50,979 nt of DNA, from contig JAFIEL010000007.1 of assembly GCA_020832585.1 (NCBI GenBank), positions 1 through 50,979 of the forward strand. Direction: 5' to 3'. The position numbers were made by a program, and so were the translations under genes. The stretch is from Natronohydrobacter sp. GTDB taxonomy: Bacteria > Pseudomonadota > Alphaproteobacteria > Rhodobacterales > Rhodobacteraceae. This document shows positions 1 to 50,979 of the stretch, piece after piece. Under the pieces are notes generated by a model. It did not search any database, was not told the origin of the DNA, and worked only from the letters and a program-made list of their open reading frames with translations. Numbering within the stretch: the stretch's first letter is position 1; each line of letters begins with the position of its first letter.

Positions 1-383
1 GTGAAACCGATCAGGATTTCGAGGATACCTTGGCGCTGGTGCGCGAAGTGGGCTACGGCCAGGCCTACAGCTTCAAGTATTCAGCCCGTCCCGGCACCCC
101 TGCCGCCGAGAAAACACCTGTGCCCGATGATGTGGCCAGCGAGCGTCTGCACCGGTTGCAGGCGCTGCTGACCGAACAGCAACGCGCAGCACAGGACGGA
201 ATGGTGGGGCGCGAGGTCTCGGTCCTGTTCGAAAAAGCAGGCCGTCTGCCCGGTCAGATGGTGGGCAAGTCGGACTATCTGCACGCGGTGCATGTGACCG
301 ACCCGCGCGCGGAGGTGGGGCAGATCGCGAAGGTGCGGATCGTGGCATCGGGGCCGAATTCGCTGGCGGGTGAACTGGTCTGA
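1..383 (+). CDS. miaB: MiaB C-terminal part (tRNA methylthiotransferase), 5'-truncated by window edge
   Basis: This is the 3' end of a gene whose reading frame is open from base 3 and stops with TGA at 381-383. The residues ETDQDFEDTLALV followed by FKYSARPGTPA match the end of the radical-SAM domain of MiaB. The remaining stretch, from about REVSVLFEKAGR to SLAGELV, matches the C-terminal TRAM RNA-binding domain. MiaB adds a methylthio group to i6A37 in tRNAs that read UNN codons. The [4Fe-4S] cysteines lie upstream of the window and cannot be checked. MiaB followed by phoH and ybeY is a familiar alphaproteobacterial order, which supports the call. Confidence 0.88.
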   Translation, partial: ETDQDFEDTLALVREVGYGQAYSFKYSARPGTPAAEKTPVPDDVASERLHRLQALLTEQQRAAQDGMVGREVSVLFEKAGRLPGQMVGKSDYLHAVHVTDPRAEVGQIAKVRIVASGPNSLAGELV

Positions 384-534
384 CCCGGCCTTGGCGCTAG
401 ATATTGTGTCAGTCATGTGAAATTTCGCCGAATCTGCGCGGCTGGATAAATGAATCCTTGCGCGATGCCGGGTCCGTTGGCAGCATGTGATCAGGAACAC
501 GCGGCCAGCCACGCCGCCACCAAGGAGGACTTGC

Positions 535-1551
535 TTGGGCATCAGCGCCTTGACCCCGCCATCCGCCGCGACCGCCGCTTCTGTGTCGCAGATCGAATTT
601 GCCAATAACCGCTTGCTGATCGAGTTGTGTGGCGAATATGACCGGAACCTGACCCATCTGGAAAGTCATCTGGGAGTGCAGATCATCCGGCGCGGCAACC
701 AGCTGGATATTCTGGGGCCAGAGGATGTGCGCACGCATACCGTCAAGATCCTCGAAATGCTGTATCAGCGGCTGGAGGAAGGGCGCAGTGTCGAGCCCGG
801 CGATGTGGCCGCATTGATCCGCATTTCACGCGAACCCGACCCAGAGGATGCGAGCGAGGAACAGCTTGAGATGTTCCGCACCGGGCGGCTGGAGATTCGC
901 ACGCGCAAGAAGATCATCTCGCCGCGCACCAAGGCGCAGCAGGACTACACCCGCGCGCTGATGGCCAATGTGCTGAATTTCGGGATCGGCCCCGCCGGGA
1001 CCGGCAAGACCTATATTGCGGTCGCTGTGGGCGTGCAGATGATTTCGGACGGGCTGGTGGAAAAGATCATCCTGTCGCGCCCAGCGGTCGAAGCGGGCGA
1101 GCGGCTGGGCTTTCTGCCGGGCGACATGAAGGAAAAGGTCGATCCCTACATGCAGCCGCTTTATGACGCGCTGAATGATTTTCTGCCGTCGAAACAGCTG
1201 CAAAAGCTGATGGAGGAACGCAAGATCGAGATTGCGCCCTTGGCCTTCATGCGGGGGCGGACGCTGTCCAATGCCTTTGTCGTGCTGGACGAGGCGCAGA
1301 ACGCAACCGAAATGCAGATGAAGATGTTTCTGACGCGACTGGGCGAAGGCTCGCGCATGGTGATCACCGGGGATCGGTCTCAGGTCGATCTGCCGCGCGG
1401 TGTGCAATCTGGCTTGCGGGCGGCGGAGCGGATTCTGGAGGGGGTCGAGGGGATCAGCTTCAGCTATTTCACCTCTGCCGATGTGGTGCGGCACCCGTTG
1501 GTGGCGCGGATCATTCAGGCCTATGAGCGCGACGAGGAAAAGGGTGGCTGA
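535..1551 (+). CDS. phoH: PhoH family ATPase
   Basis: PhoH-like P-loop NTPase of 338 residues. The Walker A motif GPAGTGKT is at about 152-159 and Walker B VVLDEAQN at about 249-256. The N-terminal segment before the NTPase domain is the KH-like region typical of this family. A longer frame opens at GTG 487, but a strong ribosome site AAGGAGG at 522-528 sits 6 nt before an in-frame TTG at 535, so I place the start there. The exact cellular role is unsettled; linkage to ybeY suggests RNA or ribosome quality control. The end overlaps the ybeY start by 8 nt, so the two are translationally coupled. Confidence 0.9.
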   Translation: MGISALTPPSAATAASVSQIEFANNRLLIELCGEYDRNLTHLESHLGVQIIRRGNQLDILGPEDVRTHTVKILEMLYQRLEEGRSVEPGDVAALIRISREPDPEDASEEQLEMFRTGRLEIRTRKKIISPRTKAQQDYTRALMANVLNFGIGPAGTGKTYIAVAVGVQMISDGLVEKIILSRPAVEAGERLGFLPGDMKEKVDPYMQPLYDALNDFLPSKQLQKLMEERKIEIAPLAFMRGRTLSNAFVVLDEAQNATEMQMKMFLTRLGEGSRMVITGDRSQVDLPRGVQSGLRAAERILEGVEGISFSYFTSADVVRHPLVARIIQAYERDEEKGG

Positions 1552-2062
1552 AACAGCTCTTGTCGATGTGGTAATCGAGGATGCGCGCTGGAACGAGGAT
1601 CATCTGACCACGCTGGCCGAACGCGCGGCGCGGGCCACACTGGCGCATCTGGGGTTGCAAGCTGACGGGTTCGAGATCGCTTGTCTGGCCTGCGATGATG
1701 CCCGGATCGCCGCGCTGAATACCGAGTTTCGCGGCAAAGCACAGCCGACCAATGTGCTCAGTTGGCCGACATGGGATCTGAGCGCCGAGGAAGAGGGCGG
1801 CATGCCTGACGCGCCAGAGCCAGATGACAGCCTGGGCGATATTGCGCTGTCCTATGACACCTGTGCGCGTGAAGCCGCCGCGCAGGGCAAGGAATTTGAC
1901 GCGCATCTGACGCATCTGATTGTCCATTCGGTGCTGCATCTGCTAGGATATGACCATATCCGTGACAAAGATGCCGCTTTGATGGAAGAAACCGAAGTGG
2001 CGATACTTGCGCAACTCGGGGTGGCGGACCCATATGACACCGGGGCCGAGATGCCCCTGTAA
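1544..2062 (+). CDS. ybeY: Endoribonuclease YbeY (rRNA maturation factor)
   Basis: YbeY is a zinc-dependent endoribonuclease involved in 16S rRNA 3'-end maturation and 70S quality control. The 172-residue product carries the signature HxxxHxxGxDH as HSVLHLLGYDH, which gives zinc ligands His128, His132 and His138. The NVLSWP segment at about 70-75 is the family's conserved NVLSFP-like motif. The start is GTG at 1544, inside the end of phoH, with a purine-rich GAGGAAAAGGG just upstream. The frame is open further upstream but that part only shadows phoH. Lengths of about 150-180 residues are normal. Confidence 0.93.
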   Translation: MAETALVDVVIEDARWNEDHLTTLAERAARATLAHLGLQADGFEIACLACDDARIAALNTEFRGKAQPTNVLSWPTWDLSAEEEGGMPDAPEPDDSLGDIALSYDTCAREAAAQGKEFDAHLTHLIVHSVLHLLGYDHIRDKDAALMEETEVAILAQLGVADPYDTGAEMPL

Positions 2063-2077
2063 CACCGGAAAGGACCG

Positions 2078-2950
2078 ATGGGCGATACGACAGACGGATC
2101 TAGAGCAGCGCAGCGCGCGCTGGAGGATCCAAGAGAGAGTGAAACGCGTGGCCTGTTTGGCCGGCTTTTCGATGCCCTGACCCCCGATGACGAGGACGCC
2201 CGCGAAAGGGCGGATGCGCTGGGACAGACCCTGCCGGGCCTGCCCAACTTGCAACGTCTGCGCGTGGCCGATGTGGCAATTCCCAAGGCGGAAATCATCG
2301 CTGTCGAGCAGAGCGCATTGCTCGCTGATATCGTGGCGAGTTTCCGCGAATCCGGTTATTCGCGCATCCCGGTCTATGAGGATACGCTCGACAAGCCGCT
2401 GGGCCTGTTGCTGTTGAAGGATCTGGCGCTGCGCTATGGGTTCAACGGCCATCACGACATTGACCTGCGCGGGCTGTTGCGTCCGATCCTTTATGTGCCG
2501 CCGTCGATGCCGCTGTCGGTGCTGTTGCGCAAGATGCAGGCCGAGCGAACCCATTTCGCGCTGGTGATCGACGAATATGGCGGTGTGGACGGGCTGGTAA
2601 CGATCGAGGATCTGCTGGAGCAGGTCGTGGGCGAGATCGAGGATGAGCACGACACCGATGAGGATGCGATGATCGTGCAGGAAAGTCCGGCAACGCTGCT
2701 GGTCGATGCCCGCGCGGCGCTGGATGAGCTGGAAGACGAGTTGGGATTTGCCCTGACCAGCGAGGATGACGAGGAAGAAATCGACACGCTGGGCGGGCTT
2801 CTTTTCGTGCTTGCAGGGCGCGTGCCTGTGCGGGGCGAAGTGATCGCGCATCCCTCGGGCGTCGAGTTCGAGGTTATCGAGGCCGATCTGCGCCGCATCA
2901 AGCGGTTGCGCGTACATCTGCCCCAAGCGCTGCGCGACGCGGCGCAGTGA
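2078..2950 (+). CDS. corC: CBS-domain protein, CorC/TlyC (HlyC/CorC) family
   Basis: The 290-residue protein has no transmembrane segment. It has a CBS-domain pair at about residues 65-190 (VADVAIPKAEII..., SGYSRIPVYEDT, HFALVIDEYGGVDGLVTIEDLLEQVVGEIEDEHD) and a C-terminal CorC/HlyC transporter-associated domain at about 205-280 (LGGLLFVLAGRVPVRGE). This is the soluble CorC type without the DUF21 membrane domain. Such proteins are linked to Mg2+/Co2+ efflux; the 'hemolysin' label is historical. GGAAAGG at 2067-2073 is the ribosome site. The gene lies between ybeY and lnt, as in many proteobacteria. Confidence 0.88.
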   Translation: MGDTTDGSRAAQRALEDPRESETRGLFGRLFDALTPDDEDARERADALGQTLPGLPNLQRLRVADVAIPKAEIIAVEQSALLADIVASFRESGYSRIPVYEDTLDKPLGLLLLKDLALRYGFNGHHDIDLRGLLRPILYVPPSMPLSVLLRKMQAERTHFALVIDEYGGVDGLVTIEDLLEQVVGEIEDEHDTDEDAMIVQESPATLLVDARAALDELEDELGFALTSEDDEEEIDTLGGLLFVLAGRVPVRGEVIAHPSGVEFEVIEADLRRIKRLRVHLPQALRDAAQ

Positions 2951-2963
2951 CAGGTTTTCCGGT

Positions 2964-4469
2964 TTGACTGTCTGGGCCAGATGGCGGGCGCGCGCGAAAC
3001 TGTCGGCGGGCTATGGGGTCTTGGGTGCGCTGGCGGCAAGCGGACAGGCACCTTTGGGCTGGTGGCCGCTCTCGGTGCTGGCGCTGCTGGGGCTGTTCCA
3101 TGTCCTGCCGCTGATGCGGGGCTGGCGGGTGCTGGCAGGTCGGATGTGGCTTGCGGGCACGGGCTATTTCGGTGCGGCGCTGTTCTGGATCGTCGAGCCG
3201 TTCTTCATCGAACCCGAAATCCACGGCTGGATGGCCCCTTTCGCGCTGGTGCTGATGGCTGGCGGCATGGCGCTTTTCTGGGCGGGCGCGGGGGCTTTGG
3301 CGGGCTTGGCGCAGGGCCGCGCGCGGCTGGTGGCGCTGGCGGCAGCCTTGGTGGCGCTGGAACTTGTGCGCGGCTGGGTGTTTACGGGGTTCCCCTGGGC
3401 GATGCTGGGGCATGGGCTGATTGGCACACCGATGATGCAACTGGCGGCCATCACGGGCGCGGGTGGGCTGTCGCTGCTGGTCTTGGGCGCGGCAGTGCTG
3501 CCTGTTCTGGGACAGGGCCGGATCGCGCGCGGGCTGGGCGCGCTGGTCGCGGTCGCGGGGCTGAGTGCCGTCTGGCTTTGGGGGGCGGGCCAGACTGCGC
3601 TGCCGCCTGACCGCGCGGGCGTGATACGGCTGGCGCAACCCAATGCGCCGCAAGAGGAAAAATGGCTGCACGAGAATATCTATCTGTTCTTCAACCGGCT
3701 GCTGGATCAGACTGCCTATCCGGCGGAGCCTGCGCCGGATCTGGTGCTCTGGCCGGAAACCTCGGTCCCGTTCCTGCTGGAATATCCGGGCGATGCGCTG
3801 AACATGATGGCCGATGCCGCCGCGCTGCAAGGGCCAGAGACGCGGATCGGCTTCGGGGTGCAGCGGGTCGAGGGGGGGCGCTATTTCAATTCGCTGGCCG
3901 TGCTGACCACGGATGCCGAGATCACCCATATCTATGACAAGCATCATCTGGTCCCGTTCGGCGAATATATCCCGTTTTCCGAATGGCTGATGGGGACGCC
4001 TGTTGGCGGCCTGGCCGGTCAGGCACTGATGGGCTATAGCCCCGGCCCCGGCCCTGACCTGCTGGATTTGGGGCCGCTGGGGGTAGCGCTGCCGCTGATC
4101 TGCTACGAATCGATTTTCCCCCGCCATTTGCGGACCGAGACGCGGCCTGACTGGATCTTGCAGGTCACGAATGATGCCTGGTTCGGCGAATTGACCGGGC
4201 CGTTCCAGCATCTGGCGCAAGCGCGGCTGCGCGCGGTGGAACAGGGCCTGCCCGTGCTGCGGGTGGCCAATACCGGCGTGTCGGCCTTTATCGATGCGCG
4301 GGGCGGAATTGCTGCCGAACTGGGGCTGGGCGTGACCGGGTTCATTGACGGCCCGCTGCCCGGTGCGCTGCCTGCGACCTTTTACAGCCGCCACGGCGAT
4401 GGGCCGGTCTGGCTGGTGCTGGCGCTCTTGCTGGCTGGCGCGTTTGCCGGGCGGGTTATCCGGCGCTGA
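2964..4469 (+). CDS. lnt: Apolipoprotein N-acyltransferase
   Basis: Lnt transfers an acyl chain from phospholipid to the N-terminal cysteine of lipoproteins in the inner membrane. The 501-residue product has several hydrophobic segments over residues 15-210, then a nitrilase-type domain. The catalytic triad is visible as Glu265 (WPETSVPF), Lys326 (YDKHHLVPFGEY) and Cys380 (LICYESIFP), followed by a C-terminal membrane helix. The start is TTG at 2964 with a weak ribosome site; no better in-frame start precedes the first helix. It follows corC by 13 nt and its end overlaps the convergent deoA by 14 bp. Confidence 0.93.
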   Translation: MTVWARWRARAKLSAGYGVLGALAASGQAPLGWWPLSVLALLGLFHVLPLMRGWRVLAGRMWLAGTGYFGAALFWIVEPFFIEPEIHGWMAPFALVLMAGGMALFWAGAGALAGLAQGRARLVALAAALVALELVRGWVFTGFPWAMLGHGLIGTPMMQLAAITGAGGLSLLVLGAAVLPVLGQGRIARGLGALVAVAGLSAVWLWGAGQTALPPDRAGVIRLAQPNAPQEEKWLHENIYLFFNRLLDQTAYPAEPAPDLVLWPETSVPFLLEYPGDALNMMADAAALQGPETRIGFGVQRVEGGRYFNSLAVLTTDAEITHIYDKHHLVPFGEYIPFSEWLMGTPVGGLAGQALMGYSPGPGPDLLDLGPLGVALPLICYESIFPRHLRTETRPDWILQVTNDAWFGELTGPFQHLAQARLRAVEQGLPVLRVANTGVSAFIDARGGIAAELGLGVTGFIDGPLPGALPATFYSRHGDGPVWLVLALLLAGAFAGRVIRR

Positions 4470-5763
4470 TCCGCTCAAGGATCAGGGGCCTCTCGCGGGG
4501 CGTATCGCCGATTTGACAGGTGGCAAGGAAGGCGGCGGTTGCGCGGTCGGCCTGCGCATCATCTGCGGCATGGACAAAGGCAAGCGGGTCGCCTTGATGG
4601 ACCGACATGCCCTCGGGCGCGATCTGCGCGAAGCCCACGCGCGGATCGATCCGGTCGGTAGGCTGCCTGCGCCCGCCGCCCATTTCAATCACGGCAAGGC
4701 CGATCTCGCGCGTGGTGTAGCCTGTGATCACGCCTGCATGCGGGGCGGGGATGGGGCGGATGACGGGGGCTTGCGGCAAGTGGGTTTGCGGGCGATCGAT
4801 GAAATCGGCAGGCCCGCCCAAGGCCGCAACCATCTGTCCGAAACGCTCGGCAGCGCGGCCAGAATGGAAAGCCTGTTCCATCATTGCGCGGCCCTGATCC
4901 GTGTCGGGGGCAAGACCGGCGATCACCAGCGCCTCGGCCCCCAGCGCGCAAGTCACATCCCACAGGCGCGGGAAGCTGCGCGCGCCGGTCAGGAAATCGA
5001 CAGCATCCTGCACTTCAATGGCATTGCCAGCACTGGGGGCCAGCGGCGCGTTCATGTCGGTGATCAGGGCCACAGTGTGACAGCCTGCGCCATTGGCGAC
5101 TTCGACCAAGGCGCGCGCCAGTCCTCTCGCGTCCTCTCGCGTCGCCATGAATGCGCCGTTGCCGCATTTCACGTCCAGCACCAGCCCGTCCAGCCCGGCG
5201 GCGAGTTTCTTCGACAGGATCGAGGCGGTGATCAGGTCCATCGATTCGACTGTCGCGGTCACATCGCGCACCGCGTAAAAGCGCTTGTCCGCAGGCGCGA
5301 GACTGCCGGTCTGGCCGATGATCGCGCAGCCAATCTCGCGCACCACGCGCTGCAGGGTCGCGCCATCAGGGGCCGTGTTGTAGCCGGGGATCGCGTCCAG
5401 CTTGTCGAGCGTGCCGCCGGTATGGCCCAGACCCCGGCCCGAAATCATCGGCACCACGGCCCCGCAAGCGGCCAGCGCGGGCGCGAGCATCAGGGACACG
5501 TTATCGCCAATCCCGCCGCTGGAATGTTTGTCGATCACCGGGCCACGGTCCCAGACCAGCACATCGCCCGAATCGCGCATGGCTTCGGTCAGCGCGACAC
5601 GTTCGGGCAGCGACATGCCGCGCAACACCACGGCCATGGCAAAAGCGCCAAGCTGTGCATCGCCCAGATCGCCGGTGGTGATGCCACGCACCAGCGCGCG
5701 GATTTCGTCTGTGTCGAGCGTGCCGCCATCGCGTTTGCGGCGGATGAGTTCCTGATAGAGCAT
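4456..5763 (-). CDS. deoA: Thymidine phosphorylase
   Basis: DeoA splits thymidine with phosphate into thymine and deoxyribose-1-phosphate (pyrimidine nucleoside salvage). The 435-residue protein shows KHSSGGIGD at 79-87 (phosphate binding) and the family signature SGRGLGHTGGTLDKLD at 108-123, then the C-terminal alpha/beta domain with a GYTTREIGLAV segment. The start chosen is the ATG at 5761-5763 (MLYQELIRRKRDGG), which matches the usual N-terminus; the frame runs further upstream without homologous content. Length is close to the E. coli enzyme. The gene converges on lnt and diverges from the thioesterase gene. Confidence 0.92.
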   Translation of the reverse strand: MLYQELIRRKRDGGTLDTDEIRALVRGITTGDLGDAQLGAFAMAVVLRGMSLPERVALTEAMRDSGDVLVWDRGPVIDKHSSGGIGDNVSLMLAPALAACGAVVPMISGRGLGHTGGTLDKLDAIPGYNTAPDGATLQRVVREIGCAIIGQTGSLAPADKRFYAVRDVTATVESMDLITASILSKKLAAGLDGLVLDVKCGNGAFMATREDARGLARALVEVANGAGCHTVALITDMNAPLAPSAGNAIEVQDAVDFLTGARSFPRLWDVTCALGAEALVIAGLAPDTDQGRAMMEQAFHSGRAAERFGQMVAALGGPADFIDRPQTHLPQAPVIRPIPAPHAGVITGYTTREIGLAVIEMGGGRRQPTDRIDPRVGFAQIAPEGMSVHQGDPLAFVHAADDAQADRATAAFLATCQIGDTPRERPLILERISAG

Positions 5764-5844
5764 GGTGCGGCCTCCGGGTCTGTGGCGTTCAGCCTTGCCT
5801 TTTGCGCGGGCAAAGGCAAGGTTCGGGCGCAAGGGGGAGTGCTG

Positions 5845-6249
5845 ATGATCGACGCGCGTGTGGCCGCAAGTTTCGGCAAACAAAGCATGATGGCAAGCCT
5901 TGGCGCGGAACTGGTGGCCGCCGGGGATGGGGCTTGCGTGATCCGCGCGCCGCGACTGGCACAATTTGGCCAGCAGCATGGCGCGGCCCATGCGGCAGTC
6001 GCTTTTGCGCTGGGCGATTCGGCGGCGGGCTATGCGGCGCTGACGCTTCTACCGCAAGGGCAAGAAGTGATGACTGCCGAGATGAAGATCAACCTGCTGT
6101 CGCCCGCGATGGGGGATGCGTTCGAGGCTGTGGGGGAGGTGGTCCGCGCAGGTCGCCGCCTGACGGTCGTGCGCGCCGAGGTGTTTGCGCTGAGCGGCGA
6201 GACGCGCAAATCCATCGCGCTTTTGCAAGGCACAATGATCGGGGTCTGA
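5845..6249 (+). CDS. PaaI-type hotdog-fold thioesterase
   Basis: The 134-residue protein fits the hotdog fold of PaaI/YdiI-like acyl-CoA thioesterases: QQHGAAHAAVAFALGDSAAGYAA (the helix with the HG...D motif), then MTAEMKINLLSPA and VVRAGRRLTVVRAEVFA. The start is ATG 5845 behind GGGGGAG at 5833-5839. The open frame extends far upstream, antisense to deoA, but that part is not coding. It is transcribed away from deoA across an 81-bp gap. The substrate is unknown; phenylacetyl-CoA cannot be claimed because no paa genes are nearby. Confidence 0.8.
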   Translation: MIDARVAASFGKQSMMASLGAELVAAGDGACVIRAPRLAQFGQQHGAAHAAVAFALGDSAAGYAALTLLPQGQEVMTAEMKINLLSPAMGDAFEAVGEVVRAGRRLTVVRAEVFALSGETRKSIALLQGTMIGV

Positions 6250-6280
6250 GTGCCGGGGCTGGACAGGCGTCATGCGCGGG

Positions 6281-6307
6281 TATAGTGCACAAGTTCATTA
6301 ACTGAAC
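6281..6307 (+). promoter_or_regulatory. -10-like box and GTTCA-N5-TGAAC palindrome before the EamA gene
   Basis: TATAGT at 6281-6286 is followed by GTTCA (6293-6297), TTAAC, TGAAC (6303-6307), an inverted repeat with 5-bp arms only 10 bp before the ATG of the downstream transporter gene. The placement suggests a repressor or activator site. No regulator gene lies next to it and no convincing -35 box is seen. Confidence 0.35.
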
Positions 6308-6317
6308 GAGACCTCGC

Positions 6318-7220
6318 ATGCCTGCGCACCCGACATTGTCAAACTGGATCGGCCTTATCGCGCTGGGGCTGATCTGGGGCGCGTCCTTTCTGGGGGTAGC
6401 GGTGGCGCTGGAAGGCGTCTCGCCTGTCTGGATCGCCACGGCGCGGATCATCATTGGCGCGCTGACGCTGAGCGCGATTGCCTGGGGTATGGGGGTGCGG
6501 CTGACGCCCTCGCTGCCCGTTCTGACCTTCGCGGCGGGGATGGCGCTTTTGTCCAATGCCCTGCCCTTCTACCTGCTGGGCTGGTCGCAACAGCATGTCA
6601 CATCTGGCTTTGCCGGGATCACCATGGCCGCGATCCCGCTTTTCGTGCTGGGGCTGGCGCATGTCTTTGTGCCGGGCGAAGGTCTGACACGGCCCAAGGC
6701 ATTGGGCTTCGCGCTGGGGCTGGTGGGGGTCGCGGTGCTGATCGGACCCGGCGTGCTGGCACGCACCGGATCGGATTTCGAGACGCTGGCGCGGTTTGGC
6801 TGCCTGGCCGCCGCGCTATGCTATGCGCTGGGCAGTATCGTGACCCGCCGCTGCCCTGATGTGCATCCGGTGGCCTTTGGCATGATGGCGCTGTGGATCG
6901 CGAGTGCGATCATGCTGCCCGTGGCGCTGGTGGCAGAGGGTGTGCCGCCCCTGCCGGAATGGCGGCCCATGCTGGCCGTGCTCTATCTGGGGCTTCTGCC
7001 GACGGGCTATGCGACGCTTCTGCTGGTGGGCATCATCCGCTCGGCCGGTCCCAGTTTCCTGTCGCAGGTAAATTACCATGTGCCGGTCTGGTCCGTCCTG
7101 CTGGGCGCGCTGGTGCTGAACGAGGCCGTGCCGGGGCGCTTCGTGCTGGCGCTCGCGATCATTCTGGCCGGGCTGATGCTCGCGCGGCGCAAGGGACTTC
7201 GCGCGCGCGTCGCGGCCTGA
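6318..7220 (+). CDS. EamA/DMT-family transporter
   Basis: The 300-residue protein has about ten hydrophobic segments arranged as two EamA repeats (roughly residues 5-140 and 150-290). The first opens with LIALGLIWGASFLGVAVAL and the second with FGCLAAALCYALGSIVTRR. These are drug/metabolite superfamily exporters of the inner membrane, often for amino acids or related metabolites. The substrate cannot be read from sequence. GAGA at 6308-6311 precedes the ATG. It stands alone between the thioesterase and the SRAP gene. Confidence 0.87.
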   Translation: MPAHPTLSNWIGLIALGLIWGASFLGVAVALEGVSPVWIATARIIIGALTLSAIAWGMGVRLTPSLPVLTFAAGMALLSNALPFYLLGWSQQHVTSGFAGITMAAIPLFVLGLAHVFVPGEGLTRPKALGFALGLVGVAVLIGPGVLARTGSDFETLARFGCLAAALCYALGSIVTRRCPDVHPVAFGMMALWIASAIMLPVALVAEGVPPLPEWRPMLAVLYLGLLPTGYATLLLVGIIRSAGPSFLSQVNYHVPVWSVLLGALVLNEAVPGRFVLALAIILAGLMLARRKGLRARVAA

Positions 7221-7233
7221 TAGGCTGGCGTCC

Positions 7234-7899
7234 ATGTGCGGACGCTTTGCCATCACCCTGCCCGATGACGCGATGGCGCGGGCCTTCGCTGCCACGCCCG
7301 CCAATGACCTGCCGCCTGTGCCGCGCTTCAATATCTGCCCGACGCAACCTGTCGCCACAGTCATCAGCCGCGAGGGCGCGCGGCATATGGGGCCGATGCG
7401 CTGGGGCTTTCTGCCGCACTGGTACAAGAGTGAGACTGATGGCCCCCTGCTGATCAATGCCCGCGCCGAGACGATTGCCGAGAAGCCTGCCTTCCGCGAG
7501 GCCACGAGGGCGCGACGCTGTCTTATCCCAGCCTCGGGGTTTTACGAATGGACCAAGGACGACGCGGGCAACAGACTGCCGTGGTATATCGCGCCGCGTG
7601 CAGGGGACATGCTGGTTTTCGCTGGCGTCTGGCAGGTCTGGGAACGAGAGAACACGCGCCATGTGACCTGCGCGATTGTCACCTGTGCGGCCAATGACGC
7701 GATGGCGCAGATCCATCACCGGATGCCGGTGATCCTGCCGCCCGAGGACTGGGCGCTCTGGCTGGGCGAGGCTGGGCATGGGGCGGCGCGGCTGATGCGC
7801 GCGGTGCCAGAGGATGCGCTGGTCTGGCACCGGGTCGCGGCAAGGGTCAATTCCAACCGGGCAGAGGGGCCGGAACTGATCGAACCTTTTGACCCGTAG
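7234..7899 (+). CDS. SRAP/YedK (HMCES-like) abasic-site DNA-protein crosslinker
   Basis: SRAP proteins form a covalent link to abasic sites in single-stranded DNA through the amino-terminal cysteine. The 221-residue product begins MCGRF, so Cys2 becomes the N-terminus after Met removal. Other active-site residues are in place: Asn75 (INARAET), Glu105 (GFYEW) and His161 (IHHRMPVIL). The start is therefore fixed by the catalytic Cys. The gene ends close to the convergent purD, separated by a short hairpin. Confidence 0.93.
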   Translation: MCGRFAITLPDDAMARAFAATPANDLPPVPRFNICPTQPVATVISREGARHMGPMRWGFLPHWYKSETDGPLLINARAETIAEKPAFREATRARRCLIPASGFYEWTKDDAGNRLPWYIAPRAGDMLVFAGVWQVWERENTRHVTCAIVTCAANDAMAQIHHRMPVILPPEDWALWLGEAGHGAARLMRAVPEDALVWHRVAARVNSNRAEGPELIEPFDP

Positions 7900-7920
7900 G
7901 GCGCGTGCTTGGCACGCCCC
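7899..7920. terminator. Hairpin between convergent SRAP gene and purD
   Basis: GCGTGC (7903-7908), loop TTG, GCACGC (7912-7917) form a 6-bp GC-rich stem, extendable by GGG/CCC with one bulged base. It sits exactly between two converging genes and could end transcription from both sides. No clear U-run is present. Confidence 0.5.
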
Positions 7921-7925
7921 CTACC

Positions 7926-9188
7926 TCAGAGCGCGCGCCAGCCGATATCGCGGCGGCAGAAGCCTTCGGGCCAGTCGATCTGACCAACCATGTCATAGGC
8001 GCGCGCCTGCGCTTGCGCCAATGTGGCGGCCCGCGCCGTGACATTCAGCACGCGCCCGCCATGGGCCAGAATGCGGCCCCCGTCGGCCTTCGTGCCCGCA
8101 TGAAAGACCATCTGCGCGCTATCCTCGGGGCAGGTCTCCAATCCGCGGATTTCGCTGCCCTTGGCATAATCGCCCGGATAGCCCTTGGCAGCCATGACCA
8201 CAGTCAAAGCGTGGTCATCCGCCCAGTTGACCGAGATCTGATCGAGCCGCGCCTCGGCGCAAGCCAGCATCAGATCGAGCGCCTGCGCACCAAGGCGCAT
8301 CATCAGGACCTGACATTCCGGGTCGCCAAAGCGCACGTTGTATTCCACCAGACGCGGCAGGTCGTCCTTGATCATCAACCCCGCATAGAGCACGCCCTGA
8401 TAGGGAATCCCGCGCCGTGCCATCTCGGCCATGGTCGGCCGCACGATCTGGTCAAGCGCGATCTGCGCGATGGTATCGGTCAGAACTGGTGCGGGTGAAT
8501 AGGCCCCCATCCCGCCAGTATTGGGACCTGTGTCGCCATCGCCGACGCGCTTGTGGTCCTGCGCTGTGCCGATAGGCAAGCAGGTTTCACCATCGACCAG
8601 CACGAAGAAGGACGCCTCTTCGCCTGCCATGAATTCCTCGATCACCACTTCGGCCCCGGCTTCGCCGAATTCGCCGCCGAACATGGTATCGATCGCGTCC
8701 AGCGCCTCGGCTTCGGTCATGGCCACGATCACGCCCTTGCCTGCGGCCAACCCGTCCGCCTTGACCACGATGGGCGCCCCCTGCGCGCGGATATGGGCGC
8801 GGGCGGCTCTCGCATCGGTAAAATGCGCATAGCCTGCGGTGGGGGCCATGACTGCTGCGCAGATTTCCTTGGTAAAGGCTTTCGATGCTTCCAGCCGCGC
8901 CGCCGCTGCCGAAGGGCCAAAGCAGGAAATCCCCAACTCACGCAACCGATCCGCGACCCCTGCGGCCAAAGGTGCTTCCGGGCCAATCACCACAAAATCA
9001 ATCGCGTTTTCCTCGCAAAACCGCGCCACGGCACCACCATTGCAGATGTCGATATCCGCACATTCCGCTATCGCCGCCATGCCCGCATTTCCGGGCGCGC
9101 AAATCAGCCGATCGCATTTGGGGTTCTGCAGGATCGCCCAGGCCAGCGCATGTTCACGCCCGCCGCTGCCCAGCACCAGAATATTCAT
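7926..9188 (-). CDS. purD: Phosphoribosylamine-glycine ligase (GARS)
   Basis: PurD joins phosphoribosylamine and glycine with ATP to make GAR, step 2 of purine synthesis. The 420-residue protein starts [19 protein letters not shown], the typical PurD N-domain. The ATP-grasp domain contains [19 protein letters not shown] and [20 protein letters not shown], followed by [14 protein letters not shown]. The start is ATG at 9186-9188; the longer open frame upstream is a shadow of xseA. The next gene, xseA, is divergent with a 54-bp gap. Confidence 0.95.
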
Positions 9189-9242
9189 CGCCCGCCCTCT
9201 CTTGGCCTTCGCTCTCGCGCGTTCTAGGGTGGGCGCGCGCCC

Positions 9243-10673
9243 ATGACAAGCCGGAGCATGCCCTTGGACCTGATCGACGAGCCGCCCAGCAACACGCCGG
9301 AATTTTCCGTCTCGGAAATCTCGGGCGCGGTGAAACGCGTGCTCGAGGGCGAATTCGGGCGCGTGCGCGTGCGCGGCGAAGTCGGGCGCGTGGTCGTGGC
9401 GCGCACGGGCCATATGTATTTCGATCTGAAAGATGACCGCGCGGTGATCGCCTCGGTCAGCTGGAAAGGGCAGGTCGCGAAGATGGCCGTCAAGCCCGAG
9501 GAGGGAATGGAGGTCATCGCCACAGGCCGCCTGACCACCTTCGCACCGCAGTCGAAATACCAGTTGCAGGTCGAGAGCATCGAGCCCGCAGGCGCGGGCG
9601 CACTGATGGCGATGCTGGAAAAGCGCAAGGCCGCGCTTGCGGCTGAAGGGCTGTTCGCGCCAGAGCGCAAGCGCCGCCTGCCCTATCTGCCGCGCGTGAT
9701 CGGGGTTGTCACCTCGCCGCAAGGGGCGGTGATCCGCGACATCCTGCACCGGCTGCACGACCGGTTCGGGGTGCATGTGCTGCTCTGGCCCGTTGCCGTG
9801 CAAGGTCAGGCCTGCGCGCCGGAAGTCGCGCGCGCGATTGCGGGGTTCAATGCCTTGCCAGCAGGCGGACCTGTCCCTCGCCCCGATGTGCTGATCGTCG
9901 CGCGCGGGGGTGGCTCGATCGAAGACCTCTGGGGCTTCAACGAGGAAATCGTCGTGCGTGCGGCAGCGGCCAGCACCATCCCGCTGATTTCCGCTGTCGG
10001 CCATGAAACCGACACCACGCTGATCGATTTCGCGTCCGACCAGCGCGCGCCCACACCCACGGCGGCTGCGGAAATTGCCGTCCCGGTCCATGCGGACCTG
10101 CTGGCCCATGTCACCACGCTCGATGCCCGCCTGACCCGCGCCGCAGCGCAATCTGTCAGCCAGCGCCGCCAACGCCTGTCGGATCTGTCCCGCGCCCTGC
10201 CCCGCGCGGAAACCCTGCTGGCCCCGGCGCTGCAACGCTTCGACCAATGGGCCGAACGCTTCCCCGGCAGCCTGCGCGCGCTGATGACCGCCAAGCGACA
10301 GGAATTACGCTCGACCAGCGCCGGGCTGCGACCTTCGACCATCACAAACGAGATCACCAAGGCCCGCGAACGCCTGACCGAACGCAGCACGCGCGCGGAA
10401 CGCGCCATGGTCACGCAACTCGACCGCTACCAGACCCGGCTTGCGGCGCTAGAGCGCCTGCGCCAGTCGCTGGGCTATCCAGCCACTCTCGCGCGCGGTT
10501 ATGCCGTGGTGCGCGATGGCGAGGGTAGCCTTCTCACAAGCGCGAAAACCGCCAGCGCGGCGCAGACGCTGGACATTGAATTTGCCGATGGCGCGGTCAG
10601 CGCAATCGCGCAAAAGGCCCCGAAGCAAACCAAACCCAAGGCGCAGAAGCCCGATCAAGGCAGCCTGTTCTGA
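9243..10673 (+). CDS. xseA: Exodeoxyribonuclease VII large subunit
   Basis: XseA is the catalytic subunit of ExoVII, which degrades single-stranded DNA. The 476-residue protein has the N-terminal OB domain (about 18-115: [25 protein letters not shown]), the nuclease domain with [31 protein letters not shown] and [14 protein letters not shown], and a long helical C-terminal part (about 300-440) that would bind XseB. The start could be ATG 9243 or the in-frame ATG at 9258; conserved content begins after both. The small subunit XseB is not in this window. Confidence 0.95.
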
Positions 10674-10700
10674 TCACACCCGCATTTTCTTGCGACAAAT

Positions 10701-10728
10701 ACTCCGGGGTCCGGGGCAGCGCCCCGGC
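10701..10728. terminator. Stem-loop between convergent xseA and aminotransferase genes
   Basis: CCGGGGC (10711-10717), loop AGC, GCCCCGG (10721-10727) make a perfect 7-bp GC stem. It lies 37 bp after xseA and just after the end of the oppositely oriented aminotransferase gene, where a bidirectional terminator is expected. The preceding ACTCCGGGGT resembles intergenic hairpin elements I recall from other Rhodobacteraceae, so it may be a repeated element. Confidence 0.55.
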
Positions 10729-10736
10729 GCGCTCAT

Positions 10737-11915
10737 TTAACGCGTGACGCTGGCAATCGCGCGGGCGCAGGCGGCGATGTTGCTCGACGACAGCCCCGCC
10801 ATATTCGCCCGCCCATCGTCCAGCAGATAAACCCCATGCTCTGCGCGCAGGCGCAGCACCTCTTCCAGCGACAGCGGCAGCAGCGAGAACATGCCCTGTT
10901 CAGCGCCAACACCTGCAAACCGATCCGAACCAGTTTCAGCCCGTAGCGCATCAGCCAGGGCAAGACGGTTGGCCTGCACGCGCCCACGCATCGCGTCCAG
11001 TTCACTCTGCCACTGGTGACGCAGCACCACATCGCTCAGGATCGTGCTGACCACGCGCGCGCCGTGATCGGGGGGAAAGGCGAAGCTTGCGCGGTTCAGC
11101 CCGGCCAGAACCGCCGCCAGTGTGCTGCGCTGCGCCTCGCTGACAATCGCCATGGCAATGCCCACCCGCTCGCGATAGAGGCCGAAATTCTTCGAGCAAC
11201 TCGCCGCCACCAGCACTTCGGGCAGGCGCGCGGCCAGATGGCGCAGGCCGCCTGCATCCGCGTCCAGCCCTTCGCCAAAGCCCTGATAGGCCATATCGAC
11301 AAAGGGCACAGCGCCGCGCCGCGACAGAAGCGCGCCTATTTCTGCCCAGTCCTGCAGGGCCAGATCCACACCTGTCGGGTTGTGGCAACAGCCATGCAGC
11401 AAGACCACATCGCCCGCGCCCACCTGTTCAAGATCGGCAAAAAGCCCTGTGCGGTCCAGCCCGCCCTCGGGGGCCAGATATCGATAGGGTCGCGATTGCA
11501 GCCCGGCTGCGGCAATCAGCGGCAGGTGGTTGGGCCAAGTCTGGGCGCTGACCCAGATCACGGTCTCGGGCCGGGTCTTGCGGATCAACTCGCAGATCTG
11601 ACGCACCGCCGCCGTGCCACCCGGCGTGCCGACAGCGGCGACGCGCGCGGACGGCACTGCGCCGCCCAGAAGCAACGTTTCCATCGCGCTCAGGAAGCCT
11701 GCATCGCCCGCGAGCGACAGATAGCTCTTGCTGTCCTGCTCGGTCAGGATCTGCGCCTCGGCGGCTTTCACAGCGGCCATGACAGGTGTGCGCCCGTCCT
11801 CGTCGCGGTAAACACCTACGCCAAGGTCAATCTTGCCCGCGCGCGTATCCGCCGCATAGGCCTGCATCAGTGCAATGATGGCGTCCTGTTTCGGGGGGGT
11901 CAGGGTTTCGAACAT
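10737..11915 (-). CDS. tyrB: Aromatic/aspartate-type aminotransferase (class I)
   Basis: The 392-residue PLP enzyme begins MFETLTPPKQDAIIALMQAYAAD and has the class I signature SCSKNFGLYRERVG, with Lys242 as the expected Schiff-base lysine. HGCCHNPTGVDL and VPFVDMAYQGFG are the family's PLP-pocket motifs. The subgroup resembles TyrB/AspC, which transfers amino groups between aromatic amino acids or aspartate and 2-oxoglutarate. Substrate preference cannot be fixed from sequence. It is the last gene of a minus-strand set after sseA and the GNAT gene, 6 bp downstream of the latter. Confidence 0.88.
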   Translation of the reverse strand: MFETLTPPKQDAIIALMQAYAADTRAGKIDLGVGVYRDEDGRTPVMAAVKAAEAQILTEQDSKSYLSLAGDAGFLSAMETLLLGGAVPSARVAAVGTPGGTAAVRQICELIRKTRPETVIWVSAQTWPNHLPLIAAAGLQSRPYRYLAPEGGLDRTGLFADLEQVGAGDVVLLHGCCHNPTGVDLALQDWAEIGALLSRRGAVPFVDMAYQGFGEGLDADAGGLRHLAARLPEVLVAASCSKNFGLYRERVGIAMAIVSEAQRSTLAAVLAGLNRASFAFPPDHGARVVSTILSDVVLRHQWQSELDAMRGRVQANRLALADALRAETGSDRFAGVGAEQGMFSLLPLSLEEVLRLRAEHGVYLLDDGRANMAGLSSSNIAACARAIASVTR

Positions 11916-11921
11916 CGGGGC

Positions 11922-12482
11922 CTATATCTGTGCCTGGGTCCAGTCACGGACCAGCAGGCGCGTGCGCTCTTCCTGCCGGACCGGAGTGAACCCCTGTGTC
12001 TGATACTTGATCAATGCGCGCGGGTGATCGAGGGTGCAGGTATTCACGCTCAGGCGTGCAACGCCCGCGCGCGCCCAGCCAGTCAGGATTGCCGTGCGCA
12101 ACATCCATGTGCCAAGCCCGCGCCCGACCGAGTCCGGCACCAGCCCGAAATAGGCCAGATCACAGCTATCGCCTGCGCGCCAGTCGAGCACGAAGAAACC
12201 CTGCGGCCAGCCATGGTCGATCAGCGAATAGAGCGCGACATCAGGGCTGTTCAGCCAGTCGGTGATCTCGGCATCTTCCGAGGCGTGCAGGTCGGTCCAT
12301 GCATAATCGCGCCCGACCGCATCATAGAGCGCGCGGAAATACCACACGGGCGGGGATTCGGCTTTCAGCAGCGCGCCCGTCATTCCCGCCGGGGTGACTG
12401 GCCAGCCATAGGTCGGGCGTTCGGTCATTTCCAGAAAGGTGACCGTGTAACTGACGGTTTCACCTGCGCGGTGGGTTGTCAT
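11922..12482 (-). CDS. GNAT-family N-acetyltransferase
   Basis: The 186-residue protein has the acetyl-CoA-binding GNAT core in its second half: CDLAYFGLVPDSVGRGLGTWMLRTAI contains the V...GRGLG motif A, followed by VNTCTLDHPRALIKYQTQGF. The N-terminal half is specific to this subgroup. The acceptor substrate is not recognisable. The ATG overlaps the end of sseA by 4 nt, which indicates coupled translation. Confidence 0.85.
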   Translation of the reverse strand: MTTHRAGETVSYTVTFLEMTERPTYGWPVTPAGMTGALLKAESPPVWYFRALYDAVGRDYAWTDLHASEDAEITDWLNSPDVALYSLIDHGWPQGFFVLDWRAGDSCDLAYFGLVPDSVGRGLGTWMLRTAILTGWARAGVARLSVNTCTLDHPRALIKYQTQGFTPVRQEERTRLLVRDWTQAQI

Positions 12483-13324
12483 CCGGTTTCAACCTTCAGA
12501 TCGGGGAACTGGCCCCATTCTGACCATGATCCATCATAAAGCGCATGCGCCCGGTGCCCGAGGATTTCCAGCCCGAGGCTCAGCACAGCCGCCGTCACGC
12601 CCGACCCGCAAGTGGTGATGATCTGGCGGTCCAGATCGACGCCTGCGCCCTCAAAGGCTGCGCGCAGATCGTCGCCGCGCTTCATCGTGCCATCGGCGGC
12701 CAGTAGCTGGCTGAAAGGCAGGTTCAACGCGCCGGGCATATGGCCCGCGCGCAGCCCCTCGCGCGGCTCCGGGGCGTCACCGCGAAACCGCTCGGGCGAT
12801 CTTGCGTCCACGATCTGCCAGTCGCGCAGTTTCACGGCAGCGGCGACCTGGCTCACATCCTTGACCAGATGGTTCTGGCGCTGGACCGTGATGTGGCGCT
12901 CGCGAAGGACGGGCGGCATGTCCTCGACTGCGCGCCCCTCGGCCTGCCATTTCGGAAAACCGCCATCCAGCACGGCCACATCGCTCTTGCCCATCAGCCG
13001 GAACAGCCACCAGACGCGCGCGGCGGAAAACAGGCCCATCCCGTCATAGACCACCACCTGATGCCCGTCGCCCACACCCATCGCCCGCATGCGGGACATG
13101 AATTTTTCGACCGGTGGCGCCATATGCGGCAGGTTCGAGCGCGTGTCGCTGATCTCGTCGATATCGAAGAAACGCGCGCCGGGGATATGGCCTGCCTGAT
13201 ACTCGGCACGCGCGTCGCGGCCCATTTGCGGCAGATACCAGCTGGCATCAAGGATGCGCAGATCCGGGTCGTTCAGATGCCTGTCCAGCCAGTCTGTCGA
13301 CACAAGTGTTTTCGGATCGTCCAT
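12479..13324 (-). CDS. sseA: 3-mercaptopyruvate sulfurtransferase
   Basis: The 281-residue protein has two rhodanese domains. The first (about 8-130, GHIPGARFFDIDEISD) lacks the active Cys, and the second (about 160-278) carries it as Cys239 in CGSGVTA. The CGSGVTA loop is the mercaptopyruvate sulfurtransferase type. It moves sulfur from 3-mercaptopyruvate to thiols or cyanide. The ATG at 13322-13324 begins MDDPKTLVSTDWL; the frame runs further upstream into the antisense of zapE, which I reject. It is the first gene of the set with the GNAT and aminotransferase genes. Confidence 0.93.
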   Translation of the reverse strand: MDDPKTLVSTDWLDRHLNDPDLRILDASWYLPQMGRDARAEYQAGHIPGARFFDIDEISDTRSNLPHMAPPVEKFMSRMRAMGVGDGHQVVVYDGMGLFSAARVWWLFRLMGKSDVAVLDGGFPKWQAEGRAVEDMPPVLRERHITVQRQNHLVKDVSQVAAAVKLRDWQIVDARSPERFRGDAPEPREGLRAGHMPGALNLPFSQLLAADGTMKRGDDLRAAFEGAGVDLDRQIITTCGSGVTAAVLSLGLEILGHRAHALYDGSWSEWGQFPDLKVETG

Positions 13325-13435
13325 CAGACACCCCCTGTCCTGAATCCTGTTCCTACCCCTAAAGGTGCAAAGGCGGCCTGACAAGACAGCAGGCAGGGCT
13401 TTCGCGCCCGCAGGCTTTGGCGTAATGAGCGCGCC

Positions 13436-14515
13436 ATGAGTCTGATTGCGCGATATGATGCCCTTGTCGAGGCAGGAACGCTGCGCCCTGACGCTGCCCA
13501 GCGCGGGGCGCTTGTGCTGTTCGATCCGATCCTTGACTATCTGGCCAAGCCTGCCCCGAAATCCGGCGGTTTGCGGGGGCTTCTGGGGCGCAAGACGCCT
13601 GCGGCCCCTCCGGGGCTGTATCTGTGGGGCGGTGTCGGGCGCGGCAAGTCCATGTTGATGGACCTGTTTGTGGCCCATCTCGGCGATGTGCCCAAACGAA
13701 GGGTGCATTTCCATGCCTTCATGCAGGAAATCCATGCCGGGCTACATGAAGCGCGCAAGCGCGGGGTCGAGGACGCCCTCGCGCCGGTGGCCGACAAGGT
13801 GGCGGCAGAGGTGCGGCTGCTGGCCTTTGACGAGATGCAGATCACGGATATTACCGATGCGATGCTGGTGGGGCGGCTCTTCGAGCGGCTGATGGCGGCG
13901 GGGGTGGCGATTGTGACCACGTCGAACCGGGTGCCGGATGATCTGTACAAGGACGGGCTGAACCGCGCGCTGTTCCTGCCCTTCATCGAGATGATCAAGA
14001 CGCGGATGGTGGTGCATGAGTTGGCGTCAGAAACGGATTACCGCCAGAAGCGTCTGGCGGGAGCGCAAGTCTATTTCACGCCTGCAGGTGCGGCTGCGCG
14101 CAGTGACATGGCCCGGATCTGGGATGAATTGACAGGCCATGATCCGGGCTTGCCGCTGCGCCTGACGGTCAAGGGGCGCGATGTGGTGGTGCCCAAGGCC
14201 CATAATGGTGTCGGGCGCGCGAGCTTCTGGGACCTGTGCGGGCAGGCGCTGGGGCCGGGGGATTATCTGGCCATCGCGCAGGCGCTGCGGGTGCTGATGC
14301 TGGATGACATCCCCTACCTGTCGGCCACGAATTACAACGAGGCCAAGCGTTTCGTGACCTTGATTGATGCGCTTTACGAGGGCCGGGTGCGCTTGATCGC
14401 CTCTGCAGCGGCAGAGCCGGAGCGGCTGTATACCGAAGGCGCGGGATCCTTTGAGTTCGAGCGCACCGCCAGCCGGTTGCGCGAAATGCAGGGCGCGGAT
14501 TGGGGTGCTGCCTGA
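13436..14515 (+). CDS. zapE: Cell division protein ZapE (AFG1-like ATPase)
   Basis: The 359-residue AFG1/ZapE-family ATPase has Walker A GGVGRGKS at 65-72, preceded by PPGLYLWG. The segments HFHAFMQEIHAGLHE and LLAFDEMQITDITDAM (Walker B) follow, then VVTTSNRVPDDLYKDGLNR. ZapE acts on FtsZ rings in gammaproteobacteria; the family's role in alphaproteobacteria is less clear. It is divergent from sseA across 111 bp and lies just upstream of the cobalamin riboswitch. Confidence 0.92.
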   Translation: MSLIARYDALVEAGTLRPDAAQRGALVLFDPILDYLAKPAPKSGGLRGLLGRKTPAAPPGLYLWGGVGRGKSMLMDLFVAHLGDVPKRRVHFHAFMQEIHAGLHEARKRGVEDALAPVADKVAAEVRLLAFDEMQITDITDAMLVGRLFERLMAAGVAIVTTSNRVPDDLYKDGLNRALFLPFIEMIKTRMVVHELASETDYRQKRLAGAQVYFTPAGAAARSDMARIWDELTGHDPGLPLRLTVKGRDVVVPKAHNGVGRASFWDLCGQALGPGDYLAIAQALRVLMLDDIPYLSATNYNEAKRFVTLIDALYEGRVRLIASAAAEPERLYTEGAGSFEFERTASRLREMQGADWGAA

Positions 14516-14589
14516 GCACAGGTGCCGCAAGACCGGGCAACGATGTCGCAAACATGGTTGCCGAATCTGATTGATCGGCGTAGTCAGGA

Positions 14590-14770
14590 TATAGCTTTGG
14601 TCTGGATGTTCACGCATCCGGTAATAGGGAACTGCGGTGCGCAGCATCTTGCTGCAATTCCGTGACTGCCCCCGCAACTGTAGGCGGCGAGCGATGTCGG
14701 CATATGCCACTGTGGCCTCGGTCATGGGAAGGCCCGGCAGAGCGATGACCCGCAAGTCAGGAGACCTGCC
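14590..14770 (+). ncRNA. Cobalamin riboswitch
   Basis: The 5' untranslated region of the uptake operon contains the conserved cobalamin aptamer elements in order: AATAGGGAA (about 14623-14631), GTGACTGCCCCCGCAACTGTA (14662-14682), GCCACTG (14706-14712), ATGGGAAGGC (14724-14733) and the B12 box AAGTCAGGAGACCTGCC (14754-14770). Bound adenosylcobalamin normally shuts expression off. It lies 75 bp after zapE and 150 bp before the receptor start. Boundaries are estimated from the motifs. Confidence 0.95.
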
Positions 14771-14920
14771 AAAGTGATCACCCTATCCCGGCGCGGGTGG
14801 CGTTGCGGGTAACGGTTCCAACCGTAGCGGTGACATCCCTCGCCGTCTGCGGTGCGCCTGCATCCGCCAGACATGACTTCTGATCACGGCCCTTGGATGG
14901 GCCGCAATAGGGTGTTGCAG
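14771..14920 (+). promoter_or_regulatory. Leader between aptamer and receptor gene (possible expression platform)
   Basis: This 150-nt leader contains two possible stems: the near-palindrome ACGGTT-CC-AACCGT at about 14811-14824, and GGCCC (14888-14892), loop TTGGAT, GGGCC (14899-14903), which ends 17 nt before the chosen ATG. No U-run follows, so control of translation is more likely than termination. In-frame ATGs at 14852 and 14873 could extend the receptor but would place the second stem inside the coding region. Confidence 0.4.
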
Positions 14921-16801
14921 ATGCAAGACACGATTCTGAGGCTATGCGCCTCGACCGCGCTGGTGGGCGCTCTCGCTTTCCCCGCAAGCGCACAGCAGAT
15001 CATCAATCTGGAAGAAATCACGTTTTCGGCGAATCTGACCGCAACGGAGATTGCGCGCAGCGGCGCGTCCGTCAGCGTCGTGACCCGCGAAGACCTAGAT
15101 GCAGCGGGCGCGATTCAACTGGTCGATTACCTGTCGCGCCTGCCCGGTGTCACGGTGACACAGAATGGTGGTCTTGGCGGATCGGCAAGCCTGCGCATCC
15201 GCGGGGCCGGGCCGGAATATGTCGCGGTCTATGTCGATGGTATCCGCGTGGATGACCCATCATCGCCGCAGACCGCTTTCAACTTTGGCACGCTGACGAC
15301 TGCGGATATTGGGCGCATCGAAATCTTGCGCGGCTCACAATCGGCGCTCTATGGCGGGTCTGCCGTAGGGGGTGTGGTCAACATATCGACCCTTGGCGCG
15401 ACGGAAGACGGAGTCACGCAGAGCCTGCAACTGGAGGCCGGAAGCCACCGGACCTATCTGGCCCGCTACGGGATTGCCTTTCGTGATGACCGCTTTGAAG
15501 CGGCGGTCAATGTCAGCCATGTGCGCTCGCGAGGGTTCTCGGCGTATGAGCCGTTTCCGGGCGCTCCGGGCCTGACACCGGACGGGTTGGAAGCCAGCCG
15601 CCTGAGTTTCTCTGGCCGCTATCAACTGACCGATGAGACCGCTTTGGGGTTGTCGGGCTTCTATCAGACGAGTGACTCCGAATTCGACAACTTTGGCGCA
15701 GATGCAGATAACCTGCTTAAACGGCGCGAATATGGTCTGCGCGTTTTTGGGGAATATGCCACCGGAAACACGACGCATGAGTTGAGCGCCACGCTTTACG
15801 ACATGAGCCGCGAAGCGTTTCAGCCGCGCGGTGTCTCTGCGGGCGAATTCGAAGCACGGCGGTTGAGTTTTGCCTACAAGGGCATCACCGAACTATCCCC
15901 TGCGCTGACCTTGATCTATGGCGCGGACACCCAGAACGAGAGCATCACTGTGCGCGGGCAAGGACCGGACAGCACCCGCGTGTCAGGTGTGTTCGGGCAG
16001 GCCCTCTGGACGCCGCGCGCGGATCTTGACGTATCGGCCACTGTGCGGGCAGATCGCAATTCCGGTTTTGGCACATTCTATACAGGCCGGATCGCCGCTG
16101 CCTGGCAGGCGACAGATGGGCTGGTGCTGCGCGGCGCAGTCGGGCGCGGGTTCCGTGCGCCCTCCATCAATGAACAGCTTGGCAACCCGGTCTGGGGTAT
16201 TGCGCCCAATCCTTCCCTTGAGCCTGAAACCAGTGTCAGCGCCGAGATCGGTGCCGATTACCGCTTCGCGAATGGGGCAGAAATCAGCACGACGCTGTTT
16301 CAACTGACGACCGATAACGCGATCACCTATTGCGCGCTGGCGCCGGGGGCCTGGGGCCCGACCTGTCCGAACGCAGGGCCGGCGGGGTTTGAAAACCATT
16401 ACCAGAATATCGCTGGCAAGACCCGCCGTCGTGGGTTTGAACTGGGCGCGGTTGTGCCCGTGACAGACGCGCACCGGCTCGACATTGGCTACACCTACAC
16501 CGATGCCCGAAATCCCAGCGGGGCGCGACTGGCACGCATCCCGCGCCATGATCTAAATCTGGGTCTGCGGTCAGAATGGAACGAGCGCGTCAGCTCGACG
16601 ATCAGCTTGCAGCATCTCGCAGGCCGCACCGGCAACATGCCCAGCTATTCGGTTGTGAATGCTGGGATTCGCTACCGGGTGAATGATCACGCCGATCTGT
16701 CCTTGCGGGTTGAGAACCTGTTCAACAAGCAATATCAACAGATTGCAGGCTATGGCACGTCTGACAGGGCCTTCTACCTTGGCGTTGCGTCGCGCTTCTA
16801 G
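14921..16801 (+). CDS. btuB: TonB-dependent cobalamin receptor BtuB
   Basis: This is a 626-residue outer-membrane receptor. It has a signal peptide (about 1-23, LCASTALVGALAFPASAQQ), a TonB-box-like LEEITFSA, a plug domain (about 40-145: SVSVVTREDLDAAGAIQLVDYL, LRIRGAGPEYVAVYVDGIRV, IEILRGSQSALYG) and a 22-strand-type beta barrel ending YLGVASRF with the terminal aromatic residue. The preceding cobalamin riboswitch and the following btuFCD genes make vitamin B12 or another corrinoid the substrate. The start at 14921 gives a normal signal peptide. Confidence 0.92.
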   Translation: MQDTILRLCASTALVGALAFPASAQQIINLEEITFSANLTATEIARSGASVSVVTREDLDAAGAIQLVDYLSRLPGVTVTQNGGLGGSASLRIRGAGPEYVAVYVDGIRVDDPSSPQTAFNFGTLTTADIGRIEILRGSQSALYGGSAVGGVVNISTLGATEDGVTQSLQLEAGSHRTYLARYGIAFRDDRFEAAVNVSHVRSRGFSAYEPFPGAPGLTPDGLEASRLSFSGRYQLTDETALGLSGFYQTSDSEFDNFGADADNLLKRREYGLRVFGEYATGNTTHELSATLYDMSREAFQPRGVSAGEFEARRLSFAYKGITELSPALTLIYGADTQNESITVRGQGPDSTRVSGVFGQALWTPRADLDVSATVRADRNSGFGTFYTGRIAAAWQATDGLVLRGAVGRGFRAPSINEQLGNPVWGIAPNPSLEPETSVSAEIGADYRFANGAEISTTLFQLTTDNAITYCALAPGAWGPTCPNAGPAGFENHYQNIAGKTRRRGFELGAVVPVTDAHRLDIGYTYTDARNPSGARLARIPRHDLNLGLRSEWNERVSSTISLQHLAGRTGNMPSYSVVNAGIRYRVNDHADLSLRVENLFNKQYQQIAGYGTSDRAFYLGVASRF

Positions 16802-17609
16802 AACCCTTGCTGCAGCCCTTGCCCTTTGGGCCGGGGCCGCGGTTGCGGGGCCACCCGAAAGGGTGGTCTCGATCAATCTGTGCACGGATCAACTTGCAAT
16901 GCTGCTGGCGGCACCGGGGCAACTGGTCTCGATCTCGCGGATTTCGCATGATCCGAATGTTTCGGTCATGCTGGAAGAGGCGCGGCGATACCCCATCAAT
17001 TACGGGCAGGGCGAGGAAGTGTTCCGCCTGTCGCCTGATCTGGTGCTCGCGGGGGCCTTTACCTCGTCCTACACGGTCGGCTTGCTGCGGCGGTTGGGGG
17101 TCGAGGTGGCGCAATTGCCGATTGCCAATTCGCTCGACGCCATCCCCGGCAATATCCGCGAAGTGGGCCTCCTGCTGGGCCGCGAGGTCGAGGCCGAGGT
17201 CGTGGTGGCGCAGTTCGAGGCCGATCTTGCGAGCCTGCGCGCCGACCGCGACCGCGCCACACGCGCGGCACTGCATTACGCCAATAATTACACATCGGGC
17301 GAAAACTCACTTGCGCATGAGATTCTGACGGCGGCGGGGTTCGCCAATATCGCTGCCGAAGCCGGGCTGTCCGGGGGCGGCACGCTGGCGATGGAGCGGC
17401 TGGTGATGCTGATGCCCGATCTGGTGATCTCTGGCCAGCCTTATCCGGGCGCCTCGCGCTCCGAAGAGGTGTTGCGCCATCCCGCGATGGAGGTGCTGCG
17501 CGACCGTCATGCGGCCCATGCGCTGGCCGATGCCGAATGGGTCTGCGGCACGCCTGCTGTTTTGCGCGCGATTGCGCGGCTGGTGGATTTGCATGAGGGC
17601 GGATCATGA
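16752..17609 (+). CDS. btuF: Periplasmic corrinoid-binding protein (BtuF-like)
   Basis: The protein of about 285 residues has an N-terminal secretion signal (TLAAALALWAGAAVAG) and a class III (TroA/FhuD/BtuF) binding-protein fold: PPERVVSINLCTDQLAMLL, LSPDLVLAGAFTSSYTVGLLRRLG, then the linking helix and MERLVMLMPDLVISGQP. It would hand corrinoid from BtuB to BtuCD. The start is either ATG 16752, inside the end of btuB, or TTG 16779, which gives a shorter, more usual signal peptide. Its TGA overlaps the next ATG (ATGA). Confidence 0.87.
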   Translation: MARLTGPSTLALRRASRTLAAALALWAGAAVAGPPERVVSINLCTDQLAMLLAAPGQLVSISRISHDPNVSVMLEEARRYPINYGQGEEVFRLSPDLVLAGAFTSSYTVGLLRRLGVEVAQLPIANSLDAIPGNIREVGLLLGREVEAEVVVAQFEADLASLRADRDRATRAALHYANNYTSGENSLAHEILTAAGFANIAAEAGLSGGGTLAMERLVMLMPDLVISGQPYPGASRSEEVLRHPAMEVLRDRHAAHALADAEWVCGTPAVLRAIARLVDLHEGGS

Positions 17610-18592
17610 CGCGCGCGCTGTTGCCCCTGCTTGGCGTGACGGTCGCGGTGCTTTTTGCGGCGTCACTGATGATCGGCCCGGCAGGGCTGGCACCTGTGCA
17701 GGCGCTTTCGGCGCTGATCCGAGGAGATGCGCTGGCCGAAACGCTGGTGATGCGCGAAATCCGCCTGCCGCGCGCGATTCTGGCCGTTCTGGTGGGGGCC
17801 GCGCTGGGGCTGGCCGGGGCGGCCTTGCAGGGGTATTTGCGCAACCCGCTGGCAGAACCGGGGCTGATCGGTGTCTCTGGCTCGGCGGCGCTGGGCGCGG
17901 TGCTGGCGCTACAGAGCGGTTTCGCGGCCCTGCATGTGCTGGCGCTGCCCGGTGCGGCACTGCTGGGCGCGGTGTTGGCGGTTCTGGTCATCCTTGCGCT
18001 GGCTGGGCCGCGCGGTGGGTCAATCACACTGATCCTTGCGGGGATTGCGGTTTCGGCGCTTGCGGGCGCGTTGACATCGCTGGTGCTGAACCTGTCGCCA
18101 AACCCCTTCGCGGCCTCTGAAATCGTGTTCTGGATGATGGGCTCGCTGCAAGACCGTTCGATGACCCATGTCTGGCTGGCCGTGCCCTTTATTGCGCTGG
18201 GGGCTATGGTGCTGTTGGCGCAGGGTCGCAAATTCGATGCGCTGACGCTGGGCGAGGATGCGGCGGCCAGCATGGGCGTGCATCTGGGACGGTTGCGGTT
18301 GGCGCTGGTGCTGGGCGTGGCCTCGATGGTGGGGGCGGCCACGGCGGTTGCGGGGGCCATCGGGTTCGTCGGACTGGTCGTGCCGCATATCTTGCGTCCG
18401 CTGGTCGGCGCGCAGCCCTCGCGGCTGCTGCCTGCTTCGGCGCTGGGGGGCGCGGTGCTGGTGCTGATGGCCGATATTGCCGTGCGGGTCATCCTGCCGA
18501 CGCGTGATCTGAAGCTGGGGGTGCTGACCGCCATCGTGGGGGCACCGCTTTTCCTGCATCTGATCTACAAGACACGGGCGCAGGGGCTATGA
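17606..18592 (+). CDS. btuC: Corrinoid ABC transporter permease (FecCD family)
   Basis: The 328-residue inner-membrane permease of the FecCD/BtuC family has about ten hydrophobic helices. Family motifs include LRLPRAILAVLVGAALGLAGAALQGYLRNPLAEPGLIGVSG near the N-terminus and AVAGAIGFVGLVVPHILRPLVG, the loop that contacts the ATPase. It overlaps btuF and btuD by 4 nt on either side, so it is part of the same transcript. The riboswitch and CbiZ point to a corrinoid substrate rather than a siderophore. Confidence 0.9.
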   Translation: MTRALLPLLGVTVAVLFAASLMIGPAGLAPVQALSALIRGDALAETLVMREIRLPRAILAVLVGAALGLAGAALQGYLRNPLAEPGLIGVSGSAALGAVLALQSGFAALHVLALPGAALLGAVLAVLVILALAGPRGGSITLILAGIAVSALAGALTSLVLNLSPNPFAASEIVFWMMGSLQDRSMTHVWLAVPFIALGAMVLLAQGRKFDALTLGEDAAASMGVHLGRLRLALVLGVASMVGAATAVAGAIGFVGLVVPHILRPLVGAQPSRLLPASALGGAVLVLMADIAVRVILPTRDLKLGVLTAIVGAPLFLHLIYKTRAQGL

Positions 18593-19344
18593 GCGGGCTG
18601 GCACTCACTGATTTCAGCGTTGCGCGCGGGCCTTGCGATGTGTTGCAGGGGCTGTCTCTGCAGTTGGGCGCGGGCGAATGTGTCGGGCTGCTGGGACCGA
18701 ACGGGGCGGGCAAGACGACGCTGATGCGCGCGGCGCTGGGGCTGATGGCACATCGTGGGCGGTCGTCGCTGTCCAGCCTGCCACTGGCGGAGCGCGCGAA
18801 AACCGTCGCCTGGCTGCCACAAGCGCGCGAGATCGCCTGGCCGGTGACGGTTGAAACCCTGATCGCACTGGGGCGGTTGCCGCATCTGGGCGCGGGCACG
18901 CGGCCCGGTGCCGAGGATCAGGCCGCGATTGACAGCGCGATTGCGCGCATGGGGCTGGAGGCGTTCCGCACGCGCATTGCCACGCAGCTTTCGGGCGGCG
19001 AACAGGCGCGGGTGCTGATCGCGCGCGCTCTGGCGCAGGATACGCCCATGCTGATGGTCGATGAACCGGCGGCGGGCCTTGATCCAGCGCATCAGATCAC
19101 CTTGATGGACGTGCTGGCCACCGAGGCGCGGGCGGGGCGGATGGTGCTGGCCTCGATGCATGATCTGGGGCTGGCGGCGCGCTATTGCACGCGGGTCGTG
19201 GTGCTTTCGCGCGGCGGGATTGCCGCTGATGGGCCGCCGGCGCAGGTGCTGACGCCGGACCTGCTGGCGCGGGTGTTCCAGATCAGGGCGCATATCGCTG
19301 ACGGGCCGGACGGGCCGATCCTGCAACCGGTGGGGGTGGTATGA
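18589..19344 (+). CDS. btuD: Corrinoid ABC transporter ATPase
   Basis: The 251-residue ATPase has Walker A GPNGAGKT at 36-43, Q-loop LPQAREIAWPVTVE, signature LSGGEQARVLIARAL, Walker B MLMVDEPAAGLD and switch His in LASMHDLG. It belongs to the iron/B12 importer ATPase subfamily and pairs with the preceding permease. Start and stop overlap the neighbours by 4 nt. Confidence 0.9.
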   Translation: MSGLALTDFSVARGPCDVLQGLSLQLGAGECVGLLGPNGAGKTTLMRAALGLMAHRGRSSLSSLPLAERAKTVAWLPQAREIAWPVTVETLIALGRLPHLGAGTRPGAEDQAAIDSAIARMGLEAFRTRIATQLSGGEQARVLIARALAQDTPMLMVDEPAAGLDPAHQITLMDVLATEARAGRMVLASMHDLGLAARYCTRVVVLSRGGIAADGPPAQVLTPDLLARVFQIRAHIADGPDGPILQPVGVV

Positions 19345-20039
19345 GCGTGGTTCTGGACGTTCCCTGGCTGGAGTTCGATCTGGGCCGCGACATGCAGGTG
19401 CTGAGCTGGGCACCGCATGGGGCAGGCTACAGGCGGGCGCGGCGGTTGATCTGGCGGCAGGTGCGCAACGCCGATCTGCCGGAAGGGCTGGATGTGGGCG
19501 CATGGTTGCGCGCAGAACTGGCCACGCGCGGGGCGCTGGAGGCGGTTGTCATGCTGACCTCGCGCGATGTGGGGGCGCATCATCTTGGCCGCGCATGTAT
19601 CAACGGGGTCGAGGTGACGGCACTTGCCACGGTCGGGCTGTCCAATGCCGAGCGCGTGGGGCACCGGGTGGACCGCTCCGGGCGCGACTGGAACCGCGAT
19701 CTGGCGCAAGAATTGCGCGCGCGGGAATTCGGGACCATCAATATCGGACTGCGGATTGATGCGCCGCTGTCGCAAACCGGGCTGTTGGAGGCGTTGAGCA
19801 TTGCCACGCAGGCGCGCACCACGGCGATACTGGAAGCGGGCCATGTGCTGCCGGACCTGTCGGGGCTGGCCACGGGGACCGGCACGGATTGCATTGCCGT
19901 CGCCGCCCCGGAAGGCACGAATGACTATGCCGGGCTGCATACAGCAGTCGGACAGGCCATCGGGCAGGCCGTGTTGCAGGCCGTGAGTGAAGGCGCGCGC
20001 GACTGGCAGGCGACAATCGGGCAAATCAGCGGGGGGTAG
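19341..20039 (+). CDS. cbiZ: Adenosylcobinamide amidohydrolase CbiZ
   Basis: CbiZ cleaves the amide bond of adenosylcobinamide (and of pseudo-B12 in Rhodobacter) to cobyric acid, so that a foreign corrinoid can be rebuilt with the cell's own lower ligand. The 232-residue protein shows the family segments VVMLTSRDVGAHH, TVGLSNAERVGH, INIGLRIDAPLS and the C-terminal GLATGTGTDCIAVAAP then YAGLHTAVGQAIGQAV. There is no signal peptide, so it acts in the cytoplasm. Its place right after btuD links import to remodelling. Confidence 0.88.
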   Translation: MSVVLDVPWLEFDLGRDMQVLSWAPHGAGYRRARRLIWRQVRNADLPEGLDVGAWLRAELATRGALEAVVMLTSRDVGAHHLGRACINGVEVTALATVGLSNAERVGHRVDRSGRDWNRDLAQELRAREFGTINIGLRIDAPLSQTGLLEALSIATQARTTAILEAGHVLPDLSGLATGTGTDCIAVAAPEGTNDYAGLHTAVGQAIGQAVLQAVSEGARDWQATIGQISGG

Positions 20040-20043
20040 AGAG

Positions 20044-20670
20044 ATGGACAGCGCGGCATTGGCGGAATTTCTGGCACGCGGCGGGCCTGCGCTCTGGGTA
20101 ATCGCGGCGCTTTCCGTGCTGACAGCGGCGCTGATTGTCTGGAAGTTCTGGGATCTGGCGCGATTAGGGGCATGGTCGCGCGGCCCGTCAGAGGCGGCAG
20201 TTGCCGCGTGGCGCTCTGGCGAGGGCGATGCGGCGCTTGCCCGACTTGCAACGCGCAGGGGCTTGCGCGCGCGGGTCAGCCGGCGCGCGATGGAAACGCG
20301 GATGGGTGACATGCCAGAGGCCGCAGCGCGCGAGGAAACCCAACGCGTGGGCAAACTTGCGCTGATGGAGGCACGACGCGGCCTGCGCGCATTGGAACTG
20401 ATCGCGACGATTGCGCCGCTGATCGGGCTGTTGGGCACGGTTCTGGGCATGATCGAGGCGTTTCAGGCCCTGCAGGCGGCGGGCAACCGGGCTGATCCGG
20501 CTGCATTGGCCGGGGGGATCTGGCAGGCGCTGCTGACCACGGCGGCGGGCATGGCCGTGGCCATTCCGGCGGCGATGGCGCTGACATGGTTTGAAAGCAT
20601 CTGTGACCGGGTGCAGGTCGATATGGAAGATTTGGCGACGCGCATCTTCACCGCACAGGGGGCGGGGTGA
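20044..20670 (+). CDS. exbB: ExbB/TolQ-type proton channel protein
   Basis: The 208-residue inner-membrane protein has three hydrophobic segments at about 14-34, 118-140 and 155-180. LELIATIAPLIGLLGTVLGMIEAF and WQALLTTAAGMAVAIPAAMAL are the MotA/TolQ/ExbB channel helices. It forms the stator pentamer that uses the proton gradient to energise TonB. The start is ATG 20044 just after cbiZ, preceded by a G-rich ribosome site. The riboswitch operon context indicates service to BtuB. Confidence 0.9.
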   Translation: MDSAALAEFLARGGPALWVIAALSVLTAALIVWKFWDLARLGAWSRGPSEAAVAAWRSGEGDAALARLATRRGLRARVSRRAMETRMGDMPEAAAREETQRVGKLALMEARRGLRALELIATIAPLIGLLGTVLGMIEAFQALQAAGNRADPAALAGGIWQALLTTAAGMAVAIPAAMALTWFESICDRVQVDMEDLATRIFTAQGAG

Positions 20671-21053
20671 TGTTCTGTTTTGCCAGCCCCCGGCCTGCGC
20701 GCAGGCCCAGCCTGACACCGATGATCGATGTGGTGTTCCTGCTGCTGGTCTTCTTCATGCTGGCCGCGCGGTTCGGGCAGGATGTGGGGCTGACGCTCGC
20801 CCCGGCAGGCAGTGACGGCGAGCGCTATGAAGGGCCGCCGCGGCTGGTGGAATTTGATGCAGAAGGGCTCTGGCTGAATGGCGCGGCCATAGCGCGAGAG
20901 GATTTGGCAGACGCTCTGGACGCGCTGATGCCCCACCCGGAGGCGCTGGTCATCCTGCGCCCGCGCGACGGTGCCAATGTGCAGGATCTGACGCGGCTGA
21001 CTGAGATGTTGCAAGGCGCGGGGATTGCGCGGGTTGTGGTGATGGAGCCATGA
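20670..21053 (+). CDS. exbD: ExbD-type protein 1 (keeps the proton-carrying Asp)
   Basis: The 127-residue ExbD/TolR protein has a short cytoplasmic N-terminus, one transmembrane helix (about 18-37) and a periplasmic domain. The helix motif PMIDVVFLLLVFF contains Asp20, equivalent to the essential proton-carrying Asp25 of E. coli ExbD. GTG 20667 would also be in frame, but ATG 20670 overlaps the exbB stop by one base (TGATG) and is preferred. The gene is followed by a second ExbD. Confidence 0.88.
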   Translation: MFCFASPRPARRPSLTPMIDVVFLLLVFFMLAARFGQDVGLTLAPAGSDGERYEGPPRLVEFDAEGLWLNGAAIAREDLADALDALMPHPEALVILRPRDGANVQDLTRLTEMLQGAGIARVVVMEP

Positions 21054-21442
21054 GCGCGCTGGATTTCAATTTGCCCGCCCGCAAGCCACCGCGCGAAAGC
21101 GTGGTGCCGATGATCAATGTGGTGTTCCTGCTGCTGATCTTTTTCCTGATTAGCGCGCAGATCGCCCCGCCCGATCCGGTCGAGATCACGCCGCCCGTAG
21201 CCGATAGCGAGGCCCCCTTGCCGGAGGCTGCGCGGGTGGCCTGGCTGGATCGCGAGGGCATCGTGCATTTCGACGGATTGAGCGGAGACGCGGCTTTTGC
21301 GCGACTGACTGACGCGCCCGGAGCCGTGACATTGCGGGCGGATGCGGCCCTGTCTGCGGCAGAATTTGCCCAGATCCTGCGGACCTTGGGAGAAGCGGGG
21401 CTGCGGGATGTGACGCTAGTCGCGACTGCGGGGACACCATGA
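21050..21442 (+). CDS. ExbD-type protein 2 (Asn replaces the conserved Asp)
   Basis: This 130-residue ExbD-family protein overlaps the first by 4 nt. It keeps the ExbD layout (N-terminal LPARKPPRESVVP, helix at about 21-40, periplasmic domain), but its helix reads PMINVVFLLLIFFLIS: codon AAT at 21116-21118 gives Asn23 where ExbD/TolR proteins have Asp. Asn cannot carry a proton, so this subunit should not work alone in proton flow. A mixed ExbD1/ExbD2 dimer is an obvious possibility. Everything else looks intact, which argues against simple decay. Confidence 0.85.
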   Translation: MSALDFNLPARKPPRESVVPMINVVFLLLIFFLISAQIAPPDPVEITPPVADSEAPLPEAARVAWLDREGIVHFDGLSGDAAFARLTDAPGAVTLRADAALSAAEFAQILRTLGEAGLRDVTLVATAGTP

Positions 21443-22251
21443 GGACGGGGCTTGAATTCGCGGGGTTCGCTTCTGTCTCGCTGGTGGCGCATCTGGCTGT
21501 CTTTTCGGCAACGGCACCGGATGGCATGGCCTCGGGCGGCGAGGGTGGCGCAGAGGCTGTGACGATTGCAGCACCGATCGCGGGCGCGGATGCAGAGCTT
21601 GCAGCACTTGTGCGCCAATGGGATGCCCCTGTGCAGATGGTCGAGCCTGCTGCGCCGCCTGCAGCACCTGCCGCCCCTGAGCCTGCGCCCGAACTGGCCG
21701 CCCCCCGGATCGACGCGCCCGGCTTGCCATCCAGCGCGGCGCTTAACGCCCCCAGTGCCGAGCCCGCACCGCAGATCGTCGCAGAGGTTCCGCAGCTGTT
21801 CACGATGCCCACGACACGCGAGACCCCGCGCCCACCCCCACGCCCTGAGCCGAGACAAGCCGCCCCTGCCCCGCGCGCCAGCCAGCAGGCTGCACCGCGT
21901 GCCGCGCGCGCGGCCGGGCAAGGCGCGCAGGCGCAGCGCGGCGAGGGGCGCGCGGCGCAATCGAGCGGCACGGCCCCGAGTGCCAGCCAGATGGCGCAAT
22001 GGGGCGGCGCGATCCGGGCTGCGATCCAGCGTCGCCAGAGCCGACCCGCGACCCGCGCACGCGGCACGGTTCATCTGCGATTGCAGGTCAGCGCAGAGGG
22101 GCGGCTGGTCAGTGTCAATGTCGCGCAAGGGTCCGGAAATGCTGCATTGGATCAGGCCGCCTTGCGCGCTGTGCAAGGGGCAAGCCTGCCGCGCGCGCCA
22201 GCGGGGATCAGCGGGACCCATCATTTCAACTTGCCGCTGAACTATCAGTAA
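21439..22251 (+). CDS. tonB: TonB family protein
   Basis: The 270-residue protein has an N-terminal membrane anchor (about 6-27), a long Ala/Pro-rich periplasmic spacer (about 65-180) and a C-terminal TonB domain (about 183-270: QWGGAIRAAIQRRQ, ARGTVHLRLQVSAEGRLVSVNVAQGSGNAALDQAALRAV). It transmits energy from ExbB/ExbD to the outer-membrane receptor. It is the last gene of the riboswitch operon, and its ATG overlaps the second exbD stop. Its operon position suggests dedication to BtuB. Confidence 0.88.
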   Translation: MRTGLEFAGFASVSLVAHLAVFSATAPDGMASGGEGGAEAVTIAAPIAGADAELAALVRQWDAPVQMVEPAAPPAAPAAPEPAPELAAPRIDAPGLPSSAALNAPSAEPAPQIVAEVPQLFTMPTTRETPRPPPRPEPRQAAPAPRASQQAAPRAARAAGQGAQAQRGEGRAAQSSGTAPSASQMAQWGGAIRAAIQRRQSRPATRARGTVHLRLQVSAEGRLVSVNVAQGSGNAALDQAALRAVQGASLPRAPAGISGTHHFNLPLNYQ

Positions 22252-22265
22252 CAGGCAGGAGCGCG

Positions 22266-22979
22266 TCAGGTCTCGCCTTTCGGTGCCATACTATGCAGCG
22301 CTTCGCGCAGGGCTGAGACAGGCATGGGCGCTTCGGACAGGCGCAATGCGGATTCAAGATGCTCAAGGTGATGCGCCATCTCGTGGCAGGCTTGGCTTTC
22401 ATCGCGCGCCTCGATGGCCACGACGATGCGGTCATGTTCATCCGGGCCGCATGTCTGTGTGGCCTGTGTCTGATACATGGCGGTGATCAATGACGTACGG
22501 ATGGTCAGCATGCGCAGGATTTTCAACAGCAATTCGGCCCCGGACAGCTTGGCAATCAGCATATGAAACTCGCCGGACAGGCGAATCACAGCTTCGCTGT
22601 CGCCGCGCGCATGGGCAGCGCGTTCCTGGGCGATATGGTCGCGCAGCGTGGCGATGTCTTCCGGGCTGGCACTGCGGCACAGGCGCGTGACGAGACGCTG
22701 TTCGATCGCCAGTCGGGCAGAGAAGGCGTCCTGCGCATCCTCGACGCCGGGTTCAGCGATGCAGGCCCCGCGATTGGGATAGATCGTCACCAGCCCATCC
22801 TGTTCCAGTATGGCCAGCGCCTGTCGCACACGCGCGCGGGTGGTGCCGAATATCTCGGTGAGTTCCTCTTCCTTGAGCCGCGCGCCGGGACGCAGCGTAC
22901 GCTGCACCACTGCAAGCCAGATCCGGTCACAGATCAGGTTGATAAGCTCATTCTTCGTGCTGTGCGTCAGCCAGGGCAT
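22266..22979 (-). CDS. GntR-family regulator with FCD domain
   Basis: The 237-residue repressor-type regulator has an N-terminal winged helix (about 10-75: LKEEELTEIFGTTRARVRQALAILEQDGLVTIYPNRG) and a C-terminal FCD ligand domain (about 85-215) with metal-site candidates in GEFHMLIAKLSG and DEHDRIVVAIEARD. It is divergent from the racemase gene. The inverted repeats in that gap and before the peptide-importer gene fit a GntR operator, so I infer it controls both units. The ligand could be an amino acid or carboxylate, typical of FCD domains. Confidence 0.88.
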   Translation of the reverse strand: MPWLTHSTKNELINLICDRIWLAVVQRTLRPGARLKEEELTEIFGTTRARVRQALAILEQDGLVTIYPNRGACIAEPGVEDAQDAFSARLAIEQRLVTRLCRSASPEDIATLRDHIAQERAAHARGDSEAVIRLSGEFHMLIAKLSGAELLLKILRMLTIRTSLITAMYQTQATQTCGPDEHDRIVVAIEARDESQACHEMAHHLEHLESALRLSEAPMPVSALREALHSMAPKGET

Positions 22980-23062
22980 AAGGGTTCCTCAGTCGCCGAG
23001 CGTCATATCGGTTTCGAGCGGCAATGACAAAGGGCTTTGCGCAACCAGTTTCTTTCCCCAAA

Positions 23063-23086
23063 ATTGTTGACAATATCGTTGACAAT
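23063..23086. promoter_or_regulatory. Tandem GntR-type operators before the racemase gene
   Basis: ATTGTTGACAAT (23063-23074, ATTGT and ACAAT arms around TG) is followed without a gap by ATCGTTGACAAT (23075-23086). Both lie in the 171-bp gap between the divergent gntR-type gene and the racemase gene. The same dodecamer occurs before the peptide-importer binding-protein gene. Confidence 0.65.
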
Positions 23087-23150
23087 ATTGCGTCATGGGA
23101 TTTCCCGCGATACACTGATAAGGTGCTCATTCCTGACTGAAGGGACAGTC

Positions 23151-23897
23151 ATGCAGCTTTTCGTCTATAACCCGAATTCCAGTCGCGAAATGACCGCCCT
23201 GATCGCGCGGTCTGCTGAAGCTGCTGCAAGTCCGGGCAGTCAGATCGTGACCGATTGCGCCCGCCCGCCGGTGCCGCCCAGCATTGAGGGGCATCATGAT
23301 GAAGCCGTGGCCGTTCCCGCGATGCTGGATGCGCTGCGCCGGGCAGAGGCCGAGGGTGCGCAGGCCCATGTCATTGCCTGTTTCGATGATCCCGGCATCG
23401 GGGCTGCGCGTGAAGTGGTGGCCGGACCTGTCATTGGCATTGCGCAGGCTGCCATGCAGGTGGCGAGCATTCTGGCCGCGCGCTATTCGGTCGTGACCAC
23501 CCTGCCGCGCGCCATTCCGATCATCGAGGATCTGGCCGTCCGCTACGGCGCAACCCACGGATTGCGCCGGGTGCGCGCGGTCGATCTGCCGGTGCTGGGG
23601 ATTGAGGCCGACCCGGAGCGCGCGAAGTCCCTGCTGCTGGGTCAGATTCTGGCCGCACGGGATGAAGACGGGGCCGAGGCGGTCATCTTGGGGTGTGCGG
23701 GCATGTCCGATATGTGCCATGCGCTGTCCATCGAAACCGGCCTGCCGGTGATCGATGGTGTGCACGCGGCAGTGCGTCTGGCAGAGGCGCTGGCCGGAGG
23801 GGGCTACCGCACCTCGAAGGTTGGGGCCTATGCCTGGCCGCGCGACAAATCGAACGATCTCATTCACGCGACACCTCTGCGTCGCCCCGCCGAATGA
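23151..23897 (+). CDS. Asp/Glu/hydantoin racemase family protein
   Basis: The 248-residue protein belongs to the cofactor-independent Asp/Glu racemase superfamily. It has the two catalytic cysteines: Cys77 in HVIACFDDPG and Cys182 in VILGCAGMSDM. The start MQLFVYNPNSS and the first-Cys motif CFDDPG are like hydantoin or allantoin racemases (HyuE type) rather than MurI. ATG 23151 follows AGGGACA; the frame is open further upstream across the operator region, which I exclude. No hydantoinase or carbamoylase gene is nearby, so the substrate remains open. Confidence 0.83.
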   Translation: MQLFVYNPNSSREMTALIARSAEAAASPGSQIVTDCARPPVPPSIEGHHDEAVAVPAMLDALRRAEAEGAQAHVIACFDDPGIGAAREVVAGPVIGIAQAAMQVASILAARYSVVTTLPRAIPIIEDLAVRYGATHGLRRVRAVDLPVLGIEADPERAKSLLLGQILAARDEDGAEAVILGCAGMSDMCHALSIETGLPVIDGVHAAVRLAEALAGGGYRTSKVGAYAWPRDKSNDLIHATPLRRPAE

Positions 23898-23916
23898 CAG
23901 GGCGACAGCGCCGACA

Positions 23917-24909
23917 TTAACTGGCATCTTGCAAGGCCGTCTGGTCCAGTCTGCGGCAGCGCGCCTGATGGCCATCGGTGATCTGCTGCATCCCGATCTG
24001 CCCCGCACGGCATCCCGCATCTGACAGAAAACAGCGCGGAGAGAAGGGGCAGCCATCGGGCAGATTGGCAAGATCGGGCGGCGCACCGGGGATCGCGTCG
24101 AGTTTGGAGCCCTTGACCATCGCATCATGCGCGCGGCTTTTCAGCAGGCCCAGCGTATAGGGATGGCGCGGATTGCGGATCAGATCGCGGGCGGTCGCCT
24201 GTTCGACGATCTGGCCCGCATACATGACGGCGATCCGGTCCGCGACCTCGACCGCGGCACCGATGTCATGGGTCACGAAGATGATCGACAGACCCAGATC
24301 GCGCTGCAATTCGCGCAACAAGAGCAGCACCTGTATCTGCACGGTTGCATCCAGCGCAGTCGTGGGTTCATCGGCCAGCAGCAGTTTCGGGCGGCACGAT
24401 AGCGCCAGCGCGATCATTGCACGCTGCCGCATGCCGCCCGACATTTCATGCGGGTAATTGTCCAGCCGTGATTTGGCCGAGGGGATGCGCACCCGGTCAA
24501 ACAGTTCCAGCGCCCGCGCGCGAGCATCGTCCTTGCTGATCGGTTCATGGCGGCGGATGGTTTCCACGATCTGATCGCCCAAAGTATAGACCGGATCGAG
24601 CGCCAGCAGCGGTTCCTGAAAGATCATCGCGGCCTCACCGCCGCGAAAGGCCGACAGTTGGCGGGTGTTCATCGCCATCACATCGCGCCCGCCGACAAGG
24701 ATCTGGCCCTCCAGCTTCGAGCGTTTTTCCGGGTTCAGCCGCATCACCGCGCGCATTGTCACAGATTTTCCCGACCCGGATTCGCCGATCAGCGCCACGG
24801 CCTCGCCCTCGGCCACGTCAAGCGACACATCATTGACCGCGCGCACGGGTCTTGTGCCGCCGGTAAAGGTCACGCCCAGATTGCGGATGGACAGGAATGG
24901 CGCGGTCAT
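23917..24909 (-). CDS. dppD: Peptide-type ABC transporter ATPase (DppD/OppD-like)
   Basis: The 330-residue ATPase has Walker A GESGSGKS at 42-49, signature MSGGMRQRAMIALAL, Walker B LLLADEPTTALD and switch His in FVTHDIGA. The C-terminal oligopeptide extension has cysteines in the FSPRC context that often bind an iron-sulfur cluster in this family. It is the last gene of the importer operon; its ATG overlaps the preceding ATPase gene by 4 nt. The imported substrate is not defined by sequence. Confidence 0.87.
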   Translation of the reverse strand: MTAPFLSIRNLGVTFTGGTRPVRAVNDVSLDVAEGEAVALIGESGSGKSVTMRAVMRLNPEKRSKLEGQILVGGRDVMAMNTRQLSAFRGGEAAMIFQEPLLALDPVYTLGDQIVETIRRHEPISKDDARARALELFDRVRIPSAKSRLDNYPHEMSGGMRQRAMIALALSCRPKLLLADEPTTALDATVQIQVLLLLRELQRDLGLSIIFVTHDIGAAVEVADRIAVMYAGQIVEQATARDLIRNPRHPYTLGLLKSRAHDAMVKGSKLDAIPGAPPDLANLPDGCPFSPRCFLSDAGCRAGQIGMQQITDGHQARCRRLDQTALQDAS

Positions 24910-25922
24910 TCGGCGGCCTCCTTGGCTGTGGGTGCATTGTAGCCAGATGCCGGATCATGGGCATGGCAGGCGACAAGGTGCTTTTCGGCGCGCTGCGTCA
25001 GCGCGGGTTCCTTTTGCGAGCAGACTGACGCCACAACCGGGCAGCGCGTATGGAAGCGGCAGCCTGAAGGCGGATCAATCGGGTTCGGCGGATCGCCTGT
25101 CAGCGCCGGTTCCATCGTGCGATTGTCCGGATCCATCGAGGGCATCGAAGACAGAAGCGCGTTCGAATAGGGATGCAACGGGTTGCTGTAGAGCGCTTCC
25201 GCATCCCCGATTTCCGCGACCTGCCCCAGATACATGACCATCACCCGGTCGGACACGAAACGGACCACATTCAGGTCATGGCTGATGAAGATATAGGTCA
25301 GGCCGAATTCGGCTTTCAGATCCGCGAGCAGGTTCAGCACTTGCGCTTCCACGGATTTATCAAGCGCCGACACCGCTTCGTCCAGAATGATGATCTTGGG
25401 CCGCAGGGCCAGCGCACGGGCGATATTCACCCGCTGGCGCTGCCCGCCGGACAGTTCATGCGGATAGCGGCCCGCGAACCGCGCAGGGTCAAGCCCCACG
25501 CGGGTTAGCAAGTCATGGGTGCGCGCGAGCGCTTCTGCTGCTGGCGTGCCATGGACACGCGCGCCAAAGGCGATGTTGTCCTCGATCGTCAGGCGCGGGT
25601 TCAGCGACGAATAGCTGTCCTGAAACACCATCTGCACCTGCCGCCGAAAGGCTTTCAGCGGCAATTCGGGGCTACCCACGAGTTTCCCCTCGAAGTAAAG
25701 CGCACCTTCATCGGGGGTGATGAGCTGCATCAGAAGCCGCGCGGTGGTGGATTTGCCGCAGCCGGATTCGCCGACGACCCCAAGGGTTTCACCGGCGAAA
25801 ACTTCCAGATCGACCCCATCGACGGCATGGACGTTCTTGACGGTGCGGCCCAGAATCCCCCCTTTGATCGGAAAGTACTTGCGCAGACCGCGCACAGTCA
25901 GAATAGCATTTTCCGTGCTCAT
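24906..25922 (-). CDS. dppF: Peptide-type ABC transporter ATPase (DppF/OppF-like)
   Basis: The 338-residue second ATPase has Walker A GESGCGKS at 51-58, VQMVFQDSYSSLNPRLTIEDN after the Q-loop, signature LSGGQRQRVNIARAL, Walker B IIILDEAVSALD and SHDLNVV, with the oligopeptide C-terminal domain (RFHTRCP). The start is ATG at 25920-25922 (MSTENAILTVRGL); longer frames are shadows of the permease gene. It forms the heterodimeric ATPase pair with DppD and overlaps its neighbours on both sides by 4 nt. Confidence 0.87.
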   Translation of the reverse strand: MSTENAILTVRGLRKYFPIKGGILGRTVKNVHAVDGVDLEVFAGETLGVVGESGCGKSTTARLLMQLITPDEGALYFEGKLVGSPELPLKAFRRQVQMVFQDSYSSLNPRLTIEDNIAFGARVHGTPAAEALARTHDLLTRVGLDPARFAGRYPHELSGGQRQRVNIARALALRPKIIILDEAVSALDKSVEAQVLNLLADLKAEFGLTYIFISHDLNVVRFVSDRVMVMYLGQVAEIGDAEALYSNPLHPYSNALLSSMPSMDPDNRTMEPALTGDPPNPIDPPSGCRFHTRCPVVASVCSQKEPALTQRAEKHLVACHAHDPASGYNAPTAKEAAE

Positions 25923-26803
25923 TGGCGCACCTCCATTGCAGAGCGCAGCCCGTCGGACAGCAGGTTGAAGGAAATCGAGACCATGAAGATCATCGCCCCC
26001 GGCAGCGCCGCGACCCAGGGTTGGGCATAGATTGCCGTGCGCAACGTGTTCAGCATCAGCCCCCATTCCGGGTTGGGCGGGCGCACGCCAAGGCCAAGGA
26101 ACGAGAGCCCCGAGGCCAGGATCATGCTGACCGCGACCAGCGAGGTCGCATAAACGAAGATCGGCCCCAGCACATTGCCCAGCACATGCACACGCACGAT
26201 GGTAAAGGCGCCAGCGCCTGATGCGCGCGCGGCTTCGATGAAATCGGAACTGCGCAGGCGTGTGGTGACGGATTCCGCCACCCGCGCGATCGGCGGGATG
26301 AACACGACCGTCAGCGACAAAAGTGCATTGCCCAGTCCCGCGCCCAGCGCACCAGAAAGTGCCACTGCCAGCAGGACCGAGGGGAAGGCGTAGAAGATAT
26401 CGACCGTGCGCATGATCAGCGTATTGGTCCAGCCGCCCGCATAGCCTGCGATGATGCCGATGGCCGAGCCGATGAAGAAGGCCAGCACAACTGGCGTGAC
26501 GCCCATCAGAAGCGACAGCCGCCCACCCCAGATCAGGCGCGACAGCATATCGCGGCCCAGCTCATCCGTGCCAAGCGGATGGCCCTCGGTTCCAATGGGT
26601 TTCAGCCGGTTGATCAGCCGCCCTTCGAGCGGGTCCATGGGCGCGACAAGCGGCGCGAAGATCGCGGCCAGCAAGAGCAGCAGCAGCACGCCGGCTGCAG
26701 CCATCGCGGTCTTGTCGCGCACCAGACGTTTGCCGACATTCTGCCAGTAGCCTGCGCTGCGGACAGGGGTGATTGCGGGTTGGCTCAGGGTTGCATCGAC
26801 CAT
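25919..26803 (-). CDS. dppC: Peptide-type ABC transporter permease (DppC-like)
   Basis: The 294-residue inner-membrane permease has a cytoplasmic N-terminus, a first helix at about 33-52 (VLLLLLLAAIFAPLV), the OppC N-terminal segment and the binding-protein-dependent permease domain. The EAA-like loop reads DFIEAARASGAGAFTIVRVHVLGNVLGPI. The start is ATG 26801-26803 (MVDATLSQPA), preceded by GAGG; an upstream extension is possible but lacks a ribosome site. It follows the DppB gene after 4 bp. Confidence 0.87.
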   Translation of the reverse strand: MVDATLSQPAITPVRSAGYWQNVGKRLVRDKTAMAAAGVLLLLLLAAIFAPLVAPMDPLEGRLINRLKPIGTEGHPLGTDELGRDMLSRLIWGGRLSLLMGVTPVVLAFFIGSAIGIIAGYAGGWTNTLIMRTVDIFYAFPSVLLAVALSGALGAGLGNALLSLTVVFIPPIARVAESVTTRLRSSDFIEAARASGAGAFTIVRVHVLGNVLGPIFVYATSLVAVSMILASGLSFLGLGVRPPNPEWGLMLNTLRTAIYAQPWVAALPGAMIFMVSISFNLLSDGLRSAMEVRQ

Positions 26804-26807
26804 GGGC

Positions 26808-27758
26808 TTACCTCTTGATGCGCGGATCAAGCGCGCTTTGCATGACATCGACAATCAGGTTCAGCACGACGAAGAACATCGCCAGCACAAGGATCGTGCC
26901 CTGCAGAAGCGGCAGATCGCGCTGGAAGATGGCAGAGTTCAAAAGCATCCCGGTGCCGGGCCAGCTAAAGACCGTCTCGATCAGGATCGAGCCGCCCAGC
27001 AGATAGCCAAGCTGGACACCCATCACGGCCAGCGCCGTGGGGGCCGCGTTCTTGACCACATGCATGAACACACCAAATTCCGACAGACCCCGCGCGCGCA
27101 GACCGATCACGAATTCCTGCGCGAGGATTTCCGCAACCAGTGCGCGCACGGTGCGCGCGATGATGCCCATCGGGATCACACTCATCGTGATCGCAGGCAG
27201 GACCATGTAGCTCAGATGTTCGAGGTTGAATTTCCACTGGCTTGATCCGCCCGGCCCCGCGCCCGCAGCAGGCAACCACCCAAGCTGCGCGGAGAAGATG
27301 ATCACCAGCACCATGCCCAACCAGTAATGCGGCACCGATACACCAAAGACCGCCGCTGCAGAGGCTGCCTTGTCCAGCGGTGAATTGCTGAAATACCCTG
27401 CCACGAAGCCGAAGAAGCAGCCCAGCACGAACCCGATGACCGTTGCGACCGAAGCCAGCATCAATGTGTTGCCCACAGCGCGCATGACTTCTGTCGTCAC
27501 GGGTCGGCCTGTAGCGATGGATGTGCCCAGATCGCCCTGAAGCGCGCGTCCAAGCCAGAGGAAAAATTGCTCGATATAGCTGCGGTCGAAACCATAGAGC
27601 ACAAGCAGGCGTTCCTGCAATTCCACAGACGCATCGGCGGGCAGGATCGAGATCAGCGGATCACCGGGCGAGATATGCACAAGGGCGAAGCAGACCACCG
27701 ACACGCCCAGAAGCACAGGGGCCGTATAGATGATCCGCCGCAGGGTATAGCCGAGCAT
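26808..27758 (-). CDS. dppB: Peptide-type ABC transporter permease (DppB-like)
   Basis: The 316-residue permease begins MLGYTLRRIIYTAPVLLGVSVVCFALVH, the standard DppB first helix, followed by SPGDPL and the transporter domain with the EAA loop EFVIGLRARGLSEFGVFMHVVKNAAPTALAVMG. It is the first gene after the binding protein and is separated from it by a strong stem-loop. Confidence 0.88.
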   Translation of the reverse strand: MLGYTLRRIIYTAPVLLGVSVVCFALVHISPGDPLISILPADASVELQERLLVLYGFDRSYIEQFFLWLGRALQGDLGTSIATGRPVTTEVMRAVGNTLMLASVATVIGFVLGCFFGFVAGYFSNSPLDKAASAAAVFGVSVPHYWLGMVLVIIFSAQLGWLPAAGAGPGGSSQWKFNLEHLSYMVLPAITMSVIPMGIIARTVRALVAEILAQEFVIGLRARGLSEFGVFMHVVKNAAPTALAVMGVQLGYLLGGSILIETVFSWPGTGMLLNSAIFQRDLPLLQGTILVLAMFFVVLNLIVDVMQSALDPRIKR

Positions 27759-27790
27759 AGGCTGTCCTTTCAGGGTCTGGAAGGCTTGAA

Positions 27791-27812
27791 GGCCCCGGAA
27801 CAGTCCGGGGCC
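27791..27812 (-). terminator. Stem-loop between binding-protein gene and dppB
   Basis: GGCCCCGGA (27791-27799), loop ACAG, TCCGGGGCC (27804-27812) form a perfect 9-bp GC-rich stem 10 bp after the binding-protein stop codon. Its place inside an operon suggests partial termination or mRNA 3'-end protection, giving more binding protein than permease. Confidence 0.65.
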
Positions 27813-27821
27813 CCTGGAAGG

Positions 27822-29450
27822 TTACTCCATGCCCATTGGGGCGATGTCGATGAACCAGCTTTTCGGCTGGACGACACCGGTTACACGCGGCGACATGGCA
27901 CGCGGTCCGGTATCATGGGCGACCCAGACGAAAGGCGCTTCTTCCACGATCCGCGTGTGCAGGGCGGCCAGTGCCGCGTTGCGCTCATCCGCGTCAAAAG
28001 CTGTGCGGGCGGCTGCGATCAGGCCGTCGAACTCGTCATTTCCGAAATAACCCCAGTTGTTCGACACAGGCGGGAACGTGCCGGTAGAGGTAAAGCGCAC
28101 CATGCCGAAGAACGGGTCCATCGTCGAGAAGCTGACATTGATCGCATGGGCACCGTTGGCGGATTCATCCGTCGCGCCGCGCCGCCAGTTGGTGAAGACC
28201 GTGTTCCATTCGATCACGTCAAGTTCCACGTCGAAATAGCAATCGCGCAGCGACTGTTGGAGATACTCGTTCATCGGGATCGGCTGCATCTGGCCAGAGC
28301 CGGAAGCCGAGGTCTGCACCTTCACGCGCAGACGATTGCTGTCCGAGAAACCGGCCTCACTCATGAGGCGCTGCGCTTCTTCAAGATCGTAGCGAATGTC
28401 GAAAGACGGATTTCCGAACCAGGGGTGGCCAGGCTCATAAGACCCTTTGGGAGCGCCCATGAAGCCACCAAGCAGGATCGAAAGCTCTTCACGGTCAAAG
28501 CACAGGTTCGCGGCATGGCGCACACGCTGGTCCAGCCAGGGCGAGCCTTCGGCAAAGGACAGCTGCCACGGCCAGACATGCGGCTGTGGGTTCGAGTAGA
28601 TGGTGAAACCGCGCGATTCGATCTGCGCGATGGCGTCAGGCGACGGTGCTTCGATCCAGTCCACCTGCCCCGACAGCAGCGCCGCCGTGCGGGCATTGGC
28701 TTCGGGCAGGGGCACCAGCACCAGACCGTCCAGCGGCGATGTGCGGGCCGGGTTCCAGTAATTCTCGTTCGGGACCATTTCCAGACGCTCACGCGGGGCG
28801 AAGGATGTCACGCGGAACGGTCCAGAACCGGAGGGATTGGCGGCAAACGCGGCCCATGCCGATTCAGAATCGCCGGTTTCGTCGAATTTCGCCTGCCAAT
28901 GCGTGGGCGAGGCCATGAACAGGTTCGTCAGGTTGATCGGCAGAAAGCTGTCCGGCACAGAAGTGGTCAGTTCGACGGTGAATTCATCGATGACCCGCGC
29001 AGAGCGCAGGGTAGGCATACGAGAAGCGGTCACGCCGACCTGACTGGCGTCGAAATGGGGCGCGCTTTCATCCAGCACCTTCTGCACGTTCCAGACGACA
29101 GCTTCAGCATTGAACGGGCTGCCATCGTGGAAAGTCACATCTTCGCGCAGGGAGAAGATCCATTTCGTCGTATCCTCGGGGTTCACTTCCCAGCTTGTCG
29201 CGAGGCCGGGAATCACAACCGAGGCTTCTTCTTCCTTGCTCAGATCCCATTCTGTCAGGCTGTCATAGATGGTGATGCCGGTGAAACGATTGCCCTCGAA
29301 TCCCTGATCGGGCTGACCGAGCGTGCGCGGAATATCGGCAGCGGTCATGCCGATGCGCAAAATCTTGTCTTGTGCCAGCGCGCTGACAGGGATCGTGAAG
29401 AAGGAGGTCGCAAGCAGTGCCGCAATGGTAATAGATTTGGATTGTCCCAT
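27822..29450 (-). CDS. ABC transporter substrate-binding protein (family 5, peptide/opine type)
   Basis: The 542-residue secreted protein has a signal peptide (about 1-26, ITIAALLATSFFTIPVSALAQ) and the SBP family 5 fold: DSLTEWDLSKEEE, WIFSLREDVTFHDGSPFNAEAVVWNVQ, RVRHAANLCFDREELSILL and ARTAFDADERNAALAALHTRIVEEAPFVWVAHD. The family binds di- and oligopeptides but also opines, nickel and other ligands. The nearby racemase gene and shared operator hint at an amino-acid-like substrate. It heads the operon that continues with dppB, dppC, dppF and dppD. Confidence 0.9.
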   Translation of the reverse strand: MGQSKSITIAALLATSFFTIPVSALAQDKILRIGMTAADIPRTLGQPDQGFEGNRFTGITIYDSLTEWDLSKEEEASVVIPGLATSWEVNPEDTTKWIFSLREDVTFHDGSPFNAEAVVWNVQKVLDESAPHFDASQVGVTASRMPTLRSARVIDEFTVELTTSVPDSFLPINLTNLFMASPTHWQAKFDETGDSESAWAAFAANPSGSGPFRVTSFAPRERLEMVPNENYWNPARTSPLDGLVLVPLPEANARTAALLSGQVDWIEAPSPDAIAQIESRGFTIYSNPQPHVWPWQLSFAEGSPWLDQRVRHAANLCFDREELSILLGGFMGAPKGSYEPGHPWFGNPSFDIRYDLEEAQRLMSEAGFSDSNRLRVKVQTSASGSGQMQPIPMNEYLQQSLRDCYFDVELDVIEWNTVFTNWRRGATDESANGAHAINVSFSTMDPFFGMVRFTSTGTFPPVSNNWGYFGNDEFDGLIAAARTAFDADERNAALAALHTRIVEEAPFVWVAHDTGPRAMSPRVTGVVQPKSWFIDIAPMGME

Positions 29451-29511
29451 GTCTGGTCTCCCTGATGGACGTGCCGTTTATTTTAGGAAGTGACGGCTCA
29501 TTTTTGACAAC

Positions 29512-29529
29512 AAGATTGTTGACAATCTT
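29512..29529. promoter_or_regulatory. GntR-type operator before the peptide-importer operon
   Basis: AAGATTGT (29512-29519), TG, ACAATCTT (29522-29529) is a perfect 8-bp inverted repeat. Its core ATTGTTGACAAT is identical to the operator before the racemase gene at 23063-23074. It lies 62 bp upstream of the binding-protein ATG. A further half-like TTTTTGACAACA (29501-29512) adjoins it. Confidence 0.68.
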
Positions 29530-29941
29530 AGGCTGACCCAAATTTGGGATTCAGTCAAAGACTTTTATTTGATCATCTGGCAGGCCGCACCGTCAGGATT
29601 GTGCACGCACAAGGGCAGGTCAAACGACCCTTGTTGCGCCCAGAGTTTGGGCAATCCGTGAACAGACCTGGCCTCGGGCGGTCGGCCAGTTTGACGGCAT
29701 TCACCAAAGCGGCCTTTCGAGCATCACGCCATTGAGCAAAGTGCATAGCACGCAGGGCGCAACGCATCGCGTCCTTGGTGCCTGTTGGCGCAGATCTTGT
29801 AAAGGGAACCCATCAGACGCAGGCGGCAGACCGTCCCACCGGTCAGCCGCTCGACCTGGGTCGGCAAGCATCCGGACCAAAGCGCGCGCATGTAAAACCA
29901 AGTCGCCGCCCGCTCCATCTGGGGCGATCACATCCTCAAGG
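29530..29941. other. Intergenic stretch without a convincing gene
   Basis: These 412 bases separate the peptide-importer promoter from the 3' end of rhaK. Short open frames exist on both strands, but none shows a ribosome site with a recognisable protein. The only structure I see is a perfect 12-bp palindrome CCCAAATTTGGG at 29537-29548, next to the GntR operator. Confidence 0.5.
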
Positions 29942-31315
29942 CTATGGCACCACACCTTGGCCAATAAGGTGTTTTGTCCAGGACTTGCGGTAGGCCGCGA
30001 GCACTGGCGATACCGTTGAAAGGTTTGGGATGTCTGTTTCTGGCGGGGTTTGCGGACCCAAGGCCAATAGGGCCGCCCCCACTGATGTCCCCGTTGCCGA
30101 CAGCGCGATCCGGACACCTTGCGGGCAAATGGCCCCCAACATGTCGAGATAATCAACATTGCGCGCAAACGGCCCTTCGACAATCACAGGCCCGCGCGCG
30201 CCGATCAGATCCAGACAGGTGCGGGTCATAAGCGCCAGATACCACGCCAAAGCGACCATGCGCTGACCGGGGGTTTCGGGCGGGATGGTCCAGCGCATCT
30301 GTCGGCCGCGAAAGGGGCCGAAATTCGGCTCGACGGCTGGCAACAGCGCAATACCTTGCGCCAGAACGGCAGCACGGTCTGTGTCGGACACGGGACCAGT
30401 CCCCTGAGCCGTGATGAGATCGAATTCACGCCCCCCCATGAAGCGCGCAGATGGTACAGCCTGACCAAGGGCGTTCACGTTCACCAGCACATCTCGCGCG
30501 GGGTCCAGTGGGACCGTAGCCCCCTGCACCGCCATGCAAACAACCCAAGTGCCCGTCGAGACCACCGAGAACGGCCCGCGCGCGCCCACAAGATAGGGAT
30601 AAAGCGAGGCGTTTGAATCGTGTATCCCCACTGTCACTGGCGTCATCGGGGGTAGGCCCGTCCGATCCGCGATATCACGGCGCAGAACGCCCAGTTGCGT
30701 GTCAGGGCGGCGGGGCGGCGCAAATTTACCCGTCAGCCCCAATCGATCCACCAGAGCGGAAAATTCTCCGCGCCACGGGTCCCAAAGATCCGTATGGCAG
30801 CCCAGCGACGTGACATCGCAGGCCATTTCCCCCGTCAGCCGCCATCCCCAATATTGCGGGTATGTCAGGATATGGGCAATACGCATTCGCAAATCGGGCT
30901 GGGTCGACAGCATCCAGTGCAGTTGTGCGCCGAGGTTCATGCCACGCGCAAGCCGGGGTGATCCGGTCTGCACGAAATCAGGCCGCAGGGCATCGTATTC
31001 CGTGGCCACCGCGTGTGGGCCGTCATGTTCATAATCCAGCATCGGGGCAGCCAGTTCGCCAGCCTGGTCCAACAGAACGGCCGACGCACCGTGGGTTGTG
31101 ACCGAAATCGCGTCCACCCCGTGCGTGGTCTGAAATGCAGTCAGATGGTGCAAGAAAAATTCCCAATGCCCTGACAGGTCGAAATGCGGCCATGGCGGGG
31201 CAATCTGCACGCGATTGGGGCGGGTGACAACAGCCACTTCCTGCAACGTGGCGGCATCTACCAGCGCAAGTTTCGCGTTGGTCTTGCCTATGTCGATAAC
31301 GGCCACATGCCTCAT
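29942..31315 (-). CDS. rhaK: L-rhamnulokinase-type FGGY carbohydrate kinase
   Basis: The 457-residue FGGY-family kinase begins [17 protein letters not shown] (the phosphate-1 loop of the actin-like ATPase fold), with [28 protein letters not shown] and [12 protein letters not shown] in the middle, and [10 protein letters not shown] near the end. It should phosphorylate the keto sugar made by the isomerase. The position at the end of rhaSTPQU and opposite rhaD-rhaI assigns L-rhamnulose or L-rhamnose as the substrate; in Rhizobium the homologous RhaK is needed for transport and catabolism. Its ATG overlaps rhaU by 4 nt. Confidence 0.86.
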
Positions 31316-31629
31316 GGCAGGTGGAACATGGGCACGAGTGGCGTGGCCACAGGTTCGTTACTTGGATGTGTGCGCATGATATCAGCCATATGCGCCCACC
31401 AGCGCTGCATGACCGGGTGCTGTGGCAGGTCGTCCATGTGGTGATCATCCTTGCGCCAGAGCACACCGAACAGGATCAGCGTGTCGGGGTCCAGATGTAT
31501 GGAATAATCGCTGATACCTGCGTCTCGCAACAGCTCCACCAGTTCGGGCCATATGGCGTCGTGGCGGCGCTTGTATTCGTCCACCATTCCGGGATTGAGG
31601 TGCATCTTGAACGCGTATTTCTGCATCAT
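31312..31629 (-). CDS. rhaU: L-rhamnose mutarotase
   Basis: The 105-residue RhaM/RhaU-type mutarotase interconverts alpha and beta anomers of L-rhamnose. The start [30 protein letters not shown] carries the family catalytic His (His23). [18 protein letters not shown] and [15 protein letters not shown] complete the fold signature. Either of the two leading ATG codons could be used. It lies in a chain of 4-nt overlapping genes between rhaQ and rhaK. Confidence 0.92.
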
Positions 31630-32603
31630 CCCCTCCGGAACAGGCGGGGCAAGGCGATCACGCTGATCAACAGCACCCCGAGGAATATGCTCATGACAAT
31701 TCCGGGCACATTCAACAGGCCAAAGCCGAATGTGACCATGCCCATGATGAACGCGGCCAGCACCACGCCCGGAATGCTACCCGCCCCACCGAGAATACTG
31801 ACCCCGCCCAAGACGACCATGGTGACAACCTCCAACTCCCACCCCGTGGCGATGGACGGGCGCGTGGACCCAAGACGCGAGGTCAGGCAAACTGCCGCGA
31901 TCCCCGACATCAGCCCTGTCATCAAAAACAGGATGAACCGCACCCGCGCGACCCGTATGCCCGAAAACTGTGCCGCCGTCGCGTTGTTGCCGATGGCATA
32001 GACCGCGCGGCCAAAGCTGGTGCGGTGCAAAAGCACCCAGTAGATGACCGCCAGCACGGCAAACAGCACCAGCTCGAAACTGAACACCCACCAGACATAG
32101 CCCTGCCCGAAGAAGGCGAATTCGGGCGGATAGCCGGTGAATGCCTTGTCCCCCAACACGATGAACGCAATGCCGCGAAACAGGCTCAGGGTGCCGATGG
32201 TCACAACGATAGACGGCAACCCCAACCCTGCCACCAGAAACCCGTTCACTGCCCCGCAGATCAAGCCAGTGCCCATGCCTGCCAGTACCAGAACCGGAAC
32301 ACCCGCGCCCGCCTGCATCGCAAGCCCCATCGCGGTCGATGCCAGCGCGATGATCGAGGCCACCGACAAATCAATCTCGCCTGCGATGATCAGCATGGCC
32401 ATAGCAAAGGCGATCATGGCTTTTTCGGTGAAATTGAAGGTCGCATCCGACAGGTTCCACGCGTTCAGGAAAAACGGCGACATGAAACTGTTGGTGATGA
32501 AAATGGCAATCGCCACAGCGACGAGGATCGTTTCCCAACTGCGCAGCGCGCGCGCGGCGCGTGATTGCAAACGGTCTGGGATGAAGCGGGGCGGCGGGGT
32601 CAC
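31626..32603 (-). CDS. rhaQ: Rhamnose ABC transporter permease (RhaQ-like)
   Basis: The 325-residue ribose-type (RbsC/AraH) permease has about eight to ten hydrophobic helices. [20 protein letters not shown] and [26 protein letters not shown] are family motifs, as is [23 protein letters not shown] near the end. It pairs with the preceding permease to form a heterodimeric channel. It overlaps rhaP and rhaU by 4 nt each. Confidence 0.87.
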
Positions 32604-33568
32604 GGCGCGTCCACCTGTTTGAGAATGATCCGTCCCTTTTGCCGCCGCTGGGCGGCGTTGAAGACAACCGCCAGCACAATCGCGCTGCCTGAAATCGCCA
32701 TCTGCCAGAAAGGTGAAATGCCCACGACCGGCAGTGCATTCTTGATGACGCCAAGAAACAGCGCGCCCAGCACGGCGCCAAAGATCGTGCCTGCCCCCCC
32801 GGCAATCGCAATCCCACCGATCACGCAGGCCGCAACCACGTCCAGTTCAAACCCGCGCGCGACATCGACATAAGCGACTGCGAAGCGTGCAACCCACAGA
32901 TACCCGGTCAGCCCCGCCAGCGCACCCGAAATGACAAACGCCCAGAATTGTGTGCGCCCAACGTCCAGCCCGGTATAGACTGCGGCATGGGGATTGCCGC
33001 CGACTGCGTAAAACGCCCGCCCCAATGGCGTGCGCGTCAGGACTATCGCGAAAAACGCAATCGCGGCCAACGCAATCCAGCTCATCACGGGCAAGCCCAG
33101 CAGGATGGTGCGGGGAAAGGCCTTGAAGCTGTCGGTCATCTGGTGGGCATTCACCCATGCGCCGTTGGTCATGAGGAAAATGGATCCACGATAGATTGTC
33201 ATCGTGCCCAGGGTGACGACAATCGACGGGATCGCCAGTTTCCAGACCAGCAGACCGTTGACCGCGCCCAAGGCACCGCCCAGGATCACACTGGCCAGCA
33301 GCACCAGTGGCAGCGGTACGCCCGCGCCATTCAGCAGCGCCGCGACCATGCCACACAGCGCCAGACTGGCCGCGACCGACAGGTCAATGCACTTGGTCAG
33401 GATCACGATCATCTGCCCGATGGCCAGCAAAATCAGAGGCGAGGTGTCGTTGAGCACATTCACCAGGCTGGCCGGGCGGATGAAGGCCGGAAAGCGCGCG
33501 GCGACAATGACCAGCAGGACCAGAATGGCCAGCCCCAGCAGGGCTTCGCGATGACGCAGGATTCTCAC
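32600..33568 (-). CDS. rhaP: Rhamnose ABC transporter permease (RhaP-like)
   Basis: This 322-residue RbsC-type inner-membrane permease contains IGQMIVILTKCIDLSVAASLALCG, KLAIPSIVVTLGTMTIYRGSIFLM and GGIAIAGGAGTIFGAVLGALFLG, matching the same positions in RhaQ. Both permeases follow the ATPase gene in a series of 4-nt overlaps, as in the rhizobial rhaSTPQ transporter. Confidence 0.87.
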   Translation of the reverse strand: MRILRHREALLGLAILVLLVIVAARFPAFIRPASLVNVLNDTSPLILLAIGQMIVILTKCIDLSVAASLALCGMVAALLNGAGVPLPLVLLASVILGGALGAVNGLLVWKLAIPSIVVTLGTMTIYRGSIFLMTNGAWVNAHQMTDSFKAFPRTILLGLPVMSWIALAAIAFFAIVLTRTPLGRAFYAVGGNPHAAVYTGLDVGRTQFWAFVISGALAGLTGYLWVARFAVAYVDVARGFELDVVAACVIGGIAIAGGAGTIFGAVLGALFLGVIKNALPVVGISPFWQMAISGSAIVLAVVFNAAQRRQKGRIILKQVDAP

Positions 33569-35061
33569 GCGGCCTCCGATATGCCGGCCGCGGCGCGGAC
33601 AAGGGTTTCGGGGGTCATGCGCTCACCCGTGACCTCGTCGATGATGCGCCCTTCGCGCATCACGATCACACGGTCGGACATGCCCAACACTTCGGGAATT
33701 TCGGAACTGACCATGATCACCGCCAGCCCTTCGGCAGCGAGTTCGGCCATGAACTCATGCACTGCTGCCTTTGACCCGATATCGATCCCCTTGGTTGGTT
33801 CATCCAGAATGATCACGCGCGGACGCATCGCCAGCCATTTGGCAATGACGACCTTTTGTTGGTTGCCGCCCGACAGCAAGCCCAGTTCCTGATCCAGCGC
33901 TGCCGCGCGCAGGTCCAGCCGTTGCGTGTAATCCCGCGCCAGTTTGAATTCCCGAGCCAACCGCAGGAACCCCGCGCGACTGGTGCGGGAAAGTGACGGC
34001 AGGGTAATGTTCTGGAAAATCGGCAAGGCGCGGATGGCACCTTGTTTGCCGCGATCTTCGGGGACATAGACAATGCCCGCGGCAATCGCGTCATGGGTGG
34101 AGCGGATCACGCGGATATCCGCGCCAATGCGCACGGCCCCTTTGGACGGCCTTGTGATCCCGAACAAAGCCTGCATCAGTTCTGAACGCCCCGCGCCGAC
34201 CAGACCATAGAAGCCAAGAATCTCGCCCCTGTGCAGGGTGAAGCCGATATCGGCGAATTCGGTCGGGTGATTGTATCCGGCGACTGTAAGGACAGGATCG
34301 CCAATGTTGCGGGCGCGCGACGGAAAAATCTGATCCACGCTGCGACCGACCATCATGTGCACCAACTGCCCTTCGGTCACATCAGAAATCGCCCCCTCGC
34401 CCACGAATTGCCCGTCGCGAAACACGGTGTAGCGATCGGCAATATGGTAGATTTCGTCGAATTTGTGGCTGATGAACAAAATGGCCTTGCCCTTGGCTTT
34501 CAGCGTTTCGACCAGATCGTAGAGCTCATGGATTTCCTTGTGGCTGAGCGCTGCTGTGGGTTCGTCAAGGATCACCACGCGCGCATCCGTGGACAGCGCG
34601 CGCGCAATCGCGACCAGGTGCTTGGAGGCAATCCCGAGATCACCCAGCCGCTGATCGGGGTCCAGATCAGACCCAATCTCGGCCAGCAGGCGCCGCGCGC
34701 CCTCGCGGATACTGCGCCAGTCCAGTAGCCCCAACCGCGTACGCGGCGCGTGCCCCAGCCAGATGTTTTCGGCCACTGACAATTCGTCGAACAATACAGT
34801 TTCTTGGTGAATGGCCGTCACGCCGGCGCGTGTCGCCGATTGTGCTGTAGGAAAGCGGACCGATTTTCCGTCCAGCGTAATCGTGCCTGCGTCGGGTTGG
34901 TAGATGCCCGTCAACACCTTCACGATGGTTGATTTGCCCGCCCCGTTTTCGCCAATCAGCGCCGTCACTTGCCCCTGATACAGGTCAAGCTGCACATCTT
35001 GCAGGGCTTTCACGCCGGGGAATGACTTGGAAATGCCGCGCAGCGACAGGACGGGGGGCAT
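33565..35061 (-). CDS. rhaT: Rhamnose ABC transporter ATPase (double NBD, RhaT)
   Basis: The 498-residue ribose-type ATPase has two nucleotide-binding halves. The first has Walker A GENGAGKS at 37-44 and VVILDEPTAALS. The second is the usual degenerate half with GLVGAGRSEL in place of Walker A, then LSGGNQQKVVIAKWL and VIILDEPTKGIDIGSK. The start is ATG 35059-35061 (MPPVLSLRGISKSFPG). A strong hairpin separates it from the rhaS gene upstream. This RhaT is the ABC ATPase of the rhizobial nomenclature, not the E. coli RhaT symporter. Confidence 0.88.
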   Translation of the reverse strand: MPPVLSLRGISKSFPGVKALQDVQLDLYQGQVTALIGENGAGKSTIVKVLTGIYQPDAGTITLDGKSVRFPTAQSATRAGVTAIHQETVLFDELSVAENIWLGHAPRTRLGLLDWRSIREGARRLLAEIGSDLDPDQRLGDLGIASKHLVAIARALSTDARVVILDEPTAALSHKEIHELYDLVETLKAKGKAILFISHKFDEIYHIADRYTVFRDGQFVGEGAISDVTEGQLVHMMVGRSVDQIFPSRARNIGDPVLTVAGYNHPTEFADIGFTLHRGEILGFYGLVGAGRSELMQALFGITRPSKGAVRIGADIRVIRSTHDAIAAGIVYVPEDRGKQGAIRALPIFQNITLPSLSRTSRAGFLRLAREFKLARDYTQRLDLRAAALDQELGLLSGGNQQKVVIAKWLAMRPRVIILDEPTKGIDIGSKAAVHEFMAELAAEGLAVIMVSSEIPEVLGMSDRVIVMREGRIIDEVTGERMTPETLVRAAAGISEAA

Positions 35062-35087
35062 GAGACAGCACCTTTGGGGGGAAATAT

Positions 35088-35117
35088 GCCCTGGCCGCGA
35101 GAAGGGTCGGCCAGGGC
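35088..35117 (-). terminator. Stem-loop between rhaS and rhaT
   Basis: GCCCTGGCCG (35088-35097), 10-nt loop, CGGCCAGGGC (35108-35117) make a perfect 10-bp stem 14 bp after the rhaS stop. It is probably an intercistronic attenuator or stabiliser that raises binding protein over the other transporter parts. Confidence 0.65.
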
Positions 35118-35131
35118 TGTGTTCGCGCCGA

Positions 35132-36124
35132 TCAGAAGATTGACTTGAACTCTTCGATATTGGACGCGTCATAGGTGAAGGGGTCCGACATGGCCGCTTC
35201 ATTGTTGTCGTCCAGCACTGCAGCGCCAATCCGCCCCATCGGGATCGAGGCCCCCGGCGCTGCTGTCGCGTTGCCCTTCAGCAAGTTGTAAGAAATCATC
35301 GTTGCGGCATACCCCAGATCAATCGGGTTCCAGATCGCAAAACTGATTGTGGCCCCCGACTCGACCGCACCCGCCATCTCCGACGGCAACCCCAGACCGG
35401 TGACGTTGATCTCTCCGATCTTGCCTGCGTCTGTCACGGCCTGCGATGCGGCCAGGATACCAACCGTCGTTGGTGCGATGATCGCTTTCAGGTCGGGATA
35501 GGTCGCCATCAGCCCTTGCGCTTCGCGATAGGATTTGTCGGCCAGATCGTCGCCGTAAACAGTCGCGACAAGATTGATACCGGGATAGTTCGGCAGCACC
35601 TTGGTGGCTTCGTCAATCCAGATGTTCTGGTTGGTGGATGTCGATGTCGCAGACAAGATCGCCACATCGCCGCCATCGGGCATATGGTCCGCCGCCAACT
35701 TGATGATCGTGTTGCCGATCAACGCGCTGGACGACGGGTTCAGATGCATTTGCCGCCCTTCCTTGGCCACACCCGAGTCCCAGGAGATGACCGTTATCCC
35801 GCGATCCATGGCGCGTTTCAGCGCGGGCGCGACAGCATCGGGGTCATTGGCGGAAATCGCAATCGCGTTCACGCCTTGGGCAATCAGGGCATTGATCACC
35901 TCGATCTGCCCTTCGGCAGTCGTGCTGGTGGGGCCAGTATAGATGATTTCCACCCCGCCCAGTTCGGCGGCGGCTTCCTCGGCCCCTTTGGCGGCGGCTT
36001 CAAAGAAACCGATGCCCAGCGCTTTCACAACCAGCGCGATCTTGACATCTTGTGCTGAGGCGGCTTGCGCAAGCATGGCGGTGGCAAGGGCGGCACTTAC
36101 CAGTGTCTTTTTCAGAATGCTCAT
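35132..36124 (-). CDS. rhaS: Rhamnose ABC transporter substrate-binding protein
   Basis: The 330-residue periplasmic protein of the ribose/LsrB-like family has a signal peptide (about 1-24, LVSAALATAMLAQAASAQ), then ALVVKALGIGFFEAAAKGAEEAA, IEVINALIAQGVNAIAISANDPDAV and a C-terminal lobe with AIIAPTTVGILAASQAV. It would bind L-rhamnose and feed RhaP/Q. The context (rhaR upstream, rhaTPQUK downstream) decides the substrate. This RhaS is the binding protein of the rhizobial naming, not the AraC-type activator. Confidence 0.88.
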   Translation of the reverse strand: MSILKKTLVSAALATAMLAQAASAQDVKIALVVKALGIGFFEAAAKGAEEAAAELGGVEIIYTGPTSTTAEGQIEVINALIAQGVNAIAISANDPDAVAPALKRAMDRGITVISWDSGVAKEGRQMHLNPSSSALIGNTIIKLAADHMPDGGDVAILSATSTSTNQNIWIDEATKVLPNYPGINLVATVYGDDLADKSYREAQGLMATYPDLKAIIAPTTVGILAASQAVTDAGKIGEINVTGLGLPSEMAGAVESGATISFAIWNPIDLGYAATMISYNLLKGNATAAPGASIPMGRIGAAVLDDNNEAAMSDPFTYDASNIEEFKSIF

Positions 36125-36159
36125 GTTTTCCTCCCGATGAGCAGTTGCATTTCCCCCGC

Positions 36160-36972
36160 TCAGGCATCGCCCGCGCGGTCCTCCCGTCGATCGACAGCAC
36201 CTGTGCGCGCCACGATCAGCTTCACATCCGCCGCGTCCAGCATATTTGCGGCGCGGTCGTCGATCCCTTCATCCGTGATCACTGTGTGGATGCGCGACAG
36301 CGCACAAAGCAGCAGGCTGGAGCGCGCGGAAAACTTGGTGCTGTCAGCCAGCACCACCAGTTCATCCGCCTGTCCGATCAGCTTTTGCTCCGCCTGAACC
36401 AGCATGGGATCCCCTTCCATCAGGCCCAGCGGCCCCAGCCCCCGACAGCCCATGAACATGCGCCGCGCATAGAAATGACGGCTGCCATCTTCGTCAAAGG
36501 GCGACAGGATGATGTTCTGTTCGCGGTAAATCGCTCCTGCGGGCAACAGCACTGTGTTCTTCGAATGCTTCAGAAGATGTTCGGCAATCGGAAAGCTGTT
36601 GGTGAACACCTGCAATCGTCGCGCGGTCAGGGGGTGGACCATCTGGAACGTGGTGGTGCCGCCGTTGATGATGATCGCGTCGCCATCCCCGCACAAATCG
36701 ACCGCAACGCGGGCAATCGCGCGTTTTTCAGCCAGTCGTATGCCCTCGTTCACGCTGAACGGGCGGGCATTGATGCCGACAAACTGCGCAGGCGCGATGG
36801 ACTCCGCCCCGCCCCGCACGCGCCGCAGCTTTTTCTGAACGTGCAACGCCGCGATATCGCGCCGGATCGTCGCTTCGCTGGCCCCAGTCAATGTAACCAG
36901 ATCGGCCACGGTCACGACGGGCCGGCCTTCGACAGTCGAGAGGATAATCCGGTGGCGTTCGCTTTCGTGCAT
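36160..36972 (-). CDS. rhaR: DeoR-family regulator of the rhamnose locus
   Basis: The 270-residue DeoR protein has an N-terminal HTH (about 1-57: HRIILSTVEGRPVVTVADLVTLTGASEATIRRDIAALHVQKKLRRVRGGAE) and a DeoR C-terminal sensor domain (about 75-230) with FTNSFPIAEHLL and VLADSTKF. The ATG 36970-36972 has GGAGGA 5 nt upstream; the GTG at 36984 is a poorer choice. It is 35 bp upstream of rhaS on the same strand and divergent from rhaD, with DeoR-like direct repeats between them. Repression relieved by a sugar phosphate is the usual scheme. Confidence 0.88.
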   Translation of the reverse strand: MHESERHRIILSTVEGRPVVTVADLVTLTGASEATIRRDIAALHVQKKLRRVRGGAESIAPAQFVGINARPFSVNEGIRLAEKRAIARVAVDLCGDGDAIIINGGTTTFQMVHPLTARRLQVFTNSFPIAEHLLKHSKNTVLLPAGAIYREQNIILSPFDEDGSRHFYARRMFMGCRGLGPLGLMEGDPMLVQAEQKLIGQADELVVLADSTKFSARSSLLLCALSRIHTVITDEGIDDRAANMLDAADVKLIVARTGAVDRREDRAGDA

Positions 36973-37006
36973 CTTGTCCTCCACGGATATCAGTTTCCAC
37001 TCAAAT

Positions 37007-37084
37007 CACTCATTGTCAATCATTTTCGATCATAATGCGCATTTCTGCACTGCAGCATGATTGAAGTTGATTGTTACTGATTGA
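37007..37084. promoter_or_regulatory. Facing 10-bp-period TGATTG arrays in the rhaR-rhaD promoter region
   Basis: Right array: TGATTG at 37058, 37068 and 37078, exactly 10 bp apart. Left array, in opposite orientation: CACTCA (37007-37012), CAATCA (37017-37022) and CGATCA (37027-37032), also 10 bp apart, with one mismatch in the outer and inner copies. DeoR regulators commonly bind repeated hexamers on one DNA face, so I infer RhaR sites controlling both transcripts. Confidence 0.65.
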
Positions 37085-37136
37085 CTTTCCCCGTCAGTTC
37101 GGCACATTTCCTGTAACTTGGGGACAGGAGGACAGC

Positions 37137-39233
37137 ATGACCGCGCCCAGCAACCAACTGCAGAACCTTTGGGATGATGGCCGTGCCGCAACCATGAGCG
37201 AGTCGGAAAAACTGCTCTATCGTTCCAACCTGCTTGGGTCGGACAAGCGCGTTACCAATTACGGCGGCGGCAATACCAGCGCCAAGGTGATGGAGCGTGA
37301 CCCCCTGAGCGGCGATATGGTCGAGGTGTTGTGGGTCAAGGGTTCGGGCGGCGACATCGGGTCTATCAAAATGGATGGATTTTCAACGCTTTACATGGCG
37401 AAGCTGCAAGCACTGAAAGGCCTTTATCGTGGGCTTGCGCATGAGGATGAAATGGTAGGCTATCTGCCGCACTGCACTTTCAACCTGAACCCGCGCGCGG
37501 CCAGCATCGACACGCCGTTGCACGCTTATGTCCCACGCAAGCATGTGGACCATGTGCATTCAGACGCAATCATTGCACTCGCGGCATCGGTCAATTCGCG
37601 CGATCTGACAGAACAGGTATTCGGGTCCGATATCGGCTGGCTGCCGTGGAAGAGGCCGGGCTTTGAGTTGGGCCTGTGGTTGGAAAAGCTGGCGATCGAA
37701 AACCCTCATATGCGCGGGGCCGTGCTGGAAAGCCATGGTTTGTTCACTTGGGCCGATGATGCGAAAGAGTGTTATCTGACGACGTTGGAGATTATCAACA
37801 AAGCCGCCGCATGGCTGGACGCGCAATCGCAGGGCAAACCTGCATTCGGGGGCGCGCGCGTTGCGCCCTTGCCTGCTGATCAGCGCCGCGCGGTTGCAGC
37901 GCGCCTTATGCCCGCCATTCGCGGACTGATCTCTGCGGACCGTCACAAAGTCGGGCATTTCGACGACAGTCCTGCGGTGCTGGATTTCGTCTGCTCGCAT
38001 ATGCTGGATACGCTTGCGCCGATGGGCACGTCCTGTCCTGACCATTTCCTGCGCACCAAGATCGCGCCGCTGGTAGTTTCCTGTAACCCCGAAGCTGTTG
38101 ACCTGGATGCGACACTGTCCAGCCTGCCAGCGGCCATCGCTGCATATCGCGCTGATTACGCTGCCTATTACACCCGTTGCAAACATGGCGACAGCCCGGC
38201 GCTGCGCGACCCCAATGCAGTCGTCTATCTGGTACCCGGCGTGGGCATGATCACGTTCGCGCTGGACAAAGCCACGGCGCGGATTTCGGGCGAATTCTAC
38301 GTCAACGCGATCAATGTCATGCGCGGGGCCAGCACGGTGTCCACCTATCAGGGCCTGGCAGAGCAAGAGGCCTTCGATATCGAATACTGGCTGCTGGAAG
38401 AGGCGAAACTGCAACGCATGCCCAAGCCCAAGGCCTTGGCGGGGCGCGTGGCGATGGTCACGGGTGGCGCAGGGGGCATCGGATCGGCAACAGCGGTACG
38501 TCTGTTGCATGAGGGGGCCTGCGTGGTGTTGGCAGATATCGACGGGACCGCCGCGCAGCAGGTGGCCGACGGGCTGGCCAAGGTCTATGGCGCAGATGTG
38601 GTGCGCAGCGTGGCGATGGACGTGACAGTGGAAGCGCAGGTTATTTCCGCCTTTGACCATGCGGCAGTCGAATTTGGCGGTATCGACATTCTGGTATCGA
38701 ATGCCGGAATCGCGTCCTCTGCGCCGGTCGAGGAAACGACCCTCGCGATGTGGAATCGGAACATGGATATTCTGGCCACGGGCTATTTCATGGTCAGCCG
38801 CGAAGCGTTCAGGACGCTGCGCGCGCAAGGGATTGGCGGGTCGGTAATCTTTGTTGCGTCCAAGAACGGGCTGGCCGCCAGCCCAAATGCCAGCGCCTAT
38901 TGCACCGCGAAAGCCGCCGAGATCCATCTGGCGCGATGCCTGGCGCTGGAAGGGGCAGAAGCAGGTATTCGTGTGAATGTGGTCAATCCCGATGCCGTCT
39001 TGCGGGGGTCCAAGATCTGGTCAGGCGAATGGCTGGACCAGCGTGCCAGCACCTATGGGACCGACAAGGGCGGGCTGGAAGAGATGTATCGCCAACGCTC
39101 GCTTCTGAAGCGCGCTGTCTTGCCCGAGGATATTGCCGAAGGCGTCTATTTCTTCGCCTCGGACCTGTCGGCCAAATCGACCGGCAATATTCTGAATGTT
39201 GATGCCGGCAACAAGGAAGCGTTCACGCGCTAG
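37137..39233 (+). CDS. rhaD: Bifunctional rhamnulose-1-phosphate aldolase / short-chain dehydrogenase
   Basis: The 698-residue fusion protein carries a class II aldolase domain (about 20-400) with YGGGNTSAK, the zinc-site stretch HVDHVHSDAIIALA and AVLESHGLFTW. From about 430 it has an SDR domain with Rossmann motif TGGAGGIG, NAGI and active-site YCTAK. The aldolase half yields L-lactaldehyde and DHAP from rhamnulose-1-phosphate, and the dehydrogenase half acts on lactaldehyde. ATG 37137 follows a strong AGGAGG (37126-37131); the frame extends 66 bp further without support. It is divergent from rhaR and followed by rhaI. Confidence 0.93.
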   Translation: MTAPSNQLQNLWDDGRAATMSESEKLLYRSNLLGSDKRVTNYGGGNTSAKVMERDPLSGDMVEVLWVKGSGGDIGSIKMDGFSTLYMAKLQALKGLYRGLAHEDEMVGYLPHCTFNLNPRAASIDTPLHAYVPRKHVDHVHSDAIIALAASVNSRDLTEQVFGSDIGWLPWKRPGFELGLWLEKLAIENPHMRGAVLESHGLFTWADDAKECYLTTLEIINKAAAWLDAQSQGKPAFGGARVAPLPADQRRAVAARLMPAIRGLISADRHKVGHFDDSPAVLDFVCSHMLDTLAPMGTSCPDHFLRTKIAPLVVSCNPEAVDLDATLSSLPAAIAAYRADYAAYYTRCKHGDSPALRDPNAVVYLVPGVGMITFALDKATARISGEFYVNAINVMRGASTVSTYQGLAEQEAFDIEYWLLEEAKLQRMPKPKALAGRVAMVTGGAGGIGSATAVRLLHEGACVVLADIDGTAAQQVADGLAKVYGADVVRSVAMDVTVEAQVISAFDHAAVEFGGIDILVSNAGIASSAPVEETTLAMWNRNMDILATGYFMVSREAFRTLRAQGIGGSVIFVASKNGLAASPNASAYCTAKAAEIHLARCLALEGAEAGIRVNVVNPDAVLRGSKIWSGEWLDQRASTYGTDKGGLEEMYRQRSLLKRAVLPEDIAEGVYFFASDLSAKSTGNILNVDAGNKEAFTR

Positions 39234-39241
39234 GGGGGATT

Positions 39242-40516
39242 ATGACCAGAATCTATGATCTTGCGCGCGCAGAATTTGCCGATTGGGGCGTAGACACCGA
39301 GACGGCACTGACCGCGCTGGCGGCGATTCCCATCTCCGTCCATTGCTGGCAGGGCGATGATGTGGGCGGGTTCGAGCAGCGCAGCGGCACGTCGGGCGGC
39401 GGGATACAGGCCACAGGCAACCACCCCGGTCGCGCGCGCAACCCCGATGAATTGCGCGCGGATCTCGAATTCTCTTTCGCGCAGATCCCCGGCAAACATC
39501 GTGTGAACCTGCATGCTTTTTATCTGGACACGGACCAGACCCCGGACCGGGACCAGATCGAATATCAGCATTTCACGCCATGGGTGGACTGGGCGCGCGA
39601 CAAAGGGTTGGGGCTTGATTTCAACCCGACCTTTTTCGCCCATCCGAAAGCGGACGACAACCTGACACTGTCGCACCCGAATGCGGGCATCCGTGATTTC
39701 TGGATCGAACATGGCCGCCGTTGCCGCGAGATAGCGGCGCGCATTGGCCAGGAACTCGGGTCAGCTGTCGTCAACAACATCTGGGTGCCCGATGGGTCAA
39801 AAGATACGCCTGTGGACCGCATGGCCGCGCGTCAAAGGCTGGAATCGTCGCTTGACGCCATGCTGGCGCAGCCCTTGCCCCGGTCGCAGATGCTGGATGC
39901 GGTCGAATCCAAACTGTTCGGCATCGGCGTGGAATCCATGACGGTCGGCAGTCACGAATTCTATCTGGGCTATGCGATTCGCAAGAACGTGGCGCTGTGT
40001 CTGGATATGGGCCATTTTCACCCGACAGAAAGCGTGGCCGACAAGCTGTCGGCAGTCGCCCTGTCAGTACCGGATATCTTGTTGCATGTTTCGCGTCCCG
40101 TGCGCTGGGACAGTGACCATGTGGTGGTGTTGAACGATGACCTGTTGGCCATGGCGCAGGAATTGGTGTTTGCCGACCTGCTGCACCGCACCCGCATCGG
40201 GCTGGATTTTTTCGATGCCACGATCAGCCGCACCGCCGCTTGGGTTATTGGCGTGCGCAATATGCAAAAGGCGCTGTTACGCGCATTCCTGTTGCCCCAG
40301 GCTCTGTTGAAAAAGGCCGAAGACCAGCTGGATTTCACAAGCCGACTGATCCTGAGTGAAGAAGCCCGCGATCTACCTTTCGCGGCGGTCTGGTCCGAAT
40401 TTTGCGCGCGCGCCGAAGTCCCCAGCGGGCAGACGCTCTGTGCCGAACTGAACCGTTACCAGACCGAGGTCAGCAACCGCGCCGGGACCAAACCGCTCCG
40501 CGGCATTGGCACCTGA
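39242..40516 (+). CDS. rhaI: L-rhamnose isomerase (rhizobial type)
   Basis: The 424-residue TIM-barrel isomerase has VHCWQGDDVGGFE near the N-terminus, RVNLHAFYLD, LGLDFNPTFFAHPK, and the metal-site segments CLDMGHFHPTESVADK and HVSRPVRWDSDHVV. It converts L-rhamnose to L-rhamnulose, the first cytoplasmic step. It begins 9 bp after rhaD and shares its promoter. The product is of the alpha/Bacillus-type RhaI group rather than the E. coli RhaA group. Confidence 0.92.
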   Translation: MTRIYDLARAEFADWGVDTETALTALAAIPISVHCWQGDDVGGFEQRSGTSGGGIQATGNHPGRARNPDELRADLEFSFAQIPGKHRVNLHAFYLDTDQTPDRDQIEYQHFTPWVDWARDKGLGLDFNPTFFAHPKADDNLTLSHPNAGIRDFWIEHGRRCREIAARIGQELGSAVVNNIWVPDGSKDTPVDRMAARQRLESSLDAMLAQPLPRSQMLDAVESKLFGIGVESMTVGSHEFYLGYAIRKNVALCLDMGHFHPTESVADKLSAVALSVPDILLHVSRPVRWDSDHVVVLNDDLLAMAQELVFADLLHRTRIGLDFFDATISRTAAWVIGVRNMQKALLRAFLLPQALLKKAEDQLDFTSRLILSEEARDLPFAAVWSEFCARAEVPSGQTLCAELNRYQTEVSNRAGTKPLRGIGT

Positions 40517-40690
40517 TCGCGACGGCGGCATATAGTTCATGGTTCTTCTTTATGGCAGCCTCGTCTGGGCTGATGATTGAGGTCTTTCCCTCCGTCAGAC
40601 AAGAGGCGACTGTGAAGGAAGACAGGCCACCCCGCTGCGTCAGCGCATCGTCGGGCGGCAATCCACGCGCTGCCGGGAACCGGGTTTGGC
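40517..40690. other. Gap after rhaI with no recognised gene
   Basis: Together with the broken frame that follows, this is a stretch of about 590 bases without an intact gene. I see no clear terminator hairpin after rhaI and no coding potential I trust here. Confidence 0.4.
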
Positions 40691-41031
40691 TTGGCGCGGC
40701 GGTCTTTCCTGTTGCTGAGTGCCCTCATGGGGGTCTACGGCCTCGTCTTGGGCGGGGCGCAACTGGTCACGGGCCGCTTGCCCGAGCATGTGGGGCGGTA
40801 CTGGCCGAACCTTTGGGGGGGAGCGGGGCCGATATTACCCAGCCTGCATGGCGCGGCTCTGCCATCGGCATCTACCGTTTCTGGCGTGATCCTGATTCTG
40901 GCATCGGCGCGCTTGATGCCGCCTTCTGGTTCGTCGCCCTGTCCATGTTCGCCTCTGGCGCGCTGCTCTATGTCTGGGGCGAGGAAACCCTTCCGCGCCT
41001 GACTCCAGACAATATCACGACGAGCGGATGA
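40691..41031 (+). pseudogene. Probable frameshifted small membrane protein, possibly a PQQ-dehydrogenase N-terminal remnant
   Basis: One frame from TTG 40691 gives ARRSFLLLSALMGVYGLVLGGAQLVT and later VSGVILILASARL. At about 40910 protein-like content moves to another frame: LDAAFWFVALSMFASGALLYVWGEE, ending TGA 41029-41031. Joined, the pieces give three or four short hydrophobic helices in the order seen in the N-terminal membrane anchor of membrane-bound PQQ glucose dehydrogenases. No catalytic propeller follows. The likeness is by eye only; it could also be an unrelated small membrane gene or chance. Confidence 0.35.
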
Positions 41032-41107
41032 AATCCCTGCACCGCGCGACGGAAACATGATATTCGTTCGTTTGAATGTTTCATTCCCATGATCGGATCA
41101 ACCTGAC

Positions 41108-41833
41108 ATGACCTTGCTTGGCTTTGGCGAAACCCACCCCGACTATTCCGTAAAGGTGCTGAATGAACGCGAGGCCCGCGCAGGCGCGGGGATCTTGCTG
41201 TTCTTTGGGTTGATTGCCTTCATGACCACCTTTCTGACGGGCGACTTTACCCTCACGCGCATCGCCATTCTGGCCTTCGGGCTGGATTTCGCGCTGCGGG
41301 TGCTGGTCAGCCCGCGCTATGCGCCCAGCCTTGTGCTCGGTCGGTTCATGGTGCGCGGGCAGGTGCCGGAATATACCGGCGCGCCGCAAAAACGCTTTGC
41401 ATGGGCGCTGGGGCTTGGGATTGCCATGATCATGTCAATCTGGGTCATCGGGCTGAATCAGGCGGGGCCGGTGGCCATTCTGGGCTGTCTGACCTGCATC
41501 ATCCTGCTGTTTTTTGAAACAGCGTTTGGCATTTGTGTGGGCTGTAAAATCTACAATGCCATCTGGCCCGGACAGGCGCAGCATTGCCCCGGTGGTGTGT
41601 GCGACATCCGTGTGCGCGAGCCCATCCAGACGATCGGCAGGGGCCAGCTTGGTGCCGTGGTTGCGGTCGGGGTCATTATCGCGCTGGCCGTCCCGCAACT
41701 GGCGGCATTACCCGCGCCGCGCATGCCGGGCGCGATTGATCTGGCCTCTGGCGAGCGCGATTGCACGCCCCCTGCCTTTGCCGTGGCGATCGGCCATGAA
41801 GAGATGTGGAAGCTGCATAACGGGTGCAGCTAG
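41108..41833 (+). CDS. DUF4395 membrane protein
   Basis: The 241-residue membrane protein has hydrophobic segments at about 27-42, 48-62, 99-117, 121-142 and 181-198. The family hallmark is the cysteine-bearing motif FETAFGICVGCKIYN after the fourth segment, with a further Cys pair in HCPGGVCDI. DUF4395 proteins are found near thioredoxin-like or sulfur-handling genes in several genomes, but no function is established. It ends one base before the convergent chrA. Confidence 0.78.
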   Translation: MTLLGFGETHPDYSVKVLNEREARAGAGILLFFGLIAFMTTFLTGDFTLTRIAILAFGLDFALRVLVSPRYAPSLVLGRFMVRGQVPEYTGAPQKRFAWALGLGIAMIMSIWVIGLNQAGPVAILGCLTCIILLFFETAFGICVGCKIYNAIWPGQAQHCPGGVCDIRVREPIQTIGRGQLGAVVAVGVIIALAVPQLAALPAPRMPGAIDLASGERDCTPPAFAVAIGHEEMWKLHNGCS

Positions 41834-41834
41834 G

Positions 41835-43052
41835 TCAGGCCAGAACCGCCAGGCCGACCCCGCCCAACGCGGCCAGGAGGACCACCAACCACGGCGGGGC
41901 TTTCCATACCATCAGCGCCGCGAAGCACACCAGCGCCAACGTGAAATCGCGCATGTCGCCAATGGCGCTGGTGAAGACAGGCGAATAGAGAGCCGCGCCC
42001 AATATGCCCACCACAGCCGCATTCGCGCCCTGCATCAGGGATTGCGCGGGTGCCATGGCGCGGAAGCGGTCCCAGAACGGCATCACGCCGACCAGCAACA
42101 GAAACCCCGGAAGAAAGATCGCCCCCAGCGCCAAAGCCGCGCCCGCAATGCCATTCGGCGCTGGCCCCAGCACGGCCCCCAGATAGGCCGCGAAGGTAAA
42201 GAGCGGCCCCGGCACCGCTTGCGCCGCGCCATATCCGGCAAGGAAATCATCAGGCGTGACCCAGCCGGTCTGCACAACCTCGGCCTGCAATAGCGGCAAC
42301 ACCACATGCCCGCCGCCAAAGACCAGCGCGCCTGCACGGTAGAAACTGTCGACCACCGCCAGCGCCTGGCTTTGGCCCGCGAGCAAGGGCAACAGGAAAA
42401 GCGCCGCAAAGAAGGTGACAAGTGCGCCAACTGCCACGCCGCGAGATACGGGCATCATGACATGCCCGCTAACAGGCGTGCCGGTCCCGCGCCCAAGGGC
42501 CAGCCCGGCCAGCCCCCCCAGCACAATCGCGCCGACCATCCCGAAAGCACCGGGCACAAAGGCCAGCACGGCCACAGCCCCCACCGCAATGGCCGCGCGT
42601 TCGCGGTCAGGGCACAAGTTCTTCGCCATACCCCAGACCGCCTGCGCGATGATCGTGACGGCGACAATCTTCAGCCCGTCCAACACACCCGTTCCCACAG
42701 GCCCCGCAATACTGGCCGCGCTCATCGCAAAGACCAGCAAGATCAGTGCCGATGGCAGCGTGAAGGCGACAAACGCCGCCAGCGCCCCCAGCCAGCCTGC
42801 GCGCATCATTCCGAGCGCGAATCCCACTTGCGATGATGCAGGGCCGGGCAGGAACTGGCACAATGCGACCAGATCGGCATAGGCATTATCATCCAGCCAG
42901 CGCCGCCGCGTGACCAGTTCATCCCGGAAGTAGCCCAGATGCGCGATGGGGCCGCCGAAGCTGGTCAGACCCAGCTTGAAGAAGGCGGCAAAGACCTCGG
43001 ACGCTGTGCCCTGCACTGGTTGCGTTTCGTCTGCGTCAGTTTTGCCTGTCAT
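41835..43052 (-). CDS. chrA: Chromate transporter ChrA (two-domain CHR family)
   Basis: The 405-residue inner-membrane protein has two homologous halves. The first begins FFKLGLTSFGGPIAHLGYFRDELV (about 26-50), with LCQFLPGPASSQVGFALG, and the second has GALVFGGGHVVLPLLQAEVV and GAAQAVPGPLFTFAAYLGAVLG (about 240-300). CHR proteins expel chromate using the proton gradient. ChrB and ChrF are absent. Its ATG overlaps the stop of the upstream PadR-like gene by 4 nt, so the two are coupled. Confidence 0.9.
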   Translation of the reverse strand: MTGKTDADETQPVQGTASEVFAAFFKLGLTSFGGPIAHLGYFRDELVTRRRWLDDNAYADLVALCQFLPGPASSQVGFALGMMRAGWLGALAAFVAFTLPSALILLVFAMSAASIAGPVGTGVLDGLKIVAVTIIAQAVWGMAKNLCPDRERAAIAVGAVAVLAFVPGAFGMVGAIVLGGLAGLALGRGTGTPVSGHVMMPVSRGVAVGALVTFFAALFLLPLLAGQSQALAVVDSFYRAGALVFGGGHVVLPLLQAEVVQTGWVTPDDFLAGYGAAQAVPGPLFTFAAYLGAVLGPAPNGIAGAALALGAIFLPGFLLLVGVMPFWDRFRAMAPAQSLMQGANAAVVGILGAALYSPVFTSAIGDMRDFTLALVCFAALMVWKAPPWLVVLLAALGGVGLAVLA

Positions 43053-43279
43053 TCTGTCCCCGCTTCGCCTTTGAGCTCGCGCACCCGCGCCACTGCCAGT
43101 CCGTCGCGTTCCATCATGACCGGCATCGGATTCAGCCCTTTCGGCGACAGCCGGTAGCTGTGTCCCGCCAATGCATCAATCATACATTGGCCGAAAGCCA
43201 GATACTGCACCGCGTGGTGCAGGATGTGCAGCCGGACCAATCCGGGCAGCAGATCATGATGCTCCGTCCGCGCGATCAT
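43049..43279 (-). CDS. Short PadR-like transcriptional regulator
   Basis: The 76-residue protein LLPGLVRLHILHHAVQYLAFG...SYRLSPKGLNPMPVMMERDGLAVAR resembles the winged-helix core of PadR regulators (usual motif YxLSPGTLYPxLxxLExDGL). It is shorter than normal PadR proteins (about 100-180 residues), lacks the C-terminal dimer helix, and has unusual residues at the wing (GLNPMPVMM for GTLYPMLxxL). It could be a reduced regulator or one in decay. It is coupled to chrA. Confidence 0.6.
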   Translation of the reverse strand: MIARTEHHDLLPGLVRLHILHHAVQYLAFGQCMIDALAGHSYRLSPKGLNPMPVMMERDGLAVARVRELKGEAGTE

Positions 43280-43305
43280 GTGCCATCTATGTCATGTGTT
43301 ATCGG

Positions 43306-43333
43306 CTTTGGATAGAACATGCCCTATCCAAAG
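43306..43333. promoter_or_regulatory. Perfect inverted repeat upstream of padR-chrA
   Basis: CTTTGGATAG (43306-43315), 8-nt spacer AACATGCC, CTATCCAAAG (43324-43333) is a perfect 10-bp dyad 27 bp upstream of the PadR-like ATG. Position and symmetry fit an operator, plausibly for the PadR-like protein itself. Confidence 0.5.
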
Positions 43334-43684
43334 GGTCAACGCCACAGCCTATCTGGGTTTTGTATCTGCAACCGAACCTGCCACGATCTCCGGTCATCCC
43401 GGCGGCGGAACTGGATCGTCCTGGTCCTGTCCGAGTTCTCTTTGCAGGCTTCGGCGGCAGAGCCCCGAATGATGTGCCCCCTGCCCTTCAACGGCTGGAC
43501 CGCATAGGCAATGACATACCGGACAGGGCCGGATGACCTCGCATTCCGGCAATCCGGCGCTGAAATTGGCCATCATGCTACGGCCAGCGCGTCGGGGCTG
43601 CATATTCCACGGACCGAGGTAGCCCACATTGTTCCGGGTTCGAACATCTATCACCCCGGGGTTCAGGTCGAGAATCTTTTCCGA
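43334..43684. other. Intergenic stretch without a convincing gene
   Basis: About 350 bases between the chr dyad and the LacI promoter. Small open frames occur on both strands without ribosome sites or recognisable protein content. Confidence 0.45.
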
Positions 43685-43742
43685 TTGACAGAATCGTTAC
43701 TTGGAAAATATATGACACCGATGACATGACATCGGTGTCATA
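43685..43742 (+). promoter_or_regulatory. Sigma70-like promoter overlapping a double LacI-type operator
   Basis: TTGACA (43685-43690) is followed after 18 nt by TATATG (43709-43714). From 43711 to 43742 runs a perfect dyad with 13-bp arms (TATGACACCGATG / CATCGGTGTCATA) around ACATGA. It can also be read as two adjoining 14-bp LacI-type boxes, TGACACCGATGACA (43713-43726) and TGACATCGGTGTCA (43727-43740). Overlap with the -10 box predicts repression of the lacI-importer operon by its own product. Confidence 0.7.
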
Positions 43743-43782
43743 GGCGAGCGACTATTCTGCTCACACTCCAAGGGGGAAGCGG

Positions 43783-44832
43783 ATGTCAACGATATACGAC
43801 GTTGCAGATCGCGCTGGCGTATCTGCGAAGACTGTTTCGCGCGTTCTGAATGGCGATGGCCCTGTTGGCGAAAAAACGCGCGCACGGGTTAATCAAGCGA
43901 TCCGCGAACTTGGCTATGTGCCCTCACAGGCCGCGCGGATGATGCGCTCGAACAAATCCGGGTTGATCGGACTGATCACAGGGGCGATCTCGCGCAATGC
44001 CGAACCGACCGAACCCACTGGGCTGCCGGATCTGCATATCGTGCAAGGTATTCAGGCCCATATGGCCGCACAGGGCATGACGCTGATGATCGCCGATACC
44101 GGTGGCGCGCAAGACCGCGTGAAACCCTTGATCCAGACGTTTCAGGAACATCGGGTCGAAGGCTTGATCTACGTTGCCGATTACCACCGCGAGGTTGACT
44201 TGTCGGATGCTCTCGCCAGTTGCCCGGTGCATCTGGTCAATTGCTATGACGCAACAGGGCGCCCCTGCGTGCTGCCCGATGATCGTGGGGGCCAGCATGC
44301 ATTGACGAAACGGCTTGTTGCGCATGGCCATCGTCGCATTGCCTATGTCACGCTTGACCGGGATATGGACGCGACGCGGTTGCGTTCTCAGGGCTACCGG
44401 GATGCGTTGGCGCAAGCCGGGATCGGTTTTGACCCGGCACTTCTGAACGAAGGGCACAAGCAAGAGGCACCCGATGCCAATGCCTGTCTGGCCCGCGCGA
44501 TTGACCATCTGCTTGAGTTGTCGACCCCACCAACAGTGATCTGCTGCGGCAATGATGAAATGGCCTTGCGTCTGTATGGGCATCTGCGGCGGCGCGGGAT
44601 GCGGGTTCCCGAGGAAATCTCCATTGCAGGCTATGACAATTACCGCGCCATCGCCGAGACGCTGTTTCCGCCACTGACCACAGTTGAACTGCCCTACCGC
44701 GTGATGGGCGAGCGCGTTGCCGCTAGGCTTCTGGCGCAAATCGCCTCTGGCACGCCACCTGTCGATGATCTGTGCGAACTGACCGCGTCACCTGTTGTCT
44801 GGCGAGACTCGGTCACAGCCATCCAAACCTGA
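43783..44832 (+). CDS. LacI-family transcriptional regulator
   Basis: The 349-residue regulator has an N-terminal HTH (IYDVADRAGVSAKTVSRVLNGDG, residues 4-26) and hinge helix (PSQAARMMRSNKSGLIGLI). The sugar-binding periplasmic-type domain ends with PEEISIAGYDNYRAIAETLFPPLTTVELPY. It should repress the downstream importer until its sugar ligand binds. The gene lies 25 bp before the binding-protein gene, and the operator upstream suggests autoregulation. Confidence 0.9.
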   Translation: MSTIYDVADRAGVSAKTVSRVLNGDGPVGEKTRARVNQAIRELGYVPSQAARMMRSNKSGLIGLITGAISRNAEPTEPTGLPDLHIVQGIQAHMAAQGMTLMIADTGGAQDRVKPLIQTFQEHRVEGLIYVADYHREVDLSDALASCPVHLVNCYDATGRPCVLPDDRGGQHALTKRLVAHGHRRIAYVTLDRDMDATRLRSQGYRDALAQAGIGFDPALLNEGHKQEAPDANACLARAIDHLLELSTPPTVICCGNDEMALRLYGHLRRRGMRVPEEISIAGYDNYRAIAETLFPPLTTVELPYRVMGERVAARLLAQIASGTPPVDDLCELTASPVVWRDSVTAIQT

Positions 44833-44857
44833 ATTCAGTCTCAAAAGGGAGGACACC

Positions 44858-46117
44858 ATGAAACTGAGGTATCTTGTCGCCTGTACAGCGGCGGCGCAAA
44901 CTCTGACCATTGGCGCAGCATTCGCGCAGACCCCTCTGACCATGTGGTATCATGGCGCGGGCAACGAGGTCGAAAGCGCCATCATCAATCAGATCGTGGC
45001 CGATTTCAACGCCAGCCAGTCAGACTGGTCCGTCTCCCTCGAAAGCTTCCCGCAAGGGGCTTACAACGACTCTGTCGTCGCCGCGGCGCTTGCAGGCAAT
45101 TTGCCCGACATTCTGGATGTGGACGGCCCTGTCATGCCCAACTGGGCTTGGGCGGGATACATGCAGCCCCTGCCGCTGGACGAAGCCGTGATCGCGGATT
45201 TCCTGCCGGGCACCAAGGGCTATTGGGATGGCCAGCTTTATTCCATCGGACTTTGGGACGCCGCCGTGGCGCTGGTCACACGTCAATCCACGCTGGATAC
45301 GCTGGGCCTGCGCACCCCGACGCTGGCAGAGCCGTGGAGCGGTGAGGAATTCATGGCCGCCCTCGATGCGGCCAAGGCCGCTGGCAACTGGGACTACGCT
45401 TTCGATCCCGGTATGGCCTGGACCGGGGAATGGTACCCTTATGCCTTCTCGCCCTTCCTGCAAAGCTTCGGCGGCGATATTGTCGATCGCAGCACCTATC
45501 AGAGCGCCGATGGTGTGCTGAATGGTGATGCGGCCATGGCGTTCGGGGAATGGTGGCAATCGCTGTTCACGGGCGGCTTTGCGCCGGGCACCAGCCAGGA
45601 CCCCGCAGCGCGCGACAATGGCTTCATCGAAGGGCGCTATGCGTTTTCGTGGAATGGCAACTGGGCCGCACTGAATGCGCTGAATGCATTCGACGACACC
45701 CTGTTCCTGCCTGCGCCCGATTTCGGCAATGGCCCGAAAATCGGCGCGGCAAGCTGGCAGTTCGGGGTTTCCGGCACATCCCAGCACCCCGAAGGCGCAG
45801 CGGCCTTTATCGAGTTTGCCTTGCAGGACGAATACCTTGCGGCCTTCTCGAATGGAATCGGCCTGATCCCCGCCACGGCCTCTGCCGCTGCAATGACCGA
45901 GAACTATGCCGAAGGTGGTGCGATGGCCGTATTCTTCGCGTTGAGCGAAGCGCAAGCACTCGTGCGCCCTGTGACACCGGGCTATGTCGTGCAGGCCAAG
46001 GTGTTTGAGAAAGCCCTGGCTGACATCGCCAATGGCGCGGATGTGGCCGATACACTGGATGCTGCAGTCGACGAGATCGACGCCGATATCGCGCGCAACA
46101 GCGGCTACGGCCACTAA
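44858..46117 (+). CDS. Carbohydrate ABC transporter substrate-binding protein (family 1)
   Basis: The 419-residue secreted protein has a signal peptide (about 1-23, YLVACTAAAQTLTIGAAFAQ) and then the SBP family 1 fold: LTMWYHGAGNEVESAIINQIVADFNAS, LPDILDVDGPVMPNWAWAGYMQPL and FSWNGNWAALNAL. AAAFIEFALQDEYLAAFSNGIGLIPAT is the conserved C-lobe. ATG 44858 follows AGGGAGGA. It probably binds an oligosaccharide or disaccharide; the linked glycosidase suggests a fructose-containing sugar. Confidence 0.88.
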   Translation: MKLRYLVACTAAAQTLTIGAAFAQTPLTMWYHGAGNEVESAIINQIVADFNASQSDWSVSLESFPQGAYNDSVVAAALAGNLPDILDVDGPVMPNWAWAGYMQPLPLDEAVIADFLPGTKGYWDGQLYSIGLWDAAVALVTRQSTLDTLGLRTPTLAEPWSGEEFMAALDAAKAAGNWDYAFDPGMAWTGEWYPYAFSPFLQSFGGDIVDRSTYQSADGVLNGDAAMAFGEWWQSLFTGGFAPGTSQDPAARDNGFIEGRYAFSWNGNWAALNALNAFDDTLFLPAPDFGNGPKIGAASWQFGVSGTSQHPEGAAAFIEFALQDEYLAAFSNGIGLIPATASAAAMTENYAEGGAMAVFFALSEAQALVRPVTPGYVVQAKVFEKALADIANGADVADTLDAAVDEIDADIARNSGYGH

Positions 46118-46124
46118 GCCTCTA

Positions 46125-46152
46125 TCTGCGCGCCTGCAACAAGGCGCGCAGA
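46125..46152 (+). terminator. Stem-loop between binding-protein gene and first permease gene
   Basis: TCTGCGCGCC (46125-46134), 8-nt loop, GGCGCGCAGA (46143-46152) form a perfect 10-bp stem 8 nt after the binding-protein stop, followed by CCCTTTCCC. It is an intercistronic attenuator or RNA 3'-end stabiliser candidate. Confidence 0.65.
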
Positions 46153-46183
46153 CCCTTTCCCACTAGCAGGAAAAGGCACTCCC

Positions 46184-47254
46184 ATGTCCTCGAAACTGAC
46201 CACATCAAACCGCGCAGGCTGGGCCTTCGCGGCACCGGGGATCGTGTTGATCGCGACCTTCATCATCGTGCCGTTTTTCTTTGCATTCGCGTTATCGCTG
46301 ACCAACCAGCGGCTGATTTCACCCAACCCCACGCAATATGTGGGCTTGCAGAATTACCGCGACATGCTGTCGTTGTCTGTGCTGCAGCTGGCGCCTGAGC
46401 GCGACGCTGCAGGTCAGATCCTGCGCGACGCGGACGGAACGCCGAGTTATCCCCGCGTGCGCGACATCACCCGCAACCCCGATTTTCCGCAATATCGCGG
46501 CATGCGCGAATGGTTCCGTGTGCATCTGGGCGACACGGCGCATGTTGTGATCGCGCGCGACGTGGTGTTCATGAAGGCGCTGGTCAACACGGTCACTTTC
46601 GTTCTGGTCGTGGCACCTGTTCAGGGTGGTCTGGCGCTGATCCTTGCGCTTCTGGTCAATCAGAAACTGCGAGGGATCACGGTGTTCCGGGCGGTGTATT
46701 TCATGCCCGTGGTCGTGTCGATCGTGGTCGTGTCGCTCTTGTGGCGGTTCATCTATTCTCCTGATGGGGGCTTGCTGAACAACCTTCTGTCGGGGCTTAC
46801 CTTCGGGGCATTCCAGCCCGTCAACTGGCTGGGCAATCCCGACACGGCGCTGCCTGCGATCATGGGCATGTCGATCTGGCAGGCTGTCGGCTTTCATATG
46901 GTGATCTGGCTGTCGGGCCTGCAAACCATCAGCCCCACCCTGTATGAAGCAGCCGAGATCGAGGGCGCGTCGAAATGGCAAACCTTCCGCTATGTGACAT
47001 GGCCGGGCTTGCGGCATACGGCGGTGCTGGTGCTGATCGTGATCACGATGCAGGCCTTCGCACTGTTTGCCCAGATCGATGTGATGACGCGCGGCGGCCC
47101 GCTGGACAGCACACAAACACTGGTCTTTCAGGCGGTCGAGCGTGGGTATGGCAAACAGGACATCTCCGGCGGGGCGACCATCAGCGTGGTGTTGTTCCTG
47201 ATCGTGCTGACCATCTCGCTGGTGCAACGCTGGCTGACCAGAGAAAGGGCATAA
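46184..47254 (+). CDS. Sugar ABC transporter permease (MalF/UgpA type)
   Basis: The 356-residue permease has a first helix at about 14-36, then an unusually long periplasmic segment (about 40-120) before the second helix. The transporter domain follows, with the EAA loop YEAAEIEGASKWQTFRYVTWPGL. The usual MalF/UgpA-type sugar permease is nearer 290-310 residues; the extra length is in the first loop, as in MalF and AglF-like proteins. It is separated from the next permease gene by a single base. Confidence 0.87.
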   Translation: MSSKLTTSNRAGWAFAAPGIVLIATFIIVPFFFAFALSLTNQRLISPNPTQYVGLQNYRDMLSLSVLQLAPERDAAGQILRDADGTPSYPRVRDITRNPDFPQYRGMREWFRVHLGDTAHVVIARDVVFMKALVNTVTFVLVVAPVQGGLALILALLVNQKLRGITVFRAVYFMPVVVSIVVVSLLWRFIYSPDGGLLNNLLSGLTFGAFQPVNWLGNPDTALPAIMGMSIWQAVGFHMVIWLSGLQTISPTLYEAAEIEGASKWQTFRYVTWPGLRHTAVLVLIVITMQAFALFAQIDVMTRGGPLDSTQTLVFQAVERGYGKQDISGGATISVVLFLIVLTISLVQRWLTRERA

Positions 47255-47255
47255 G

Positions 47256-48134
47256 ATGGCTGTCATTTCCCCCGACAATCACGGCTTGCGGCTGGCTGTG
47301 CGCTATGCCGTGCTGGTGCTGATCGCGATCATTTTCGTCTTTCCGCTGGTCTTCATGGTCATGTCCAGCCTGAAACCCGACCAGCAATTGTTGGCCGACA
47401 CATCCAGCCTGCGGGCGTTCCTGCCGGTGGGCGATGTCAGTCTGAACAATTACAGCAAGGCATTCCAGCGCGCGCCAATCGGGTTGTTCGTGTTCAATTC
47501 GGTGCTGGTCACAGGACTGACCGTGCTGTTGTGCCTGCTGGTCTGCTCCATGGCAGGGTTTGCCTTCGTCTATTTGAACTGGCGCGGGCGCGACCTGTTC
47601 TTGTCGGTGATCCTTGCCACACTGATCGTGCCGTTTGAAACCATCGCCATTCCACTTTTGCTGCTGGTGTCGAAACTGCCCTGGATCGGCTGGGAGGGCG
47701 TCACGATTGGCTGGCTCAACAGCTACCGGGTGCAGATCATCCCTTGGATCGCGGATGCGCTGACGATCTTCCTGTTTGTCCAATACTTCAAGGGCCTGCC
47801 GCGCGAGTTGATCGAAGCCGCGCGCGTTGAAGGGGCGACATGGTTCCAGATCTACTGGCGCGTGGTCATGCCCCTGTCCGGCCCGGTGCTGGCGACGGCC
47901 GCAATCCTGAAATTCCTCGTCATGTATAACCAATACCTGTGGCCCCTGATCGTGGTCCAACAGGAGCAATACCGCCCTGTCATGGTCGGGTTGCAATACT
48001 TCTTCCAACTCAACATCGCCTGGGGCGAGGTCATGGCGTACCTGACCATGATCACTGTGCCGGTGCTGGCCTTCTATCTGGCCTTGCAGCGCGCCTTCAT
48101 CGCCTCGATCGCGTCAACTGGTGTGAAAGGATAA
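47256..48134 (+). CDS. Sugar ABC transporter permease (MalG/UgpE type)
   Basis: The 292-residue permease has an N-terminal helix (about 10-35), the MalG-type segment VFPLVFMVMSSLKPDQQLL, and the EAA loop ELIEAARVEGATWFQIYWRVVMPLSGP. It forms the channel with the preceding MalF-type protein. The glycosidase gene starts 5 bp later. Confidence 0.88.
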   Translation: MAVISPDNHGLRLAVRYAVLVLIAIIFVFPLVFMVMSSLKPDQQLLADTSSLRAFLPVGDVSLNNYSKAFQRAPIGLFVFNSVLVTGLTVLLCLLVCSMAGFAFVYLNWRGRDLFLSVILATLIVPFETIAIPLLLLVSKLPWIGWEGVTIGWLNSYRVQIIPWIADALTIFLFVQYFKGLPRELIEAARVEGATWFQIYWRVVMPLSGPVLATAAILKFLVMYNQYLWPLIVVQQEQYRPVMVGLQYFFQLNIAWGEVMAYLTMITVPVLAFYLALQRAFIASIASTGVKG

Positions 48135-48139
48135 CCGAC

Positions 48140-49135
48140 ATGGTTCTCGCTCTCGAACAACAATGGATCTGGGATAGCTGGTATGCCCATGATGGTGACA
48201 AGTGGCATGTCTTCTTTCTGAAAGCCGACAAATCCCTGATTAACCCTGAGCTGCGGCATTTCAATGTGACGCAGGGCCATGCGGTCAGCGACGATCTGGT
48301 GAATTGGGATCATCTGGGCACTAGTCTGGCCCCCGCACCCGGCCCGGCCTGGGACGATTTCACTACATGGACCGGGTCCGTGGTGCGCGATGATTCAGGG
48401 CTGTGGCATCTGTTCTACACGGGCACATCCAAGGCCGATGAGGGCCTGTATCAGCGCATCGGTCATGCCACGTCGGACGATCTGCACAACTGGCAGCGCG
48501 CGGGCGATGGCCTGTGTCTGGACCTGACCGGACCAACTGCCGCTGCCTACGAGGCTGATCTCGCCAAGGGCTTCTGGCATGACCGCGCCATGCGCGACCC
48601 TTGGGTCATGCGCGACCCGGACGGAAAAGGCTGGCTGATGTATTTCACGGGCCGCGCGCCGGGGATTGCCGAGCCAAATGCAGGTGGCGCGATCGGCTTT
48701 GCCACATCGGATGACCTGATGACATGGACCCTGCAACCGCCTGTCTTTGTCGGCGGCTACGGGCAACTGGAAGTGCCGCAGGTGTTCGAGGTCGCAGGCC
48801 GCTGGTATTGCCTGTTCTGCACCGCTGCCGAGCATTTCTCCAAAGCGCAGGCCGCAGCGATCCCCGCTGGCCCTGTCACGGGCACCCATTACCTGATCGG
48901 CGATAACCCGCGCGGGCCGTGGACCATTGCGCCGGGACCGTTTCTGGACGGTGCGCTGCCCTGCCGTCGCTACGCGGCGCGGATTGTTGAAACCGACGCA
49001 GGTTTGCGCATCATGGGGTTTGCCGACAGGGGCGCGGATGGGCAGTTTCAGGGCGTCATCCTAGATCCAGAGCCTGTCGAAGTGCTGGAAGATGGCCGGC
49101 TGATCGTACGCGCCCACCCTCAGGCGGCGGAGTAG
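48140..49135 (+). CDS. Cytoplasmic GH32/GH68-like (five-blade propeller) glycosidase
   Basis: The 331-residue protein has no signal peptide. It shows the three acidic positions of clan GH-J enzymes at the expected spacing: Asp12 in WIWDSW (nucleophile), Asp153 in MRDPW (the RDP motif) and Glu211 in QLEVPQ (acid/base). Repeated propeller strands such as GLWHLFYTGTS and GWLMYFTGRA support the fold. The C-terminal beta-sandwich of normal GH32 enzymes is missing. Clan GH-J acts on fructosides such as sucrose or fructans; GH43-like activity is an alternative. It lies inside the importer operon, so it probably splits the imported sugar. Confidence 0.75.
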   Translation: MVLALEQQWIWDSWYAHDGDKWHVFFLKADKSLINPELRHFNVTQGHAVSDDLVNWDHLGTSLAPAPGPAWDDFTTWTGSVVRDDSGLWHLFYTGTSKADEGLYQRIGHATSDDLHNWQRAGDGLCLDLTGPTAAAYEADLAKGFWHDRAMRDPWVMRDPDGKGWLMYFTGRAPGIAEPNAGGAIGFATSDDLMTWTLQPPVFVGGYGQLEVPQVFEVAGRWYCLFCTAAEHFSKAQAAAIPAGPVTGTHYLIGDNPRGPWTIAPGPFLDGALPCRRYAARIVETDAGLRIMGFADRGADGQFQGVILDPEPVEVLEDGRLIVRAHPQAAE

Positions 49136-49139
49136 GACC

Positions 49140-50210
49140 ATGGCTGACGTGAGCTTGAAAGAGATCCGCAAATCATATGGTGCGGTTGATGTGATCAAGG
49201 GCGTGGATATCGACATCAAGGATGGCGAATTCTGCGTCTTTGTCGGCCCGTCGGGCTGCGGCAAATCCACGCTTTTGCGCATGATCGCTGGGCTGGAGGA
49301 TATCTCGGGCGGCACGCTGTCCATTGGCGGGCGCGTGGTCAATGACATCACCCCCAAAGAGCGCGGCGTGGGCATGGTGTTCCAGTCCTACGCCATATTT
49401 CCGCACATGACCGTGCGCGAGAATATCGCCTTTGGCCTGACCATTTCGGGCGCGTCAAGGGCCGAAAAGGACGCCAAGGTGCAGGACGCCGCGCGCATCC
49501 TGCAAATGGAACATCTGCTGGACCGTCGCCCCAGCCAGTTATCGGGCGGGCAACGCCAGCGCGTCGCCATTGGTCGCGCCATCGTGCGCAAGCCCAATGT
49601 GTTTCTGTTTGATGAGCCGCTCTCGAACCTCGATGCTGCGCTGCGCATGGACATGCGCATGGAAATCGGCAAGCTGCACCGCCAGCTTGATGCGACGATG
49701 ATCTATGTGACACATGATCAGGTCGAAGCGATGACCTTGGCCGACAAGATCGTGGTGCTGAAGGAAGGCCACGTCATGCAGATAGGTGCGCCGATGGATC
49801 TGTATCACAACCCCGAAAACCTGTTTGTCGCAGGGTTTCTGGGTGCTCCATCCATGAACTTTCTGACCGTGGATGTGCTGGATGTGCAAGGGCAGGAAGC
49901 GAAAGTTGCGCATCCTGCGATGGACCCCGTTGTGCTGAACACCAAGGGCCGCGCCATCATCAAAGGCAGCCATGCCGTGATGGGGCTGCGCCCGCAATAC
50001 CTGTCAGCAGATGGCAAGGGCGCGGGACTGGTCGAGGGCAAGGTTGTGGTCGCCGAACGGCTGGGCAGCGAAACCGTGGCCGATCTGGTGCTGCGCGACG
50101 GCACCAACCTGATGGCGACCTTTTCAGAAGATCGCGTCTTCACCCCCGATCAGGCCGTCGCGCTGCGCTTCGACCCCGCAGCGGCGCATCTGTTCCCGCC
50201 CGAGGGCTAG
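49140..50210 (+). CDS. Sugar ABC transporter ATPase (MalK/UgpC type)
   Basis: The 356-residue ATPase has Walker A GPSGCGKS at 36-43, Q-loop MVFQSYAIFPHMTV, signature LSGGQRQRVAIGRAI, Walker B VFLFDEPLSNLD and switch His in YVTHDQVEA. The C-terminal TOBE/regulatory domain (about 240-355) is typical of MalK/UgpC. It completes the importer, whose other parts are the family 1 binding protein and the two permeases, and is the last gene of the operon. Confidence 0.9.
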   Translation: MADVSLKEIRKSYGAVDVIKGVDIDIKDGEFCVFVGPSGCGKSTLLRMIAGLEDISGGTLSIGGRVVNDITPKERGVGMVFQSYAIFPHMTVRENIAFGLTISGASRAEKDAKVQDAARILQMEHLLDRRPSQLSGGQRQRVAIGRAIVRKPNVFLFDEPLSNLDAALRMDMRMEIGKLHRQLDATMIYVTHDQVEAMTLADKIVVLKEGHVMQIGAPMDLYHNPENLFVAGFLGAPSMNFLTVDVLDVQGQEAKVAHPAMDPVVLNTKGRAIIKGSHAVMGLRPQYLSADGKGAGLVEGKVVVAERLGSETVADLVLRDGTNLMATFSEDRVFTPDQAVALRFDPAAAHLFPPEG

Positions 50211-50979
50211 GCCTTCAGCGTGGTCGGGCACACGGCCTGCGGATACGAAGTGGCGCAGTCTCAGTCGGGTCTTTGCCCTTCGCGTCACACGCCCCCGCCC
50301 CCTCAATCAGTGTTGTCCGAATATCCCTTTGCCTTGAGCTCATCGCTCAGATCAACCGAGCCACCTCTGGCCATCGACCGTCTATCGTCTTGCACGGCCT
50401 GTTCGCGGGCGGATTTCAGGGACGGGATGACACGCGGGCCAAGGGTTAAGTCTTGCTGCCCGATGAGATCACCCCAAATTTCAGCACAGCACCGGGACCG
50501 CTTTTGCAAATTGTTCGAAAACCGGACCGCAGGGCAAACCGGCAGATAACCAGCATGGCAAGTGAACTCATAAGATGAATGGCGCACCCAAGCGGTAGAA
50601 GATGAGAACTGGCAAGTTGTTTTAAAACGATAGGTTACGGTGGCAGGAATTTGGTTGAGTGCCTTAGGGCTGCGAGATCATCGCTAGGAACGTCGACTGG
50701 CCCCGCGCCGCTCGAAATCGGCCGAGTTTGAGTCCCCCGAGCTCGCCTGTCGCGACGACGAGATCCCGTTCTGGGGAACAGGGCCTCCCCCTCGGGCTCG
50801 TCGGGGCGGGCCGCCAAGTTACCTCTGTCTCAAATCCTACCGCACCTTCGGAACCGCTCAGTTCCAAATCGACGGCCGCTCGCGAAGTGCATGGCTGAGA
50901 ATGCGTGATTTGAACCGGCCCTTATTTAACAGGTCGCTGAAATAGTCCCCGAGCCGGAACGCTGTCCCTTCATTTGGGC
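50211..50979. other. Terminal stretch with no confident gene
   Basis: About 770 bases after the ATPase gene. No hairpin terminator is clear. Open frames of 60-109 codons occur on both strands without a convincing ribosome site. Base composition and codon use after about 50460 look less regular than in the flanking operon, which suggests decayed or non-coding DNA. Confidence 0.4.
50303..50587 (-). CDS. Possible small hypothetical protein
   Basis: A 94-residue open frame. Its last part (IPSLKSAREQAVQDDRRSMARGG, then DLSDELKAKGYSDNTD) has a protein-like composition, whereas the first half, rich in Cys, looks random. The true start may be internal. I do not recognise a family, and it may not be expressed. 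Confidence 0.2.
   Translation of the reverse strand: MRHSSYEFTCHAGYLPVCPAVRFSNNLQKRSRCCAEIWGDLIGQQDLTLGPRVIPSLKSAREQAVQDDRRSMARGGSVDLSDELKAKGYSDNTD

Follow-up and report, generated by a model that had tools for sequence, protein, structure and literature searches.

Can a Ton motor run on a single proton-carrying residue? In the canonical TonB-ExbB-ExbD complex of E. coli and Serratia (ExbB5-ExbD2), a single kind of ExbD forms a homodimer with an Asp on both shafts, and rotary models have these two Asp used in turn, with 36 degrees per proton (PMC9022066, PMC12905483). The window analyzed in this work, a stretch of 50,979 nucleotides from a Natronohydrobacter sp. contig, carries two consecutive exbD genes, the first encoding the expected Asp and the second an Asn at the same place.

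The vitamin B12 operon and its ExbD pair

The exbD genes belong to a tightly packed plus-strand operon with the order btuB-btuF-btuC-btuD-cbiZ-exbB-exbD1-exbD2-tonB, located downstream of a cobalamin riboswitch (14581..14787, plus strand; Rfam RF00174, 127 bits with a gathering threshold of 31.5). The first gene encodes a BtuB-like TonB-dependent receptor (14852..16801) whose Pfam barrel and plug domains score above cut-off; the coordinates are those of the longest open reading frame, and the true start is probably further in. Its best NCBIfam match, at 240 bits, is the vitamin B12 receptor model TIGR01779, for which the equivalog cut-off is 599.7. The genes that follow encode a BtuF-like periplasmic binding protein (16683..17609, the longest open reading frame, overlapping btuB; Pfam PF01497, 53.5 bits), a BtuC-like permease (17606..18592; Pfam FecCD, 286 bits), a BtuD-like ATPase (18589..19344; Pfam ABC_tran, 88.8 bits) and the adenosylcobinamide amidohydrolase CbiZ (19341..20039; Pfam CbiZ, 161.9 bits). 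The motor genes complete the operon: exbB (20044..20670; Pfam MotA_ExbB, 96.8 bits, cut-off 22.9), exbD1 (20670..21053), exbD2 (21050..21442) and, as the last gene, tonB (21439..22251; Pfam TonB_C, 37.9 bits, and NCBIfam TIGR01352, 51.6 bits, both above cut-off). exbB and exbD1 overlap through TGATG and exbD2 and tonB by 4 nt, and the 4-nt overlap of the two exbD genes reported in the preliminary description was found to be ATGA. A gene for a GntR/FCD-type regulator lies on the minus strand directly after tonB (22266-22979), and is followed by a plus-strand open reading frame (23037-23897) whose product we take to be racemase-like. A B12 operon of this kind, likewise containing cbiZ and an Asp/Asn exbD pair, is present on the Phaeobacter inhibens plasmid pP72_b (L292), which is typed as conjugative; two further ExbD2 proteins used as queries against plasmids returned one record and none, respectively.

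ExbD1 (127 amino acids) has a basic N-terminus and the motif LTPMIDVVF with Asp20 (GAT, 20727-20729), while ExbD2 (130 amino acids) has the motif VVPMINVVF with Asn23 (AAT, 21116-21118); the positions and codons given earlier for both residues are exact. A profile of ExbD2 relatives aligned with the E. coli ExbD of PDB 6TYI places Asn23 at residue 25, and Asp20 likewise occupies the place of E. coli Asp25, as the preliminary description had proposed. Its statement that the second protein is intact also holds, ExbD2 having a complete Pfam ExbD domain (57.8 bits; 59.0 bits for ExbD1; cut-off 25.4). Both proteins score below the NCBIfam equivalog cut-offs for ExbD (TIGR02803, 152.95) and TolR (TIGR02801, 127.3), with 31.5 and 21 bits for ExbD1 and 19.6 and 22.6 bits for ExbD2. 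ExbD2 has, in addition, Glu16 (21095-21097) at position −7 counted from Asn23. The operon thus supplies a MotA/TolQ/ExbB domain, two ExbD/TolR domains, a TonB C-terminal domain and a receptor, as expected for a Ton motor. The Asp25 equivalent that canonical homodimeric ExbD has in every chain is found in one chain only.

The ExbB of the window resembles canonical ExbB at its pore, having equivalents of E. coli Pro141, Thr148, Thr181 and Pro190 (numbering from PMC8599685 and PMC12215075). Among 216 ExbB proteins encoded beside Asp/Asn pairs, both Thr are present in every case and each Pro in 214. The window ExbB has Gln161 (20524-20526) at the place of Glu176, a residue termed essential in PMC8599685; the 216 ExbB proteins have Glu at this place in 165 cases, Gln in 18 and other residues in 33 (51 without Glu). 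This substitution, which close relatives of the window share, was considered as a change accompanying the Asp/Asn pair and was dropped, since the place varies beside Asp-only ExbD as well. An SxxxH motif of TonB, sought by regular expression, was discarded too, with matches in 90 of 218 cases and doubtful ones among the examples.

No other Ton-type ExbD was found in the genome of the window, which is 86.6 percent complete; the search recovered only a true TolR, encoded in a ybgC-tolQ-tolR cluster whose TolR, TolQ and YbgC products all score above curated cut-offs. The same genome has one match to the TonB-dependent receptor family (PF00593), the BtuB of the operon, and its only detected Ton motor appears to be dedicated to B12. 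In a one-contig genome (G101) the ExbD matches comprise an Asp/Asn pair and one canonical Asp gene only, with three receptor matches located more than 1.5 Mb away. Judged from this gene content, the apparent status of sole motor, taken together with PMC9022066, implies that the Asp/Asn motor must be functional and not a spare. Another genome, of 100 percent completeness (G210; L350/L262), contains an Asp/Asn exbB-exbD1-exbD2-tonB operon and no PF00593 receptor match; the operon neighbors encode ETF-QO, a TPR protein, a GHMP kinase and a polyprenyl synthetase.

Distribution and ancestry of Asp/Asn pairs

Relatives of the pair were collected by genome searches reaching up to phylum level. Among 295 genomes of the same family, 150 had an ExbD2 match at E 1e-6; 89 of the listed places, mostly the best-scoring, were read, and 88 of them encode Asp/Asn and one Asp/Asp. 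Asp in sister genomes would have pointed to a private mutation in the window. We rejected such a mutation, as well as a sequencing error, since the Asn23 equivalent is conserved in relatives and recurs in independent assemblies and in a cultured Phaeobacter inhibens strain. The same pair turned up in further families, and in three genomes of other classes (G897, G804 and G793; L225, L240 and L244), when 385 alphaproteobacterial genomes and 397 from the phylum were searched. A scan of named genome records gave Asp/Asn in 80 of 80 for the best 80 of 495 loci, a count that is biased and proves little alone, one of the two peptide patterns used having contained the Asn.

Collapsing 259 pairs from loci L001-L271 left 229 distinct tandem pairs: 218 are Asp/Asn, ten Asp/Asp and one Asp/Ser, with no case of Asn/Asp or Asn/Asn. 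The loci were found mostly with Asn-type queries, so that 218 of 229 overstates the share of Asp/Asn pairs (11 of 17 in the census described below). The profile seed was picked by a motif allowing Asp or Asn only; the read-out allows any residue, and found a Ser. One locus (L138) was left out of the alignment (A2) because of a stop-codon error, and one tandem pair that escaped the profile (L264) stands outside the 229; read apart, it has Asn first and Asp second. The Asp/Asn pairs span 32 family codes, two of them in other classes, as well as the named families Roseobacteraceae and Paracoccaceae. No Asn-type gene without an Asp-type neighbor was present among the genes counted for the 229 pairs. 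The Asn codon is AAC in 139 and AAT in 79 of the 218 pairs, so that the residue stays constant as its codon changes. This supports the earlier reading of the second gene as being under selection, its Asn being retained next to a partner of Asp type. Two genomes have two Asp/Asn pairs each, in one of them (G604; L208) on opposite strands within 9.3 kb of one contig, the other being G303.

A less biased sample was provided by a census of 57 alphaproteobacterial genomes, in which every match to the general Pfam ExbD family was read. The 105 ExbD/TolR genes recovered comprise 71 unpaired genes, all with Asp, and 34 genes forming 17 tandem pairs, of which 11 (in ten genomes, that of the window included) are Asp/Asn and six Asp/Asp. 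All 11 Asn genes are the second gene of a tandem pair. The chance of their all falling on the 17 second-of-pair places among 105 is 5e-11, or 4e-10 without the genome of the window, shared ancestry being ignored in both figures. Five of the six Asp/Asp pairs (G298, G306, G308, G319 and G332) have the motif D-(V/I)-(M/L)-L-V, which is also present in the TolR of the window's genome and in E. coli ExbD; in four of these five tonB was read upstream, as in Xanthomonas-type operons. In the sixth (G297) tonB is downstream.

Gene order around the 218 Asp/Asn pairs is uniform, exbB being upstream in 216 and tonB downstream in 197, upstream in none and not read in 21. The tonB-exbB-exbD1-exbD2 operons of Xanthomonas and Sphingobium share with the window two adjacent exbD genes, one exbB and one tonB, but have tonB upstream, belong to another branch of the tree and encode Asp in both chains, whereas in the window tonB is last and the second ExbD has Asn. 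Both Asp were read in five loci of this type (L252, L255, L256, L259 and L263), and the two Sphingobium proteins have each retained Asp25 according to the authors (PMC8599685). Tandem exbD genes are also present in Stenotrophomonas (PMC11002078). The AglR-AglQ-AglS proteins of Myxococcus and their Glt/Agl-like relatives likewise combine one ExbB/MotA-like with two ExbD/TolR-like proteins; unlike the window pair, AglQ and AglS both carry Asp, and their work is gliding, not nutrient uptake. Whether they form a heterodimer is described as an open question (PMC9389320). Glt-type gliding genes were absent from the ten gene products scanned around the window pair, the other eight being the receptor, ABC uptake components, CbiZ, ExbB, TonB and the GntR regulator. 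TolQ-TolR-TolA is a homologous 5:2 motor but has a TolR homodimer with Asp, and the window's genome has a separate ybgC-tolQ-tolR set. A published Asp/Asn ExbD pair was not found among the open-access matches listed, as represented by titles, abstract openings and passages.

A tree of 198 ExbD proteins, built without the Asp/Asn column, separated 80 of 83 ExbD1 and 80 of 83 ExbD2 proteins of Asp/Asn pairs into two groups with modest support (85 and 81). Four exceptions fall inside the Asn group, three from Asp/Asp pairs (L199, L221 and L242) and one from the Asp/Ser pair (L214), and show that Asn is no absolute requirement. For L199, L221 and L214 the second gene adjoins an Asn-type relative with 95 to 97 percent SH-aLRT, which reads as reversion, while L242 is weakly placed. 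A further Asp/Asp pair of the same gene order (L253) lies outside the Asn group. The tree needs eight changes of state and contains many weak forks; one origin of the Asn is likely, with a lower chance of several gains, and the residue probably became established early, with a few later losses.

In another class, genome G677 (L349:9853-10858) encodes a divergent exbB-exbD-exbD-TonB-like set near TPR genes, with Asn first and Asp second. By direct comparison the Asn of its first ExbD falls on Asp25 of E. coli ExbD, the TonB-like gene is a weak match, and the set is perhaps Agl/Glt-like. This one case, of opposite order, hints at a possible repeated origin of one-site ExbD pairs.

A juxtamembrane acid divides the two chains

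The two ExbD chains of Asp/Asn pairs differ in a second feature. An acidic residue at positions −9 to −4 from the Asp/Asn place is present in 205 of 218 ExbD2 and in only six of 218 ExbD1 proteins, and the mean net charge over positions −12 to −4 is +3.3 for ExbD1 and +1.0 for ExbD2. The −9 to −4 stretch contains an acid in 29 of 32 unpaired genes and in 11 of 14 genes of Asp/Asp pairs from other branches. A canonical chain thus usually has both the membrane Asp and the juxtamembrane acid, while each chain of an Asp/Asn pair usually keeps one of them. The acid is absent from both chains in eight of 218 pairs. Where ExbD2 is without it, ExbD1 has it in 5 of 13 pairs, compared with 1 of 205 otherwise (Fisher p = 2e-6); an ancestry-aware test of this reciprocal switch, with three usable independent pairs, gave a median p of 1. 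At the level of sequence the switch is a hint of compensation within one complex.

The proposed motor and its alternatives

We consider it probable, at roughly two chances in three, that the pair represents an old, selected, heteromeric Ton motor, its most likely composition being ExbB5-ExbD1-ExbD2 with one protonatable site on the shaft. The heterodimer is deduced from the co-occurrence of the two genes, their overlap, their complementary signatures and their apparent status as sole motor. ExbD1 and ExbD2 would form one shaft inside the ExbB pentamer, which would then have one protonatable site in the membrane where the canonical shaft has two. In MotB, replacement of Asp by Asn has served to imitate protonation (PMC9022066), and by this analogy ExbD2 may act as a fixed, protonated-like shaft. 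With lesser confidence, its Asn would be a permanent mimic of protonated Asp and ExbD1 the only proton carrier. The alternating two-Asp, 36-degree model cannot apply to an Asp/Asn shaft; each proton passing via Asp20 might instead produce a power stroke every 72 degrees, or a stroke back and forth, a geometry that is speculative. The juxtamembrane acid of ExbD2 could anchor the N-terminus of this chain in the ExbB cavity and so fix the roles of the two chains. Against a one-site motor counts the inactivity of E. coli ExbD D25N (PMC11658791), though both chains were mutated there.

The two proteins might instead form separate homodimers, ExbD1/ExbD1 being the proton-driven motor and a non-conducting ExbD2/ExbD2 serving as a brake, an ExbB reserve pool or a periplasmic partner that binds TonB. 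Both are complete ExbD domains, and Xanthomonas takes up iron without requiring its second tandem exbD, so that separate jobs are possible (PMC3551730). We regard this arrangement as unlikely: the signatures of ExbD1 and ExbD2 are complementary rather than independent, and the Asn-type gene was never seen alone among the genes counted for the 229 pairs. Results on tandem genes elsewhere may point in the same direction. Deletion of either tandem Ton exbD of Myxococcus xanthus led to similar developmental defects, with PopC secretion reduced but not abolished (PMC6434023), and neither tandem exbD of Sphingobium could be disrupted, although that pair is Asp/Asp (PMC8599685). An improbable alternative has the juxtamembrane Glu/Asp at position −7 of ExbD2 replacing the lost Asp in proton transfer, both chains then working in turn. 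The bias of the acid towards ExbD2 is what this reading would predict; yet unpaired Asp-type ExbD/TolR proteins mostly have the acid too, which is unlike a replacement, and the acid lies ahead of the membrane helix, within the N-terminal part located in the cytoplasmic ExbB cavity in E. coli structures (PMC12215075). That ExbD2 is a decaying copy, or its Asn an accident of one genome or one assembly, has a negligible probability given the near-constancy of the residue in distinct pairs, its silent codon changes and the several sources of the sequences.

The heterodimeric, one-site motor may extend well beyond the window. The odds are evenly balanced that a whole branch of Ton motors has a heterodimeric shaft with a single proton site, that strict two-Asp alternation is unneeded in 5:2 motors, and that the two carboxylates of a canonical chain have been divided between two subunits. 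If one site suffices, rotation need not alternate between two sites; should the chains fail to pair, they would represent a new class of ExbD subunit that conducts no protons. The Asp/Asn motor is a natural, widespread and ready-made test of two-Asp rotation in Ton, Tol and flagellar stators, which is still debated, and for structural studies the pair gives an otherwise pseudo-symmetric complex a shaft dimer that is defined and can be oriented. Retained in many bacterial families, the mismatched pair may form a naturally occurring Ton motor with one proton site, where two were believed necessary.
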